The notes under the pieces were generated by a model that worked only from the letters and a program-made list of their open reading frames with translations, was not told the DNA's origin and made no database searches. Below are positions 1 to 64,000 of a stretch of DNA of 64,000 bases, piece by piece. This stretch comes from Oxalobacteraceae bacterium (GTDB lineage Bacteria; Pseudomonadota; Gammaproteobacteria; Burkholderiales; Burkholderiaceae_D). The stretch's first letter is position 1. Every line of letters starts with the position of its first letter. The position numbers and the translations under genes are program-made. The stretch spans positions 1-64,000 of the forward strand of contig JAJTGD010000004.1 of the NCBI GenBank assembly GCA_021299035.1, in the 5' to 3' direction.

Positions 1-3
1 TGC

Positions 4-1239
4 TTAGCCGACCAGCTTTTGGAAATAATTTGGCAACGCGAACAAGCCCTGATGCGTTGCAGGGTTGTAGTACTGCAGATCGCTGAGCCCGGCCGATGCG
101 ATGGTTGCGGCGATTTGATCGGTACTGATCGCGCGCGGGTCGAGCTGCTCGCTGCATACGGCCAAGGACCAGTAGGCGCCGTAAAGAGGAATATAAAGAC
201 CCATGGGCGCCACCACCTTGAAATTCTCGTGCAGGCCTCGGTACAACGAGGTGACGACATCAGGACGGAAAATCGGTGAACCGGTGTGCAGCACCATGGC
301 ACCACCCGGGGTCAGGATGTTTTTGACCGATGCAAAAAACTCAGCCGTATACAAAGCCGACGCAGGCGTGTCGGGATCGGTCAGATCAAGCAGCACCAAA
401 TCAAAACGCTGCTCAGTTTCGCGCACGAACGCAAGACCATCGCCGATGCGAATATCCACCCGCGGATCATCCAGCGCACCGTGATGAATACTGTCGAAAT
501 ACTCACGCGCGACCCGAATCACAACCTCATCGAGTTCGGCAATTACGACTCGCTCGACCGATGGGTACTTCAGTAGCTCTTCAGCTGCGCCGCCATCGCC
601 ACCGCCCAGAATCAGTACACGCTTGACCTTGCCATGGCTGGCCGCTGCGGGATGGACCAAAGCCTCGTGATAGAAGAACTCTTCTTTTTCCGAGGTCATG
701 TAATCGCCATCCAGCCGGAATAGTCGTCCGAACTGCGGTGAATCGTGTACCTCGATACGCTGATACGCTGATTGTTCTTGGTGTAGCGCTGGTCCGAGCC
801 GATAGCCGTAGCTGCTGTGGGCATTCAGCCACTCATGACCTATCGTCAACTCGCTATGCGCAGCGCCAACCTCGCCTCGCTGCAAGGCCTGGGGATTCGA
901 CTCGGTGGGATCAAACAGCGCCGACAGCGCATCGATCAGTTGCGATGCTTTTTTGCCGTTATCAGTAGAAAAATTACAGACATACACGTCGAGCGTCACT
1001 GCCGACAGCTCTGGCCAGGTGTGAATGGCTAGATGAGATTCAGCCAGCAGCACGGTGCCGGTGACACCACCGGGTTGCCCTTCGAAGTCAGGGAAGGCGA
1101 CAAAGGTGTCGCCGACGACGGTCAGGCCGCTCTCATTCACCGCCGCAACGCAAGCCTCGCGCAGCCCGGCTTTGTCCGTCATGAGTAGCAGATTCTTGCG
1201 GCAACCGGACAGGTCGGCGGTGAGATGGATCCCTTGCAT
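4..1239 (-). CDS. speD-speE: Fused S-adenosylmethionine decarboxylase / spermidine synthase
   Basis: One 411-residue chain joins two polyamine enzymes. Residues 1 to about 115 are a prokaryotic SpeD proenzyme. The motif ESHLAIHTWPE (67-77) holds the Glu67/Ser68 self-cleavage site that makes the pyruvoyl group, and Cys88 in YVCNF matches the catalytic Cys of the family. Residues from about 125 are SpeE: LGGGDGGAAEE (211-221) binds decarboxylated AdoMet and DLTDPD (285-290) carries the catalytic Asp region. The fusion would make decarboxylated AdoMet and use it at once to convert putrescine to spermidine in the cytoplasm. Separate speD and speE genes are the common state; fusions are known but rarer. 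No frame break is visible between the domains. The start ATG follows an A-run with only a distant GAGGAAAG. Confidence 0.93.
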   Translation of the reverse strand: MQGIHLTADLSGCRKNLLLMTDKAGLREACVAAVNESGLTVVGDTFVAFPDFEGQPGGVTGTVLLAESHLAIHTWPELSAVTLDVYVCNFSTDNGKKASQLIDALSALFDPTESNPQALQRGEVGAAHSELTIGHEWLNAHSSYGYRLGPALHQEQSAYQRIEVHDSPQFGRLFRLDGDYMTSEKEEFFYHEALVHPAAASHGKVKRVLILGGGDGGAAEELLKYPSVERVVIAELDEVVIRVAREYFDSIHHGALDDPRVDIRIGDGLAFVRETEQRFDLVLLDLTDPDTPASALYTAEFFASVKNILTPGGAMVLHTGSPIFRPDVVTSLYRGLHENFKVVAPMGLYIPLYGAYWSLAVCSEQLDPRAISTDQIAATIASAGLSDLQYYNPATHQGLFALPNYFQKLVG

Positions 1240-1500
1240 TTTTTTTCGAAAAGTCTTTCCTCGGCCCTATGAACCGAAATTTATTTTTAGACAACAGTCG
1301 AGCCCTCCATTGTGCCATTAATTGCTGCGATGACAAAATGCGTTCACCCCACCGCTCGCAATGAGCGAAGACTCATTCAGTTTGTATTCATCCTCAAACG
1401 CTGAAATGCGGGATTAAATGCGTCCCAAACCAAACTTATTTTGATAATCTACGTCGCAGTGAAATGACAAAAACAAACGAGCTTAAATGCAGGAGCCGCT

Positions 1501-2268
1501 ATGCGTGTTATTAAAAAATTAATGATTTGCGTAGTGATGACCCAAGGTCTTTTACTGGCCACTAGCGGATTTGCGCAGTCAGCAGCCGATCAGCAAGCAC
1601 AACAACCGATTCCGGCTTCGCGAAACTTCTTCGGTCTCGGCATCGGTGCCTTTCCCAAAACACCCGGCAGTACCGATCTGCGCGTGATGGCTCTGCCGGT
1701 ACTTCAATACACCTTTGGCGATGTTGGTTATGTCACCGGGCTCAAAGCAGGGCTGTGGGCCTACACCTCTGATAGCCGTTCACTGCGGATTGGCTTATAT
1801 GCTGAGCCGCGGTTCGGTTACGACAGCAGCGATAACCCGCTCACCGCTGGCATGCCCGATCGTCGTTTTGCGATTGATGCGGGCCCAAGTGTTCGCTGGA
1901 CCACGCCATTGGGTGTGCTGAACTTCGATTACGGCTTTGATGTGACGAATCGAAGTAATGGGCAAGTCGCACAGCTGCAATTTATCCGACCGCTGATCAG
2001 CGATACAGGATTCCGCCTGAATGGACTAGTTGGTGCGACCTGGCAAAACGCCGCGATGAATGATTACTATTGGAGCGTGGGTAACTATTCTGCTGGAGCC
2101 GGGTCCGGCTTATCGGTCGGCCTCAGCGGGCTGTATACATTCGGGCCGACGAGCGCGCTGTTTTACGGTGCGACTATCAATCGGCTGTCCAGTACCCAAG
2201 CTAACAGCCCACTGGCGGAGCGCAGCTTTGCCCCGCTGATTTATCTTGGCTACGGCTGGCGCATGTAA
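1501..2268 (+). CDS. mipA: MipA/OmpV family outer-membrane protein
   Basis: This 255-residue protein has a clear Sec signal peptide (basic MRVIKK, a hydrophobic core, and a cleavage region near GFAQSA). The mature part is rich in alternating aromatic and Gly residues with short beta strands, and it ends in GYGWRM, typical of a small outer-membrane barrel. Segments such as NFFGLGIGAFP near the mature N-terminus and the final LGYGWRM fit the MipA/OmpV family, whose founding member scaffolds the lytic transglycosylase MltA with a penicillin-binding protein. Many family members have no proven role. An AGGAG ribosome site lies 7 bases before the ATG. It is transcribed away from speD-speE across a 260-bp gap and appears monocistronic. 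Confidence 0.85.
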   Translation: MRVIKKLMICVVMTQGLLLATSGFAQSAADQQAQQPIPASRNFFGLGIGAFPKTPGSTDLRVMALPVLQYTFGDVGYVTGLKAGLWAYTSDSRSLRIGLYAEPRFGYDSSDNPLTAGMPDRRFAIDAGPSVRWTTPLGVLNFDYGFDVTNRSNGQVAQLQFIRPLISDTGFRLNGLVGATWQNAAMNDYYWSVGNYSAGAGSGLSVGLSGLYTFGPTSALFYGATINRLSSTQANSPLAERSFAPLIYLGYGWRM

Positions 2269-2335
2269 TCAATGTCGGCGCAGGGAATAGTCAACGCACC
2301 CCGGTAACATCGCCAACAGTACAGATGCCAGTGGA

Positions 2336-2605
2336 CTAACCGGTGGTCTCTTGCCCGGAACGTAACCAGTGCGGCGACACATTGCAAATCTGCGCCACCA
2401 CTTCCATATTGCCGTTTGCAGGCAAGCTCTCCCCAGACAGCCATTTGCTAACCGTCGAGATTGCCAGCGAAGACCCAGCTTGCATTGCGCAAAAAGCCCG
2501 CAGTAATTGTGTCGGACGGTTGGGATCAATACCTGCATTTTTCAGGCTACTGCGTAGCCGCTTGCTGAACTCTTCTCTTTCCTTGAATGTCAGATGGGCA
2601 GCCAT
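2336..2605 (-). CDS. Small XRE-like helix-turn-helix protein
   Basis: An 89-residue protein dominated by a Cro/C1-type DNA-binding fold. The stretch AISTVSKWLSGESLPANG (about 49-66) reads as the turn and recognition helix, and VSPHWLRSG near the end matches the tail of small XRE regulators. No signal peptide or membrane segment is present. It lies 63 bp downstream of the hydratase-like gene on the same strand and could be co-transcribed with it. No good ribosome-binding site is visible before the chosen ATG, so the start is uncertain. It may be a local regulator or a leftover phage-type repressor; its targets cannot be read from the sequence. Confidence 0.6.
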   Translation of the reverse strand: MAAHLTFKEREEFSKRLRSSLKNAGIDPNRPTQLLRAFCAMQAGSSLAISTVSKWLSGESLPANGNMEVVAQICNVSPHWLRSGQETTG

Positions 2606-2668
2606 GGCATCGCGAGCACTGAGTTTACGGTCAACGAAGGACTGATTGGTACATAGCGTAGTTACCGG

Positions 2669-3496
2669 CTAGACGATCGCTACACGCAGACTTGGCAGCT
2701 CAACGCCACTCACCACCACAACCCATTCCTGACCGTTAGCGATCTGCTTACTTGGCAGCCAACCACCCATAGCAAGGCATTGCCCCTTTGCGAACGGGCT
2801 CTCTTCCTTGGACTCAATATGGCGCTGGTGCAAGGCGTAAGCCTGTTGCAAGGACTTATCGACATTATCTCGACCGACACCAAAGCCAACGATATGCGAA
2901 CCCTGCTGATCGATCACATTCAACGTCATGGATGAGTGAGACACCAACTGGTCAAACACGGTGCGGCTCTTGTGCGACATCGTTCTCGCTTCACCGATCA
3001 ATAGTTTCGAGTGAAAACCATTTGCGCAAACTTTATCTTCGTCCGTCCAGGCCTCACCCTTAAATGGGTTTTGCAGAAACTCCAGGGCCAGCGCCACTGA
3101 ATCGAATCGCTGCAAAAAGGTCTCCAGGCTGTCGCCCTGTTCAGGTGTCGATCCGAGGCTGAATACCAACTTGGGTTCCACGTGGACTTGCTTGACACTG
3201 CGCAGCTTGATACAGGCAGCGTTGTCTTCGGCATGAGCCAAGGAATGTTCGTACAAATAACCTAGGGTGGGCAAGCCGCTCTGTAAGTTTGGTTCTTGCG
3301 GGCTGACGGGGATCATCTTGCGGCCCACCACCTGGCAGCCATCGGCCACGCTGAGGGTGTGCAGCGTCTCGAGCACGCGTTCTGCCTCTTCACTGTTCAG
3401 TCCAAGCTGGCGAGCCTGGGGCTCAAGCAAACCACGGCGCGCCTGAGCCGCCTGAATCAGGTGAGCATAAGAAAGAAGTCGGGAGGTGTGCAGCAT
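2669..3496 (-). CDS. Divergent 2-keto-4-pentenoate hydratase-like protein
   Basis: This 275-residue protein has the layout of the MhpD/fumarylacetoacetase-fold hydratases. An N-terminal helical part with GRKMIP (about 58-63) matches the VGRK motif of the family, and a core containing VEPKLVFSL (about 106-114) follows. In characterised hydratases the corresponding motif is VEPEIAF, with two Glu ligands for Mg or Mn; here the second is Lys. The later Glu in ALEFLQ is kept. It may therefore be altered or inactive as an enzyme and could bind a ligand instead. It is divergent from the MerR gene across a 209-bp gap and sits upstream of a small HTH gene. The family assignment rests on motif resemblance only. 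Confidence 0.5.
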   Translation of the reverse strand: MLHTSRLLSYAHLIQAAQARRGLLEPQARQLGLNSEEAERVLETLHTLSVADGCQVVGRKMIPVSPQEPNLQSGLPTLGYLYEHSLAHAEDNAACIKLRSVKQVHVEPKLVFSLGSTPEQGDSLETFLQRFDSVALALEFLQNPFKGEAWTDEDKVCANGFHSKLLIGEARTMSHKSRTVFDQLVSHSSMTLNVIDQQGSHIVGFGVGRDNVDKSLQQAYALHQRHIESKEESPFAKGQCLAMGGWLPSKQIANGQEWVVVVSGVELPSLRVAIV

Positions 3497-3705
3497 TTGC
3501 GGTACCCCTCAAAATGTGTAAGATCGGACTTCCTTGTACCGATTTTATATAGACACTTCTAATAGAATTTGCCTATTGTGCTCATTAACTCTATAGATGT
3601 GTAGATTTATCGAGTATTTATCTTGTATTTTAGGCGCTTGCTGCTTAGTATTGTGTAGCTTGCTATTTTGACCTGTTCAACATTTTTTGCGTCGCATTAT
3701 CAAAA
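3497..3705. promoter_or_regulatory. Divergent promoter region with repeated TGTGTA words
   Basis: This AT-rich 209-bp gap separates the hydratase-like gene (minus) from the MerR-type regulator (plus). The word TGTGTA occurs at 3515-3520, 3599-3604 and 3652-3657. An ATCGG/CCGAT inverted pair lies at 3523-3527 and 3539-3543. MerR-family regulators often act on divergent promoters of this kind. No -35/-10 pair is convincing enough to place. The binding role is inferred. Confidence 0.35.
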
Positions 3706-4647
3706 ATGAAAACAATGGATATGCCCGCCACCCCCAAGCTTCTTTCTATTGGCGCGATGTCGCGCGAAACCGGTATTCATGTCTCCACCATTCGTATGTG
3801 GGAGGTGCGCTACGGCGCGCTGCAACCCGTGCGTACCGAAGGCGGGGCGCGGCGATACACCACTACAGATTTGGAGCGGCTTCGGCTGATCAAGTTATTG
3901 GTCGACCGTGGTCACAAACCCAGTGCGCTGGCGAGCCAGAATCTTGAGCAACTCCACGCAGAGCTATTTGATACGAGTACTCATCACGGAAATTCAGCAT
4001 CGGGCGAAATGCGTATCGCCTCGATGGGCAGTACCACCTGGCGCTCTCTGCTATTTGCCGATCCAGCGATGCATGCTTGGACGCCTGCAGCACATTTCGA
4101 TACCTTGTCTGATGTGGAAAACCGACTCGAGTCCTTTGATCTCGGTATTGTGCTCACGCCCGCACTACAAATGAATCTCGCCAAATATCTGGCGGCTGCA
4201 TTCTCAGTCTATAAATCCAAGACCTTGATTGTGATTTACGAGTTCAGCAGCAGTAGTGTGATCCGTTTTTTAAGCGCGCTAGGTATCGAATGCATCAAAT
4301 ACCCCGCCGCACCAATGGATCTGGCACGGAGCTTGGCCAACATTGTCGAAGCACGTCAAGCGGATCATCATTCGCCGGCACAGCCACGCTTCGGGATAGA
4401 AGCCCTGGAGTCCATTGTCACGACCGATACGAACTTGCTGTGCGAGTGCCCCAAACATTTGGCCAGCTTGATCATCAGTCTGCACAGCTTCATTCAGTAC
4501 AGTAATCAGTGCGTGAATGATTCCCCTAAAGACGCACTGATCCACGAGAAGTTGCGCGACATTGCCAGCCTCGGCATTGTTCAGCTGGAGTCGGGGCTCG
4601 ACCTTGTATTAGAAGCCGAGAAGATTAATCGACAACAGGCTGCATGA
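3706..4647 (+). CDS. MerR family transcriptional regulator with a long C-terminal sensor region
   Basis: A 313-residue protein. Residues about 12-80 are a MerR winged helix-turn-helix (LSIGAMSRETGIHVSTIRMW, then GGARRYTTTDLERLRLIKLL). The remaining 230 residues have the size of the cobalamin-sensing C-terminal half of CarH/LitR-like regulators. The segment FLSALGIECIKYPAAPMDLA resembles the second half of a B12-type Rossmann domain. The DxHxxG motif that ligates cobalamin in that family was not found, so B12 or light sensing is not supported. It faces the hydratase-like gene and may regulate it together with itself. The start is the first ATG; none of the candidate ATGs has a strong ribosome site. 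Confidence 0.8.
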   Translation: MKTMDMPATPKLLSIGAMSRETGIHVSTIRMWEVRYGALQPVRTEGGARRYTTTDLERLRLIKLLVDRGHKPSALASQNLEQLHAELFDTSTHHGNSASGEMRIASMGSTTWRSLLFADPAMHAWTPAAHFDTLSDVENRLESFDLGIVLTPALQMNLAKYLAAAFSVYKSKTLIVIYEFSSSSVIRFLSALGIECIKYPAAPMDLARSLANIVEARQADHHSPAQPRFGIEALESIVTTDTNLLCECPKHLASLIISLHSFIQYSNQCVNDSPKDALIHEKLRDIASLGIVQLESGLDLVLEAEKINRQQAA

Positions 4648-4650
4648 AAC

Positions 4651-4670
4651 CCGCCCCCCTGGATGGGCGG
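4651..4670 (+). terminator. Possible hairpin after the MerR gene
   Basis: CCGCCC (4651-4656) and GGGCGG (4665-4670) form a 6-bp GC stem with an 8-nt loop, 3 bases after the MerR stop codon. No T-run follows, so this is only a weak candidate for a factor-independent terminator. Confidence 0.3.
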
Positions 4671-4788
4671 TCTGTTGAGGGTCAACAATACACAAGCTTA
4701 GATGTCCGCTTCGCTGGGGCTAATCTGTAGCGACCGGTAGAGTCGCGTATAGCATCATCCGGCCAGCAACTTGCAAGACCAAAGGCGG

Positions 4789-5835
4789 TCACTCTGCCCC
4801 CGCCGCCTCTTGCTCCCGTCGATACCGCAGCGACGAAACAACCGATGCCACGATAAAGGCAATACCGATCAGACCCGTGATGATTTCCGGGACATGGAAT
4901 TTCATGGTGATGAACATGATCAACGCCAAGATACCGATCGCGTAATGCGCGCCATGTTCCAGATAGACGTATTCATCAAGCGTACCCTGCCTGACCAGAA
5001 ATACCGTGATCGATCGGACAAATACTGCACCGATGGCAAGACCGAGCATGATGATCACCACATCGTTGGTAATCGCGAACGCGCCAATCACGCCGTCAAA
5101 CGAGAACGAAGCATCAAGTACTTCGAGGTAGAGGAATCCACCAATGCTGCCGGTTTTGACTGCCTTGGCAACATCACCCTCACCCGACTCTTCTTTCTCG
5201 AGCATATTGCCCAGAATATCTACACCGACGTAAACGATGATGCCCCACACGCCGGCGGTCAGCACGGCAAGATGATTGTTCGGCTCAGCGAGCGTCAGAC
5301 TTGCCAGCACAACAGCGAGTGCTATAAAGATAGGTACCGCCTGGATCTTACCGTAGCTCGCTATCTTTTCTTCGAAGTGACCAGCCCAATGTAATTCTTT
5401 CTCTTCGTCGAACAAGAAGTTCAGGAAAACCAGCAGCAGAAAGACACCACCAAAAGCGGCGACTTCATCGTGGTGCTTGGTCAGATAGTAAGAAAACTGA
5501 CGCGGATCGTGCAGCGCCAGATTCCATACTTCAGCGGCGCCAAGGTCAGCGGTTTGCGCGACGATGACCAGCGGGAACAGCAAGCGCATACCAAACACGG
5601 CCACTAGAATACCGAGCGTCAGAAAAAGCTTTTGCCAGAATTCATCCCAGTGCTTCAGTACCGAGGCATTGACCACCGCATTATCAAAAGAGAGCGATAC
5701 CTCCAAGACACCCAAGATCAGGGCGATACCGAAACCGGTCAGCGCGGCCTGTGTGCCGCCGTGCTCATACCCCCACCAAGTCGCCAGACCAAGACAGACC
5801 AACGCAAAAAGAATTGAACCACTAAAGTGCCGCAA
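4789..5835 (-). CDS. DUF475 / TerC-family integral membrane protein
   Basis: A 348-residue polytopic membrane protein with about 8-9 hydrophobic segments. Two internally related motifs, LEVSLSFDNAVVNA (about 44-57) and LEVLDASFSFDGVIGAF (about 218-234), carry the acidic residues typical of TerC-like proteins, and the long form matches DUF475. Some TerC/Alx relatives export manganese or are linked to tellurite resistance; whether that holds here is unknown. A GGAGG ribosome site 8 bases before the ATG supports the start. The gene stands alone between the MerR gene and the acyl-CoA ligase. The gap upstream was searched by eye for the yybP-ykoY Mn riboswitch common before such genes, and none was recognised. 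Confidence 0.82.
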   Translation of the reverse strand: MRHFSGSILFALVCLGLATWWGYEHGGTQAALTGFGIALILGVLEVSLSFDNAVVNASVLKHWDEFWQKLFLTLGILVAVFGMRLLFPLVIVAQTADLGAAEVWNLALHDPRQFSYYLTKHHDEVAAFGGVFLLLVFLNFLFDEEKELHWAGHFEEKIASYGKIQAVPIFIALAVVLASLTLAEPNNHLAVLTAGVWGIIVYVGVDILGNMLEKEESGEGDVAKAVKTGSIGGFLYLEVLDASFSFDGVIGAFAITNDVVIIMLGLAIGAVFVRSITVFLVRQGTLDEYVYLEHGAHYAIGILALIMFITMKFHVPEIITGLIGIAFIVASVVSSLRYRREQEAAGAE

Positions 5836-6148
5836 AGCAGACCTCCGACGTCATGTTTTTTGTAGGGTGATTCTTCATAAGACGCTCTATCGGGATACTT
5901 GTTTTTGTAGAGAGTCTGAGCTCTGTACCAATGAATCAAGCTATGCGGCTTGGCTTTATCTTTGATTGACCGACAGGCCCGGGATTCAGCGGGTCAGAAC
6001 GCTGGCTTTATATCACAAGGTGCCACCACTGCGCTGATCTGTCACACCCTCTAGCCACGCGGTTCTGGGAGCTTTGGCGCATTGGAAACTTGTCGAAACT
6101 CACGCGCATGCATGTCATCAAGCTGCTTGCGGCTGGCAGCTCGCAGAA
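5836..6148. other. Non-coding gap upstream of the DUF475 gene
   Basis: This 313-bp gap lies between the end of the acyl-CoA ligase gene and the start of the DUF475 gene, both on minus. It should hold the DUF475 promoter and the end of the ABC/ligase operon. No tRNA, strong terminator, riboswitch or credible small gene was recognised. Confidence 0.5.
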
Positions 6149-7756
6149 TTAAGCCCGCAGCGAGCGCTTTAGCAGCTTGCCGTTGGCGTTTCTCGGCAAA
6201 GGCATATCGCTGAAAAAAATTTCCTCAGGTACTTTGTAATCAGCCAAATGAGCTGCGCAGTGTGTGCGCACCGCATCGGCGTCGCGCTTGGAATTCGGCG
6301 CGTACAAGTAAGCATGCACGCGCTCACCCAGTACCGGGCAAGGATGCCCTACCACCGCCGCTTCAACCACCCCGGGCAAGGCCATCAGCGTATTCTCGAC
6401 CTCAACTGAATAAATTTTGAAGCCGCCTCGATTGATCATGTCCTTGATGCGATCAAAGACGCGCACAAGCCCCTGCGCATCAAGTGAGCCGACATCGCCT
6501 GAACGCCAGCAACCGTCGGCAAACCCTTTCGTGGTCGCTTCCGGGTTATCCCAGTAGCCGGGCACGACCATAGGGCCACCAATCCATAGCTCACCAGATT
6601 GACCGATGGCGACTGGCTCGCCGTTTTCATTCATGACGCGGATATCTGCGCAAGGTACTGCAATACCGACACTATCATGATGAATCGCCGACAAGCCCAG
6701 CGGCATGATGGTGCTCGGCGAACTAGTCTCGGTCGAGCCATAGCAATTCACCAGAGTTAAACCGGGCAATGCCTTGCCGAGTGCTTGTACAGTCGGTACC
6801 GGCATCGGCGAACCACCATAACCACCCACACGCCAAGCACTCAGATCGGCCGTGAAAAAATTAGGCTGCAATAAGCACAGCTGATACATGGCGGGCACCA
6901 TCACGCCATAGCTAATTCTTTCCTGCGCAAGCAAGTCTACAAACGCTGCTGCCTTGAACTCCGGCACGATCACTAACGCGCCACCGACATGCACCATCAA
7001 GGCGATTAAAGCGACCAAACCCGTGACATGGCTGGCGGGTACCGCCAAGGCCGCGCGATCTTCATGACTTAACTTGAGCGTTACTGCGAAATGAATCACC
7101 GAGTGCGCGATATTGAAATGCGTGAGCATCGCACCCTTGGGATGACCGGTGGTACCTGAGGTGTAAAGAATGCAGGCGCAATCTTCTTCATTGACTCTGG
7201 CAGCCACAATAGCGGTGTCCGACAGTGCGTCCAAGCTAATGTGATCAGTCGCGCCATGAGTACCCGCGATATCAACATCAGAAATACAAATACGCAGCCG
7301 CAGCTTAGGCACAGCGTCTCTATCTGGTAAGCGCGGTAGCAAGGCCTCATCGAAAACAATCGCAGCCGCACCGCACTGCTGCAAAATATAGGCAAGGCCC
7401 GGGCTTTGTTCGCGTGTACTGACCGGCACAGCAATCGCGCCGATTTTTTGTAGTGCGAACAGTACCGAAACAAATTCCAAGCGATTGCCGATGAACATCA
7501 CCACGCGCTCGCCAGCGTACAATCCGTGCTCGGCAAATCCTGCAGCGATTCGATCAACCTCGGCATTTAACTGGCGGTAGCTCCAACGCCGATCACCGCA
7601 GGCCAGCGCCTCGCGGTCAGGATAGCGAGCGACGGCGTGCTCCAGCATGGCGTACAGCGAAGGCGGGCGATCCACAAAACAACGCAGCACACGATCACCG
7701 AAGTGTGTTTCGGTACGCATTGCGGGTAAGGTAATGTGCTGCTGCCAGTCAATCAT
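6149..7756 (-). CDS. AMP-forming acyl-CoA ligase
   Basis: A 535-residue adenylating enzyme of the ANL superfamily. The P-loop ILYTSGTTGHPKGAML lies near residue 195, the A5 motif NCYGSTETSSP near 340, WRSGDVGSLD with the ribose-binding Asp near 420, and the C-terminal catalytic Lys in NANGKLLKRSL near 528. It should convert a carboxylic acid, ATP and CoA to an acyl-CoA. It is the last gene of the operon that starts with the periplasmic binding protein, 41 bp after the second ABC ATPase. This suggests that it activates whatever the importer brings in. The substrate (aromatic, alicyclic or fatty acid) cannot be told from sequence reading alone. Confidence 0.88.
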   Translation of the reverse strand: MIDWQQHITLPAMRTETHFGDRVLRCFVDRPPSLYAMLEHAVARYPDREALACGDRRWSYRQLNAEVDRIAAGFAEHGLYAGERVVMFIGNRLEFVSVLFALQKIGAIAVPVSTREQSPGLAYILQQCGAAAIVFDEALLPRLPDRDAVPKLRLRICISDVDIAGTHGATDHISLDALSDTAIVAARVNEEDCACILYTSGTTGHPKGAMLTHFNIAHSVIHFAVTLKLSHEDRAALAVPASHVTGLVALIALMVHVGGALVIVPEFKAAAFVDLLAQERISYGVMVPAMYQLCLLQPNFFTADLSAWRVGGYGGSPMPVPTVQALGKALPGLTLVNCYGSTETSSPSTIMPLGLSAIHHDSVGIAVPCADIRVMNENGEPVAIGQSGELWIGGPMVVPGYWDNPEATTKGFADGCWRSGDVGSLDAQGLVRVFDRIKDMINRGGFKIYSVEVENTLMALPGVVEAAVVGHPCPVLGERVHAYLYAPNSKRDADAVRTHCAAHLADYKVPEEIFFSDMPLPRNANGKLLKRSLRA

Positions 7757-7797
7757 GCGATATCGGGGGATAGGCGCTACTGCGGTATCAACGAGAA

Positions 7798-8445
7798 TCA
7801 GGTGGCAGCCAGCTGCACACCACGCTCAATCCTGATCTCGGCATCCAGCAAGCTGCGCGAGTGGTTGAGATCGGATTGGGCAATCAGCACCGACAACTCG
7901 CTACCGCGTAATGAGGCAATCACTTCCGACAAACGCGCCGACAAGGCGGGCGCCACCCCTTCAAACGGCTCATCCAACAAGAGAAGCCGTGTGCCTACGG
8001 TCAGCGCACGCGCGAGCGCAACCAACTTCTGCTGCCCACCGGATAGCAAGAGTGCGCGTCGATCTCGCATCTCATATAACTCCGGTAGTACCTTATAGAC
8101 AAAAGCCAGGCGAGACGTCGTGTCGATCACACCGGTAGCCCACAGTGGCACCAGAATATTTTCTTCAACGCTCAGTTCGGGCACCAATCCCCTATCTTCA
8201 GGCATATAGCCAATGCCAGCGCCTGCGCGCTTATGCGGTGGTAAGCGCGACAAGTCGTGGCCGTCAAAGTGAATAGTGCCGCTGCCAATCGGCAGATGGC
8301 CCATGATCGCGCGAAGCGTGGTCGTCTTACCAGCACCGTTGCGACCGATCAGTCCTATCATCTGCCCCTTCTCAAGCGACAGCGACAAGCCACGCAGTAC
8401 TTGCGCTGACTGAATCGAGACATGCAGACGATAAATTTCAAGCAT
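7798..8445 (-). CDS. ABC transporter ATPase, LivF type
   Basis: A 215-residue nucleotide-binding subunit with Walker A GRNGAGKTT (about 34-42), the ABC signature LLSGGQQKLVALARAL and Walker B RLLLLDEPFEGVAP. Length and motifs fit the LivF branch of hydrophobic amino acid/amide importers. It is slightly shorter at the C-terminus than typical LivF (about 235 residues). Its start overlaps the end of the LivG-type gene by 8 bp, consistent with translational coupling. It would energise the importer on the cytoplasmic side together with the LivG-type subunit. Confidence 0.88.
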   Translation of the reverse strand: MLEIYRLHVSIQSAQVLRGLSLSLEKGQMIGLIGRNGAGKTTTLRAIMGHLPIGSGTIHFDGHDLSRLPPHKRAGAGIGYMPEDRGLVPELSVEENILVPLWATGVIDTTSRLAFVYKVLPELYEMRDRRALLLSGGQQKLVALARALTVGTRLLLLDEPFEGVAPALSARLSEVIASLRGSELSVLIAQSDLNHSRSLLDAEIRIERGVQLAAT

Positions 8446-9208
8446 GATCAGTCACCGAGATCATTTCGCCGGTTACATAACGCTTCACATCGGGCATCGC
8501 TAGCGCTTGCTCAGGTTTGTCATCTGCAATCACGCGACCACTGTAAAACGCAATCACACGCTCACTGTAGCGAGCGACGATATCCATATCGTGCTCGACA
8601 AACAGCACGGTGGTACGGCTCCCCTCCAATGCGCGCATCACCGTATCCATCATCGGAAATTTTTCATCAGCTGAAACGCCTGAGGTTGGCTCATCAAGCA
8701 GTAGCACCATAGGCTGCCGGGTCAGCGCCATCGCAATATCGAGCAATTTGCGCACCCCGCCCGGCAGCTCGCTCACCAGTCGATCTGCATGCGCCAATAA
8801 ATCGAAACGCCCGAGAATTTCGCCCGCAGATGCGAGGCTATCGGTATTTCTTGCCGGTCGCCAAAAAGAAAGCGTGCTTTGCTGCGCAGCGATGGCTGCT
8901 AACAGGTTGTCTTGAACCGACAGTGATTGATACAACTGAGGAATTTGAAACGATCGCGCCACACCCATACGCGCGATTTGTCGTGGTGCCATTCTAATGA
9001 TGCTGGTGCCATCCAGCAGAATGTCGCCAGCATCCGGCTTGATATAGCCTGTGACCATATTCACAAAAGTGGTCTTGCCAGCGCCATTACTCCCGATCAG
9101 GCTGACCCGCTCGCCATGTGCAATATCGAATGCGATATCTGCTGCTGCGGTCACAGCCCCAAATTTTTTCTGCAGGCCATGTGCTGAGATGGCGATAGAA
9201 GCACTCAT
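8438..9208 (-). CDS. ABC transporter ATPase, LivG type
   Basis: A 256-residue ATPase starting at MSASIAISAHGLQKKFG. Walker A is GSNGAGKTT, the signature reads ELPGGVRKLLDIAMAL (a PGG variant of the usual SGG) and Walker B is MVLLLDEPTSG. An upstream in-frame ATG at 9322 would add 38 residues inside the permease gene. The start at 9208 is preferred because it gives the classic ATGA overlap with the permease stop and the normal LivG length and N-terminus. It pairs with the LivF-type subunit. Confidence 0.88.
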   Translation of the reverse strand: MSASIAISAHGLQKKFGAVTAAADIAFDIAHGERVSLIGSNGAGKTTFVNMVTGYIKPDAGDILLDGTSIIRMAPRQIARMGVARSFQIPQLYQSLSVQDNLLAAIAAQQSTLSFWRPARNTDSLASAGEILGRFDLLAHADRLVSELPGGVRKLLDIAMALTRQPMVLLLDEPTSGVSADEKFPMMDTVMRALEGSRTTVLFVEHDMDIVARYSERVIAFYSGRVIADDKPEQALAMPDVKRYVTGEMISVTDHA

Positions 9209-10179
9209 ACAGCACCTCGCTGCGTGCTCGTTGAACGTGCACGTGCCGCCCATAGCGAGCCAATCCCCGTTGGAAGGAATCTGATCACTACCAACAAGAA
9301 CAGGCCCATCGCCAATTGCCAACTATGCGGAAAATACGTACTCGAGAAAGAGCGCACTAATTCCAATGCGATCGACGCGATGAATGCTGCCAGCACGCTG
9401 TGATGACCCGCCAGAATTGCGACGAATACAAAGTCGCCTGAGCGTGTCCAGTAGCTGTAATCTGGCTCGACGTGGCCCAATGCGATCACGGCTAGCGCAC
9501 CGCCGATGCCACCGCAAAATGCTGCGATGATGAAATTGGTGGCAATCAGCGACCGCACTGAACTACCGAGGTATTCCACCCGAATCTCATTATCACGTGC
9601 AGCCAGTGCTACGAATCCCTGCATAGAGTCGAAGTACATGCGTATCAGTATGCTGACGATACCGACCAGGATTATCGTCACCGCATAGTTGGCGTAGCCA
9701 ACCCAAGCATCTGCTGGACGTACACCCAGATAACTGACCCGACCAATATTCAGACCGTCCGAGCCACCAAATGCGGTGGTTTTGATGAGTAGGCCGTACA
9801 AAACCATCGATAGCGCCAGCGTCAACATCGCAAAGAAGATACCGCGGTAACGTGAGATTAGCCATGCAAATGGCGCTGCGAACAAGGCAGCCACCAAGCC
9901 ACCACCCAAGGTGAGTAGCAAACCGTCGTTAATGCCGAGCATGCCGAAGCCCAGCGCTGCGGTATAACCGCCGGTAGCAAATACCAAGCCCTGACCGAAT
10001 GACACTACACCGCTACGCATCAGTAGCATGATGCCAAGCGCGACAATGCCATTGGCGAAAGACATCGTCAGCAAGAAAGTCAGCCAACGTGGCATGGCCG
10101 TACCCGCAAGCAGCAGAATCGCGATACAAAGCAAGCCAACCCACAAGGTGCGTAGCGGCCCAGAATCGCGCTGCGTCAT
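9205..10179 (-). CDS. ABC transporter permease, LivM type
   Basis: A 324-residue inner-membrane permease starting MTQRDSGP, with 8-10 hydrophobic segments. The segment MRSGVVSFGQGLVFATGGY is the conserved early loop of LivM-type permeases, and the EVE-type coupling region lies around ARDNEIRVEYLG. An in-frame ATG 24 bases upstream (10203) is possible. The start at 10179 has AAGGAAG in front and follows the LivH stop by one base. The stop overlaps the LivG start (ATGA). It forms the transmembrane pore with the LivH-type subunit. Confidence 0.87.
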   Translation of the reverse strand: MTQRDSGPLRTLWVGLLCIAILLLAGTAMPRWLTFLLTMSFANGIVALGIMLLMRSGVVSFGQGLVFATGGYTAALGFGMLGINDGLLLTLGGGLVAALFAAPFAWLISRYRGIFFAMLTLALSMVLYGLLIKTTAFGGSDGLNIGRVSYLGVRPADAWVGYANYAVTIILVGIVSILIRMYFDSMQGFVALAARDNEIRVEYLGSSVRSLIATNFIIAAFCGGIGGALAVIALGHVEPDYSYWTRSGDFVFVAILAGHHSVLAAFIASIALELVRSFSSTYFPHSWQLAMGLFLLVVIRFLPTGIGSLWAARARSTSTQRGAV

Positions 10180-10180
10180 C

Positions 10181-11077
10181 TCAGATCTTCCTTGACTGTA
10201 CACGCTGGAACAGACCCTCTGGGCGGAACATCAGCACAATCGCCATCACCAAATAGATCGAAAATAACTCAGCGACCGGCCATAGATGAACCGCTGCCGA
10301 GCGCGCCATACCAACGATCAAAGCACCCACGGCGGCGCCCGGGATACTGCCGAGGCCACCAATAATCACCACGGCAAACGAAATAATGATCACGCCCACG
10401 GATACACCCGGCTGCACCGAGATCATCGGTGCGGTCAATGCACCTCCCAGTGCCGCAAGAAAAATTCCCACCGAAAAAGCGACGGTGTACACGCGTGAAA
10501 CATTCACGCCCATGCTGGCGGCAATTTCTTCGTTATGGATGACCGCCAGCACCAGTTTGCCAAAGCGGGTGCGATTCAGGCCCCACCACACGCTGACGCC
10601 AACGAGCAGGGCCACCAGCACCAGCATGAAGTCGTAACCCACGTACGACAGTGCACCGATCTCCACCATGCCAAACAGCATGTAGGGGTCGGCGACATAT
10701 AAGGGATTGACGCCCCAGATCTGCTTGGTCAGATCTTCCATGATGAGAAACAGCGCGAAGGTCACCAGTACCAGCAGAACCTCATCACGGCCATAAAACA
10801 TGCGTAGCAATCCACGCTCACACAGTGGCGCCACCAAGGCTGCCACCACCACTGCAGCGAGCAGCATCGCCACTATCGAGAAGGCGGGTGCGAGTTGCAT
10901 GCTGGTGAACCAGGCAACCATACTGGCGGCAGCATAGGCTCCCAACGCATAAAAGCTGCCATGTGCGACATTCAGAATTTTAAGAATGCCGAACACCAGT
11001 GTCAGCCCAAGCGCGACGATGAACAGCCATGACGAATAGGTCAGGCCATCTACCAAGATGGTGAGAAGCAGTGCCAT
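10181..11077 (-). CDS. ABC transporter permease, LivH type
   Basis: A 298-residue permease of about 8 hydrophobic segments. It opens with a LivH-like segment (LTYSSWLFIVALGLTLVFG, then LNVAHGSFYALGAY) and ends in a typical MFRPEGLFQRV tail. The coupling-helix region reads HNEEIAASMGVNVSRVY. It lies 29 bp after the binding-protein gene, with a palindrome in the gap, and one base before the LivM-type gene. Family membership is firm; the transported substrate is not known. Confidence 0.88.
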   Translation of the reverse strand: MALLLTILVDGLTYSSWLFIVALGLTLVFGILKILNVAHGSFYALGAYAAASMVAWFTSMQLAPAFSIVAMLLAAVVVAALVAPLCERGLLRMFYGRDEVLLVLVTFALFLIMEDLTKQIWGVNPLYVADPYMLFGMVEIGALSYVGYDFMLVLVALLVGVSVWWGLNRTRFGKLVLAVIHNEEIAASMGVNVSRVYTVAFSVGIFLAALGGALTAPMISVQPGVSVGVIIISFAVVIIGGLGSIPGAAVGALIVGMARSAAVHLWPVAELFSIYLVMAIVLMFRPEGLFQRVQSRKI

Positions 11078-11093
11078 CTACCGAAACCACACA

Positions 11094-11107
11094 ACAGCAC
11101 GTGCTGT
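11094..11107. promoter_or_regulatory. Intercistronic palindrome after the binding-protein gene
   Basis: ACAGCAC/GTGCTGT is a perfect 14-bp palindrome spanning the stop codon of the periplasmic binding-protein gene and the gap before livH. As RNA it could form a short 5-bp hairpin. Such structures after binding-protein genes can stabilise the upstream message and raise its level over the permease genes. That role is inferred. Confidence 0.35.
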
Positions 11108-12423
11108 CATTTGCACTTTGCCCCGGGAAAGCCTGCCTTGATCCAGTCCTCAGACTTCATGTTGGGCGGTGGATTGACACACTCGGCATCAAAGCGCTGT
11201 ATGTCTTTCATCACCATCATGCGCTTCTCAGCATCCCATTTCGTGACACCGATTGCAGTGGGTTGTATCGCTTGATGTCCACCACCGAGTACCATCTTGA
11301 TCCGACCGCCGGGAGATTCCCATTCCAGACCGGTCAGCGCCGCGGCAATCTGCTCGGTGCTTGGCTTCTTGCCGCGATTGGCCACCATCGCCTTTTCAAC
11401 AGCGAGTTTCAGGCCCATCAAGCCTTGCGCCATACGATACGGCGCCTGTACCGGATAGGTGTTCCAGCGGTTTTGGTAGAGATTCCACCACCAATCATTA
11501 AGCGCAGATTTCGGTGCCAACATGCCATAAGCACCGCGAGCGCCGAGCACCACACCCTCGGGCATTTTGTCCCCCAGAGGGACCAGCACATGATCAGCGG
11601 CGGTCAGTACTAACTGTGATTTTCTGAACATGCCACGCGGGGAACCTTGCAGGATCATTGCTTGCAGATCGCCACCCCACAGGCTGGAGTGCGTAATATC
11701 TGCGGGCTTCGTCATTAATTGTGAGATTTCGGTACCGTACTGTCCTGCACCGAACTTGGGTCGCTGGTCAGCCTGTACCTTCGCATTCGGATAGAACTCC
11801 GCCATCGATAGCGTGAAATCCTTGATCGAGTCATGACCGTAGGCGTAGTCCTGATTGATCAGATTGATCGTCTCTACTTTGGTGTTACGCGCCTTGAGGT
11901 AGCGGGCGGCCGCAATGTTATCCATCGCACTATGCGCGGCAGTACGAAATACATACTGGTAGCTAGCTTCTTCGAATATCCGTGGGGTGCCACAGTCGTA
12001 CAAGATCAGCAGCTTTTTCATTTCTTCGGCCACCGGGGCAACCGCGAGACAATCACCCGAACTAACGTAGCCAACGACCGCGTCAACATTTTCCCGATCG
12101 TATAAATTGCGTAGTTCTTGTACCTGCTTGGTTGCCCCACCGTTTTCATCGACAAACACCGGCACGATCGTCATGCCACCAAAGCCTGGCTTGTTGTAAG
12201 GCGCAGGCGCTTTGCCTTGGTTGAATGCCTCGATTAATACCTTCGCGCCATTCATTGCTGGCACGCCAAAGCTATCGGCGGCTTGCCCAGATAAAAAGCT
12301 GACGATACCGATTCTGAATTCCTGTGCAGCTGCGGGGCTGATCTGAGCAAGACTTAAGCAGCTGGCGACAGCCAGCAGGCGAGAGGTTCGCAAGGCAGCT
12401 TGAATGGTGCGGGTTAATTTCAT
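11107..12423 (-). CDS. Periplasmic substrate-binding protein of a branched-chain-type ABC importer
   Basis: A 438-residue protein with a signal peptide ending near SPAAAQEF. The mature chain begins FRIGIVSFLSG, the usual first strand of the Leu/Ile/Val-binding (Peripla_BP_6) fold. The first gene of the operon, it is followed by two permeases, two ATPases and an acyl-CoA ligase. Mature length (about 404) exceeds LivJ/LivK (about 345) and is closer to binding proteins for aromatic or amide compounds. Two Cys in the mature N-lobe (SSGDCLAV and ILYDCGTP) may pair, as may two near the end (AECVNPP and GAKCK). The ligand is unknown; with a CoA ligase in the same operon a carboxylate is more likely than an amino acid. 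Confidence 0.85.
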   Translation of the reverse strand: MKLTRTIQAALRTSRLLAVASCLSLAQISPAAAQEFRIGIVSFLSGQAADSFGVPAMNGAKVLIEAFNQGKAPAPYNKPGFGGMTIVPVFVDENGGATKQVQELRNLYDRENVDAVVGYVSSGDCLAVAPVAEEMKKLLILYDCGTPRIFEEASYQYVFRTAAHSAMDNIAAARYLKARNTKVETINLINQDYAYGHDSIKDFTLSMAEFYPNAKVQADQRPKFGAGQYGTEISQLMTKPADITHSSLWGGDLQAMILQGSPRGMFRKSQLVLTAADHVLVPLGDKMPEGVVLGARGAYGMLAPKSALNDWWWNLYQNRWNTYPVQAPYRMAQGLMGLKLAVEKAMVANRGKKPSTEQIAAALTGLEWESPGGRIKMVLGGGHQAIQPTAIGVTKWDAEKRMMVMKDIQRFDAECVNPPPNMKSEDWIKAGFPGAKCK

Positions 12424-12616
12424 TGTCTTGTCTTTAAAAGTGTTGGCGAGCGTCGCAAAACACCGCGCCGTCTATCGATTATCAGATCATCTATTTGGTG
12501 AAATTGCCGCGTCAACCGATATCGATGCTGCGTTGCCATAATTTTGAAAAACTGCACCTAAACGGTCGCCGAACATTCGCACCATCGAACGATTGTTAAT
12601 GAATCGGCATGCATGA

Positions 12617-13345
12617 CTAAGGTCCGATTTCGTCGTGTAACGCAGCGAGACTGCGCTGCTCGGCTAGTTGGGCCGATTCCGCGTGGTAGTGATCACCCGC
12701 CGGGCGCGCAAATGCATGGTCTGCATTTGGATAAACGTGAACCTCTATACCTTCGTATTGAGCGAGACCCTTGATAATTTTTTGTTGCGCCTCGGGCGGG
12801 CAGTACTGATCCAGTCCGGCGATGTGAACCACCAATCGGCACTCGATGTTCTCTGCCTCATCCAGCGCGTCTTCGATACCGACACCGTAGTAGGCAATCG
12901 CAACATCGGCATCAGTACGGCAAGCAGACAAATACGCCAGCTTGCCGCCAAGGCAGAAACCCATGACGCCGACCTCGCCAGTACAACCGGGCCGCGCACG
13001 CAGTAAATCAATCGTCGCTTGCAGATCATCGACACCCAGGTCCTGGTCGAAACCTTTGAAGAACTGGAACGCGCGCTGCCAATCTTCCGGCGTATAGCCT
13101 AATTGCACACCGGGTTGCTGGCGCCAAAAAAGATCGGGCACCAAGACGATATAACCGGCCTCGGCATAGTGATCGGCAATTTCCCGCAGGTTGGCGTTGA
13201 CCCCGAAAATTTCCTGCGCGATCACCAGGCCGGGGCCAGCCCCAGACGCGGGTTGTGACAGATATGAAGCGAACTCGCCGCTACCGTCACTCGCCTTCAC
13301 CATGATCATCTGCCCCTCGGACGAAGTGGCACGTTGTTTGGTCAT
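12617..13345 (-). CDS. Dienelactone hydrolase family protein
   Basis: A 242-residue alpha/beta hydrolase starting MTKQRATSSEGQ. The nucleophile motif is GFCLGGKLAY (Cys in the elbow, as in dienelactone hydrolase). The acid Asp lies in GLDQYCPPE and the catalytic His in NADHAFARP. An ATG 12 bases upstream is in frame, but GGGAG is correctly spaced only from the ATG at 13345, which decides the start. Relatives open cyclic enol-lactones in aromatic breakdown, though many family members act on other esters. It is divergent from the BKACE gene and lies 193 bp from the ABC operon, so it may belong to the same catabolic set. Confidence 0.85.
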   Translation of the reverse strand: MTKQRATSSEGQMIMVKASDGSGEFASYLSQPASGAGPGLVIAQEIFGVNANLREIADHYAEAGYIVLVPDLFWRQQPGVQLGYTPEDWQRAFQFFKGFDQDLGVDDLQATIDLLRARPGCTGEVGVMGFCLGGKLAYLSACRTDADVAIAYYGVGIEDALDEAENIECRLVVHIAGLDQYCPPEAQQKIIKGLAQYEGIEVHVYPNADHAFARPAGDHYHAESAQLAEQRSLAALHDEIGP

Positions 13346-13468
13346 GTTTTCTCCCATCCTAGAATATTTCGTTTTATCGGTGCAAATTCAACAAGATTAT
13401 CTGGCAGCGATGATAGCCTGAATGAGGCTTACCAAAGCCGATTTAGCTTCTGCGGTTAAACTCGAGGC

Positions 13469-14353
13469 ATGCATAACAATGCCCCAACCTGGCTGGAAGT
13501 TGCGCTAAATGGCCCTTGGTCACGCGAGCGGCAACCCGCCATTCCTATCGACGCTGACGAGATCGTCGAACAGGCAGTCGCCTGCGCCCATGAGGGCGCG
13601 GCAATCATTCATCTCCACCCCTACGATACAGCGACGGGACGGCAGCGTGACGATGCCGAGATTTACGCACCAATCATCGAGCGCATTCGCAGCAAGGTAG
13701 ATGTCATCTGCTACGGCACGCTACCCTTTGCGGGTGATGTTGATGCGAAAGGTAGCTTGGATGCCGATCAGCGCTACAGTGCCGTTGAAGCTTTAGCACG
13801 CAACGGTCTGCTTGAATGGACCGTAGTTGACCCGGGCTCGACCCACATCACCACGCAAGACGACATAAAGCGAGGTAAGCAAGGCTTCATCTATGCCAAC
13901 CCGGAAGATCACGTACGCCGCGGACTTACGCTGTGCCAGCAATATCGATTGACGCCTTCTTACGCCATCTACGAACCCGGCTTTATGCGGCTTGGTGCAG
14001 CCTTGCACCGTGCGCTCGGCGATGTCCCAAACGCGGTGTACCGCTTGATGTTTTCCGATCACTTCACTTTCGGTTTTCCTCCGCAGCCATGGGCAGTGGA
14101 AGCGTATGCGCGGCTACTCGCTGTCGAAGCGCCGGGGGCAGCATGGATGGTGGCGGGTTTAGGTGTGCAGATCGATCCGCTAATTGAATACACCGTCGCG
14201 CACGGCGGTCATGTACGGGTCGGATTGGAAGACGCGCCTCTGGGCCACACGGTGAGTAATGTCGACCAGGTTCGTGCGGCACGTAAGCGTATCGAGCGCA
14301 GTGGTGGTCGACTGGCTAGCGCCCCTGAAATACGTGAGGCCACGGCTAGCTAG
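13469..14353 (+). CDS. BKACE family (DUF849) beta-keto acid cleavage-like enzyme
   Basis: A 294-residue TIM-barrel protein. LEVALNGPW at the start, AAIIHLHPYD (the two metal His, about 45-54) and VRVGLEDAPLG near the C-terminus mark the BKACE family. The prototype, Kce, condenses 3-keto-5-aminohexanoate with acetyl-CoA to give acetoacetate and an aminoacyl-CoA. Two usual motifs differ here: the TTGG-like loop is replaced by CYGTLPFAGD and the E-x-FD-x-GH region by YAIYEPGFMRLG. This points to an uncommon subgroup with an unassigned substrate. It is divergent from the dienelactone-hydrolase-like gene and close to the ABC/CoA-ligase operon. Confidence 0.82.
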   Translation: MHNNAPTWLEVALNGPWSRERQPAIPIDADEIVEQAVACAHEGAAIIHLHPYDTATGRQRDDAEIYAPIIERIRSKVDVICYGTLPFAGDVDAKGSLDADQRYSAVEALARNGLLEWTVVDPGSTHITTQDDIKRGKQGFIYANPEDHVRRGLTLCQQYRLTPSYAIYEPGFMRLGAALHRALGDVPNAVYRLMFSDHFTFGFPPQPWAVEAYARLLAVEAPGAAWMVAGLGVQIDPLIEYTVAHGGHVRVGLEDAPLGHTVSNVDQVRAARKRIERSGGRLASAPEIREATAS

Positions 14354-14361
14354 GCAGAGGG

Positions 14362-14712
14362 TTACTTACCGCTCACCATGTGCGCCAACTGATACAGGTT
14401 CTGCGAGCGAGCGCCGCTGCGGCAAAACGCTAGCAGGGGCCCGGGCGAGTTGGCGAGCAAGTCAGCAAAGTCTCTGGCCTGTTGCTCGGTAATTTGCCCA
14501 CTAATCACCGGCAAATACACATAGTGCAAACCAGCCGACTTGGCTGCAGCTTCGATTTCGGCATTGCTCGGCTGCTCCGCCCCACCCTCGCCATCCGGAC
14601 GGTTGTTCACCACCGTCTTGAAACCCATGGCCCCAATCTCTGCCAGATCTTGCGGCGCGATCTGCGGCGCAGTGGCAAAACTCTCGGTGTGACGGCTTAC
14701 GAATGCGGCCAT
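14362..14712 (-). CDS. TIGR01244/DUF442 rhodanese-like phosphatase-fold protein
   Basis: A 116-residue protein with the DUF442 layout. An N-terminal FATAPQIAPQDLAEIGAMGF and a NNRPDGEG loop are followed by the active loop AFCRSGARSQNLY, a CX4R loop as in rhodanese-type sulfurtransferases. The same domain is fused to sulfur-metabolism or beta-lactamase-like proteins elsewhere. AAGGGA lies 7 bases before the ATG. It converges on the BKACE gene with only 8 bp between them. The substrate is not known. Confidence 0.8.
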   Translation of the reverse strand: MAAFVSRHTESFATAPQIAPQDLAEIGAMGFKTVVNNRPDGEGGAEQPSNAEIEAAAKSAGLHYVYLPVISGQITEQQARDFADLLANSPGPLLAFCRSGARSQNLYQLAHMVSGK

Positions 14713-14902
14713 GATGATTCCCTTCTAGTTGAAATGACGTCGCTATGTACAAGAGGTTCCCGAGTGCGCTCGGCCCTTTTCAAGCTCGTAACATTATATT
14801 GGGTTATAAAACAAACTCGATATGATCCAGGCGTTACCGGTCGCTATACTTTGTCTGATCCGGTGATGAAATCACCTGCCTTACCTTACCAATGAGTCTC
14901 GC

Positions 14903-15310
14903 ATGCGCAAACTTCTACCCTTGATGTTACTCCCCGTTTGCATCACAGCTGCTGCAGAGTGGGTCAAAGTTGGCGACACCCGCCATCTCAAATTCGAGAA
15001 ATACATCGATCCCGACACTGTAAAACAAAGCGGGCCGATGGCGATCATGCGGCAGATATGGGAAATCGGGAATTTTCTGGAACCAGGGAGCGACCGGGTC
15101 GCCTCGGTAAAAACCTTGGCAGAGTATGACTGCCAAAACCGCAAGCTACGGGTCCTACAGGAGTTTCGGTTCACAGAGCCTTGGGCCAAAGGCAAAGAAA
15201 TAACACCGGCCAATCTCAATCAAGCACCGAGCGACTGGAGCGCCATCGCACCGAATAGCGTCGGTGGTGCCATTATCGATATTGTGTGCCCCAGTGGTGA
15301 GGACGGCTGA
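14903..15310 (+). CDS. Small secreted Adhesin_E-like protein (copy 1)
   Basis: A 135-residue protein with a signal peptide (MRKLLPLMLLPVCITAAAEW). The mature part follows the surface-adhesin protein E pattern: EWVKVGDT, a DPDTVKQSG strand, then a SVKTLAEYDCQNRKLRVLQE block, a GKEI segment, a Trp and a final Cys in IVCPSGE. The two Cys probably pair. Two more members of this family lie at 24.9 and 25.5 kb. Function is unknown for most of the family; the name comes from a Haemophilus protein. Confidence 0.65.
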   Translation: MRKLLPLMLLPVCITAAAEWVKVGDTRHLKFEKYIDPDTVKQSGPMAIMRQIWEIGNFLEPGSDRVASVKTLAEYDCQNRKLRVLQEFRFTEPWAKGKEITPANLNQAPSDWSAIAPNSVGGAIIDIVCPSGEDG

Positions 15311-15393
15311 GCCAAGACGCTCGCTTAGCTCATCCGCTTCATGCCACCCGCGGCCGCTACGCGGACGGTCGCAGGGAAAAACAGTCCCAAGAA

Positions 15394-15726
15394 TTACTTC
15401 TTAGGCTCAAGCGCTAAAATCAATGTCGCCATCTGTTTGGCGTCAGCATCCGACACATGTGCCTGTGGCGGCATGATGTCGTCGCCCCAGACGCCGGTGC
15501 CACCCGCTTTAATTTTGGCGGCTATTTTGGCGGTAGCAGACGCGTCACCTGCGTATTTAGCGGCGACTTCTCTCAAGATCGGACCGTACTTGCGTTTGTC
15601 AATCATGTGACAGGCCAAGCACTGATTTTTTAACAATAAGCCATTGAGTGGTTCCGTGTCCTCGGCCATGGCCTTGCCGAAAACGGCGACACCCGAGACC
15701 AGCAGTAGTGCGATAAAGCGACGCAT
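15394..15726 (-). CDS. Small periplasmic class I cytochrome c
   Basis: A 110-residue protein starting MRRFIALLL with a signal peptide ending near AMAED. Heme attachment motif CLACH is about 25 residues into the mature chain. The distal Met is in DDIMPPQAHVSD, and KQMATLILALEPKK forms the C-terminal helix. An in-frame ATG 12 bases upstream would lie between the terminator T-run and the ribosome site; GGAG correctly precedes the ATG at 15726. It probably carries electrons from a periplasmic dehydrogenase; the adjacent PQQ-type sugar dehydrogenase gene is the obvious partner. Confidence 0.88.
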   Translation of the reverse strand: MRRFIALLLVSGVAVFGKAMAEDTEPLNGLLLKNQCLACHMIDKRKYGPILREVAAKYAGDASATAKIAAKIKAGGTGVWGDDIMPPQAHVSDADAKQMATLILALEPKK

Positions 15727-15738
15727 GAATATCTCCAT

Positions 15739-15770
15739 AAAAAAACGCGCTGCCCGAGGGCAGCGCGTTT
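15739..15770 (-). terminator. Terminator between the sugar dehydrogenase and cytochrome c genes
   Basis: On minus, AAACGCGCTGCCC and GGGCAGCGCGTTT (15743-15755 and 15758-15770) form a near-perfect stem followed by seven T. The T-run ends only about a dozen bases before the cytochrome c ATG at 15726, so the terminator occupies the 5' leader of that gene. Confidence 0.85.
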
Positions 15771-15785
15771 AGACACAACCGCTAC

Positions 15786-16986
15786 TTATTCCGGTGTAAC
15801 ACGGTAGATCATGTTAGCGGCCTCATCACCAACGTACAGAGCGCCGTCTGGGCCCGTAGTCAGGTGACGGAAGCGACCAGCAACGCCTGGCCATGACAAC
15901 TCTTCACGCTTGGATGATAAGCCGTCCTTGGAAATATCCAAGACGTCGATGCGGTTACCAGTAGGCGTGCCGTGGATACCGATACCAGCGTAACCAACCG
16001 CCAGACGGCCTTCCCAGTCTTTCCACTGCTTGCCAACCAACCAGGCGCTACCGCACATACCCTGCGACAGACCGTTGTTGTTCCATGCCGATTTCATCGC
16101 TTTAGGGTAAGCCTTCAGGTCAGTCATAGGCATGAACGCTGCGCGCCACGTTGTCACGTGGATCCCAGCCACCGTTACCACCATTCACCAGCTTGGTAAC
16201 TTCATCGCTGTGCCATGGGCCGTTCTCAGAAGTGAAAGGCTCATTGGTACCTGGACGGAAAGTAATACCCTGTGGGTTACGATGGCCATAGGTGAACACA
16301 CGCTTGTCGAAACCTGACGGTGGGTTGTTACCCGGTGCTGCATTGCCGTCGCGGTCAACACGCAAGACCTTACCGCGCATCTGGGTTGGGTGCTGAGGAC
16401 CCTCGCCGCTGTGGTTATCACCAATCGTCACGTACAGGAAGCCGTCAGCTGGGCTGAAGCGGATACGACCGCCGTTGTGCGCGCCAGGACCACCGAATGG
16501 GTGGTTCGACTTCTTCGGCTTGTAGCCGAGGTCGTTGATGATTTCTTTGATATCGGATACGTCTGACAGTGAACCATTCACTTTCATGCGCATCACGATG
16601 TTGTTGTAACCGCCATAAGTACGGTTGTCGCCGCGCGAGCTGGACATCAGGTAGATGTAGCGGTTCGACGAGAAGTCCGGATCAACCGCAACGCCGAGCA
16701 CACCAGCCTGGCCATCGCAGAACAGGTCGCCTTTGGTTTTAGCATAGCCGCTGGAACCACCGACGCCGAGCAGTTTGTTCACGCCGCCGGAAGATGTACG
16801 CACCGACAGGCCACCACACTTCTCAGTGTAGAACATGGTGCCATCTGGAAGGAAGGCCATATCCCATGGTGACTCCGCCTTCTGGAAGTTTTCAACCTTC
16901 ACGCTAACAGCAGATGCCGGCACAGCTGCCAGCATAGCTGCCGCTGTTACAGCGGTGAGTGAGAGAGAAACGACAGTTTTTTTCAT
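15786..16986 (-). pseudogene. PQQ-dependent sugar dehydrogenase-like gene, frameshifted
   Basis: Two reading frames together encode one secreted beta-propeller protein. The upstream frame (16986 down to 16120) has a signal peptide (MKKTVVSLSLTAVTAAAMLA) and blades ending at NGGNGGWDPRDNV. The downstream frame, open from 16184 to 15786, continues with RAAFMPMTDLKAYP and EGRLAVGYAGIG and ends in YVGDEAANMIYRVTPE. The join needs a one-base shift near 16140-16155. GAHNGGRIRFSPADG and YGHRNPQGITFRPG are typical of soluble glucose/sorbosone dehydrogenase relatives. As I recall, homologues also carry a Cys-containing insert just after WDPR that is missing here. It is either a real pseudogene or an assembly error. 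A strong terminator follows. Confidence 0.75.
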
Positions 16987-17549
16987 TTTGTCTCCTAGTT
17001 TGAGTTGGGGGCAGCATCGCTTCGCATTTCCTCGCCGCTAGCATTTCCCTACGTACCTACTACACGAACCGAAGAACAGCGCGTGGAGATCATTCAGCTA
17101 CAAAGTACCACTCCGAAAGTAGTCGCAGCCACATGATTCGCTTTTTAGCATACATGAATTACTAACGATTTCAAGCAAATCAAACAGGTTTTAGATTTGT
17201 AAAAAGAAACGGGTACAGAAATTTGGCCGGCGAAATTGCCAAATCAAACAACGTGTTCGAAAGAGTAGGCTTCTCTCGAAGTCGAGTTTAGGGGTGCAAT
17301 TTAGCAATATCAACAAAAAACATTACTTATTTAGCAAGAAATAGCGCAATAGCCGTTGATAATTCAACGAGTTATCGATAGTTATCACTCCAACAATTCT
17401 CTTCTCGTGATTTTCAAGAAACTAATTGATTAACATTTCTCAAATAGCTTTTATCCGGTGCATGTCGAAACTCATGCCTGATGTGGGTTTATATCAAAAT
17501 GGATCGTCGTCAAACCCCGACTCACATCATGGGTTTGCCTGCACGGGTA
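16987..17549. other. AT-rich non-coding gap before the sugar dehydrogenase gene
   Basis: This 563-bp gap is noticeably richer in A and T than its surroundings. It should hold the promoter of the minus-strand sugar dehydrogenase gene and the end of the CIA30-like gene. A CTGCTGTTGACAGCAG inverted repeat (17559-17574) overlaps the last codons of the CIA30-like gene. No open reading frame, tRNA or known RNA motif was recognised. Confidence 0.5.
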
Positions 17550-18110
17550 TTACCGGCTGCTGTTGACAGCAGTCAGGGCACGAATAGCTTGTAATTGCAG
17601 TCGAAACGAGCCGGCTTGTTTGTCTGCGATCAAGATGCCGAGTTCTTTGGCATCAGCGAATACCAAGTCAGGCGCATCCACCGCCCGGCCACGGAAACTT
17701 GCTCTGAAATCGCTCAGCACAAATTGATACGTGTGCCAACCCTCTGCGGCGACGAAATCGGCTTGATACATCGGCGAGCGTGGTGCAGCGTCTGTGCGAA
17801 GAATGAACTTGTAACGTTTGCCATCCCCTTTGATCTTCAGCTCAAGAGCAACAGTACCAACACCAAATGCTGCAGCACTTCTTACCGACGCAAAGCCACC
17901 GTTGTTTTCAAGCGAGACAATGCCTTCAATCATCACGCCCTCAGCATCATGCCGAAAGCGTGATTCTGAAACACCACCCATCACACCATCATTTACGACC
18001 CACATCTGCGCCGTAGTCTGGGCATTGGTGAAATCAAGCGTTTGGGCGTTTGTCATGGCAGATAGCATTAAAAAAAAGATGAGTAAAACTCCGAGGCGAA
18101 ATGAATTCAT
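17550..18110 (-). CDS. CIA30 family secreted protein
   Basis: A 186-residue protein starting MNSFRLGVLLIFFLMLSA, a good signal peptide cleaved near TNAQT. An ATG 51 bases upstream would bury the signal peptide, so 18110 is preferred. The mature part DFTNAQTTAQMWVVNDGVMG, GGFASVRS and YQADFVAAEGWHTYQFVLSDF match CIA30 (complex I intermediate-associated protein 30), a galactose-binding-like fold. Bacterial members are not assembly factors for complex I as far as is known and have no agreed role. It lies 80 bp downstream of the EamA gene on the same strand. Confidence 0.78.
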   Translation of the reverse strand: MNSFRLGVLLIFFLMLSAMTNAQTLDFTNAQTTAQMWVVNDGVMGGVSESRFRHDAEGVMIEGIVSLENNGGFASVRSAAAFGVGTVALELKIKGDGKRYKFILRTDAAPRSPMYQADFVAAEGWHTYQFVLSDFRASFRGRAVDAPDLVFADAKELGILIADKQAGSFRLQLQAIRALTAVNSSR

Positions 18111-18190
18111 GGATACCAACGCATAAGTGAACCGAGTTGAATGAGCCAAACGAAATGACATGAAGGCGCACGGATAAGCTGTCGAAACTG

Positions 18191-19090
18191 CTACGACGCC
18201 TCTGAAGATCGCGTGCCAAGCGCTTCGATCATCGTCGCGCCAAGAATCATCAGGGCACCAATGATCTCGCCGGTTGACAAGGATTCACCGCCAAGCAGCA
18301 CGGCAGAGACCATCGCCACAATCAGCTCAAGCACTTGCATCACGGCAGCCCTGCTCGCCTGTACATAGGTGACGCCATAGGTCGATAGCAGCGTACCGCC
18401 AATCAGCCAAATAAATGCATAGAGCACCAATAAAGCCCAGTCGCTGGCCATCATCATCGGTACTGCAGGCACATGAACCAACAAACCAAACAGTGCGATC
18501 GTGGTGCAACCGACAAACGCCATCATGGTACGACTTGTCATCGGTATCGCCACCGCTGAGCGATTAGCAATGCCTGCACCGGTGTAGGCCATGCCTGCCA
18601 AAAATGCTGCCGCATCGGCAAAGCTGAGTGGAGTATCGAAGACCTCTAAACCGCCAACAATCGTAAATACACCGACCAGGCAAAGCGCAACTGCGAGTAG
18701 ACGCCGTAGCCCAAGCTGCTCATGAAGGAATAGCTTGCCGCCAATCACACCCCAAGCTGGCAACAGAAAAAACAGCAGCATGCCGCGCACCACCGAGCCC
18801 ACCATCAAGGCCCAAGTGAACAAGAAATTGGCAATGCCGAACAGCAGGCCAATCAAGAGCAGCAAGCGCCATTCGGCTCGCCACAAACGACGCTCACGCC
18901 AGATCAATGGCAGCGACACCACCGCCACTAGCCCATATGCTGTCAGCGCAATCGCATGCCCATCCAAGCCTTGCTGCCCAAAGTATTTCAAGGGCCACCA
19001 AGCCAGGCCCCAAACCACGCCACCGAGCATCAGCGATACAAGCGCTAGGGGCGACTCGGCTTTGGGCGCATCGGAAACAGGGGAATTCAT
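18191..19090 (-). CDS. EamA/DMT family transporter
   Basis: A 299-residue inner-membrane protein with ten predicted hydrophobic segments in two EamA repeats (about 15-150 and 165-290). The segment VLELIVAMVSAVLLGGESLS in the second repeat is typical of drug/metabolite transporters. The family exports amino acids, nucleotides or other small metabolites; the substrate cannot be inferred. It may be co-transcribed with the CIA30-like gene. Confidence 0.87.
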   Translation of the reverse strand: MNSPVSDAPKAESPLALVSLMLGGVVWGLAWWPLKYFGQQGLDGHAIALTAYGLVAVVSLPLIWRERRLWRAEWRLLLLIGLLFGIANFLFTWALMVGSVVRGMLLFFLLPAWGVIGGKLFLHEQLGLRRLLAVALCLVGVFTIVGGLEVFDTPLSFADAAAFLAGMAYTGAGIANRSAVAIPMTSRTMMAFVGCTTIALFGLLVHVPAVPMMMASDWALLVLYAFIWLIGGTLLSTYGVTYVQASRAAVMQVLELIVAMVSAVLLGGESLSTGEIIGALMILGATMIEALGTRSSEAS

Positions 19091-19253
19091 GCTGTCCGGG
19101 ATTAACCGCCAAGGACATCGGCGGCATTTTGTTGTAGGGTATCCGTCGTCGTTCGCTGATTCAGCGAAGAACTTTGGACATCATAGCGCTTTACCCGACC
19201 TACACCTTCTGCGCTCGCTACATGACCGTAGTGGGCTATGTATCTAGACCATT

Positions 19254-19763
19254 ATGAACTTCACGCTGAGATCACTACGAAGCGCTCTTTTATCAGCGAT
19301 TGCCGTTGCGCTACTGGCCGGCTGCCAAACCTACGGGCCCTCAGAGCGCTTCATCGGTATGTCGCGCGCACAGGTCATCACCGAAATGGGCCAGCCCTAC
19401 CCAGCGCCGCCAGACCTGAACCAAGCGCAGCGACTCGATTTTCCGCGCGGTCCCTTTGGTAAGCACACCTATTCGCTGCAATTTGACGTAGACGGCAAGG
19501 TAACTGGATACAAGCAGCTGCTGACTGAAGAGAATTTTCGGCAGATCACGCCAGGCATGGATGTGAGTGAGGTGATCGATCGAATCGGCATGTCGCGCGA
19601 TACTTACGGACTTGCCCGCAACCGCGGCTATGTTTGGAACTTCAGATATATCACACCGTTTTGCAGGTGGTTTCAGGTTGAATTCTCCACTGAAAACAAG
19701 GTGAGGTCGACAGGGTATGGCATTCCGCCAGAATGCCGGCCGAAGATTTTCATAATGCGCTGA
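19254..19763 (+). CDS. Outer-membrane lipoprotein with two SmpA/OmlA-like segments
   Basis: A 169-residue protein with a type II signal peptide and lipobox LLAGC (lipidated Cys about 24). The mature part contains two related pieces, GMSRAQVITEMGQP and GMDVSEVIDRIGMS, each resembling the G-M-x-x-x-x-V-x-x-x-x-G motif of the SmpA/OmlA (BamE-like) fold. The rest, WNFRYITPFCRWFQVEF, fits a small periplasmic domain. It is 6 bp before the methyltransferase gene and may share its message. The role is unknown; it is not the BamE of the conserved bam locus. Confidence 0.7.
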   Translation: MNFTLRSLRSALLSAIAVALLAGCQTYGPSERFIGMSRAQVITEMGQPYPAPPDLNQAQRLDFPRGPFGKHTYSLQFDVDGKVTGYKQLLTEENFRQITPGMDVSEVIDRIGMSRDTYGLARNRGYVWNFRYITPFCRWFQVEFSTENKVRSTGYGIPPECRPKIFIMR

Positions 19764-19769
19764 GTTGGG

Positions 19770-20396
19770 ATGGATCACCCCACACTGGCCTACTACAACT
19801 CGCACGCGCCCGAGCTCGCAGCGCGCTATGAGCAAGTAAGCAGTATCGCGGCGATGCATTTTGATACGACCTTCGCGAAGGCCGGCAAGATTCTCGACAT
19901 TGGCTGCGGTTCAGGCCGAGACCTGGCACTGCTCGCAAATAGGGGGTTTCAGGTCTACGGTGTCGACCCGTCGGCAGTATTCATTCAGGTTGCACAGAAA
20001 ACTCACCCCGAGCTGAAAGGTCGGCTGAGCGTTGGTGGCTTACCCGAGCTGGGCATACCGTTCGGTGGACAATTTGATGGTGTGCTTTGCTACGGGGTAT
20101 TCATGCATCTGAACCAAGAGGCACTGGAAAAGTCAGTGCAGTCCCTGCGCGCTTGCCTGAAATCTCAAGGGCGCCTTATTTTCGCTATCCCCAACCAAAA
20201 GCCCGGCATCGACGCACAGCATCGCGATGAAGAAGGCCGCTTTTTTCAACTTCATCGCGCGCAAGATCTGCAGCGCTTGTTTGCATTGAACGGCTTTGAG
20301 CTACTTGAGCAATGGACTAATCAAGATAAGATCGACGATTCAGGCATCGAGTGGCTCGCGCAATCATATGAGCTGAAGTCATCCCTCGCTGGCTAG
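19770..20396 (+). CDS. Class I SAM-dependent methyltransferase
   Basis: A 208-residue methyltransferase with motif I ILDIGCGSGRDLALL (about 37-51), motif II VYGVDPS and motif IV FDGVLCYGVFMHL. Motif VI/VII is SQGRLIFAIPNQKPG. The Cys-Tyr-Gly-Val form of motif IV is common in small-molecule methyltransferases. The substrate is unknown. It follows a lipoprotein gene by 6 bp. Confidence 0.85.
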   Translation: MDHPTLAYYNSHAPELAARYEQVSSIAAMHFDTTFAKAGKILDIGCGSGRDLALLANRGFQVYGVDPSAVFIQVAQKTHPELKGRLSVGGLPELGIPFGGQFDGVLCYGVFMHLNQEALEKSVQSLRACLKSQGRLIFAIPNQKPGIDAQHRDEEGRFFQLHRAQDLQRLFALNGFELLEQWTNQDKIDDSGIEWLAQSYELKSSLAG

Positions 20397-20756
20397 CCAG
20401 TCACGAGCATAGCGAATGATTCACGTATAGTCGGTTCGTTACCGTGCAAGATGTGAGCGAGCGTTGTTCACCTCTACCGAACTCGTGCCAGCGAATCCCC
20501 TGTGTCACATCAGTTTGGCGCCCAAGCTTGTGGCGTACTTGATGAGAAGTGGCACTTACCCACCGTGGTCATCATAGTATTTTCATAATCCGTCGCGAAG
20601 ACAGGCTCGTCGATCAACAGGTGGTGTACCATTTATTTAAGCTGCGACTTAGCCCTTTGATTTGGGACTGAAAACAATCGCCGATACAACCAAATGATCC
20701 GATGAAAAATTCGTATTGGATCAACAAAAGACCGGAAAATCGGGCTAATCATCGCC
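20397..20756. other. Non-coding gap between the methyltransferase and ExoX-like genes
   Basis: This 360-bp gap separates two plus-strand genes. The last 120 bases are AT-rich and probably hold the promoter of the nuclease gene. No open reading frame, RNA gene, repeat or strong terminator was recognised. Confidence 0.5.
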
Positions 20757-21413
20757 ATGACCCAAGCAATCATATTTGACACTGAGACCACTGGTCTTGA
20801 TGCGCCAGAAATCGTGGAAGCCGCTTGGCTTGAAGTGAAATCTTTATCGCCACTCACGCTCGGTGGTGAGTTTGAACAGCGCTACAAACCGAGTAAGCCG
20901 ATTGGCATAGCCGCGCTCGCCACACATCATATTCTTGAGGAAGATCTGGTCGATTGCCCCTCATCGAGTTCTTTTCAATTGCCTACGGGCCTTGAATATC
21001 TGATAGGTCACAATGTTGACTTTGACTGGGCGGTGGCAGGATCACCCGACGTTCGGCGCATTTGCACCTTGAACCTTTCAAGGGCAGTATGGCCTGAACT
21101 AGAGTCGCATAAACAAGGCGCTTTGCTGTATTTTCTTGACAGGGCAAATGCCAAAGAGCGGCTCAAGAATGCTCATTCCGCCGGAGCAGATATTCGTATC
21201 TGTGCGACCATCCTTGAACACATCTGCCAGAAATTAAAGATTGATTCGCTTGAGGTGCTTTGGCAAAAATCCGAAGAGTCGCGCGTACCCACACATATGC
21301 CTTTCGGAAAACATAAGGGCAAACCGATCAGCGAAGTGCCTAAAGACTATGTTCGGTGGCTTCTGGATCAGCCGAATGTTGACCCCTTCATACGGCGAGC
21401 ATTCTCCAAATAA
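20757..21413 (+). CDS. exoX: Exodeoxyribonuclease X-like DEDDh exonuclease
   Basis: A 218-residue 3'-5' exonuclease. The DEDDh active-site motifs are IFDTETTGLD (6-15, Asp and Glu), HNVDFD (Asp) and HSAGAD (His and Asp). The C-terminal region PFGKHKGKPISEVPKDYVRW is the DUF3820 tail, also seen at the end of E. coli ExoX, so domain order and length match ExoX (about 220). ExoX degrades single-strand DNA 3'-5' in mismatch and recombination repair. It is monocistronic here and converges on the acyltransferase gene. Confidence 0.85.
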   Translation: MTQAIIFDTETTGLDAPEIVEAAWLEVKSLSPLTLGGEFEQRYKPSKPIGIAALATHHILEEDLVDCPSSSSFQLPTGLEYLIGHNVDFDWAVAGSPDVRRICTLNLSRAVWPELESHKQGALLYFLDRANAKERLKNAHSAGADIRICATILEHICQKLKIDSLEVLWQKSEESRVPTHMPFGKHKGKPISEVPKDYVRWLLDQPNVDPFIRRAFSK

Positions 21414-21444
21414 TACGCCTTTGTTTTTCCGATAAAAACATGAG

Positions 21445-23508
21445 CTAAAACTTGTCCCACAATTTTCTTACGACATAGTCAGCACCCCGATGACTCAAGT
21501 GGTCGTCATCGATGTAAAACAAAGCACCATCTTTTGACCCAAAGCACCATTGCTCATCACATAAGCCCTCAGCCAAATCGATCACTTTGATTGCTGGTCG
21601 TTGCGCCAAAATTTTATTCACCATAGTTCTGTAGGCGGCAGTTCTTGCCTCGAAATCCTTTCTGCTGACGGCGCAGGGGGTGGTTACCTTGTTTGTGATT
21701 GACAGCGGCCTGAAAGAAAAACAACTTCGAATATCAAAGCCGAGCTCTGGCACATCGTGCAAGAAAGTCACTTTTTTCCCAGCGGCGAGTAGCGCATCCA
21801 GTGTCTTTTCAAGACCTAAGGTGAACACAGCTTCATTGCTTCGTAGGCTTTTGTCTTCGCTCTCAAAATGAAGCACCCACGTACCAAATTGCTCTGATTC
21901 CACCTCGCCGAAGCCAATACCCGTGGTGTACATCGGCCCTCTGCTCGTCAAGATCACTTCCTGTATTGCTGAATCAGCGATGACGCGCTGGATGGCCCGG
22001 GTTCCCTTTTTCAAGCAGTTTCTGTAATCGCCGCCTTGGTCTTGGATAACCACGCTCAAGAGCGGTGGGCACCCATCGCTGGCACCATACAGCCCTATGG
22101 CCTGACCCTTGGCTTTGAAGCGCTCGCGTAGTCCTGAGTAAATCGTCAGCGCATGGCTATCACCCATGACAACCACCGTTGGATTGGGCCCCGTTGCGTG
22201 ACAACGCGGACTATCGTGGCCGCTATCATCACAATACCAACCCGTGCCATCCGGGATATCAAACTTCAAGTCAGCGATTTGAGCTTCGATCGCTCGGTTG
22301 GCGTATCTTGATGTAAATCCATCTTGCATGTAGGTACCGAAGCCGATAACGCCTACCAAGATCATGCCGGCGATTAGTCCGAAGGTTTTAGCTTGAAGGT
22401 ATCGACCAAACCGTAACCGCCGCTCAATAAGGGTATAGGTAAGGAAGGCTAACGCAAATGAGCCAGCGACTAATACGGCGCGAATTTGCCAGTCGGGCTT
22501 ACTGCCTTCCAGAATTCTTGCAAAAGAGAGTAAGGGCCAGTGCCACAGGTATAGCGGGAAGCTGATTAATCCAATCCAGACCAGCGGGCGATTGGCTAGC
22601 AGTGATTGATTGACCCAGGATTGATGCCCCGCGAGGATGATGCAGCAGGTGCCGAATACGGGTACCAATGCCCAGATACCTGGGAAACTCAGCTCTTGGT
22701 CAAGCAGGAATACACCTGATATCAATAGCACTAACCCGAGAATTGAAAGGGCTTCATTGATGACCCGATTTGTTCCGAGTTTGGCCTTAATCGCGGCTAC
22801 GCTCCCGGTGTTAGATCTCGCCAAACTTGCAAGCAAGCATCCCGATAACAGTTCCCACATCCGCGTAACGGGAAAGAAAAACGTGGCCGAGGCGGCTTCC
22901 TCAACCATGGTCAGGTTCAATAGCAATGATGCGAGCAAGATCGTTGTGCCGATCTTGATGATGCTGACGCTGTACTTGAATCCCAACCAAACCACAACCG
23001 GCCAGAAGATATAGAACTGCTCTTCAATACCCAAACTCCATAGATGAAGTAGCGGCTTGGCGTCTGCGGCGTAATCAAAATAACCGCTTTCACGCCAGAA
23101 GATGAGATTGGGGATGAAAACCGTACTGGCCGCGATATGCTTGCCCAAGGCTTTGTATTCATCTGAGAGCAATGCAAACCAGCCGAATACTTGGCAGGCA
23201 AGTAGAACAATCACAAGGGCAGGAAAAAGTCGCCGAACACGACTGGCATAAAATGTACGGAAGCTGAAACTTTGCTGTTGCAGGCTGTCTTGTACAAGGT
23301 TGGTAATCAGATAGCCTGAGATAACGAAGAAAATATCGACACCGATGAATCCACCTGAGACCCACGCTGGAAATGCATGAAATGCGATGACGGCCAGTAC
23401 AGCAAGTGCTCGAAGACCGTCGATATCAGGCCGGTAGCTTGGCTTGGCCAGCGATTTAGCTGACGACGCTACATTCAGGTCAGCCTTTTCGGGCATTAAA
23501 GCGACCAT
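21445..23508 (-). CDS. OafA-like acyltransferase with C-terminal SGNH domain
   Basis: A 687-residue envelope enzyme. Residues about 25-380 are an Acyltransferase_3 domain opening with YRPDIDGLRALAVLAVIAFH (catalytic His at the end) and about ten membrane helices. The periplasmic C-terminal domain has the SGNH motifs VVMGDSHALT (Ser nucleophile, near 450) and DDDHLSHRGAD (Asp and His, near 668). Such enzymes O-acetylate lipopolysaccharide O-antigen or other surface glycans. The start overlaps the 3' end of the MORN gene by 29 bp (17 bp if the ATG at 23496 is used), so translation is probably coupled. Confidence 0.9.
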   Translation of the reverse strand: MVALMPEKADLNVASSAKSLAKPSYRPDIDGLRALAVLAVIAFHAFPAWVSGGFIGVDIFFVISGYLITNLVQDSLQQQSFSFRTFYASRVRRLFPALVIVLLACQVFGWFALLSDEYKALGKHIAASTVFIPNLIFWRESGYFDYAADAKPLLHLWSLGIEEQFYIFWPVVVWLGFKYSVSIIKIGTTILLASLLLNLTMVEEAASATFFFPVTRMWELLSGCLLASLARSNTGSVAAIKAKLGTNRVINEALSILGLVLLISGVFLLDQELSFPGIWALVPVFGTCCIILAGHQSWVNQSLLANRPLVWIGLISFPLYLWHWPLLSFARILEGSKPDWQIRAVLVAGSFALAFLTYTLIERRLRFGRYLQAKTFGLIAGMILVGVIGFGTYMQDGFTSRYANRAIEAQIADLKFDIPDGTGWYCDDSGHDSPRCHATGPNPTVVVMGDSHALTIYSGLRERFKAKGQAIGLYGASDGCPPLLSVVIQDQGGDYRNCLKKGTRAIQRVIADSAIQEVILTSRGPMYTTGIGFGEVESEQFGTWVLHFESEDKSLRSNEAVFTLGLEKTLDALLAAGKKVTFLHDVPELGFDIRSCFSFRPLSITNKVTTPCAVSRKDFEARTAAYRTMVNKILAQRPAIKVIDLAEGLCDEQWCFGSKDGALFYIDDDHLSHRGADYVVRKLWDKF

Positions 23509-24046
23509 TCACCCATTCGCCTTTTTTTGTCGGGCGACCATCGGCATAACTCTCGGTTCCCTGACCTGATTTTTCACCAGCGACGAATTCACCCGTGTAG
23601 CGGTCACCATTGCTGTGAAGATAAACACCTTTACCATGCGGCTGGCCGTCTTCAAACTGGCCTTTGTATTTGCTACCGCTAGCAAATGTCAGCGTTCCTT
23701 CACCTTGGATTTTGTCGTCGGTGAAATCACCGATGTAGACATCGCCATTAGCAAAGTTGAACATGCCTCTGCCATGCTGATGATCTTGCTCGTAGCTACC
23801 TGTGTACTTATCACCATTGGCATAAAAATAAGTACCGCGGCCATGGTAGTGACCCGATTCGAACTGCCCCTCGTAGCGGTCGCCACTCGCATAAATCAAA
23901 ACGCCCAGACCGTGGTAGCGATTATCTTTGAACTCGCCCTCGTATCTGTCGCCATTAGCAAATAGCAGCGTCCCGACCCCAATGTACTTGCCATTGAATA
24001 TTTCACCAATGTACTGGTCGCCGTTCGGGTAATTAATAGTTGTCAT
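23480..24046 (-). CDS. MORN-repeat protein
   Basis: A 188-residue protein made almost entirely of seven tandem 23-residue MORN repeats of the type YxGxFxxGxxHGxGxxxxxxGD, followed by a partial eighth and a basic tail (NGRFNARKG). No signal peptide or membrane segment is visible, so it is probably cytoplasmic. MORN repeats form an extended beta sheet that can contact lipids or act as a dimerisation platform. Its end overlaps the start of the acyltransferase gene, linking it to envelope modification by position only. A G-rich tract precedes the ATG. Confidence 0.88.
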   Translation of the reverse strand: MTTINYPNGDQYIGEIFNGKYIGVGTLLFANGDRYEGEFKDNRYHGLGVLIYASGDRYEGQFESGHYHGRGTYFYANGDKYTGSYEQDHQHGRGMFNFANGDVYIGDFTDDKIQGEGTLTFASGSKYKGQFEDGQPHGKGVYLHSNGDRYTGEFVAGEKSGQGTESYADGRPTKKGEWVNGRFNARKG

Positions 24047-24172
24047 GATTCGCCCCCCCCTGCTGTTGGCGCATCATAAACCACCCGCATGGTCTGGCCA
24101 TCTGTTCATGGCTTAGGTTCTTGGCTAATCATCCGTGATTAGGGACTGTCCGCTCTGGCCTGGGGTAGTTGA

Positions 24173-24820
24173 TTACTCGGCGGCGACGCACAGCTTATCG
24201 GCTGGATAGGGCTGCAAGATCCCAAGGCTTTGTTCAGGTTTTGCGCGAAGCCAGTCGTCATAGCGCTCGGGTGGCAATATGACGATCATGCGTTTTTCAT
24301 CTTCAGGCTTGTGAAACTGCCGCATCAAAGCGTGACTATCGGCACTAATCGTCAGCATGGTGAAGCTTTCGATCTGCTCGCCATTCGGGGCGCGCCATGT
24401 GCTCCAAAGGCCAGCAACCCCCATTGGCGCACCGTCGGCAGATTCAATCCGGGTGGATTTGGCTCGTCCGCTGCGCCAATCGGGTTCATAGAAACCTGAC
24501 ACTGGAATAATGCAGTGACGCGACCGGCGCCAAGCATCCCGGAAGCTGGGTTTATCCATCACGGTTTCGCTGCGCGCGTTGTAGGTGTGACGGCTGATTT
24601 TTTCATCCTTGGACCAGTGCGGAATCATGCCGAATCGACCTACGGATAGCTCACGCTCAGGCACCGCTTCATCACCCACGTCGGCATGTGGATGGCGACG
24701 AATAAAAACGCTACTGTAGGCCGGCCATACATCAGCGCGTGCTTCTGCTGATGATGTATCAACCCCAAAATGATGCCGCAAGGTTGGTAAATCGGTGACG
24801 GCTTGGTAGTGGGCGCACAT
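24173..24820 (-). CDS. yedK: YedK/HMCES family SOS-associated protein
   Basis: A 215-residue SRAP-domain protein. The catalytic Cys is residue 2 (MCAHYQ) after Met removal. NARSETV carries the conserved Asn, GFYEPDW the Glu and TISADSHALM the His. The family shields abasic sites in single-stranded DNA by forming a thiazolidine crosslink through Cys2. The annotated start is fixed by the need for Cys2. It is monocistronic. Confidence 0.92.
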   Translation of the reverse strand: MCAHYQAVTDLPTLRHHFGVDTSSAEARADVWPAYSSVFIRRHPHADVGDEAVPERELSVGRFGMIPHWSKDEKISRHTYNARSETVMDKPSFRDAWRRSRHCIIPVSGFYEPDWRSGRAKSTRIESADGAPMGVAGLWSTWRAPNGEQIESFTMLTISADSHALMRQFHKPEDEKRMIVILPPERYDDWLRAKPEQSLGILQPYPADKLCVAAE

Positions 24821-24928
24821 GGCGGGCGATATCCTTGGTCTGTTGGTGCTTAATGAATAGCACTACCAACGCTGGTATCAACAGATGATAAAGTAGACCA
24901 ATCAATTTGTAATTGCTGGGGGCTTGAA

Positions 24929-25297
24929 ATGAGGTTGCTGCCGATCTTGCTAATGATAGTTTGTTGTTCTGCTTCTGCTGAATGGCTGCTTTTTTCTAAA
25001 GCTGATAACGGTGACAAGCACTATGTCGATTTAAGCAAGATGCAAACCAATAAACACTTGGTGAGAATTTTATCTTTGGTGAATTTTAGCCAGGCAGACA
25101 GTGATGGGCTGTTTTCAAACCAGATTCATGAGGAATTTGACTGTTCGAAAGAACGAGTACGTGCCTTGTCTTTAAGTGGGCACTCGGAGCATTTTGCGCG
25201 CGGAAGAGTCTTGCATAGCCACAATACGCCGGGAGATTGGTCGTACATTCCACCCGAGACCGCTCTGTTCGAGAGATTTTTGATTGCTTGCCGCTGA
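24929..25297 (+). CDS. Small secreted Adhesin_E-like protein (copy 2)
   Basis: A 122-residue protein with a signal peptide ending near CSASAEW. The mature chain follows the same plan as the 14.9-kb and 25.5-kb proteins: EWLLFSKADNGDKHYVDLS, a central EEFDCSKERVRALSLS block and a terminal Cys (LIACR). The AEW after cleavage and the paired Cys define the group. It lies 172 bp before the third copy on the same strand. Function is unknown. Confidence 0.62.
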   Translation: MRLLPILLMIVCCSASAEWLLFSKADNGDKHYVDLSKMQTNKHLVRILSLVNFSQADSDGLFSNQIHEEFDCSKERVRALSLSGHSEHFARGRVLHSHNTPGDWSYIPPETALFERFLIACR

Positions 25298-25469
25298 AAA
25301 GTATTTCCGCTATTGCCTGATAAAATCCACACGACTTGGACAAAGATCTGTCGGACAAAGTGTCATGCTAAGCGATGACGCTGAATCGGAAGCAGACGAT
25401 ATAGTTAGGGGTGATGCAGTACGGGTATTGGTTGGAAGATGAATATCAAACTAAAAGATTGAGCTTGCA

Positions 25470-25865
25470 ATGAATCGACTACTCTTTGTTGTACTGATGA
25501 TGGTCTGCTCGGTATCTTGGGCAGAGTGGGAGATGACGGGTAAAGCGGATGATCTTACTCACTATCATGACAAATCTACGATAAAAATAAACGGCATAAC
25601 TGCACAAATGTGGGTGATGTATGAATTTCCTCAGGTGCGAACTAACACAGATGGGGATAGGTATAAATCAGCGAAATCACTCTTAGCGTTTAATTGCAAG
25701 TATGAGACATTGGCAATGATTTCGGTGATTCAGTATTCTGGTCCATTGGGTACTGGTGATGTTGTTTTGTCTGACACATTCAATGAGAGCGAATGGATAT
25801 GGGACCGAATTGTTCCAGACACGCTAGTTAAAGTTGAATTGGACATCGCATGTGGTAAGAAGTAA
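25470..25865 (+). CDS. Small secreted Adhesin_E-like protein (copy 3)
   Basis: A 131-residue protein with a signal peptide (MNRLLFVVLMMVCSVSWAEW). It matches the Adhesin_E pattern best of the three: KADDLTHYHDKSTIKINGIT, SAKSLLAFNCKYETLAMISV, YSGPLGTGDVVLSD and a final IACGKK. The SGPxGxGxV segment is characteristic of the family. It may derive from a local duplication with the 24.9-kb gene, though the two have drifted far apart. The serine-recombinase remnant begins immediately downstream. Confidence 0.68.
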   Translation: MNRLLFVVLMMVCSVSWAEWEMTGKADDLTHYHDKSTIKINGITAQMWVMYEFPQVRTNTDGDRYKSAKSLLAFNCKYETLAMISVIQYSGPLGTGDVVLSDTFNESEWIWDRIVPDTLVKVELDIACGKK

Positions 25866-25889
25866 TCACGACTTCGGTGCGTGTATCAA

Positions 25890-26063
25890 TATTGAGCGTC
25901 CGAGCCTGTTGATCCTCGAGCACATCACCATGTCACAGCGATGGCGAGTAGCGTCTCTCATGAGAGCGTCTAGAGCAGGTCTGTCATTGCGACTCTTGGC
26001 GCCTGAGATTCCGCCGTCGGTGTATTCCTGAACGATGGTGTAGCCGAGTCGTTCGCACAGACC
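25890..26063 (-). pseudogene. Serine recombinase (resolvase) fragment
   Basis: About 58 codons on minus encode GLCERLGYTIVQEYTDGGIS, AKSRNDRPALDALMRDA and INRLGRSI. This is the central part of a resolvase/invertase catalytic domain (about residues 25-80). The catalytic Ser region at the N-terminus, the rest of the catalytic domain and the DNA-binding domain are all missing. The 5' break lies next to a 12-bp inverted repeat and the 56-bp tRNA-tail repeat, with which it forms a chance 113-codon frame starting at 26207. It is the remains of a mobile element. Confidence 0.75.
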
Positions 26064-26098
26064 GGGAGAAGCGAAATCCCAGCGACTTCGCTTCTCCC
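26064..26098. repeat. Inverted repeat at the recombinase break
   Basis: GGGAGAAGCGAA (26064-26075) and TTCGCTTCTCCC (26087-26098) are perfect 12-bp arms with an 11-nt spacer. The right arm is inside the 56-bp repeat copied from the tRNA-Ser flank, and the left arm abuts the broken recombinase. The repeat may mark a recombination junction. Confidence 0.6.
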
Positions 26099-26139
26099 CG
26101 CCCAAAAAAATGCCCCTTACGGGGCATGTGTTCTGGCGG
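26084..26139 (-). repeat. 56-bp copy of the tRNA-Ser 3' tip and terminator
   Basis: Bases 26084-26139 match 29604-29659 with a single mismatch (C at 26096, T at 29616). The shared block, read on minus, contains the last six bases of tRNA-Ser (CCGCCA), the hairpin ATGCCCC/GGGGCAT, its T-run and 20 further bases. It sits next to the recombinase fragment, 3.5 kb from the tRNA, and looks like the far attachment-site copy of an integrated element. Confidence 0.75.
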
Positions 26140-26260
26140 GCCAAGACACCTTGTTCAACTAACTTGCGCAGTTTCCAGGCAACGGCTTGGGTTCGTGAAA
26201 ACGTCATACTCGGCCATTCTCACTTCAACATGGACGCATAGACAAGTCCGAGTTCAATGG

Positions 26261-26291
26261 TTGACTTTGACTGAATTTAGGACTAAATTCA
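26261..26291 (+). promoter_or_regulatory. Promoter and operator of the Phd/RelE toxin-antitoxin pair
   Basis: A -35 box TTGACT (26261-26266) and a -10 box TAAATT (26284-26289) are separated by 17 bp. A perfect inverted repeat, TGAATTTAG and CTAAATTCA with a 2-nt spacer (26272-26291), covers the spacer and the -10 box. Type II antitoxins commonly repress their own promoter through such palindromes, so this is probably the autoregulatory operator. Confidence 0.7.
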
Positions 26292-26317
26292 ATCCCACCC
26301 TTGTTTAGGAGCCCACC

Positions 26318-26596
26318 GTGCAATCCTTCGCCAACATCAAGTCAATTTCCTATCTGAAAAGCCATGCGGCACAAATTTCCGAAGATTTGCAACTCAATGG
26401 AAACCCTTTCGTCATCACACAGAATGGTGAGGCCAGCATGGTGATTGAAAGCGTCCAACAATTCCAAGAAAAAGAAGCACTTATTGCGGCCCTGAAAATC
26501 ATCTCCCTGGGCGAAAAAGATCGCTTGGAAAATAAAGGCCTGACTGCTGACGAATCTCGCGCACAACTTCGTGCTGCCCGTCAGCGCCGTCAATAA
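26318..26596 (+). CDS. Type II antitoxin, Phd/YefM family
   Basis: A 92-residue protein starting with GTG behind AGGAG at a 6-base spacing. The N-terminal half (SFANIKSISYLKSHAAQISE, then PFVITQNGEASMVIES) matches the Phd/YefM DNA-binding fold. The C-terminal half is charged and likely disordered until it wraps the toxin. Its stop overlaps the toxin start by one base (TAATG). It would neutralise the toxin and repress the promoter through the palindrome just upstream. Confidence 0.87.
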   Translation: MQSFANIKSISYLKSHAAQISEDLQLNGNPFVITQNGEASMVIESVQQFQEKEALIAALKIISLGEKDRLENKGLTADESRAQLRAARQRRQ

Positions 26597-26916
26597 TGGC
26601 CGTCATCATCCTGCCCGACGCACAAGACGACTTACTCTCTCTTCAGGAGTACATGCTGGATCAATGGGGCGAGATCGAGTGGCTAAAGGCCGAAGATGAG
26701 ATTTTCGAAAAATTACAACATGTAGATGCCGGGAACTACCCAGGTACTGCGGTAAAAGAGCTAACAACGGTTGGTATTTTCGAATTCGAATATGTTTTTA
26801 CATCACATCACAAACTAGTCTACCGACGAATCTCCGAAAATGTATATGTGTATGCCATAGCTGCGCATAAGCAGGATTTTTCTTCTTTGCTGATGAGGCG
26901 GTTGCTAAAAAGATAG
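26596..26916 (+). CDS. RelE/ParE family toxin
   Basis: A 106-residue protein of RelE/ParE fold. ILPDAQDDLLSLQEYMLDQW is the N-terminal helix pair, GIFEFEYVFTSHHKLVYRRI the core strands and VYAIAAHKQDFSSLLMRRL the end. The YVFTSHHKLVYRR segment carries the basic strand that makes RelE-type toxins ribosome-dependent RNases, whereas ParE types hit gyrase; which applies is uncertain. It is coupled to the Phd/YefM antitoxin. Together they lie inside the tRNA-Ser scar region. Confidence 0.87.
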   Translation: MAVIILPDAQDDLLSLQEYMLDQWGEIEWLKAEDEIFEKLQHVDAGNYPGTAVKELTTVGIFEFEYVFTSHHKLVYRRISENVYVYAIAAHKQDFSSLLMRRLLKR

Positions 26917-26980
26917 GCTCTAGTCTACCCTGAACAATTCACTTTTTTGGGCGGCGCTACTTTCGCTTTCTCCTATTTAA

Positions 26981-27012
26981 AAAAATATCCGCTGAATTCA
27001 GCGGATATTTTT
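26981..27012. terminator. Perfect 32-bp palindromic bidirectional terminator
   Basis: AAAAATATCCGCTGAA is followed directly by its reverse complement. The A-run on one side and T-run on the other give a terminator in both directions. It serves the toxin gene (plus) and the AraC gene (minus), which converge here. Confidence 0.85.
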
Positions 27013-27137
27013 AATATTACTGGTGAAAAGGGTGGGACAAAAATGACACTCTCCGCCAGCCCGCACCAGCCTTGGTTTTGGTAGGGGTAGGGGTCAAAAA
27101 TCTCTTTTTTCAGCTACCAGTAATGCTGCCGGGGGGG

Positions 27138-28076
27138 TCAGTTATAGATAGAGTAGTGCTGCTTTCTGAATTCGCTCGGCGGGAGGCCGCAATCCCGCTT
27201 GAAGAATTTGACGAAATTTGTCGCCTCATCAAAACCAAGCCGTTCGGCAATCGCTGAAATCGGCATCTGCGTGTGAGTCAGCAGCCGTTTGGCTTCCAGA
27301 TTGATGCGTGCAGCGATGTATTGTTTGGCGCTGGTGCCCGTGGCACCGAGCGTAGCTCGACTCAGGCTTTTCACGGTACAGCCCAGTTGCGAAGCGTAGT
27401 GGGCCAGCTTGTGCTGGCGTGTATAGGATTCTTCGATCAACGCTCGAAAGCGCCTGAAGCGCCTGGCCTCCGTGGAATTCGGCTCGATAGCGCGGGTCTT
27501 GTTAGATAACATCAGCAAGCGCAGCAGCAGCGATTTCAGCTGAAAGCGCAGCATTGCATTGGTCAGCGGTTGAGGATGGTTGCTCCGGGCGTCTTCGCGC
27601 ATCAGTGCAAGGAGCGATGACATCACATGGCGCGAGGCCTCGTTCAGCTGGGTGAGTGCCGGGAGGCCTTGCATTTCTTCGACAAGGAAAAAATCCCCGC
27701 CAAGATCGTTGCCGACTAAGGCTAGATACTCCGGGCGGAAAATCGTGATCCAGCCTTCCCAGCTCGAGCTCAGATCAAGCTTCAGCGCCTGGTTCGGCCG
27801 AACCAGAAGCAGCGAGCCTTTTTTCTCTGGTAACGGCGTGTAATCAACGACGGGCTTACAGCGCCCGCTCTCCACCAGCATCATTAAATAGAAATTAATC
27901 TGATGAGCCTGCCGGAAACGCTGCTCAATGATGCGCCGCCTGAGTTCGTTCGCCGAGAGGATCTCGATATCCAGTGCGTACGTCTGTGGCGGGGCAAATG
28001 TTGCGCGCGCGAGCGCACCCGAGGACTTGCGGCGGGCTGCAGTGCGCTTAGATGCATTTTGTCCGTTATTTACCAT
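27138..28076 (-). CDS. AraC family transcriptional regulator
   Basis: A 312-residue regulator. The C-terminal hundred residues are an AraC-type double helix-turn-helix. LAHYASQLGCTVKSLSRATL is the first HTH, then INLEAKRLLTHTQMPISAIA and LGFDEATNFVKFFKRDCGL, and PPSEFRKQHYS closes it. The N-terminal domain (about 1-190) resembles a cupin-like sensor (HQINFYLMMLVESG). It is divergent from the tandem NTF2-like gene across a 96-bp gap, the usual place for a regulator of a neighbouring gene. The ligand is unknown. Confidence 0.9.
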   Translation of the reverse strand: MVNNGQNASKRTAARRKSSGALARATFAPPQTYALDIEILSANELRRRIIEQRFRQAHQINFYLMMLVESGRCKPVVDYTPLPEKKGSLLLVRPNQALKLDLSSSWEGWITIFRPEYLALVGNDLGGDFFLVEEMQGLPALTQLNEASRHVMSSLLALMREDARSNHPQPLTNAMLRFQLKSLLLRLLMLSNKTRAIEPNSTEARRFRRFRALIEESYTRQHKLAHYASQLGCTVKSLSRATLGATGTSAKQYIAARINLEAKRLLTHTQMPISAIAERLGFDEATNFVKFFKRDCGLPPSEFRKQHYSIYN

Positions 28077-28172
28077 TAATTCCCCGAAAATTACCGATTA
28101 TTTTCTGTAATTTTTTCTTAATATTACCCTCAGATACACCGTTACTTATTTTGATGGCTTTCTGGAAGATGA

Positions 28173-29054
28173 ATGAATATGCACCCACAACGATGGATGA
28201 AACTGCTTGGCGTCAGCGCGCTGATGCTGGCGATTCAGACTCACGCTGGAAATTCGGCAGAATCAAAGGAGAATAATATGAATCCCACGCCAAAAGACCA
28301 GGTAGCCAAGCTACTAAAGAGTATTGAGACCGGCGACGCCGCACCGATTACTTATGTCAATCCGAATAAGTATATCCAGCATAACCTCGCAGTCGGCGAT
28401 GGTCTCTCGGGTTTTGGCGCAGTACTGCAGCAGCTGCCGGCTGGCAGCGCGAAGGTCAAAACCGTGCGGCTGCTGCAGGATGGAGAGTACGTCGTCGCGC
28501 ACACGGTCTATAACTTCTTCGGACCCAAGATCGGCATCGATGTCTTCCGGTTTGAAAACGGAAAAATTGTCGAGCACTGGGACAATCTGCAGACAACCCC
28601 TGACCAGCCCAACCCGAGCGGCCGCACAATGACGGATGGCGCAACCGAAGTCGCCGATCTCGAGAAGACCGATTCCAACAAGGCGCTAGTCACTGCGTTT
28701 GTGAATGATGTGCTCGTCAGCGGCAAGCTGGACAAGTTGCCCGGCTACTTTGATGGTGATAACTACCTGCAGCACAATCCCGCAATAGCCGATGGATTGT
28801 CCGGACTCGGCGCCGCACTGAAGGCGATGGCCGACCAAGGTATTACGATGAAATATACGCGGGTACACAAAGTCTTGGGCCAAGGCAATTTTGTGCTCGT
28901 CATCAGCGAAGGGGAATTCGCGGGCAAGTCGACCTCGTTCTACGACTTGTTCCGTGTCCATCAGGGCAAGATCGCCGAACATTGGGACACGATGGAAACG
29001 ATTCCGGCCCACGCGGACTGGAAAAATCCGAACGGCAAATTCGGTTTTAAGTAA
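28173..29054 (+). CDS. Tandem NTF2/SnoaL-like protein
   Basis: A 293-residue protein with two related NTF2-like domains. The first spans about 40-150 (YIQHNLAVGDGLSGFGAVLQ, VFRFENGKIVEHWDN). The second spans about 170-285 (YLQHNPAIADGLSGLGAALK, LFRVHQGKIAEHWDT). The duplicated QHN, DGLSG and EHWD motifs line the pocket in SnoaL-like proteins. From the ATG at 28173 it has a plausible signal peptide. An ATG at 28278 is preceded by a perfect AAAGGAG at 6 bases and would give a 258-residue cytoplasmic form. Both starts are credible. It is divergent from an AraC regulator; the substrate is unknown. Confidence 0.82.
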   Translation: MNMHPQRWMKLLGVSALMLAIQTHAGNSAESKENNMNPTPKDQVAKLLKSIETGDAAPITYVNPNKYIQHNLAVGDGLSGFGAVLQQLPAGSAKVKTVRLLQDGEYVVAHTVYNFFGPKIGIDVFRFENGKIVEHWDNLQTTPDQPNPSGRTMTDGATEVADLEKTDSNKALVTAFVNDVLVSGKLDKLPGYFDGDNYLQHNPAIADGLSGLGAALKAMADQGITMKYTRVHKVLGQGNFVLVISEGEFAGKSTSFYDLFRVHQGKIAEHWDTMETIPAHADWKNPNGKFGFK

Positions 29055-29096
29055 TGCCATGGGGCCGGCCTGGTTGAGGCGAAACCGATAGTTGTA

Positions 29097-29130
29097 AAAA
29101 GGCCTGCAAAAGAGAATTTGCCGGCCTTTT
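29097..29130. terminator. Terminator after the NTF2-like gene
   Basis: AAAAGGCCTGCAAA and TTTGCCGGCCTTTT form a long stem with one internal mismatch and an AGAGAA loop, 43 bp after the stop codon. The flanking A and T runs make it usable in both directions. Confidence 0.8.
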
Positions 29131-29479
29131 CGCATCTTTTTCATGCTCTGGACTGAATTGCGGGAATCGCCGTCCAGTGAGCAGTTTATTCCGCATTTGT
29201 CGGGTCGATTACGCGTCTGACATGGGAGATTCAATTTGCGAGAAAGCACCCTTGACTACTCTGACCCAATCCCCTGCCAACTGCACGCTGGTTGTAAGAG
29301 CACTGTATGTATTCAAGCAACCTCTTTGGAAGCCCCTCGCTTGCAGGTAAAGCGTTGCCCTGACACGCCACTGGTTATTTCAACCCACTATCAAGTATTC
29401 GGAAGAGTAAAGTCGCGAAGAACTATCAAATTTCAGCGTCAGCGCTTTGGATATGCTTTTGGGTACGTAGAAACAAAAA
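29131..29479. other. Non-coding gap before the tRNA-Ser tail repeats
   Basis: About 350 bp with no credible gene. A long plus-strand reading frame crosses it but runs on through the tRNA and lacks any family resemblance. No RNA gene or integrase remnant was recognised. Confidence 0.5.
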
Positions 29480-29533
29480 ACGCGCCAAAAGGCACGTTTT
29501 TTATTATTGCTTTGGCGGAGAGGGTGGGATTCG
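29480..29533 (-). repeat. Second tRNA-Ser 3' end with its own terminator
   Basis: Bases 29513-29533 are identical over 21 bp to the last 21 bases of tRNA-Ser (29654-29674), in the same orientation. Just beyond its CCA lies a separate hairpin, ACGCGCC (29480-29486) and GGCACGT (29491-29497), with T-runs. This looks like a displaced tRNA tail left by an integration event, and the terminator differs from the one now following the intact tRNA. Confidence 0.75.
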
Positions 29534-29552
29534 CCTACATACCGCAGGCCGC

Positions 29553-29574
29553 GGTTTGGCTTGCAAGCCAAACC
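29553..29574. repeat. 22-bp perfect palindrome between the tRNA tails
   Basis: GGTTTGGCTTG is followed directly by its reverse complement. A second inverted repeat, GCGAAGTCC and GGACTTCGC, lies at about 29591-29612. Both fill the 120-bp spacer between the displaced tRNA tail and the intact tRNA. Confidence 0.6.
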
Positions 29575-29603
29575 CTTCGAATCCTCCACGCGAAGTCCGC
29601 AGG

Positions 29604-29741
<138 letters not shown>

Positions 29742-29834
29742 AGGTCGAAAACGGTGTGGTCGTTTCCGGAAGCGGCGGATTGTAGCAGATTCTCTATGGC
29801 ACCTACATGCCGCCCCGCCTTGGGTCAGTGATAG

Positions 29835-31139
<1,305 letters not shown>

Positions 31140-31253
31140 TTAAGGCGAAAGCACGATTGTATCAAGCCAACTACCTTGGTCGGCTTTCCAAAAAAAACGA
31201 CTCATGTATGAGCAAGTACTAATATGTAGCTCATGGTTTACAAATCGTGATCC

Positions 31254-31574
31254 ATGAATTACATTAGACAGATGGTCCGGGTGCTTGAAAGCGAGACTTT
31301 TCTGCATTGGCGTAGCAAGCTTAAGGACCGGGTCGCTGTTGCAAGGATCACCGCACGAATTACCCGTTTATCGAACGGTTATTTTGGAGACAGTAAGTAT
31401 CTGCGTGACTCGATCCGAGAACTACGAATCGATCACGGTCCGGGATATCGTGTGTATTTCACCCTCCGCGGCGATTCCTTGATTCTGCTGTTAGCAGGTG
31501 GCGACAAGACCACGCAGGCCGCAGATATCGACCGCGCATTAAAACTAGCAGAATCGTGGAGAACCGAGACATGA
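31254..31574 (+). CDS. HigB/RelE-type addiction module toxin
   Basis: A 106-residue protein of the addiction-module killer family: VRVLESETFLHWRSKLKDRV, ARITRLSNGYFGDSKYLRDS, IRELRIDHGPGYRVYFTLRG and LLLAGGDKTTQAADI. The GPGYRVYF strand is the usual RelE-superfamily core. The toxin gene comes first, as in higBA systems. Its stop overlaps the antitoxin start (ATGA). A CTCAT/ATGAG inverted repeat (31201-31212) about 40 bp upstream may be part of an operator. Confidence 0.87.
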   Translation: MNYIRQMVRVLESETFLHWRSKLKDRVAVARITARITRLSNGYFGDSKYLRDSIRELRIDHGPGYRVYFTLRGDSLILLLAGGDKTTQAADIDRALKLAESWRTET

Positions 31575-31867
31575 ATGAACGATTCACTAAGTGGGACGCT
31601 GTTCACGAACTTAAGAGCGAGGAGGACATCGCTCTGTATTTCGAAGCATGCTTGGAAGATGATCCTGGCGATGGCAGCCTGATTCGGGCTGCACTTGGCG
31701 ACATTGCAAGGGCGAGAGGCATGAGCTTAGTAGCTCGCGAAACTGGGATGGCGAGAGAGAGCCTTTATAAGGCACTGTCCCCTGAAGGAAATCCGGAATT
31801 CGCGACGGTGATGAAAGTGATCAAGGCGCTCGGTTTCAGACTACACGCGGAATTGGCTAATGGGTAG
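31571..31867 (+). CDS. HigA-type addiction module antidote
   Basis: A 98-residue protein starting MNERFTKWD. The C-terminal half is a Cro/C1-type HTH (ALGDIARARGMSLVARETGM, ARESLYKALS), preceded by LKSEEDIALYFEACLED, typical of the antidote of this toxin group. A GTG at 31556 is in frame, but GGAGA is properly spaced for the ATG at 31571, which also gives the 4-bp overlap. It should bind the toxin and repress the pair. Confidence 0.87.
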   Translation: MNERFTKWDAVHELKSEEDIALYFEACLEDDPGDGSLIRAALGDIARARGMSLVARETGMARESLYKALSPEGNPEFATVMKVIKALGFRLHAELANG

Positions 31868-31894
31868 TCGACGTAGCGCTGTAGACACTGATAT

Positions 31895-33187
31895 TCAATC
31901 CTTCGCCACCTTCTCCCTCGCCTCTGCATCCAGCTTTCTCAGATACGCTAACTTCTCGGCAATCTTCCCCTCGAGCCCTCTCGGGGTGGGCTGGTACCAA
32001 CCAGGGACGCCCAAGCCTTCGGGCAGGTAGGTTTCGCCAGCGGCGTAGGCTTCGGGCTCATTGTGCGCGTATCGGTACAACTTGCCGTAGCCAAGCTGTT
32101 TCATGAGTTTAGTCGGCGCATTGCGTAAATGCTCGGGTACCGGGCGGCTTTGGTCTTTGGCGACGAAGGCACGCACCTGGTTGTAGGCGTTGTAGACCGC
32201 GTTGGATTTGGCGGCGCAGGCCAAATACACGGTCGCCTCTGCTAGCGCCAACTCCCCCTCGGGTGAGCCGAGCCGCTCGTAAGTCTCTGCAGCGTCCAAT
32301 GTCAGCCGCAGTGCACGTGGATCTGCCAAGCCGATATCTTCTGTCGCCATGCGAATCAGGCGCCGCGATAAATAGCGTGGATCGGCACCACCATCGAGCA
32401 TACGTACCAGCCAGTACAACGCAGCATCGGGGTTCGAGCCACGCACGGATTTATGCAAGGCACTGATCTGATCATAAAAAGCGTCACCACCTTTATCGAA
32501 TCGACGCAGCGCATCACCTAGCGTCTGCTGTAACACGGCAATAGTGATTGTGCTCGAGCCGCTTTGTGCTACGGCACGAATCACAATTTCAGTATTGTTG
32601 AGCAACTTGCGGCCATCGCCATCGGCGCTAGCAACCAACATCGATTTTGCTTCCTCTTCGATACTGAAAACTTCATCAAGCATCAACGCGCGCATCAGTA
32701 ACTGCGATAGGTCTTCGTCGCTCAGAGGTTGCAGTACATAGACCGCCGCCCGCGATAACAACGCACTATTGACTTCGAATGAGGGGTTTTCGGTGGTAGC
32801 ACCGATGAAGGTGAACAGACCACTTTCTACGTGCGGCAAAAAAGCATCTTGCTGGCTTTTGTTGAAGCGATGAACTTCATCCACAAACAAGATCGTTGGA
32901 CGGCTAGAAGTAGCTTGCAACAGTTGTGCGCGCTCGACAGCCTCGCGGATGTCTTTTACGCCAGATAGCACTGCCGATAGCGCGATGAATTCTGCATGGA
33001 AGCCCTGCGCCATCAGGCGCGCCAGCGTGGTCTTGCCGACGCCGGGCGGACCCCACAAGATCATGGAATGGGGCTGCTTGGATTCAAACGCAACCCGCAG
33101 CGGTTTACCGGGGCCAAGCAAATGCTGCTGGCCGATAACCTGATCAAGTGTTGCGGGACGCAGCCGTTCAGCTAGAGGGGCAGCCAT
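31895..33187 (-). CDS. rarA: Replication-associated recombination protein A
   Basis: A 430-residue AAA+ ATPase of the RarA/MgsA/WRNIP1 family. Walker A is GPPGVGKTT (about 46-54), Walker [11 protein letters not shown], sensor 1 [13 protein letters not shown]. The C-terminal tetramerisation domain includes YNQVRAFV and [20 protein letters not shown]. It acts at stalled forks and on single-strand gaps. It lies 6 bp after lolA, part of the ftsK-lolA-rarA operon. It normally lies next to serS; here the HigB/HigA pair separates them. Confidence 0.95.
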
Positions 33188-33193
33188 ATCACG

Positions 33194-33871
33194 CTACTGC
33201 TGCAATAAATCAGCGCCCTTGGGCATCACGAACTTGAACTGGTTTGCAGGTAGTGAAGGGTTCTTTTCAAAGCGGGTGAAGTTAATCACCGACACTTGGC
33301 CAAAGCTGTCACGTAATTCCATCCCTACCGGCACACCATCACGCAGGCCGATCCCGATGCGCTCGAATTGGGTATCTTTAGTCTTGGGTATGGCCTGCAG
33401 CCAGTCAATACCATCTTTATTACCGGCGTCGGATAGGGTGAAATTTTTTTCTAGGTCGTTGCTACCAAACAGAATCGCCGCAGGCGATGAGCCAATCGCA
33501 TTACCCAAGGCACGCACGGTAACCTGATTCAAGTCTTGGTCGTGGATGTACAGATTGGTGCCATCTGACTGCAATACCTGCTCGTAGGGCTTTTTGTAGT
33601 TCCAGATGAATTTACCCGGGCGTGAAAATGCGAAGCTGCCGCTCGACTGACTCGATACGCGCAGTTTATCGCCTTCGCCTTTGACCATGCGCTGATTGAA
33701 CTCGCCACGTGCAGAGCGGGTTTCGGTAACAAAGCGCTTGAACTGTTCAAGTGCATTGGCAGACGCCATAGTCGGCATGCCAATAAGGCTAATCATCGCA
33801 ACCAAAGTCACCAAACCTGCTGAAAAAACAGGGAACCGATTCAATACTTTACTGGGCTTGAACACGTTCAC
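33194..33871 (-). CDS. lolA: Outer-membrane lipoprotein carrier protein LolA
   Basis: A 225-residue periplasmic chaperone with a long signal peptide ending near [11 protein letters not shown]. The mature part shows the LolA fold: [52 protein letters not shown] and [20 protein letters not shown]. It carries lipoproteins from LolCDE to LolB. Its start overlaps the ftsK stop by 4 bp (ATGA). Confidence 0.93.
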
Positions 33872-36237
33872 TCTGCCTGAGTATGAGGTACCAATATTTC
33901 GCGATTGCCATTCGACTGCATGGATGACACTAAACCACTCTGTTCCATCTGCTCGAGCAGACGGGCAGCACGGTTGTAGCCAATGCGCAGATGGCGCTGT
34001 ACTAATGAAATCGATGCTCGACGATGCTTGAGTACGATGGCCACTGCCTGATCGTACATCGGGTCAGCTTCGCCAGCTGGACCATCGATGCCACCCAACT
34101 CGCCACCCTCGGCAACACCGCCTTCAAGGATGCCCTCGATGTAGTTCGGTTCGCCTTGTGCGCGCAAATGTTCAACCACGCGATGCACTTCTTCATCAGA
34201 GACAAACGCACCGTGCACACGTACTGGAAAACCAGTCCCCGGTGGCAGATACAGCATGTCGCCCATGCCGAGCAAAGCCTCGGCACCTTGTTGATCGAGA
34301 ATGGTGCGCGAATCGATTTTTGAAGACACCTGGAATGCAATACGCGTCGGTACGTTAGCTTTGATCAGGCCGGTGATGACATCAACCGAGGGGCGCTGCG
34401 TTGCCAGAATCAAATGGATACCGGCGGCGCGTGCCTTTTGCGCGATACGTGCGATGAGCTCTTCTACCTTCTTACCGACGACCATCATCAGATCAGCCAA
34501 CTCATCGATGATGATGACGATGGTGGGCAGTTTCTCGAGCGGCTCGGGTGCGTCTGGTGTCAGGCTGAACGGGTTGGGAATTTTTTCTGACTTCTTGCTG
34601 GCATCAGCGATTTTTTGATTGAAGCCAGCGAGATTACGCACACCGAGCTTGGACATCAGCTTGTAGCGACGCTCCATTTCATTCACGGCCCAGTTCAGCG
34701 CATGGCCGGCCTGACGCATGTCCGTAACGACAGGCGCCAGCAGATGGGGTATCCCCTCGTAAATCGAGAGCTCCAGCATTTTTGGATCGATCAGGATCAA
34801 GCGCACCTGGTTCGGATCAGCTTTGTAGAGCAGCGACAAGATCGTGGCATTGATGCCCACCGATTTACCCGAACCCGTGGTACCCGCCACTAACAGATGC
34901 GGCATCTTGCCAAGATCAGCTACCACGGGGTTCCCGGCGATATCTTTACCCAAGCCCACGCTCAGCAATGATGCGGTGTCGTTATAGACCTTGGAGCCGA
35001 CGATCTCTGACAAACGCACAATCTGACGCTTGGGATTCGGTAACTCGAGACCCATGTAGTTTTTGCCAGGGATGGTCTCCACCACACGGATCGAGGTCAG
35101 CGACAGGGCGCGCGCCAAGTCGCGTGCCAGATTGACGATCTGGCTGCCCTTGACACCCGTAGCGGGCTCAATTTCGTAGCGCGTAATCACTGGCCCCGGA
35201 TAGGCTGCTACCACCTTGACCTCGACGCCGAAGTCGCCCAGCTTTTTCTCGATCAGACGGCTGGTGTACTCCAGCGTTTCGACGCTGACGGTTTCTTGTT
35301 CTACTGGCGGCTCATCAAGCAGCGATAGCGGCGGCAGGTTGGTATCGGGCATGTCGAGGAATAGTGATACCTGCTTCTCTTTCTCGACACGCTCGGATTT
35401 CTGTACATGCACTACTTGCGGCACGATTTGTATCGGTGGTGCCTCGACAAATTTTTCGCGCTCTTTGACCACAGCCTCTTCGCGCTTGACGATCGCCACT
35501 TCGCCGATCTTGCGATCTTGATACGCACGGTACATCTGCAGCAACCATTGCGCAGTACCCTCGATCGCGCCGCCGAGCCTTTCAGCCACTGCCAGCCATG
35601 ACACATGAAAGCAGAGCGAGAAACCGAGGCCGAACAGCATGAGGAGAATGAGTGTGGCGCCATTAAATCCGAGTGAACTTTGGGCAAAGCTACCCAGGGT
35701 CTCGCCGAGCACGCCGCCGGGGTCGCGCGGCAACTGCACCTTCCAGCTGTACATCCGCATGTACTCAAGTGCTGAGCTACCCAGCACCAGTAATACAAAG
35801 CCACTGCCGCGAATCGCAGTCTCGTAGCGGTGACGTTTATCTTGCTGTTTATTCAGCAAAAAGCGGTTGGCTAGATACCGGTAGCTCACCCAGACCGATG
35901 CCAGCAGGGCGATACAGAACCACCAGGCCGAGAAGCCAAACACATACAGCATCAAATCGGCCAACCAGGCGCCGGCCGAGCCACCCCAGTTGTGCGGGCG
36001 GGCGCTCATGCCAGCGTGTGACCAGCCAGAGTCTGCTGGCGTGTAGGTGTAGAGCACCAGCGTCAAATAGACGCCAAGCACCGCAAATGCAACCCAGCGC
36101 GCCTCGGACAATAGACGCAGCAGTCGATTGGGCAGCGGGTCGGTGGTGGTCTCGGGCTGCGGGCGCGAGTAGCTAGTGCCGGTTCGGGTCATGGATGACT
36201 GATTTTTGGCAGCCCGCAGCGAGTCGGGCTGTTCCAC
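33868..36237 (-). CDS. ftsK: DNA translocase FtsK
   Basis: A 789-residue cell-division DNA pump. Four membrane helices lie within about residues 45-215, followed by a Pro/charged linker (about 235-320) shorter than in E. coli. The motor has Walker [14 protein letters not shown] and Walker [15 protein letters not shown], and the C-terminal gamma domain ([20 protein letters not shown]) reads KOPS sequences. It clears and aligns chromosome ends at the septum for XerCD. The listed start is GTG. An ATG at 36192 is equally possible, and the hairpin AGCCCG/CGGGCT (36211-36230) would then lie in the leader. First gene of the ftsK-lolA-rarA operon. Confidence 0.95.
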
Positions 36238-36310
36238 TATAATTTCGGTCTATTTTGCGGGGCAATATCGCAACTGCCAAGGCCGGATGATACTCCGTCC
36301 GAGGGCCTAA

Positions 36311-37321
<1,011 letters not shown>

Positions 37322-37366
37322 GTTCGAACGCGCTACCTGCGCGTTCGCCAAAACGGAGGCCTTCGC

Positions 37367-37993
37367 ATGAAAAACCTTGCTGAACTGAAGGCCTTGCAGC
37401 AGCGTTTGCAGGAAAAGGCTGCCGCTCATGCACAAGCCGAGCGTAAGCGGCGCGAGCTAGCCGAGCAGCGCGAACGCGAAGCCAATCTATTCCGAAACAG
37501 CGTGGGAGATGTCAAACCGCTGAATGCCGCACCACGAGTGCTGCACCCTCCCCCAAAACCCGCACCCATCGCCCAACAGCGCATTGCCGATGACGAAGCG
37601 GTGATGAAAGAATCACTGTCTGATGAATTCAGTATCGAGACGCTGCTCGAGACCGATGACGCACTCAGCTATGCCCGACCCGGTGTCGGCCCGGATGTGC
37701 TGAAGAAGTTACGCAGCGGCGGTTGGGTCACGCAAGATCAGCTCGATCTGCATGGGCTGCGTGTGGATCAAGCACGTGAAGCCATTGGTCAGTTTATTCG
37801 GGATGCGGTGAAACGCGGCGTGCGCTGCGTGCGCGTTATTCACGGTAAAGGCCTGGGGTCTATGGACAAGAAGCCGGTACTGAAAAGCAAAGTCAGAAAC
37901 TGGCTGGTGCAGAAGGAAGAGGTGATTGCCTTTTGCACTGCGCGCGCGGCTGATGGTGGTTCTGGCGCGTTGATGGTACTGCTGAAAGCGTAA
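37367..37993 (+). CDS. Smr-domain protein
   Basis: A 208-residue protein with a charged helical N-terminus (residues 1-50, rich in Arg, Glu and Ala) and a C-terminal Smr domain (about 120-205): LDLHGLRVDQAREAIGQFI, CVRVIHGKGLGS, then LVQKEEVIAFCTAR. The LDxHG and HGxG motifs are those of Smr endonuclease domains. Stand-alone Smr proteins may nick DNA or cleave RNA on stalled ribosomes; the role here is unproven. GGAGG lies 8 bases before the ATG. A strong terminator begins at its stop codon. Confidence 0.9.
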   Translation: MKNLAELKALQQRLQEKAAAHAQAERKRRELAEQREREANLFRNSVGDVKPLNAAPRVLHPPPKPAPIAQQRIADDEAVMKESLSDEFSIETLLETDDALSYARPGVGPDVLKKLRSGGWVTQDQLDLHGLRVDQAREAIGQFIRDAVKRGVRCVRVIHGKGLGSMDKKPVLKSKVRNWLVQKEEVIAFCTARAADGGSGALMVLLKA

Positions 37994-38025
37994 GATCCCG
38001 GCACAGGCCGGGATCTTAATTTTTT
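37991..38025 (+). terminator. Terminator of the trxB-smr unit
   Basis: TAAGATCCCGGC and GCCGGGATCTTA form a perfect 12-bp stem with an ACAG loop, followed by ATTTTTT. The left arm includes the smr stop codon. Confidence 0.93.
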
Positions 38026-38085
38026 CAGTTGCACACTGGCTTAGGCCAAGTGCAGCGTCTAAGACTCAATCAGACTAAGCCACAA

Positions 38086-40075
<1,990 letters not shown>

Positions 40076-40111
40076 CACGAAAAAACCTATGAATAGAAAG
40101 CCCGACGGTCT

Positions 40112-41266
40112 ATGACTCAAACGCCGAATAGCTCAGATTATCGCACGCGTATTGTCTCTTCATTATCGGAGGTTGGGCAGCCTGCGTGGGATGCATTGGT
40201 GCAAGCGCAGCCGGATGCCAATCCCTTTCTGTCGTTTGCTTTCCTGCACGCGCTGCATGAGTCGGGTAGCGCGTCCGACGATAAAGGCTGGCAGCCGCAA
40301 TACCTGACTCTGTGGCGTGAAGAAGCGTTGGTGGCGGCCTTGCCGATGTACGCCAAGTTTCATTCGTATGGCGAGTATGTATTCGACTGGGCCTGGGCCG
40401 ACGCTTATCGCCGCAATGGCTTGGATTACTACCCAAAACTCCTGAGTGCAATTCCCTTCACGCCAGTGACCGGATCGCGACTGATGGCTACCAACACGGA
40501 TGCGCGTAGGGCTTTGGTCGGCGCACTAACAGACGTTCAGCGTAATAGCGGTTTGTCGTCTACCCATGTGCTGTACCCACCCGAGGGCGAGGCGCAACAA
40601 CTTGCGGCAGCTGGCTTTATGCTGCGCAAGGGGGTGCAGTTTCATTGGCAAAACCAGGGCTATGAAAATTTTGAGCAATTTCTTTCAAGCCTGGAGCAGA
40701 AAAAACGCAAGAATATTCGCGCCGAACGACGGAAAGTGCGGGATGCCGGCATCACGCTTAGGCAGGTGATGGGGCGTGACGCAAGCGAGACTGATTGGCG
40801 ATTTTTTAAAAGTTGCTATGACCAGACCTATCGCGAGCATTACTCAACGCCCTACCTGAATCTGGACTTCTTTTTGCGTATCGGTGCAACCATGCCAGAC
40901 AATATTCTTCTGGTGATTGCTGAACGCGATGGACTGCCGATAGCAGCCTCGCTGCTGATTTATGATCAGAGCGCTTTATACGGCCGTTACTGGGGTTGTC
41001 TCGAGCACCACGCTTGCCTGCACTTCGAAACTGCGTATTACCAGCCATTGGAGTTTTGTATTGCGCACCGTATCGCCGCATTTGAAGGCGGTGCCCAGGG
41101 CGAACACAAAATGGCTCGCGGCTTTTTACCGCAGCAAACTTGGTCCGCCCACTGGCTGGCGCATCCGTCTTTTTCAGACGCAGTAGAGCGCTTTCTACGT
41201 CAAGAAGGCAAGGGCATGGAGGCGTATGTCGACGAACTGAACGAGCGCAACCCGTTCAAGTCGTAA
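40112..41266 (+). CDS. GNAT/FemAB-like N-acyltransferase (COG3146 family)
   Basis: A 384-residue protein of the family often labelled peptidogalycan biosynthesis protein or GNAT N-acetyltransferase. NPFLSFAFLHALHESGSA near the start, EYVFDWAWADAYRRNGLDYY, KKRKNIRAERRKV and GRYWGCLEHHACLHFETAYY are typical. The C-terminal HKMARGFLPQQTWSAHWL block is highly conserved in the family as I recall it. The fold is two GNAT-like units; substrate and acyl donor are not established. It is divergent from nadE with only 36 bp between starts, so the two may share a control region. Confidence 0.85.
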   Translation: MTQTPNSSDYRTRIVSSLSEVGQPAWDALVQAQPDANPFLSFAFLHALHESGSASDDKGWQPQYLTLWREEALVAALPMYAKFHSYGEYVFDWAWADAYRRNGLDYYPKLLSAIPFTPVTGSRLMATNTDARRALVGALTDVQRNSGLSSTHVLYPPEGEAQQLAAAGFMLRKGVQFHWQNQGYENFEQFLSSLEQKKRKNIRAERRKVRDAGITLRQVMGRDASETDWRFFKSCYDQTYREHYSTPYLNLDFFLRIGATMPDNILLVIAERDGLPIAASLLIYDQSALYGRYWGCLEHHACLHFETAYYQPLEFCIAHRIAAFEGGAQGEHKMARGFLPQQTWSAHWLAHPSFSDAVERFLRQEGKGMEAYVDELNERNPFKS

Positions 41267-41276
41267 GCCAGACATG

Positions 41277-41819
41277 TCAGGCCTTATCCAGTTCGCGCTT
41301 GTAGTTCTCAACACCCGCCAAAATTTCTTTCTTTGCCTCGTCCGGGCCGTACCAGCCATCGACCTTCACCCATTTACCCGGCTCGAGATCTTTGTAGTGC
41401 TCGAAAAAATGTTGGATCTGCTGCAAACGCAGATCATTCATATCGTCTGGCTTTTGCCAGTGAGTGTAGATCGGCAGTACTTTATCGATCGGCACTGCGA
41501 GTACTTTGGCGTCACCGCCTGATTCATCGGTCATTTTCAGAACGCCAATCGGACGGCATCGAACGACAACACCAGGAATCAGCGGGAATGGCGTGATCAC
41601 TAGCACATCGACCGGGTCGCCATCATCGGCGATGGTATCGGGCACATAACCGTAATTACACGGATAGTGCATCGACGTACCCATGAAGCGGTCGACATAC
41701 AGCGCACCGGTTTCTTTATCGACCTCGTACTTGATCGGGTCAGCGTTCATCGGAATTTCGATGATGACGTTGAAGTCGTTTGGCACATCGCGGCCGGCCG
41801 GAACATTATTGAGACTCAT
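41277..41819 (-). CDS. ppa: Inorganic pyrophosphatase
   Basis: A 180-residue family I pyrophosphatase. [19 protein letters not shown] near the start and the signature [10 protein letters not shown] with metal-binding Asp are diagnostic. Other conserved pieces are [13 protein letters not shown] and [11 protein letters not shown]. It hydrolyses pyrophosphate released by biosynthetic reactions. AAGGA lies 6 bases before the ATG. Position beside the hem operon is usual in Burkholderiales. Confidence 0.95.
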
Positions 41820-42031
41820 TGCGATCCTTGATAACGATGGAAAATTTCGAATAACCCTCGATTATAGCGAGCCCCGGCTTGCTATACGCTGACTGGGAAA
41901 ATGTCTCTTGCAAATTGAAGTACACAAAATGACGCACCCAATGTGCACTCCGGGGTGGGGATTGCTGAACCGGGCGCAAGGCTGGGCGCATCCATGCACC
42001 GAAAGCCAGCTAGATTGTGTGGCGACGTTAC

Positions 42032-43258
42032 TTAGTTGCTTGATTTGGAATTGGGTACTTGTGTCGTCAATGCACACAAGCGGAAGTGCGTCGCTGCGGC
42101 TTCCGGCTGTCCCAATACCTCATACATCTGCGCGAGACGAAGGTGCGCCTCTTGCAAGGTGATGCGATCACTAGCACCAAGTACTGCCTGCTCGAGATGG
42201 CGCTGAGCCTTACCCCACAGCTTTTGTTTTTGACACAAGGTGCCCAGAAGTAGCGCGAGCTCGGCGTCATTTGGTCGCTCACGTAACCACTGCTCCACAT
42301 GCTCGATTTGCGATAACAAGGTCGCCGAGCCCTCCGGTGCTGCACATTGCCGGTATGCGCGCAGTAGTCGCACATCCCACTGCACTGCGAGCGCCTTTTG
42401 CAGAATGTCGGCGGCCTCTTGCTGTCGACCGATTTTCATGAAGGTGGTCGCACCCAGACTCGCTACTGCTGGACTTTGCCGATCGGCCGTGGGAATGGTC
42501 GACCAGAGTTTTTTGAGTGATTCTGCGTCTTCGGCTGCTTTGGGCAACAGCGCCTCGTAGGCCATGTCGCGCAGACGACGCGATAGTGTGGGGTGTAGTG
42601 CGTCGTGCTTGTCGAGCAAGCTCACCAGCCGCAACACCTCGGCCCAATTGCGCGCGCTCTGATTCACTTTTAGCGCCAGTCGCAACGCATGCGCATGACG
42701 GATACCACTCGCGCTCAACTCTTGCAAGGCAGCGAGCGCAGCATCGAGGTCTTTATTGTCCTCCGAGAACAGATCGACCGCGCTCATCAACCGCGCAGTG
42801 CGCAAACTGTTGTCGGTGGCAGCTTCGCTCAACCACTGATCGCGACGACTCGGTTCGTGTAAACGCTGTGCTGCACGTGCGCCAAGCAATGCAGCTAGGC
42901 CCGCATACTCGGGTGATTGGGCCGCCTTGCGCGCGGATTTCTCTACCCGCCCGAAACGCCCCTCAAAATAGGCGCGCAGAGCTTCTTGCAGCGCGCGCCC
43001 TGATTCACGCAACTGTCGCATCGCACGGTACTGCTCCACACGGCGCGGAAGCGCCATGGTGGCTCTCACGGTATTCACAATCAACAGCAACAGCAAGAAA
43101 CTCAGCAGCAGGATGACAATGAAAAAATTTAGCGAGATATCGATACGATACGGTGGATAAAACAAGACGACATTACCGGGATTAAAGCGCGCTAATACCG
43201 CAAGCCCGATCGCAGCAGCAAATAGGCCGACTAACCAAAGAAAAAATCGTGTAGTCAC
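42032..43258 (-). CDS. hemY: HemY, heme biosynthesis-associated TPR protein
   Basis: A 408-residue protein. Two membrane helices in the first 70 residues (FFLWLVGLFAAAIGLAVLA and FFIVILLLSFLLLLLIV) form the HemY_N domain. TPR-like repeats follow, including GRFGRVEKSARKAAQSPEYA and ELALLLGTLCQKQKLWGKAQ. HemY of this type is not the oxidase of Gram-positives; it is an inner-membrane scaffold of unclear function linked to late heme synthesis. It follows hemX by 13 bp. Confidence 0.9.
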   Translation of the reverse strand: MTTRFFLWLVGLFAAAIGLAVLARFNPGNVVLFYPPYRIDISLNFFIVILLLSFLLLLLIVNTVRATMALPRRVEQYRAMRQLRESGRALQEALRAYFEGRFGRVEKSARKAAQSPEYAGLAALLGARAAQRLHEPSRRDQWLSEAATDNSLRTARLMSAVDLFSEDNKDLDAALAALQELSASGIRHAHALRLALKVNQSARNWAEVLRLVSLLDKHDALHPTLSRRLRDMAYEALLPKAAEDAESLKKLWSTIPTADRQSPAVASLGATTFMKIGRQQEAADILQKALAVQWDVRLLRAYRQCAAPEGSATLLSQIEHVEQWLRERPNDAELALLLGTLCQKQKLWGKAQRHLEQAVLGASDRITLQEAHLRLAQMYEVLGQPEAAATHFRLCALTTQVPNSKSSN

Positions 43259-43271
43259 GGACGTGCCTTGC

Positions 43272-44600
43272 TCATGGCCGCGAACGCGACTGCCGTACTG
43301 CTGCCAGGCTATGTGAGAGCGTAGGCATTTCTATATTCAGCACACTCTCTCGGATCTGACGGATCAGCTCGCGGCCTGCGCGAGTATGCGGATCACGCAG
43401 ATCAAAGTAGCGCTGTAGTGCGCGATCGGCCTCTGCCAGATCACTACGAAATGCCGCGTCATTACGCGATAACAACGCCACCCGCGCGTTCAATAAGCGC
43501 AGCTTGACGTTCTCCCGGGCAAAAAACGCTTGCTCAGGTGTGAGCAACAGGGCCTCGGGTGCAGTGACGGTACGAATTCGCATCAGCTGCTTGAGATCAC
43601 CCCACAGCTCACTGCTCCAGGCAGCCCAGCGTTCTTGCATCTCGACCCGCCAGTCAAAGGCGCTGTTGTTCTCAATTTTTTGACGATTGGAGAGTTTGGT
43701 TTTTGGGGATGGTGCGACGATCGCTGGCTTCTCATCGGACAGTAAAGGCATCGCATCGACTTGTGCCACTAACGAATCGAGTCGAACCGCAACACCCGTC
43801 AGGTCAACGCTCGGCAGACTCTTGAGTTTTTCAACATCCTGCGCGATCGCACGTCGAATCGCGATGAACTGCGGACGATCCACCCGCGATAAACGCGCAT
43901 CCGCATTTTGCAAAGCCACCAGCGCGCTCCGCACATTACCCGCCAGTTGTAGTTGTTGGCTTGCAGTTGATAGCACTTGCTCTATTTCAGCCAAGGCCCA
44001 GTCGTCGCGGTTTTTTGCCAGATCTCGGTAGAGCTGCTCCAGCGCTGCTTGCTGATTCTGTGACTCAGACTGCCGTGCCTCCAGCACTGCCACCTTGCCT
44101 TGCAAAACACGCAGCTGATCATCGACCCGATCGGCGATCAGCTTGGTCTGACTGTTGAGGTTTTCGCCGGATTGCAGTCGCTGCGCAACCTCACGCTTTA
44201 GATCGGAGATATCGGAGCGCGCATTCCACCACTGCAGTGCAAGTAGTACTGCAAGCCCACCCAACACGAGTTTGAGGCGCGCTTCCTTGTCATCCGGCCA
44301 GCGCGGCCACCACCAGGATCGATCGGTCGACGCAGGCTCAACTGCCGCGGGCACTTCGGGCGTTGCTGGCGTTGGTGTTGCTGGTGCGTCGTGCGCGTTT
44401 TCAGGCGGGGCGTCTGGAGTATTTACTGCAGCAGAAGGTGTAGCAGAGTCGGTTGCACCGACCGCTTCGGTCGATGCAGCGACCTCTTTGCGGGTGGACG
44501 CATCGGCTTGCGCGGGCGAACCTGCATCCGCCGCCTTCGATGCATCAGGCTCGGTAGCGCCGGACGGCGCTTGGTTGGCGGGTAATGGTTTGTCGCTCAT
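43272..44600 (-). CDS. hemX: HemX, uroporphyrinogen-III methyltransferase-like membrane protein
   Basis: A 442-residue protein. Residues 1-95 are a low-complexity Ala/Pro/Glu-rich cytoplasmic part. One membrane helix follows (LKLVLGGLAVLLALQWWNA, about 109-127), then a periplasmic coiled coil (to about 210) and a helical domain with VKLRLLNARVALLSRNDAAF. It belongs to the HemX family and lacks methyltransferase motifs despite the family name. It overlaps hemD by 4 bp. In some relatives hemD and hemX are fused; here they are separate. Confidence 0.9.
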   Translation of the reverse strand: MSDKPLPANQAPSGATEPDASKAADAGSPAQADASTRKEVAASTEAVGATDSATPSAAVNTPDAPPENAHDAPATPTPATPEVPAAVEPASTDRSWWWPRWPDDKEARLKLVLGGLAVLLALQWWNARSDISDLKREVAQRLQSGENLNSQTKLIADRVDDQLRVLQGKVAVLEARQSESQNQQAALEQLYRDLAKNRDDWALAEIEQVLSTASQQLQLAGNVRSALVALQNADARLSRVDRPQFIAIRRAIAQDVEKLKSLPSVDLTGVAVRLDSLVAQVDAMPLLSDEKPAIVAPSPKTKLSNRQKIENNSAFDWRVEMQERWAAWSSELWGDLKQLMRIRTVTAPEALLLTPEQAFFARENVKLRLLNARVALLSRNDAAFRSDLAEADRALQRYFDLRDPHTRAGRELIRQIRESVLNIEMPTLSHSLAAVRQSRSRP

Positions 44601-45367
44601 GTCGCAGATTGTATCGCGGCGACTAGCGCTTCGTCCCCGGATGCGGTCTGCGTTACGCGGGTAAATCCGAGTGCATGTGCGGTCTCGGCGATACGGGGGT
44701 GGGGCACGATCAAATGGCTTTTCAAGATTTGCGTCATACCCGACTCCCCATGGATTAGGCGGACCATGTCCAGTAGATTTCGGAGCGCCTCGGAGCTGGT
44801 AATGATCCAGGATGCCTCAGAAGCCATGAGCGCATTCAACTGCGTACGCCGCGCGGCATCGAAGTCAGGCATGCCGCGTTGATAGGCGGCGACTTGCTCA
44901 ACCTCAACACCCGCCAATCGCAAACGATCAGCCAGTAACTCGCGGCCGGTTTCAGCACGGATAATCAGGACACGTCGCCCTGTGAGCGCCGGCAGATCAA
45001 GCACCTCAAGCAAGGTTTCGGAATCGGTACGGTGCGGATCGATCGGACTGACGATACGCGCGGTGGTTTCGTTGACACCATAACGCGCCAATGCCTGCCG
45101 GCTTCCCTCACCCACCACGGCAGCAATCACTTGCTGAGGCCAGCGATCAATGTACGCAAAGGTGGCGTCGATCGCATTGGGACTGACAAACGCCACCATG
45201 GCGTAGTCGGCCAAGTGCGACAAGATGGCGCGCAAGGCTGTGCTGTCTTGGAGTGGCTGTACCTCTAGCAAGGGGAACACATGGGCTCCAACCCCTAGCT
45301 GCGCGAGGCGCGCTGCGAGTGCTTCGGCTTGCGCTCGAGGACGCGTGATGACGACGCCCTTGCCCAC
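44597..45367 (-). CDS. hemD: Uroporphyrinogen-III synthase
   Basis: A 256-residue enzyme with the two-lobed HemD fold. VVITRPRAQAEALAARLAQL opens lobe 1. MVAFVSPNAIDATF and AVVGEGSRQALARYGV are typical core motifs. GRRVLIIRAETGRELLADRL opens lobe 2, and ASWIITSSEALRNLLDMV follows. It cyclises hydroxymethylbilane to uroporphyrinogen III. It is 9 bp after hemC. Confidence 0.92.
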   Translation of the reverse strand: MGKGVVITRPRAQAEALAARLAQLGVGAHVFPLLEVQPLQDSTALRAILSHLADYAMVAFVSPNAIDATFAYIDRWPQQVIAAVVGEGSRQALARYGVNETTARIVSPIDPHRTDSETLLEVLDLPALTGRRVLIIRAETGRELLADRLRLAGVEVEQVAAYQRGMPDFDAARRTQLNALMASEASWIITSSEALRNLLDMVRLIHGESGMTQILKSHLIVPHPRIAETAHALGFTRVTQTASGDEALVAAIQSAT

Positions 45368-45376
45368 GTGCTGTGT

Positions 45377-46315
45377 TCAGTCGGTGCGGCAGGCGGCGAG
45401 GATGGCGGTCGCGTCCTGCGCTTCTAGCGCCTCCGCTACCTGCACGCCAACCGCTTCGGGCGAGTGAGCGGCACCTTGCACCACGGCGCGCGCGATGCGC
45501 TTGCCATCAGGAGTGGCCACCATCGCCGTCAGCGTCAGCGCGTGCTGGTCGACCGTCGCATAGGCGGCCAGCGGGATCTGACAACTACCGCCGAAGCTAC
45601 GCGAGAGCTGGCGCTCTGCGCGTACCGCGGATTCAGTATCCGCATGGTTGAGAGGAGCCAGCAGCTGCATCAGCTCATCTCGGCCACTACGAATTTCGAT
45701 CGCCATCGCGCCCTGTCCTGGTGCAGGCAAACTCTGCTCAGGTTCAATGAAAGCTCGGATACGTTCAGCCATTCCCAGACGCTTGAGACCGGCTGCAGCA
45801 AGGATGATGGCGGCATATTCTCCGCGGTCGAGTTTAGCAAGTCGTGTGTCAAGGTTACCGCGCAGCGGATGGATCTGTAGCTCCGGGAAGCGCGCCGCAA
45901 TCAGGGCCTGTCGGCGTAGGCTGCTGGTGCCGACGATCGCGCCCGGTGGCAAGGCCTCCAGGCTATCAAAATCATTCGAGACAAAGGCGTCGCGTGGGTC
46001 TTCGCGCTCAAGCACAGCGGCGAGGGTAAAGCCCTCGGGCAGCTCCATCGGCACATCTTTCAAGGAGTGCACCGCGAGATCAGCGCGGCCCTCCTCCATC
46101 GCCACTTCGAGCTCTTTGACAAACAGACCCTTGCCACCGACCTTGGACAAGGTACGGTCGAGAATTTGGTCGCCGCGCGTCGTCATGCCGAGGATTTCCA
46201 CGGTGCTGTGCGGATATAATTCCAGCAAGCGTGCGCGAACGGTTTCAGCCTGCCACATCGCAAGTCGGCTTTCGCGCGAGGCGATGATCAGTTTTCCAGA
46301 AAATTTAGCGTTCAA
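45377..46315 (-). CDS. hemC: Hydroxymethylbilane synthase
   Basis: A 312-residue porphobilinogen deaminase. HSLKDVP (83-89) carries catalytic Asp87. GTSSLRRQ (129-136) binds the substrate carboxylates, and Cys245 in [12 protein letters not shown] holds the dipyrromethane cofactor. It joins four porphobilinogens. First gene of the hemC-hemD-hemX-hemY set and divergent from ppc across 123 bp. Confidence 0.95.
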
Positions 46316-46438
46316 TGCGGTCTTTCAGTAGAAGGTCGCTCGGCCAGCGACCCCTTACCAGAGCGGCCGCTAACCGCGGCGCATTCTATCACCCCTACTA
46401 CCTCCGGCAGCGCGGCGCTGAGCCCGACTGAGACTACG

Positions 46439-49267
46439 ATGGCGCTTCGAACTCCTCCGCTTGCACGCTCGTCGAAATCCAACGACAAGGACGCCCCACT
46501 GCGGGAAGATATTCGCTTGCTGGGTCGCCTGCTCGGCGAGGTCATTCGGCAGCAAGAAGGCGAGGCGGTATTCAAGGTGGTGGAGACGATTCGGCAAACC
46601 GCCGTGCGCTTCCGGCGCGAATCCGACCTCGAGGCCGGCGCTGATCTTGACCGCCTGCTGAAAAAACTTAGCCGCGACCAGACCAATGCCGTGGTGCGCG
46701 CATTCTCCTATTTCTCTCATCTGGCCAACATCGCTGAAGATCAGCACCATAACCGTCGCCGACGCGCGTATCTGCTGGCGGGCTCTGCGCCCCAATCCGA
46801 CAGCCTGGCAGCGACGATATCGAGGCTCAATGCCCAGGGTGTCACTGGCAAAGCCCTGCAACAGTTCTACGACGGGGCGCTGATTTCACCCGTGCTGACT
46901 GCGCACCCTACCGAGGTGCAACGCAAAAGCATTCTTGATGCCGGACGCGAGATCGCGCGTTTGCTGGCGCTGCGCGATCAACCCAACACCCCCGCCGAAC
47001 GTGAGCGGAATACCGCGCTACTACACGCGGAGGTGGCCAAACTATGGCAGACCCGCATGCTGCGCTACCAGCGGCTCACGGTGGCCGATGAAATCGAGAA
47101 CGCGCTCTCGTTTTATCGCATCACATTCCTGCGTGAATTGCCGGGACTGATGGAAGACATCGAGCATGAAACGCTGACCCAATACCCGAACTTACGCAAG
47201 CTGCACCCCCCGCCATTCGTACAAATGGGCAGTTGGATTGGTGGTGATCGCGACGGCAATCCGAATGTCAACGGCAACACCATGCAGCAAGCCATGTCGC
47301 GTCAGTCGACCACGATCTTCGAGTTTTATCTGGAAGAAGTTCATGCGCTCGGCGCAGAGCTCTCGATTTCTACGCTGCTGGTGTCAATCAGCCCTGCGCT
47401 GCAGGCGATGGCAGATATGTCGCCCGACAATTCGCCACATCGAACCGACGAGCCCTACCGACGTGCATTGATTCTGGTCTACGCCCGATTGGCTGCGACC
47501 GCGCGGCGATTAGGTGTATCTAATATTTTGCGGCATGAAATCGGCTCAGCTGAGCCATATACCTCCCCTGACGCTTTCATTGCTGACTTGGATGTGATCG
47601 GTGACTCGCTGCGCGCGAATCATGGTGCTGCATTGACCCGACCACGCCTGAATACAATACGACGTGCCGCTGATATTTTTGGTTTTCATCTCGCCACGCT
47701 GGACATGCGCCAGAGCTCAGACGTGCATGAACGCGTGATCGCCGAACTATTCCGGGTTGCTGGTCTGTCGGAAGATTACCGCCAACTGAGCGAGGACCAA
47801 AAACTTGCCTTGCTACGGGCTGAACTGGCGCAACCGCGGCTACTGCGCTCCCCTTACGTCAACTACTCGGATGAAACTGTGTCCGAACTTGGCGTGCTGA
47901 GGGCTGCACGCGAAATTCGTCTGGCATTCGGCGAGCGTGCTATCCGGAACTACATCATCTCGCACACGGAAACTGTGTCGGATCTGCTTGAGGTACTACT
48001 GCTGCAAAGAGAAACCGGCCTGCTGCGCATACTTCCCGACGGCAGTCTGGAATCTGGCGTAATGGTGATTCCGCTGTTCGAAACAATTCCCGACCTGCGG
48101 AATGCACCCGAGATCATGGAAGGATGGCTGTCGCTGCCGCCAGTGCGGGCCCTGGTTAAGCACCAGCAGTCGCTGCAAGAAGTCATGCTGGGCTACTCGG
48201 ACTCGAACAAAGATGGCGGCTTCCTGACCTCGAACTGGGAGTTATACAAAGCCGAGGTCGCGCTGGTGGATGTATTCGCGCGCCACCGGGTGAAGCTGCG
48301 CCTGTTCCATGGGCGAGGCGGTACCGTGGGTCGCGGTGGCGGGCCGAGCCACGACGCTATCTTGGCGCAGCCTGCAGGAACCGTGAACGGACAGTTCCGT
48401 CTCACCGAGCAGGGTGAGATTATTGCGTCGAAATTCTCGAACCCCGAAATCGGTCGCCGTAACCTCGAACTGGTGGTGGCAGCAGTGATGGAGGCAAGCC
48501 TGCGTCCGCCTAACGCGGATGCCAAACAAGCGAAACGCCTGGCCGAGTTCGAGCGCGTGATGGAAATGCTGTCCGAGCATGCATACCGCGCTTACCGACA
48601 ACTGGTGTACGAGACCCCGGGCTTTACCGATTATTTTTTTGCAGCGACGCCCATTGCAGAGATCGCTGAGCTGAATATCGGCTCACGTCCGGCATCACGC
48701 AAATCAACACGTCGCATTGAAGATCTGCGCGCTATCCCGTGGAGCTTTTCTTGGGGCCAGTGCCGGCTGCTGCTGCCGGGTTGGTACGGCTTTGGTAGCG
48801 CCGTCGATCAGTGGTTGAAAGATGAGAACAGCGGCAGCATCACCAAAAAGCGCACGCTACTGCGGGCGATGCTCAAAGAGTGGCCATTCTTTTCCACACT
48901 ACTCTCGAACATGGACATGGTGCTGTCAAAGACGGATCTCGCGCTTGCCTCGCGCTACGCCTCGCTGGTCCCCGATCGCAAGCTACGTCATGCGATCTTC
49001 TCCCGTATCGCCGCCGAGCATGAGAAAACCTTGGAGGCACTTTGGATGATTACTGGCTCACGCGAGCGCTTGGCGAATAACCCCACACTTGCACGCTCAA
49101 TCAAAAATCGTATTCCGTATCTTGATCCGCTGAATCATTTACAAGTCGAGCTGATCAAGCGTAACCGTAGCCAAAACAACCAAGGTCGTGAGCCAGATAT
49201 CCGCGTCCATCGTGGCATTCACCTGTCGATCAATGGTGTCGCCGCTGGTCTCAGGAATACTGGCTAA
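46439..49267 (+). CDS. ppc: Phosphoenolpyruvate carboxylase
   Basis: A 942-residue enzyme of full length. [15 protein letters not shown] (catalytic His, about 148), [29 protein letters not shown] and [19 protein letters not shown] are the PEP- and bicarbonate-binding motifs. The C-terminus ends in RNTG, as expected. It makes oxaloacetate from PEP and bicarbonate to refill the TCA cycle. It is divergent from hemC and 38 bp upstream of argH on the same strand. Confidence 0.97.
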
Positions 49268-49305
49268 TTGTCCTGTCCTTTGTTCCTGCCCTTTATAATC
49301 GCGCC

Positions 49306-50697
49306 ATGAGTGATCAATTTTCAAAAAAGGCAGACGCTTGGTCTGCCCGCTTCAATGAGCCGGTGTCTGATCTGGTGAAGCGTTATACCGCCTCCGTGTT
49401 TTTCGATAAACGTCTGGCGCAAGTCGATATTCAGGGTTCACTGGCGCATGCCGATATGCTGGCTGCGCAAAACATCATCAGTGCCCAAGACTACGCCGAT
49501 ATACAGCGCGGCATGGCCTTGATCCTGAGTGAAATCGAGGATGGAAAATTCCATTGGTCACTCGACCTGGAAGATGTGCACCTAAACATTGAAAAGCGCC
49601 TGACCGAGCTGGTCGGCGATGCGGGCAAGCGACTACATACCGGCCGCTCGCGTAATGATCAAGTAGCCACTGATATCCGGCTTTATCTGCGTGCCTCGAT
49701 TGATGACATTCTGGATTTGCTTAAAGCGCTGCGTTTAGCCTTACTGCAGGTTGCTGAGCAACACGCCGATACCATCCTGCCGGGTTTCACGCATTTGCAG
49801 GTAGCGCAGCCAGTCACCTTTGGCCATCACCTGCTCGCCTATGTCGAGATGTTTGGTCGTGATGCCGAACGTATGGCTGATTGCCGCAAACGAGTCAATC
49901 GCTTGCCATTAGGCGCAGCGGCATTGGCAGGCACCAGCTTCCCTATTGATCGTGCACGGGTTGCGGCAACGCTTGGCTTCGACGATGTTTGCCATAACTC
50001 GCTGGACGCGGTGTCAGACCGCGATTTCGCCATCGAGTTTTGCGCTGCTGCTGCACTGGTGATGACCCATATCTCGCGGCTATCGGAAGAGCTGGTGATC
50101 TGGATGAGCCCGCGCGTTGGCTTCATCGATATTGCCGACCGCTTCTGCACCGGCTCGTCGATCATGCCGCAGAAAAAAAATCCGGATGTACCTGAACTCG
50201 CGCGTGGCAAGACTGGCCGCGTGAATGGTCATTTAATCGCGCTACTGACCCTGATGAAGGCACAGCCGCTCGCCTACAACAAAGACAATCAGGAAGATAA
50301 AGAGCCGCTGTTCGACACCGTCGATACCGTGACGGATACCTTGCGGATTTTTGCAGACATGGCGAACGGCATCACCGTCAAGCCGGACGCAATGCGCGCT
50401 GCAGCACTGCAGGGTTACGCAACTGCAACCGACTTGGCTGATTATCTGGTGAAGAAAGGTCTACCGTTTCGAGATGCTCATGAAGCGGTTGCGCACGCCG
50501 TCCGCAGCTGCGAACAACGTGGCTGCGATCTCGCCGATCTGAGCTTGGAAGAGCTGCAGCACTTCTCTCCACAGATTGACGCCGATGTCCATGCGGCACT
50601 GACACTCGAGGGCTCGGTTGCGGCGCGATCACATGTTGGCGGCACCGCACCGACACAAGTCCGGGCTGCAATCGCAAGGCTCAAAACACAGCTATAG
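49306..50697 (+). CDS. argH: Argininosuccinate lyase
   Basis: A 463-residue enzyme of the fumarase/aspartase superfamily. [20 protein letters not shown] and [19 protein letters not shown] near the start, [19 protein letters not shown] in the middle and the mobile loop [20 protein letters not shown] with the catalytic Ser. It splits argininosuccinate into arginine and fumarate. It may be co-transcribed with ppc. Confidence 0.97.
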
Positions 50698-50775
50698 CTA
50701 GGCTGTGCTGCGGTACCGCCATGTTGTAATAAAGCATCATAAACTTTGATGCGTGCCCCTTTCGAATCCAGCTGA

Positions 50776-50793
50776 GCCGGGCTATTGCCCGGC
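50776..50793. promoter_or_regulatory. GC-rich hairpin after argH
   Basis: GCCGGGC and GCCCGGC with a TATT loop form a perfect 7-bp hairpin 78 bp after the argH stop. No T-run follows, so it may be a Rho-region structure or part of the TRAP operon leader. Confidence 0.35.
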
Positions 50794-50928
50794 AACACCG
50801 TCTCTCTCCTCAAGCGCCGCTACATTGCTGCGCACACTTGCCGCACCTGCGTCCAGGCAACAGGGCAACAGGTCTCGCGGTGGTGACTTTCCAGGCAGTC
50901 TACAAATACAAATAAGGAGACCCCACCG

Positions 50929-51042
50929 ATGATGATCAGGTCATCGGCGGCCACCGGATCTGTCGACTGCCTCCACTCTTCGAGAGAGCTTCGTCATGTC
51001 CTTCTTCCTGTCGCTGTCAAAATTGATCGATGCCGTCAATGA
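50929..51042 (+). CDS. Possible 37-codon leader peptide of the TRAP operon
   Basis: A short frame starts MMIRSSAATGSVDCL behind AAGGAG at a 9-base spacing, a better ribosome site than that of the following permease gene. It overlaps the first 47 bases of the TRAP small-permease gene in another frame. Coupled leader translation could set permease expression. No family resemblance is seen, and a chance frame remains possible. Confidence 0.3.
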   Translation: MMIRSSAATGSVDCLHSSRELRHVLLPVAVKIDRCRQ

Positions 51043-51628
51043 GCGCATTGGCCTGAGTATCAGTTGGGCATTATTGGCCGCAGTACTGATTTGTGCCGGT
51101 AATGCGCTGGTGCGCTACTCACTCAATATCAGCTCGAATGCCTGGCTTGAGATTCAGTGGTACCTGTTTGGCGCAATTTTCCTGCTGGCATCTTCCTACA
51201 CGCTCAAGCGTAATGAGCATGTTCGGATTGATGTCGTCGTGGGCCGATTTCCGAAACGTACTCAGGTGTGGATTGATGTATTCGGATTTCTTCTGTTCTT
51301 GCTACCAGCCACGCTGCTGATTCTATATTTCGCCGTGCCCTTCGCCATGGAATCGATACGTAACCAAGAGATGTCGAGCAATGCCGGTGGGCTGATCGTA
51401 TGGCCGGCGAAGTTATTGATACCTGTTGGATTTCTTCTACTGACACTGCAGGGAATATCCGAGTTAATCAAGCGGATCGGTTTCTTGATGGGTCAAGTCG
51501 ATGCAAGCGCCTTCGAAAAACAGCAAACCACGCCACAAGAAGAGATCGAAGCAATCGCCGCTGCTAACCAACTCAACCTAGCCGAGGTGACGACCGCCGC
51601 TAACCAATCCATCAAGAAGGAGGCCTGA
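50996..51628 (+). CDS. TRAP transporter small permease, DctQ/TakQ type
   Basis: A 210-residue inner-membrane protein with four hydrophobic helices (about 17-40, 54-70, 94-118 and 137-158). NAWLEIQWYLFGAIFLLASS and LKRNEHVRIDVVVGRFP are the DctQ hallmarks. The C-terminal 45 residues are a polar tail. It lies 2 bp before the large permease gene and forms the membrane complex with it. Confidence 0.9.
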   Translation: MSFFLSLSKLIDAVNERIGLSISWALLAAVLICAGNALVRYSLNISSNAWLEIQWYLFGAIFLLASSYTLKRNEHVRIDVVVGRFPKRTQVWIDVFGFLLFLLPATLLILYFAVPFAMESIRNQEMSSNAGGLIVWPAKLLIPVGFLLLTLQGISELIKRIGFLMGQVDASAFEKQQTTPQEEIEAIAAANQLNLAEVTTAANQSIKKEA

Positions 51629-51630
51629 TC

Positions 51631-53307
51631 ATGACTGAATTTCTCATTGCAAACATGGCGCCAGTCATGTTCGCCACGCTCGTGGTCTTTCTGCTATCGG
51701 GTTTTCCAGTTGCATTTTCTTTGGCGGCTAACGGTCTTCTGTTCGGACTGATCGGCATTGAGCTTGGACTACTCAAGCCGGAATTGCTACAGGCACTGCC
51801 AAACCGCTTGTTTGGGATTATGGCCAATGACACCCTACTCGCGATCCCCTTCTTTACCTTCATGGGGCTGGTTCTCGAGCGTTCCGGTATGGCTGAGGAT
51901 TTGCTCGATACCATCGGCCAACTGTTTGGCCCGCTGCGCGGTGGTATTGCATATGCCGTGATTTTCGTAGGTGCGCTGCTTGCCGCGACGACCGGTGTTG
52001 TAGCGGCATCGGTCATCTCGATGGGTCTGATCTCGCTACCGGTCATGCTGCGCTACGGCTATGACCAAAAAATTGCGGCTGGCGTGATCGCAGCTTCCGG
52101 CACGCTGGCGCAGATCATTCCGCCATCGCTCGTACTAATTGTTATGGCAGACCAACTCGGGCGCTCGGTCGGCGATATGTACCAGGCGGCATTCATACCC
52201 GGCCTGCTACTAACGGCTTTTTATGCTGGCTATATTTTTATCATTTCTTTTCTCCGTCCGAACGCCCTACCTGCCCTCCCTCCCGAGGCCCGTAATCTGC
52301 GTCAACCCGATGGCTCCAATGGGCTGCAGTCCTTGATGGCGATACTGGTGTTTGGTTTTGCTAGCGCTTGGCTTTTCAAGACGGTGTATCTCGCCTCGGC
52401 AAAACCAGACCTCACTGACGACGTGAGCTTGGTCTACAGCGGCGTAGTTGGGGTAGTACTCACCTATAGCGTGGCGCTGGCTAACCGTAAACTGAAGCTT
52501 GGCCTGTTATCGAAAATGGCTGAGCAAGTAGTGTTGGTGCTCGTTCCACCGCTGGCGCTGATTTTTCTTGTGCTAGGCACAATCTTTGTTGGTATCGCGA
52601 CGCCAACCGAAGGCGGCGGCATGGGTGCACTTGGTGCCATGCTGTTAGCACTCGCTAATCGCCGTCTATCAAAAGATCTGCTTAAGCAAGCGATGAACTC
52701 GACGACACGCTTATCGTGCTTTGTACTGTTCATCTTGATCGGCTCCAGTGTTTTCTCTCTCGTATTCCGCGGCATCAATGGTGATCTATGGGTCGAGCAC
52801 CTACTGAGTTCACTCCCGGGTGGGCAAGTAGGCTTTCTGATCGTAGTGAACCTGCTGTTCTTTGGCTTGGCGTTCTTCCTCGACTTTTTCGAGCTAGCTT
52901 TCATTCTGGTGCCGCTGGTTGGCCCGGTCGCAGAAAAGATGGGTATTGATCTGATCTGGTTCGGCGTCTTGCTATCGGTAAATATGCAGACCTCCTTCAT
53001 GCATCCCCCGTTTGGGTTTGCATTGTTTTACCTGCGCTCGGTAGCACCGAAGAAGGTCAAGACCAGCGATATCTACTGGGGTGCTGTACCGTTCGTTGGT
53101 ATTCAGGTGATTATGGTGGCGCTGATTATTGCCTTCCCAAGCATGATCTCGGTCGCCAATAAAACCGATATGAAAGAACAGATCGAACTGAACATCGACA
53201 TGGGTACCGACAGTGCTGCAGAGATACCGAACGTTGATTTCTCCGCTGAGACCAGCTCGGGCGGCGGTCTAAAGTTGGATTTTTCAGTAGAGCCAATGAA
53301 GAGGTAA
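51631..53307 (+). CDS. TRAP transporter large permease, DctM/TakM type
   Basis: A 558-residue permease with about 12 hydrophobic segments. DTLLAIPFFTFMGLVLERSG and ASGTLAQIIPPSLVLIVMAD are conserved DctM motifs, as is FVGIATPTEGGGMGALGAML in the second half. It is about 130 residues longer than classic DctM. The extra length comes from a central insertion (about 215-290) and an acidic C-terminal tail of about 55 residues. This form is common with TakP/mannitol-chloroaromatic type binding proteins. It uses a sodium gradient. Confidence 0.92.
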   Translation: MTEFLIANMAPVMFATLVVFLLSGFPVAFSLAANGLLFGLIGIELGLLKPELLQALPNRLFGIMANDTLLAIPFFTFMGLVLERSGMAEDLLDTIGQLFGPLRGGIAYAVIFVGALLAATTGVVAASVISMGLISLPVMLRYGYDQKIAAGVIAASGTLAQIIPPSLVLIVMADQLGRSVGDMYQAAFIPGLLLTAFYAGYIFIISFLRPNALPALPPEARNLRQPDGSNGLQSLMAILVFGFASAWLFKTVYLASAKPDLTDDVSLVYSGVVGVVLTYSVALANRKLKLGLLSKMAEQVVLVLVPPLALIFLVLGTIFVGIATPTEGGGMGALGAMLLALANRRLSKDLLKQAMNSTTRLSCFVLFILIGSSVFSLVFRGINGDLWVEHLLSSLPGGQVGFLIVVNLLFFGLAFFLDFFELAFILVPLVGPVAEKMGIDLIWFGVLLSVNMQTSFMHPPFGFALFYLRSVAPKKVKTSDIYWGAVPFVGIQVIMVALIIAFPSMISVANKTDMKEQIELNIDMGTDSAAEIPNVDFSAETSSGGGLKLDFSVEPMKR

Positions 53308-53328
53308 GCGATCAGCCCTATTTCCCCG

Positions 53329-53360
53329 CGCAGCCGCCCTTTTCTATTAGGGTGGCTGCG
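53329..53360. terminator. First hairpin between convergent TRAP genes
   Basis: CGCAGCCGCCCT and AGGGTGGCTGCG pair over 12 positions with one G-T wobble and an 8-nt loop, 22 bp after the large-permease stop. Confidence 0.6.
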
Positions 53361-53368
53361 AAAAAGAA

Positions 53369-53418
53369 AACCCGCCAAAAAGAAAGCCCGCGTTAGCGGG
53401 CTTTCTTTTTGGCGGGTT
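53369..53418. terminator. Perfect 23-bp-stem terminator between convergent TRAP genes
   Basis: Positions 53369-53391 and 53396-53418 are exact reverse complements around a GTTA loop. The stem contains GC blocks at both ends and an A/T block in the middle. An A-rich run precedes it on plus, giving a T-rich tail for the minus-strand binding-protein gene that ends at 53425. Confidence 0.85.
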
Positions 53419-53424
53419 ACTGAA

Positions 53425-54510
53425 TCAGGACTTGCGACGCCCGATCAGGTAGGCCTGTACTGGCGACTCAGCGACCGAGTACCAGTTGTTTTGGTCCTGA
53501 TGGAAGCGGCGCCATGGCTCTAATACCTTTTTGAATTTTGCGTTCTTCGATGCTTCTTCTTCGATCACCTCCTGTGCTGCTTCATAGCAAGCGTCGAGAA
53601 TCGCTTTTGAGAACGTACGCAATTTGACGCCATTCTTCATCAGGCGTGCCAGCGCAGTTGGATTACGCGCGTCATACATCGCCTGCATCGCAACGTGCGC
53701 CTCATAGGTGGCCACCTCAAGTGCTGCCTGATATTCCTTCGGCAGTTTGTCCCATTCTTTTTTGTTGACATAGAACGACAACTGCGCGCTGGGCTCCCAC
53801 CAACCTGGGGTGTAGTAAAACGGTGCGACCTTATTGAAACCTAGCTTCTCGTCGTCATACGGACCAATCCACTCAGCGGCATCGATCGTGCCTTTTTCTA
53901 ATGCAGGATAGATGTCACCACCCGCGATTTGCTGCGGTACCACGCCCAGTTTTTGCATCACACGGCCAGCGAAACCACCTACCCGCATCTTTAAACCGTG
54001 CAAATCCTGGGGTGTCTTTACCTCACGACGGAACCAGCCGCCCATCTGACAGCCAGTATTGCCCCCCATGAAGTTGACGACGCCATACTCTGCAAAAAAA
54101 TCACGCATCAGTTGGCGGCCACCGCCTTGGTCTATCCAAGCGGTCTGCTGACGTGCGGTAAGACCAAACGGAACGGCGGTATCGAAAGCGAATGTCGCAT
54201 CTTTACCGAAGTAGTAGTAAGACGCCGAGTGGCCCATCTCGACAGTGCCGGCTTGCACGGCATCCATCACCTGCAGCGCAGGAACCAGCTCTCCACCTGG
54301 AAATACGCGAATATTGAATTTGCCATCAGTAAGCGCTGACACGCGCTTAGCCATGATCTCGGCCGCACCGAAAATGGTGTCGAGTGACTTGGGAAAGCTT
54401 GATGCCAGCCGCCAGTTGATCGTGGTATTGGCATGCACAACGGCTGGCGCGCTGGCGATACCGGCGGCCACGCCGGCAGCAGCGCCGGAAAGGAATGAAC
54501 GACGTTTCAT
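53425..54510 (-). CDS. TRAP transporter substrate-binding protein, TakP-like
   Basis: A 361-residue periplasmic protein starting MKRRSFLSGAAAG, a twin-Arg type signal peptide cleaved near VVHANT. An ATG 45 bases upstream would bury the signal, so 54510 is preferred. WRLASSFPKSLDTIFGAAE, MRVGGFAGRVMQKLGVVPQQ (substrate Arg), AAEWIGPYDDEKLGFNK and PGWWEPSAQLSFYVNKKEW closely follow the alpha-keto-acid-binding TakP group. It would bind pyruvate-like or branched 2-oxoacids with sodium. It faces the permease genes tail to tail and so has its own promoter. Confidence 0.88.
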   Translation of the reverse strand: MKRRSFLSGAAAGVAAGIASAPAVVHANTTINWRLASSFPKSLDTIFGAAEIMAKRVSALTDGKFNIRVFPGGELVPALQVMDAVQAGTVEMGHSASYYYFGKDATFAFDTAVPFGLTARQQTAWIDQGGGRQLMRDFFAEYGVVNFMGGNTGCQMGGWFRREVKTPQDLHGLKMRVGGFAGRVMQKLGVVPQQIAGGDIYPALEKGTIDAAEWIGPYDDEKLGFNKVAPFYYTPGWWEPSAQLSFYVNKKEWDKLPKEYQAALEVATYEAHVAMQAMYDARNPTALARLMKNGVKLRTFSKAILDACYEAAQEVIEEEASKNAKFKKVLEPWRRFHQDQNNWYSVAESPVQAYLIGRRKS

Positions 54511-54963
54511 GAAAGGTCCCCTAATTGCCTGGTCTTTAGTCTGAAACCAGCGCACCGACCGGCGCAGCGCACTGGCGAGGTTTGTTAAAACCTTGGCAAT
54601 TCTAGGAGGGGGCTTCCAAGACGAGCAATAGCTATTTCATAACAAAATTCCCGATGTTGTTTAAACGCACTAGTTGCAACATTTCTCCCCATGCAAGCAA
54701 AGTTTCTCTCGACTATCGAAAAAAACGTATCTGCGGGAAACACGTTGTAAACGCACAGCAAATGTCCCGACAATCCGGAACGGACTCAAAGGGAAGTTAG
54801 GCATCTCCTTGCGCTTCAGTTCTGCGGGTTGAAGATGCCTCAATGACTGATCTTGAGGGCCGTCAGTTTGCTCTAACCCAATAAAGGTCGGTTGTCGCTT
54901 CGAAGAACCGATAGAAGAGCGCATTGCCCCGGGAGCGGGGATGCGCTCATCAGTTGAAGGCTT
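54511..54963. other. Non-coding gap between the TRAP binding-protein gene and pmbA
   Basis: This 453-bp gap should hold the promoter of the TakP-like gene and the end of pmbA. Apart from the pmbA hairpin at 54917-54948 nothing was recognised. Reading frames within it lack family resemblance. Confidence 0.5.
54917..54948 (-). terminator. Hairpin after pmbA
   Basis: GAGCGCAT pairs with ATGCGCTC and CCCC with GGGG across a small bulge, 15 bp after the pmbA stop. On minus it is followed by TTCTAT, giving a weak terminator-like tail. Confidence 0.55.
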
Positions 54964-56328
54964 TTAGGCGCCAGCGATCGTCATACTGCCAATCAGAATC
55001 GAACCCGTCGATTTAGTTCCGCGCACCAAAACGTCGCTGCCGATCGCCGCTATATCTTTGAACATGTCACGCAAATTTCCCGCGATCGTGATCTCCTCGA
55101 CCGGGTACAGAATCACACCATTCTCGACCCAATAGCCGGATGCACCGCGGGAGTAATCACCAGTAACGTAGTTAATACCATGGCCAAGTAACTCGGTGAC
55201 GAGCAAACCGGTACCCATTTTCTTCAGCATCGCGACGAAATCGTCGCCGGCGCGCGTGCGCGAGGAAAGTAGCTGCAGATTATGTGAGCCACCCGCGTTA
55301 CCGGTAGTTTTCATACCCAGCTTGCGCGCAGAGTAAGTTGACAAGAAATAGCCTTGCACAATACCGCCGCTCACTACATCACGCGCCTGTACACGCACAC
55401 CTTCCTCATCAAACGGCGCAGAGCCGGTCGCACTTCGTATCGAGGGGTCCTCGACGATACGAATATCGTCGCCAAATACCTGCGTACCGATAGATTCGGT
55501 CAGAAAAGTAGATTTACGGTACAAGGCACCACCAGACACTGCCTGTACGAAAGCGCCGAGCAAACCAGCTGCCAGTGGCGCCTCGAACAGTACCGGGCAT
55601 TTTCGGGTATCCAGTTTGCGCGCATTCAGTCGTGCCAGCGCGCGCTCCGCTGCGTAGCGGCCAATCGCTTCTGGCTCGGCTAGTCGCTGCGGATTGCGAT
55701 CAGAGCTATACCAATCGTCACGCTGCATGTGCTGACCCTTGCCCGCAATCGGCGAGACCGAGACAGAGTGCCGCGTATACGGATACCCGCCCATAAAGCC
55801 GCGCGAATTCGCCAGTACAAAATGCGACTGCTGCGCGTGTACAGCGGCACCTTCGCTGTTGGTGATGCGTTTATCTACGGCGAATGCAGCGGCTTCACAG
55901 CGCAGCGCGATTTGCACTGCTTGATCCGCATTAATCGGCCATGGGTGAAACAGATGGAGATCTTTTGGTGAACGCTCCAACATCTCTTCATCCGGCAAGC
56001 CGGCACAATCATCTTCTGCAGTAAAGCGCGCGATGTCATAGGCGGCATCGACGGTTTCTTTGAGGGACTTCAGGGAAAAATCCGAGGTGCTGGCATTCCC
56101 ACGCCGGATCGCACGCCCCTCACCTAGGAAAATAGTGACGCCGATACCTTTATCCTTATTCTGCTCAATGGTATCTACTTGCCCCTTGCGCACGCTGACG
56201 GACAGTCCTTGACCCTCGCTCAGCTCGACCACGGCATCCGATGCGCCCTTCTCTTTTGCCAAGCGCAGCATATCGGCGGCGATGTCTTTCAGCTGGTCTT
56301 GCGTGTGGGTGAAGATGTCAGCGCTCAT
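54964..56328 (-). CDS. pmbA: PmbA/TldE metalloprotease homologue
   Basis: A 454-residue protein of normal PmbA length. SVRKGQVDTIEQNKDKGIGV near residue 50, YDIARFTAEDDCAGLPDEE, SVSPIAGKG and SNAGG-type NAGGSHNLQL are family features. VTELLGHGINYVTGDYSRGA near the C-terminus corresponds to the core where TldD, not PmbA, holds the zinc site. PmbA works with TldD to trim small peptides (microcins, CcdA). No tldD is in this window. Confidence 0.93.
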   Translation of the reverse strand: MSADIFTHTQDQLKDIAADMLRLAKEKGASDAVVELSEGQGLSVSVRKGQVDTIEQNKDKGIGVTIFLGEGRAIRRGNASTSDFSLKSLKETVDAAYDIARFTAEDDCAGLPDEEMLERSPKDLHLFHPWPINADQAVQIALRCEAAAFAVDKRITNSEGAAVHAQQSHFVLANSRGFMGGYPYTRHSVSVSPIAGKGQHMQRDDWYSSDRNPQRLAEPEAIGRYAAERALARLNARKLDTRKCPVLFEAPLAAGLLGAFVQAVSGGALYRKSTFLTESIGTQVFGDDIRIVEDPSIRSATGSAPFDEEGVRVQARDVVSGGIVQGYFLSTYSARKLGMKTTGNAGGSHNLQLLSSRTRAGDDFVAMLKKMGTGLLVTELLGHGINYVTGDYSRGASGYWVENGVILYPVEEITIAGNLRDMFKDIAAIGSDVLVRGTKSTGSILIGSMTIAGA

Positions 56329-56399
56329 GCGGGGTTCTCTCAGGGCAGGATCAAAGCGGTTATCATAGCAGCCGTTCCGTTTTTCAATCGGCCGTCCAA

Positions 56400-56993
56400 A
56401 TGCCCAATGCCAACCGCGGCGCGGTCGGGTTCCAGTCCAGCGAATTCGAGCAAAAGTACGATCGCCCCTCCAAGTCCCAACTCAAGCGCGAAATGACTGC
56501 GCTGCAAAAGCTCGGCGAAGTTCTAGTCGATGCACCCCGTGATCGCGTGAAAAAAGTACCCATGCCGGATGACGTGCTGGAATCGATCCTGGCGTGTCAA
56601 CAGATCAGCAGCCATGAGGGCCGTCGCCGCCAGTTGCAATTCGTCGGCAAGAAGATGCGTACGCTGACCGAGGAAGAAGTCACGATCATCCAGAAAATAG
56701 TCGATGGTTGGCGTGGCGCTTCCAAAGCCGAGGCAGCAGCACTGCATGCAATCGAGCGGCAGCGCGAGCGCTTGCTCGCTGATGACAACGCACTGACAGA
56801 CTTACGCGCGCAGCACCCCATGCTGGATGTTCAGCAATTGCGTACGCTGATTCGTAATGCACGTAAGGAGCAAGCTGAGAACAAACCGCCTAAAGCTTAC
56901 CGTGAGATTTTCCAGATATTGAAGTCATTACAAGCGCCAACGGACAACCAAGACGCCGAAGACAATAATGAAGAAGACGAGAACGCATCCTGA
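56400..56993 (+). CDS. yjgA: YjgA/DarP ribosome-associated protein (DUF615)
   Basis: A 197-residue protein rich in Lys, Arg and Glu. KSQLKREMTALQKLGEVLVD, ARRHEGRRRQLQFVGKKM-like HEGRRRQLQFVGKKMR, and QLRTLIRNARKEQAENKPPK match DUF615. The family binds late 50S precursors in E. coli. It is divergent from pmbA, a common arrangement in proteobacteria, and overlaps the mog gene by 26 bp. Confidence 0.93.
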   Translation: MPNANRGAVGFQSSEFEQKYDRPSKSQLKREMTALQKLGEVLVDAPRDRVKKVPMPDDVLESILACQQISSHEGRRRQLQFVGKKMRTLTEEEVTIIQKIVDGWRGASKAEAAALHAIERQRERLLADDNALTDLRAQHPMLDVQQLRTLIRNARKEQAENKPPKAYREIFQILKSLQAPTDNQDAEDNNEEDENAS

Positions 56994-57582
56994 CGAGTTA
57001 ATCATTGGCTTGGTGTCGATTTCCGACCGCGCATCCGCCGGTGTCTATGAAGATCAAGGTGTGCCAGCGCTGCGTGATTGGTTTGGCCAGGCACTGACCA
57101 GCCCTTGGCAAATGGAGACTCGCCTGATCCCTGATGATCAGGCCACCATCGAAAAAACACTGATAGCACTGGTGGATGAGCTCGGCTGCGACTTGGTGCT
57201 GACCACCGGCGGCACGGGTCCGGCACGTCGCGATGTCACCCCCGAGGCGACGTTGGCAGTGGCTACCAAGCCAATGCCGGGTTTCGGCGAGCAGATGCGT
57301 CAGATTAGTCTGCGTTTTGTACCTACAGCGATTTTGTCGCGTCAGGTGGCGGTGATCCGCGAATGCGATGATCACGCCGCGTTGATCATGAATCTCCCCG
57401 GACAACCGAAATCAATTCGAGAGACGCTTGAAGGCGTCAAAGACGCAGACGGTAATAGCATCGTGCCCGGTATTTTCGCTGCGGTACCCTATTGCATTGA
57501 TCTGATCGGCGGCCCCTACATCGAGACCAATGACGCTGTCTGTAAAGCGTTCCGGCCAAAGTCGGCAATACGCGTGAAATAA
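56968..57582 (+). CDS. mog: Molybdopterin adenylyltransferase
   Basis: A 204-residue MogA/MoaB-fold protein. IIGLVSISDRASAGVYEDQG opens it. DLVLTTGGTGPARRDVTPEA is the MPT-binding motif, and NLPGQPKSIRETL is conserved in MogA. It adenylates molybdopterin before molybdenum insertion. Translation is likely coupled to yjgA through the overlap. The downstream esterase follows by 9 bp. Confidence 0.93.
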   Translation: MKKTRTHPDELIIGLVSISDRASAGVYEDQGVPALRDWFGQALTSPWQMETRLIPDDQATIEKTLIALVDELGCDLVLTTGGTGPARRDVTPEATLAVATKPMPGFGEQMRQISLRFVPTAILSRQVAVIRECDDHAALIMNLPGQPKSIRETLEGVKDADGNSIVPGIFAAVPYCIDLIGGPYIETNDAVCKAFRPKSAIRVK

Positions 57583-57591
57583 GGTCACACC

Positions 57592-58272
57592 ATGAGCGAC
57601 TTACCCTTGCTGGAAACCATCGAGATTGAATCTGCACCCTCACCCTCTGCCACCGTGATATGGATGCACGGCCTGGGTGCAGATGGTCATGACTTTGCCC
57701 CGATAGTTCGCGAGTTGGATTTGTCGGGTTGCCATGGCATCCGCTTCGTATTTCCACATGCGGAGGCGATGCCGGTCACCATCAACAATGGTTATGTGAT
57801 GCGGGCCTGGTACGACATCCTTGGCATGGATCTGGTGCGACGTGAAGACGCTGAGGGTTTACGTGCATCACAAGGCCGTATCGAGGATTTGATCGCGAAT
57901 GAGATTGCGCGCGGCATCCCCGCTGAGCGCATTGTATTGGCCGGTTTCTCGCAGGGCTGCGCGATGACGCTGCAAACCGGGCTGCGCTACCCGCAACGAC
58001 TGGCAGGGTTGATGTGTCTATCCGGCTATCTGCCAATTGCAGACAGCTTGGCATCTGAGCGACACGCCGCAAACCAGGACATACCCATCTTTATGGCACA
58101 CGGACGTGGTGACAGTGTGGTGCCCATCCACCGCGCCGAGGCATCACGCGATCTGCTGACCGAACTTGGCTACACGATCGAGTGGCATGAATACATGATG
58201 CAACATTCAGTATGCGCCGAAGAAATCGACGACATCAGCCAGTGGCTACAGCGCGTATTGAAAGCAGACTGA
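57592..58272 (+). CDS. Carboxylesterase (EstB/YpfH-type alpha/beta hydrolase)
   Basis: A 226-residue serine hydrolase. The nucleophile elbow is LAGFSQGCAM, the acid HGRGDSVVPIHRA and the His EYMMQHSVCAEE. VIWMHGLGADGHDFAPIV forms the oxyanion-loop region. Length and motifs match the phospholipase/carboxylesterase family, which hydrolyses short acyl esters. It is 9 bp after mog and 106 bp before the phosphatase gene. Confidence 0.9.
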   Translation: MSDLPLLETIEIESAPSPSATVIWMHGLGADGHDFAPIVRELDLSGCHGIRFVFPHAEAMPVTINNGYVMRAWYDILGMDLVRREDAEGLRASQGRIEDLIANEIARGIPAERIVLAGFSQGCAMTLQTGLRYPQRLAGLMCLSGYLPIADSLASERHAANQDIPIFMAHGRGDSVVPIHRAEASRDLLTELGYTIEWHEYMMQHSVCAEEIDDISQWLQRVLKAD

Positions 58273-58378
58273 AATAACGTCGCAGCATGAATCAAAACGT
58301 AATTCTTTCTCAGTCGCCGAGTATCTTGCGTCATGCAATTGACACCCAGCTACTCCTCGTCACGGTGGTCTCGTCGCC

Positions 58379-58936
58379 ATGAAGAATATCGATCCTGACA
58401 TCAGTACGCCCGCCTCGCTCAGCGACGCGAGCTTTAGCGTACTGTTCCTGTGTATGGGAAATATCTGTCGTAGCCCGACAGCGCATGGCGTGTTCCGACA
58501 AAAAGTGCAGCAAGCCGGATTAGCGCAAAAGGTCTTTGTCACGTCGGCCGGAACGCATAACTATCACCCGGGTGAGTCACCGGACCGGCGCAGTCAACGT
58601 GCCGCTGTTGAGCGTGGCTATGACATTTCTGACCTGCGCGCACGGCAACTCAATGAACAAGATTTTGAGCAGCATGATCTACTGCTCGCCATGGATTGGG
58701 ACAACCTTGCGCTAGCCGAGCAGCGCTGCCCACCCGCTCACCGGCGCAAGCTGCGGCGGCTGACCGAATTTTGCCGCCAGCATGAGGCCGCGGTCGTACC
58801 AGACCCGTACTACGGTGGGGAAACTGGTTTTCAGCAGGTACTCGATCTGATCGAGGATGCCTGCGATGGGTTGCTTGAGCATGTAAGCTCTCATTTTGCA
58901 TCACCAACTGCCGCCATCAAGGGAGGACGCAGATGA
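58379..58936 (+). CDS. Low-molecular-weight protein tyrosine phosphatase
   Basis: A 185-residue phosphatase with the CX5R loop VLFLCMGNICRSP (Cys25, Arg31) and the general-acid motif VPDPYYGGETGF. The N-terminus has about 18 extra residues before the fold. AARRSxRRA-type lengths are normal otherwise. Members control exopolysaccharide kinases or remain unassigned; no capsule genes are nearby. Its stop overlaps the start of the next gene (ATGA). Confidence 0.92.
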   Translation: MKNIDPDISTPASLSDASFSVLFLCMGNICRSPTAHGVFRQKVQQAGLAQKVFVTSAGTHNYHPGESPDRRSQRAAVERGYDISDLRARQLNEQDFEQHDLLLAMDWDNLALAEQRCPPAHRRKLRRLTEFCRQHEAAVVPDPYYGGETGFQQVLDLIEDACDGLLEHVSSHFASPTAAIKGGRR

Positions 58937-59421
58937 GCAAGATTGTCGCTATTGTCACGGGTATCGTCATCACCATGGTGCTGATCGCGGTCGCGCATTT
59001 CACTGGCCTGATCTCGCTCAATCTGGGCGGTAACGCCAACCCCAGCAAGTATAAAAACAAGGGTGTGCTGGAAGTCATTTGTGATGTCGAGATCAGTCGG
59101 CCCGGTGAGAAATTGACGCCACCCTTCGAGACAAGCCGTACACCGTTACCCGCGCTCTTTGATTTCGAAGAAAGCACCGGCGCGTATGCCGGTGAGTACA
59201 CCATCTCGATGAATCGCAAGGGCACCCTGAAAGCGCAAGGGGATCTGCTTGAACTCTACCGTCCCGCCATGTTCAAGCGGCATGGTGTCGTCATCATCGG
59301 GGAGCATGTCACACTGGATCGTCGCACCGGCGCATTCAAGCAGTGGCTGGATCTGGACGGCGGCAAGCGACTGGATCTGATCAACGGCACTTGCAAGCGC
59401 ACCGATAACGCGCCGTTCTGA
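58933..59421 (+). CDS. Unrecognised single-span membrane protein
   Basis: A 162-residue protein with one N-terminal helix (IVAIVTGIVITMVLIAVAHF) and a probably periplasmic domain of beta-rich character (EVICDVEISRPGEKLTPPFE, EYTISMNRKGTLKAQG, VIIGEHVTLDRRTGAF). Two Cys (about 49 and 156) could pair. It is translationally coupled to the tyrosine phosphatase gene. I do not recognise a family; a role linked to the phosphatase is suggested only by the overlap. Confidence 0.7.
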   Translation: MSKIVAIVTGIVITMVLIAVAHFTGLISLNLGGNANPSKYKNKGVLEVICDVEISRPGEKLTPPFETSRTPLPALFDFEESTGAYAGEYTISMNRKGTLKAQGDLLELYRPAMFKRHGVVIIGEHVTLDRRTGAFKQWLDLDGGKRLDLINGTCKRTDNAPF

Positions 59422-59515
59422 TCCCCCCTCGAACCAACAAGAATCTGCGGCGTAGCCGTAGGGATGATCGCCATGCGATCTGACGCGCGCGCACATCAAT
59501 GACAAACATACGACG

Positions 59516-60754
59516 ATGACAACCGAATCTGACGATGCGCGCTCAGCGCTCCGGATTGCCATCGCCGGTGCCTTGTCGTTGGCAGTCGCTATGGGTATCG
59601 GTCGTTTCGCGTTTACGCCGCTGATGCCGATCATGCTGCAGGAAGGGCTGCTCGATATTGCAGCAGCAAGTTGGCTAGCGAGTGCCAACTACCTTGGCTA
59701 TTTGGTGGGCGCACTTCTATGCACGTTTCAACCAGCCCTGTGGGCGCGCTGGTCCTGGCCCACACTGCCTTCATCCACCATGGTGAAAGTCGGACTCACG
59801 CTGACCTGCGCGCTCACCGCTGCGATGGCCATCGATATCACCGCGGCCTGGCCTGGGCTACGTTTTATCACCGGCATCACGACCGCGATCGGCTTTGTGT
59901 ACACCTCGACCTGGTGCCTTGCGCACCTGGCGCGTCTGCATCGTCCCACTGCCGGTGGCATTGTGTATATGGGTCCAGGTATTGGCATCGCCTGTAGCGG
60001 TCTATTGGCCAGTGTGATGGTGCAAGTGGCCTGGCCTGCCAGCTGGGGTTGGATTGCGTTCGGAGTGCTGGCGCTGATCATCACTGTGCTGGTATGGCCG
60101 GTGTTTCGTCACGATGACGGCTTGCAGAAAACAAGTGTGGCGCATGCGGTGACCGACTCCGGCGGTACACAGACCGAGAAGGCTACGCTGGTGATTGCCT
60201 ACGGATTAGCTGGCTTTGGTTACATCATCACAGCGACTTTTTTACCCGTGATGGCGCGTGCGGCACTGCCTGGTTCGGTTTGGTTGGATCTGTTTTGGCC
60301 ATTGCTCGGCATTGCTGTCGCCTGTGGCGCTTTGCTGGCCTCGCGCATTCCCGCGCGAATCGATCAGCGTCGCCTTTTATTGGGCTGCTACCTGATGCAG
60401 TCACTCGGCGTAGTGATCGTAAACTGGGTACCCACACTGACCGGCTTTGCCATCGGTAGCGTGCTGGTCGGTCTGCCATTCACCGCGATCACCTTTTTTG
60501 CGATGCAGTTAGGCAGACAATTACATCCACAATCGGCGCCCGCCATCATCGGCTTGCTATCAGGCGCATTTGCATTCGGCCAGATCATCGGTCCACCGGT
60601 TGCTGCTGCCATGCTGGCGCGCGCGTCGAATCATGCAACCGGCTTTGCCTGGGCCATTGATGTAGCCGCGATCTCGCTGTTGCTCGGCGCAGGTCTGTAC
60701 GGCTGGATGATCAAGCGGTTTAGCGCCGTATCAACAACGCCAGCGACCAAGTAG
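59516..60754 (+). CDS. YbfB/YjiJ family MFS transporter
   Basis: A 412-residue membrane protein with 12 hydrophobic segments. AMGIGRFAFTPLMPIMLQEG at the N-terminus and WLASANYLGYLVGAL are the hallmark of the YbfB/YjiJ group. LHRPTAGGIVYMGPGIGIAC forms the helix 5 region. The substrate is unknown. The last codons include a 16-bp block shared with the structured element downstream. Confidence 0.9.
   Translation: MTTESDDARSALRIAIAGALSLAVAMGIGRFAFTPLMPIMLQEGLLDIAAASWLASANYLGYLVGALLCTFQPALWARWSWPTLPSSTMVKVGLTLTCALTAAMAIDITAAWPGLRFITGITTAIGFVYTSTWCLAHLARLHRPTAGGIVYMGPGIGIACSGLLASVMVQVAWPASWGWIAFGVLALIITVLVWPVFRHDDGLQKTSVAHAVTDSGGTQTEKATLVIAYGLAGFGYIITATFLPVMARAALPGSVWLDLFWPLLGIAVACGALLASRIPARIDQRRLLLGCYLMQSLGVVIVNWVPTLTGFAIGSVLVGLPFTAITFFAMQLGRQLHPQSAPAIIGLLSGAFAFGQIIGPPVAAAMLARASNHATGFAWAIDVAAISLLLGAGLYGWMIKRFSAVSTTPATK
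60732..60747 (-). repeat. Partial copy of the 65-nt element inside the MFS gene end
   Basis: On minus, GTCGCTGGCGTTGTTG is identical to the 5' end of the element copy at 63253-63268. It overlaps the last codons of the MFS gene. Confidence 0.5.
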
Positions 60755-60781
60755 CCCACCTCAAGCCTTCACCACAAGGTA

Positions 60782-60846
60782 GCTGGCTAGACGGGGATGT
60801 CGAAGACAGTACATGACGTGCGGCGAGACATCACCAACAACGCCAG
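60782..60846 (-). repeat. 65-nt structured intergenic element, copy 1
   Basis: Read on minus, it aligns without gaps to 63256-63320 on plus. Outer arms CTGGC and GCCAG; central stem GGTGATGTC and GACATCCCC (60827-60835 and 60793-60801, 8 of 9 pairs). The loops GTTGTT, TGTACTGTCT and GTCTA are shared with copy 2. The stem is extended by CACCACA/TGTGGTG (60770-60776 and 60853-60859). It begins 7 bases after the motB stop, between the convergent MFS and motB genes. Confidence 0.8.
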
Positions 60847-60866
60847 GAACGATGTGGTGAGGGCGT

Positions 60867-61883
60867 TTATTTTTCGAGGGGTGGATCGTTGTACAGCACC
60901 GTAATGCTGATTCGACGGTTACGCGGATCAGCAGGGTTCTGCGGGTTGAATGGCGCCGTATCTGCCACACCTTCAATGCGAACAATACGGCCACCCCCAA
61001 TACCACCGGTTTCCAACATGCGCCGTGTTGCCTCGGCACGCTCGATCGACAAAGACCAGTTGGTGCGCTCACTACCCTCGGGGAAGGGTGAACTATCGGT
61101 GTGCCCCTTAACCGCGAGCTTATTCGGCATGTTCGCCAATGAGCGCGTGACTTCATTAATCAGTGCTCGCGCGCGTGGATCCATCGCCGCATTACCACTA
61201 CCGAACATCGAGAAATTCGCCTTATCGATGATGTCGATTCGCAGACCCGTTTTTTCTCGCGTGAACTGCACCTGATTTTTCAGATCCGCCAGTGTTCTAC
61301 TCAGTGAGAGGTTTTCGGTGATCTCTTGCTCCAGCTTGTCGAGTTTTTCTCGCTCGGCTTGCTCGGCAATTTTCTGCTTCTCTTCTTCGCTCAGGTTCTT
61401 GCCGTACTTAGGATTCGGTTTGTCATCCGGTGACGTACCCGCATCCTCGCCCTTGCCACCCTCGGCACGCGGGGTCACGCGCTCGATCAACGCCTGCTGT
61501 TTGGGATCCATGGGTAGGGTTTCGGGGTCGATGATAGAGCGACCACCAAACATACCGTTCGAGCCCGCTGTCTCACCGGCGCCAGAGACCTTCAACTCAG
61601 TCGGTTGGAAGTATTCTGCAATACCGATACGCTGCTCCTCGGGGGTCGCACCCAGCAGCCACATCAGCAAAAAGAACGCCATCATGGCGGTCATCATGTC
61701 GGCCAGCGCAATTTTCCATGCACCGCCATGGGCACCTGCGTGCCCTTCCTCTTCAATCTTTTTCCAGATAACCGGCGGTTTCGGCTCCTCCGCCGGCTCG
61801 GCTGGCGAGGCGTCAGGCGCAGCTTCGCCCTCGGCAGCTGCGGCAGCGGCTTCGTCTTCTGGTTTCTTCTCTTCTTCTGCCAT
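60867..61883 (-). CDS. motB: MotB-like flagellar motor stator protein
   Basis: A 338-residue protein starting MAEEEKKPEDE. A long acidic/Ala-Pro N-terminus precedes one membrane helix (WKIALADMMTAMMAFFLLMW) with the proton-binding Asp62. A linker with charged repeats follows, then an OmpA-like domain with NKLAVKGHTDSSPF and RNRRISITVLY that anchors to peptidoglycan. An ATG 21 bases upstream is possible. No motA or other flagellar gene is in this window. An N-terminal acidic extension of this kind is seen in some betaproteobacterial MotB. Confidence 0.88.
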   Translation of the reverse strand: MAEEEKKPEDEAAAAAAEGEAAPDASPAEPAEEPKPPVIWKKIEEEGHAGAHGGAWKIALADMMTAMMAFFLLMWLLGATPEEQRIGIAEYFQPTELKVSGAGETAGSNGMFGGRSIIDPETLPMDPKQQALIERVTPRAEGGKGEDAGTSPDDKPNPKYGKNLSEEEKQKIAEQAEREKLDKLEQEITENLSLSRTLADLKNQVQFTREKTGLRIDIIDKANFSMFGSGNAAMDPRARALINEVTRSLANMPNKLAVKGHTDSSPFPEGSERTNWSLSIERAEATRRMLETGGIGGGRIVRIEGVADTAPFNPQNPADPRNRRISITVLYNDPPLEK

Positions 61884-62305
61884 GGTCGGATTTGGGGTGA
61901 GCAAGGCCGCGCTTGCGCGGCAAACGCCTTATGAATCGACAGCAGTGGCTCAGGCTGCAGTCTTGATTGGGGAAATATAAATGAATCAGCCAGCTACGTC
62001 GATGAACTCCTGATAACTTTAGGAACAAAGATAATGTTTTGAAAACTATTTAAATCGGTCCGACAAAATGCCGCGGGCACGTTTAATGCACTAGCTAAAT
62101 TGGTCGTGTCGGTTGGCAGACAGCAGCCGATCTAACAGGGCGGTTCGCCCTAGAGATTCGCCTTAGGCGTTCGCTGTAGTCGTGCGATGAGATGGTATCG
62201 GAGCAGCAGTCGACGCATTTGAGTGCTAGTGCAGTGATGTCGATTGAGTGTTGCTTGCTTCGCAGTTCAGGTTTAATTTCTTCATTCAGCGAGGAGGGAC
62301 CGAGC
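61884..62305. other. Divergent non-coding gap upstream of motB
   Basis: This 422-bp gap separates motB (minus) from an unrecognised gene (plus). GCCGCGC/GCGCGGC (61906-61912 and 61915-61921) gives a tight GC hairpin in the motB leader about 22 bases before its start. No gene was recognised and no sigma-28 promoter was convincing. Confidence 0.5.
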
Positions 62306-62734
62306 ATGGATTTTCAACCGTATATTCGCGCCAGTTGGGAAATCGTGATGGAATGCGAGAGCCGCAGCCGTGTCAATCTTGATGAAGAACTAGAAGCTTA
62401 TCTGGTCTACATGGTTGCGCGAAATTTTCGCAACCCTGATTTTCCGCCTGATGTGATCTGCCTCGAGTTCACCAAAGCCCGTACACGCGATGACTTTCGA
62501 CAGATCGGCGATAGCTGCTTAATCGTCGATGCTTGGGATGTACGACGCGCTCGACTCACCAGCCAAGATTATTATGAAAAGCTGGGTCAAGCTGCCTATG
62601 CCTACGCAGCGATGACATCCCGACCGATTGACACCTTGTTTCAACGAATCGCGCGTGAGTTTTCATGTCTTTCAAAAGTGCTGGCGGGCGTCAAGCCGCA
62701 GCTTGATGCAGTACGACCGTACAGCTCGCACTAA
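62306..62734 (+). CDS. Unrecognised conserved-looking cytoplasmic protein
   Basis: A 142-residue soluble protein starting MDFQPYIRASWEIVMECESR. An ATG further upstream (62192) is in frame, but GAGGAGG fits only the ATG at 62306. The chain is mainly helical (EELEAYLVYMVARNFRNPDF, YYEKLGQAAYAYAAMTSRPI, TLFQRIAREFSCLSKVL). No signal peptide, membrane segment or catalytic motif is visible. It is divergent from motB. I do not recognise the family. Confidence 0.75.
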   Translation: MDFQPYIRASWEIVMECESRSRVNLDEELEAYLVYMVARNFRNPDFPPDVICLEFTKARTRDDFRQIGDSCLIVDAWDVRRARLTSQDYYEKLGQAAYAYAAMTSRPIDTLFQRIAREFSCLSKVLAGVKPQLDAVRPYSSH

Positions 62735-62812
62735 CGGGGACCGGGTGGTACGCGCGCTGAGGCAAGATTCGGCGCACGCTACAATATCGGCTTTTATTAA
62801 GCGACTATCACC

Positions 62813-63232
62813 ATGAAATACCTGCACACCATGGTTCGCGTCAGCGACCTCGACGCCTCTGTCAAGTTCTACCGCGATGCACTGGGTCTTGAAGTCTTGC
62901 GAGCGCAAGAATATCCTGGCGGGCGATTCACACTGGTTTATCTCGCCGCACCGGGTGATGAAGAAGCGCAAGTCGAACTGACTTACAACTGGGATCCGGA
63001 AGAACTCGGTGGCGCGCGTAATTTTGGCCACCTTGCCTACGCAGTCGATGATGTATACGCGCTGTGCGAGCGACTTCAGTCACACGGCGTCACTATCTTG
63101 CGCCCACCCCGCGATGGCCGCATGGCATTTGTTCGATCGCCCGACAATATCTCGATCGAGTTATTGCAAAGAGGGCAGCCACTGCCGCCGGCCGAGCCTT
63201 GGGTTTCTATGCCCAACACCGGCACCTGGTAA
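62813..63232 (+). CDS. gloA: Glyoxalase I-like VOC protein
   Basis: A 139-residue vicinal oxygen chelate protein. Metal ligands fit His5 (YLHTMVRVSD), Glu in AQVELTYNWD, His in NFGHLAYAVDD and Glu in ISIELLQRG, as in lactoylglutathione lyase. SVKFYRDALGLEVLRAQEYP and AFVRSPDNISIELL are strong glyoxalase I features. It would turn the methylglyoxal-glutathione adduct into lactoylglutathione. The last residues, EPWVSMPNTGTW, match betaproteobacterial GloA tails. Confidence 0.9.
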   Translation: MKYLHTMVRVSDLDASVKFYRDALGLEVLRAQEYPGGRFTLVYLAAPGDEEAQVELTYNWDPEELGGARNFGHLAYAVDDVYALCERLQSHGVTILRPPRDGRMAFVRSPDNISIELLQRGQPLPPAEPWVSMPNTGTW

Positions 63233-63255
63233 CTACACTCTCATTCAAAATGTCG

Positions 63256-63320
63256 CTGGCGTTGTTGGCGGCAACTTGCCGTACGTCGTGTACTGTCTGC
63301 GTTGCCGCCGTCTAGCCAGC
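63256..63320 (+). repeat. 65-nt structured intergenic element, copy 2
   Basis: Outer stem CGCTGGC/GCCAGCG (63254-63260 and 63315-63321), central stem GGCGGCAAC/GTTGCCGCC (63267-63275 and 63301-63309, 9 perfect pairs) and an inner GTAC/GTAC (63281-63284 and 63290-63293). It begins 21 bases after the gloA-like stop, between convergent genes. A further hairpin, GCATCAA/TTGATGC (63325-63331 and 63335-63341), and T-rich sequence follow, so the whole block may end transcription. Confidence 0.8.
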
Positions 63321-63369
63321 GCTCGCATCAACTTTTGATGCTCATTTTGATTGATAGTCTTTTTGTTTT

Positions 63370-63390
63370 TTCAAAATGTCGCTGGCGTTG
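63370..63390 (+). repeat. 21-bp direct repeat of the element's 5' end
   Basis: Bases 63370-63390 are identical to 63244-63264, 126 bp away. The repeat covers seven bases of leader and GTCGCTGGCGTTG from the element. It lies just before the end of the aldehyde dehydrogenase gene. Confidence 0.7.
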
Positions 63391-63400
63391 GGCAAAACAA

Positions 63401-64000
63401 TTAGCGATTCGACGGAAACGAGAATACGGCGCCTTCGCGCACACCCGCCGAAGGCCAGCGCTGCGTAATGGCTTTGCGACGAGTATAGAAGCGAACCCCA
63501 TCCGGGCCGTAGGCGTGCAAGTCGCCAAACAGCGACCGCTTCCAACCACCAAACGAGTGATACGCCACCGGTACAGGGAGCGGCACATTCACACCGACCA
63601 TCCCGACTTGAATATTGTCGGTGAAGTAGCGCGCTGCCTCACCATCACGCGTAAAGATGCAAGTACCGTTACCGTACTCATGCGCATCAATCAGATCCAT
63701 TCCTTCTTGCAGTGATGCTACCCGTACGATGCCCAACACTGGACCAAAAATCTCTTCCAGATAAATTGTCATGTGGGGCTTCACATCATCGAACAAACAA
63801 GGACCAAGGAAAAACCCGTCCTCATGCCCACTGACTTTGATGCCGCGCCCATCAACCACCAGCTTGGCACCTTCAGAAACACCGGCATCAACATAAGCCT
63901 TCACCTTGTCGAAATGCGCGCGGGTAACAAGCGGACCCATATCACTCTTGGGGTCTGTACCGGGGCCGATATGCATACGTGCGATCTCGGCCTTCAATCC
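63401..64000 (-). CDS. mmsA: Methylmalonate-semialdehyde dehydrogenase, C-terminal part (cut by window end)
   Basis: Two hundred residues of the C-terminal part of a CoA-acylating aldehyde dehydrogenase; the frame runs off the window edge. [52 protein letters not shown] and [20 protein letters not shown] with [12 protein letters not shown] at the end are typical of MmsA. It converts methylmalonate semialdehyde to propionyl-CoA in valine breakdown. The N-terminus and catalytic Cys region are outside the window. Confidence 0.92.

Follow-up and report, generated by a model that had tools for sequence, protein, structure and literature searches.

Judged from sequence comparison, the two structured repeats that lie behind convergent genes in the window (the whole 64,000-nt stretch of Oxalobacteraceae DNA analysed here) are copies of a mobile element that carries no gene. 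We consider it probable that they belong to a Correia-type superfamily of miniature inverted-repeat transposable elements (MITEs), moved by IS5-family transposases and standing as sense hairpins right past stop codons, on the 3' ends of mRNAs. The preliminary description had presented a free-standing 65-nt element of no described family, and neither point is supported: comparison of an empty with a filled site places the 65 nt in the inner part of a longer mobile element, and their core agrees with that of the Neisseria Correia element.

Two copies in the window and their relatives

The features in question are the following.

60732..60747, minus: 16-nt end fragment of a further copy, near copy 1 (100% match to query 11-26, E 0.2)
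60765..60864, minus: copy 1, full predicted hairpin, arms and core (RNA fold of 60758-60872 minus, z -4.05)
60782..60846, minus: copy 1 core (65-nt alignment; model match 60773-60858, 82.7 bits)
60867..60869, minus: stop codon TAA of ORF 60867-61904, upstream of copy 1 (ORF list)
63230..63232, plus: stop codon TAA of ORF 62813-63232, upstream of copy 2 (ORF list)
63237..63358, plus: copy 2, full predicted hairpin, a three-way junction with a side hairpin (RNA fold of 63230-63360, z -6.55)
63256..63320, plus: copy 2 core (65-nt alignment; model match 63244-63329 minus, 87 bits)
63325..63341, plus: copy 2 side hairpin GCATCAACTTTTGATGC (RNA fold; terminator-like scan)
63370..63390, plus: 21-nt end fragment of a further copy, near copy 2 (100% match to query 3-23, E 3.8e-4)

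The ungapped 65-nt match between the two cores was recovered on realignment, with 14 differences, and so were the four compensated pairs reported for it, which are inner-stem pairs 16/50, 17/49, 18/48 and 19/47, changed on both sides and paired in both copies; at pair 14/52 both sides have also changed, with pairing in one copy only. Both copies fold strongly. The full hairpins measure 100-122 nt each and begin 2 nt (copy 1) and 4 nt (copy 2) past the stops of frames that we take to be MotB-like (ORF 60867-61904) and glyoxalase-like (ORF 62813-63232), so that the earlier remark placing each copy a little after a stop codon was correct and understated; as also remarked, both sites lie between convergent frames in the ORF list. 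Read on the strand opposite to that used earlier, a copy consists of a left arm, CTGGC, a TAGGC internal loop and a 9-bp inner stem, then the apical loop GCAGACA-GTAC-n5-GTAC-GGCAA between the inner-stem strands, and then the inner stem again, an AACAAC internal loop, GCCAG and the right arm. At the site of the 16-nt fragment, the congener G009 has a whole second unit.

With copy 2 as blastn query, its own genome returned 38 matches, 25 of them with E below 1e-4, copy 1 being found at E 5e-9, and a covariance model (R1) built from 23 own-genome copies found 29 copies there at E<=0.001. Over the 23 copies the covariation score was 0.373 against 0.164 in shuffles, a value reached by 0 of 500, and the signal was lost when partners were slid (<=0.140); 84.8% of cells were paired (72.9% in shuffles) and 89 were changed on both sides (32.9 in shuffles). 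Of the reading offered at the outset, the conserved loops, the covarying stems and the sense position after stop codons are supported. In this genome the arms lengthen the stem, often as an A run facing a T run, and vary between loci. The preliminary description had set its reading, beforehand, against an absence of further copies or a scatter of random changes in them; since many further copies with paired changes were found, in this genome and in relatives, neither outcome was seen.

Matches to R1 occurred in 27 of the 56 genomes searched (own included) and in 18 of the 21 of the genus, within which the number of copies per genome runs from 0 to 61. In five congeners, 82 loci (84 sources minus the two weakest, L058 and L059, with one best copy per locus) were grouped by flank similarity into 40 positions, at least 23 of which are common to at least two genomes; L318 and L320, both at the ends of contigs of the same genome, are possibly one site. 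Shared positions can hold another subtype, with quite different arms. The site of copy 2, behind ORF 62813-63232, is occupied by a whole element in G016 and G005 and by a shortened one in G009 and G001, and none was seen by eye in seven more distant species; the site of copy 1, behind ORF 60867-61904, holds a whole element in G016, a tandem in G009 and none in G001. Because most positions are shared or decayed among congeners, movement would seem to be rare now.

In 56 orthologue comparisons, which exclude pairs under 78% identity and are not independent of each other, there were 43 double changes, 37 of them still pairing, against 11.6 expected by independence, besides 174 single changes, and arms changed about as fast as loops (8.9% and 8.4%). 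Either selection for pairing or palindrome correction could account for this, as could the two together. Template-switch correction of palindromes would also leave hairpin arms complementary, and the paired changes are therefore no proof by themselves of selection on an RNA fold.

Rfam at the gathering cut-off returned one tRNA only over the window and no family for the element, and among five loci searched at E<=1 a single hit overlapped an element (MIR7510, scoring 34.1 bits where the cut-off is 93). A terminator scan found 9 matches in the stretch against 5.0 in shuffles; the sole match inside a copy was the side hairpin of copy 2, and copy 1 had none. Side hairpins can be read in the same arm at L341 and in copies L442 and L444-L446 of genome G131, and since arms of the G131 type have no T run, a terminator role would not be general.

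Mobility and position at stop codons

The evidence for movement comes from the site L051, where the close relative G016 is empty and reads ATTTAGATAT-TAAAAAG, and the window's own genome is filled and reads ATTTA-element-TTAGAT-TAAAAAG, the element ending in GAGGTTCTAA and TTAGAGCCTC. The flank is 95% identical between the two genomes, G016 having two extra bases (AT), and TTA stands on both sides of the filled site in this one empty/filled pair; it contains TA and is one base longer than the TA of Correia elements. We read this difference as an insertion in the window's genome with duplication of TTA, a precise loss in G016 being the less likely alternative. Further movement is suggested by sites L304/L295, where a second element lies between the stop codon and what is left of an older element, and by L147 (Neisseriaceae JH1-16) and L120, L172 and L184 (Neisseria), where one element sits inside the apical loop of another. 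Elements also form 26 tandem arrays, intergenic and with little spacer, whose units are mostly 92-108 nt apart, or about one element length, and in 24 of the 26 (the exceptions being L049 and L294) the best score belongs to the unit nearest the stop codon. Neighbouring units resemble each other more than do other pairs from the same genome (mean identity 0.78 in 32 pairs against 0.65 in 1514 pairs), so local duplication contributes to the arrays, and such neighbours differ mainly in one arm. In arrays such as L285, L301, L305 and L332, the units distant from the stop retain the left arm and core, and their right arm is often unpaired.

Taking long open frames, and not annotation, as genes, we found that in 72 of the 82 congener loci a sense upstream gene has its stop at -5 to +13 nt relative to the start of the model, and in 50 at exactly 7 or 8 nt; in the remainder the stop lay farther away (four) or there was no such gene (six). 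The own genome alone shows this abutment in 19 of 22 loci. At the 61 loci with distances of +5 to +11, the stop is TAA in 39, TAG in 16 and TGA in 6, preceded by C or T in 53. The same end and orientation recur in eight other genomes of the order, where a stop falls 17-19 nt from the core model in 32 of 52 loci (two of which, L424 and L425, lie within a duplicated stretch), while stops on the left side are scattered, with 5 of 52 at 31-38 nt, about the length of the left arm. Of the 85 matches listed for named genera, 11 lie at a distance of exactly 38 nt, none of these in Neisseria, and the Neisseria copies examined here do not abut stop codons; nor do any of the eight copies in G443, which belongs to another order and has other ends.

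Site density in the window gives a measure of chance: 12 stops contain a YTAR site, compared with 33 further non-coding YTAR sites within 100 nt downstream, and for TA the counts are 35 against 143, so that abutment would be expected in 20-27% of cases, and in half that for one named end, far below the frequency observed. Since both ends carry the same repeat, recognition of ends would not by itself explain why one of them is preferred; the preference calls either for selection acting on the sense transcript or for insertion that is itself asymmetric. The placement in one orientation right after the stop suggests that the element may shape mRNA ends, and we infer a possible function as mRNA 3'-end hairpin, RNase III substrate or terminator.

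The Correia core across genera and the candidate mobilisers

A scan of named genomes for the loop pattern gave at least 80 loci, with matches in Neisseria (including N. gonorrhoeae), Aquitalea, Chromobacterium, Vogesella, Cupriavidus, Acidovorax, Janthinobacterium, Methylotenera and others, and core and arms were present also in Avibacterium, Regiella and a Streptococcus (L140, L143, L146); L171 and L177 have the pattern without such surroundings and are possibly chance matches. In an alignment of 58 cross-genus cores (57 distinct) the covariation score was 0.461 against 0.119 in shuffles, reached by 0 of 500, with slid partners at <=0.079; by one of five covariation measures, the number of double-change pairs, the alignment was not above shuffles (13 against 12.2, 188/500). 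The search pattern partly sets the loop letters in this alignment, and AAGGCG, CAAC and the stems are not so set; beyond the fixed letters, too, the loops are nearly invariant across genera. A core model (R2), with 17 candidates per genome scored in one survey and 19 in the other, matched 106 of the 300 genomes surveyed in the order, representing 59 of 139 genera, and 33 of the 276 surveyed in the class, representing 28 of 216 genera, some few of them belonging to the order. No match to the element was found in the phage collection, and the plasmid collection gave matches in 3 and 9 records; of these H1 is unannotated, and the annotated H6 and H7 offer no clean stop-codon case, the element lying 272 nt behind a gene in H6 and overlapping a gene end by 20 nt on its other side in H7.

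Several observations stand beside this distribution. Prophage-like IMG/VR contigs of Neisseria type hold Correia-type copies (L221, L224, L226, L230, L231, L237). Copies L110, L134, L141, L188 and similar ones, from Accumulibacter, Nitrosomonadales and Methylophilaceae, have the same apical loop inside ATTCC...GGAAT arms, a pattern that looks as if different transposable ends carry one core. Finally, the GC-rich L085 (1501-1601) has the same AAGGCG and CAACGCCG flanks with a longer apical hairpin (GGAACGTACTTGAAGTACGTGAGG), and is perhaps nearer to BRE.

The link to Correia elements (CREE/NEMIS) is most direct in the N. gonorrhoeae copy L128, which reads TATAGTGGATTAAATTTAAATCAGGACAAGGCG... 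and carries variants of the inverted repeat together with the core ends TCAGGACAA and CCGGTACGG quoted for Correia elements in the text of PMC2649163, and in a Cupriavidus element that matches two gonococcal records directly (85% over 52 nt, at 21 and 22 places). The likeness covers the core sequence (the loop, AAGGCG and CAACGCCG), the inner fold, complementary arms, a length of about 100-120 nt, intergenic position, a target that contains TA in the one empty/filled pair, and nested insertions. On the other hand, the outer core ends TCAGGACAA and CCGGTACGG are absent from the own-genome copies, the 26-bp repeat TATAGTGGATTAA... does not form the inverted ends here, these being TARAGCC/GAGCC-like in this genus and TATAGTGG in Neisseria loci, the hosts here are not Neisseria, and the copies seen in Neisseria lack the one-orientation stop abutment. 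As the element would work in the manner of a Correia element and has its core in common with it, and as the defining end repeat is lacking, we file the family, by its sequence, as a relative of the Correia element and not as the Correia element proper. In the relevant text of PMC2649163, the 26-bp repeat was in 2009 reported only from Neisseria and the means of Correia mobilisation was given as undetermined. A search at the level of titles and abstract openings in open-licence PMC articles found no such elements outside Neisseria or at stop codons, except the Beta-proteobacterial repeat element BRE (Hot et al. 2011, PMC3110155). BRE is described there as an intergenic repeat of about 90 bp, suspected of mobility, that occurs in Betaproteobacteria including Comamonadaceae and forms tandem arrays whose units have hardly any spacer or none; compared by description only, this family and the BRE known from Bordetella and Comamonadaceae may be one and the same.

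Candidate mobilisers were met in two other genomes. Neisseriaceae JH1-16 (G058) has an 864-bp IS5-family element with PF13340 and PF01609 frames and GAGCCGCTAACAAAACC at both ends, and the ends of its short element L147 are identical to these; in Cupriavidus pampae (G061) the IS5-type ends GAGAC[CT]GTTTCAAAAAG resemble those of the short element L136, GAGACCGTTTAAGAATG. On this end similarity we infer a link to IS5 transposases, the short elements differing in having no transposase gene and the core being no part of the insertion sequence, to judge by that of L371. Three IS5-type copies have their ends set: in Cupriavidus the copy supplies the end of the TAG with which a 924-nt frame stops, in JH1-16 one copy stands behind an 825-nt frame that ends in TAA (a longer frame there stops 26 nt earlier), and the other JH1-16 copy has no such frame. 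We also noticed by eye that the Correia end TATAGTGGATTAACAAAAACC (L128) and the IS5-type end TTAGAGCCGCTAACAAAACC (L371) have TAACAAAA...CC in common at nearly the same distance from the tip, a likeness that possibly hints at what mobilises Correia elements.

Searches for PF01609 and PF13340 gave no match in the genome of the window, nor in G005, G006, G009, G013, G016, G020, G024 and G055, all carriers, and the carriers G062 and G063 (Chitinimonas and Aquitalea genomes) gave no PF13340 match, so for this genome the mobiliser is a presumed one. Since this genome is available as a draft of 80 contigs, 95% complete, an insertion sequence may have been missed. A PF01609/PF13340 mobiliser from the genus itself was rejected: only G001 was positive among the genus genomes tested, and its IS5 remnants lack matching ends. 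An integron attC site was set aside on comparison by eye with the attC consensus.

Competing explanations and meaning

Under the explanation that we think probable, the ends of the arms (GAGCC...CAAAA type) would be recognised by IS5-family transposases acting in trans, insertion would occur into TTA/YTAR sites, among which stop codons would be well tolerated, and the copies that persist would mostly be those forming a hairpin in the sense transcript directly past a stop. There the hairpin would affect the 3' end of the mRNA by serving as an RNase III substrate, like the Correia transcripts of Neisseria, and perhaps also block 3' exonucleases or end transcription from both sides of convergent genes. 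Available text of PMC2649163 and PMC10969869 ascribes promoter, IHF and RNase III roles to CREE in Neisseria, with RNase III binding and cleaving the copies there, and that of PMC10969869 has ERIC copies at gene 3' ends changing transcript levels. A possible reading, which we hold tentatively, is that we are dealing with a portable RNA domain for 3' ends: the core hairpin would have been carried on varied transposable ends (TATAGTGG; GAGCC/GAGACC; ATTCC...GGAAT in L110, L134 and L141), put at stops in sense, and kept because its conserved loops are acted on by a host factor, be it RNase III, the terminating ribosome or RNA polymerase. That the element is instead a structured RNA kept by the host, or a specialised 3'-UTR terminator, with mobility old or incidental, would agree with the fixed orientation and stop distance, the A run facing a T run in the arms, the structure retained at 23 shared positions and the want of a transposase in the own genome; we nonetheless find it unlikely, given the empty site with TTA on both sides, the nested copies, the swing from 0 to 61 copies in one genus, the different subtypes at one site and the ends in common with insertion sequences.

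The paired changes might, as another account has it, come from template-switch correction during replication, with no host function and with the stop bias an insertion preference. Arms that change as fast as loops, the excess of double changes over independence and the adjoining tandem units that differ mainly in one arm all speak for it, whereas the near-invariance of the loops across genera goes against it, as does the repeat common to both ends, with which insertion alone leaves the stop-facing end unexplained; we regard it as very unlikely. Most implausible of all is the idea of a REP-type repeat that owes its movement to a Y1 (RAYT) transposase. ERIC and REP are likewise small intergenic hairpin repeats, and a single PF01797 (Y1_Tnp) gene is present in 6 of the 21 genus genomes (G000, the window's own, G001, G005, G009, G012 and G016), among them the five whose R1 scores exceed 100 bits. 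Against this, none of the 12 stretches around Y1 genes, taken from nine genomes, held a copy of the family (best match E 0.49; 0 of 12 below E 0.4), and PF01797 had no match in G006, G013 and G020, congeners with high copy numbers. Y1 transposases carry an HxH motif, and the own-genome protein (L097 2940-3644, G000:C41) has RVH at the expected place; its gene, preceded by a frame that is presumably ssb-like, may be a domesticated or dead transposase. Nor does a duplicated TTA agree with movement by such an enzyme.

The same core in many genera, together with IS5-like ends in two genomes, provides a testable candidate for the mobiliser. The family is common and had no Rfam entry in the searches made. 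Its position at stop codons in a fixed orientation raises the question of whether such repeats serve as ready-made mRNA 3' ends, and, should the reading as a portable domain prove true, Correia elements would represent just one branch, that of Neisseria, within a broader system for rewriting the 3' ends of mRNAs.
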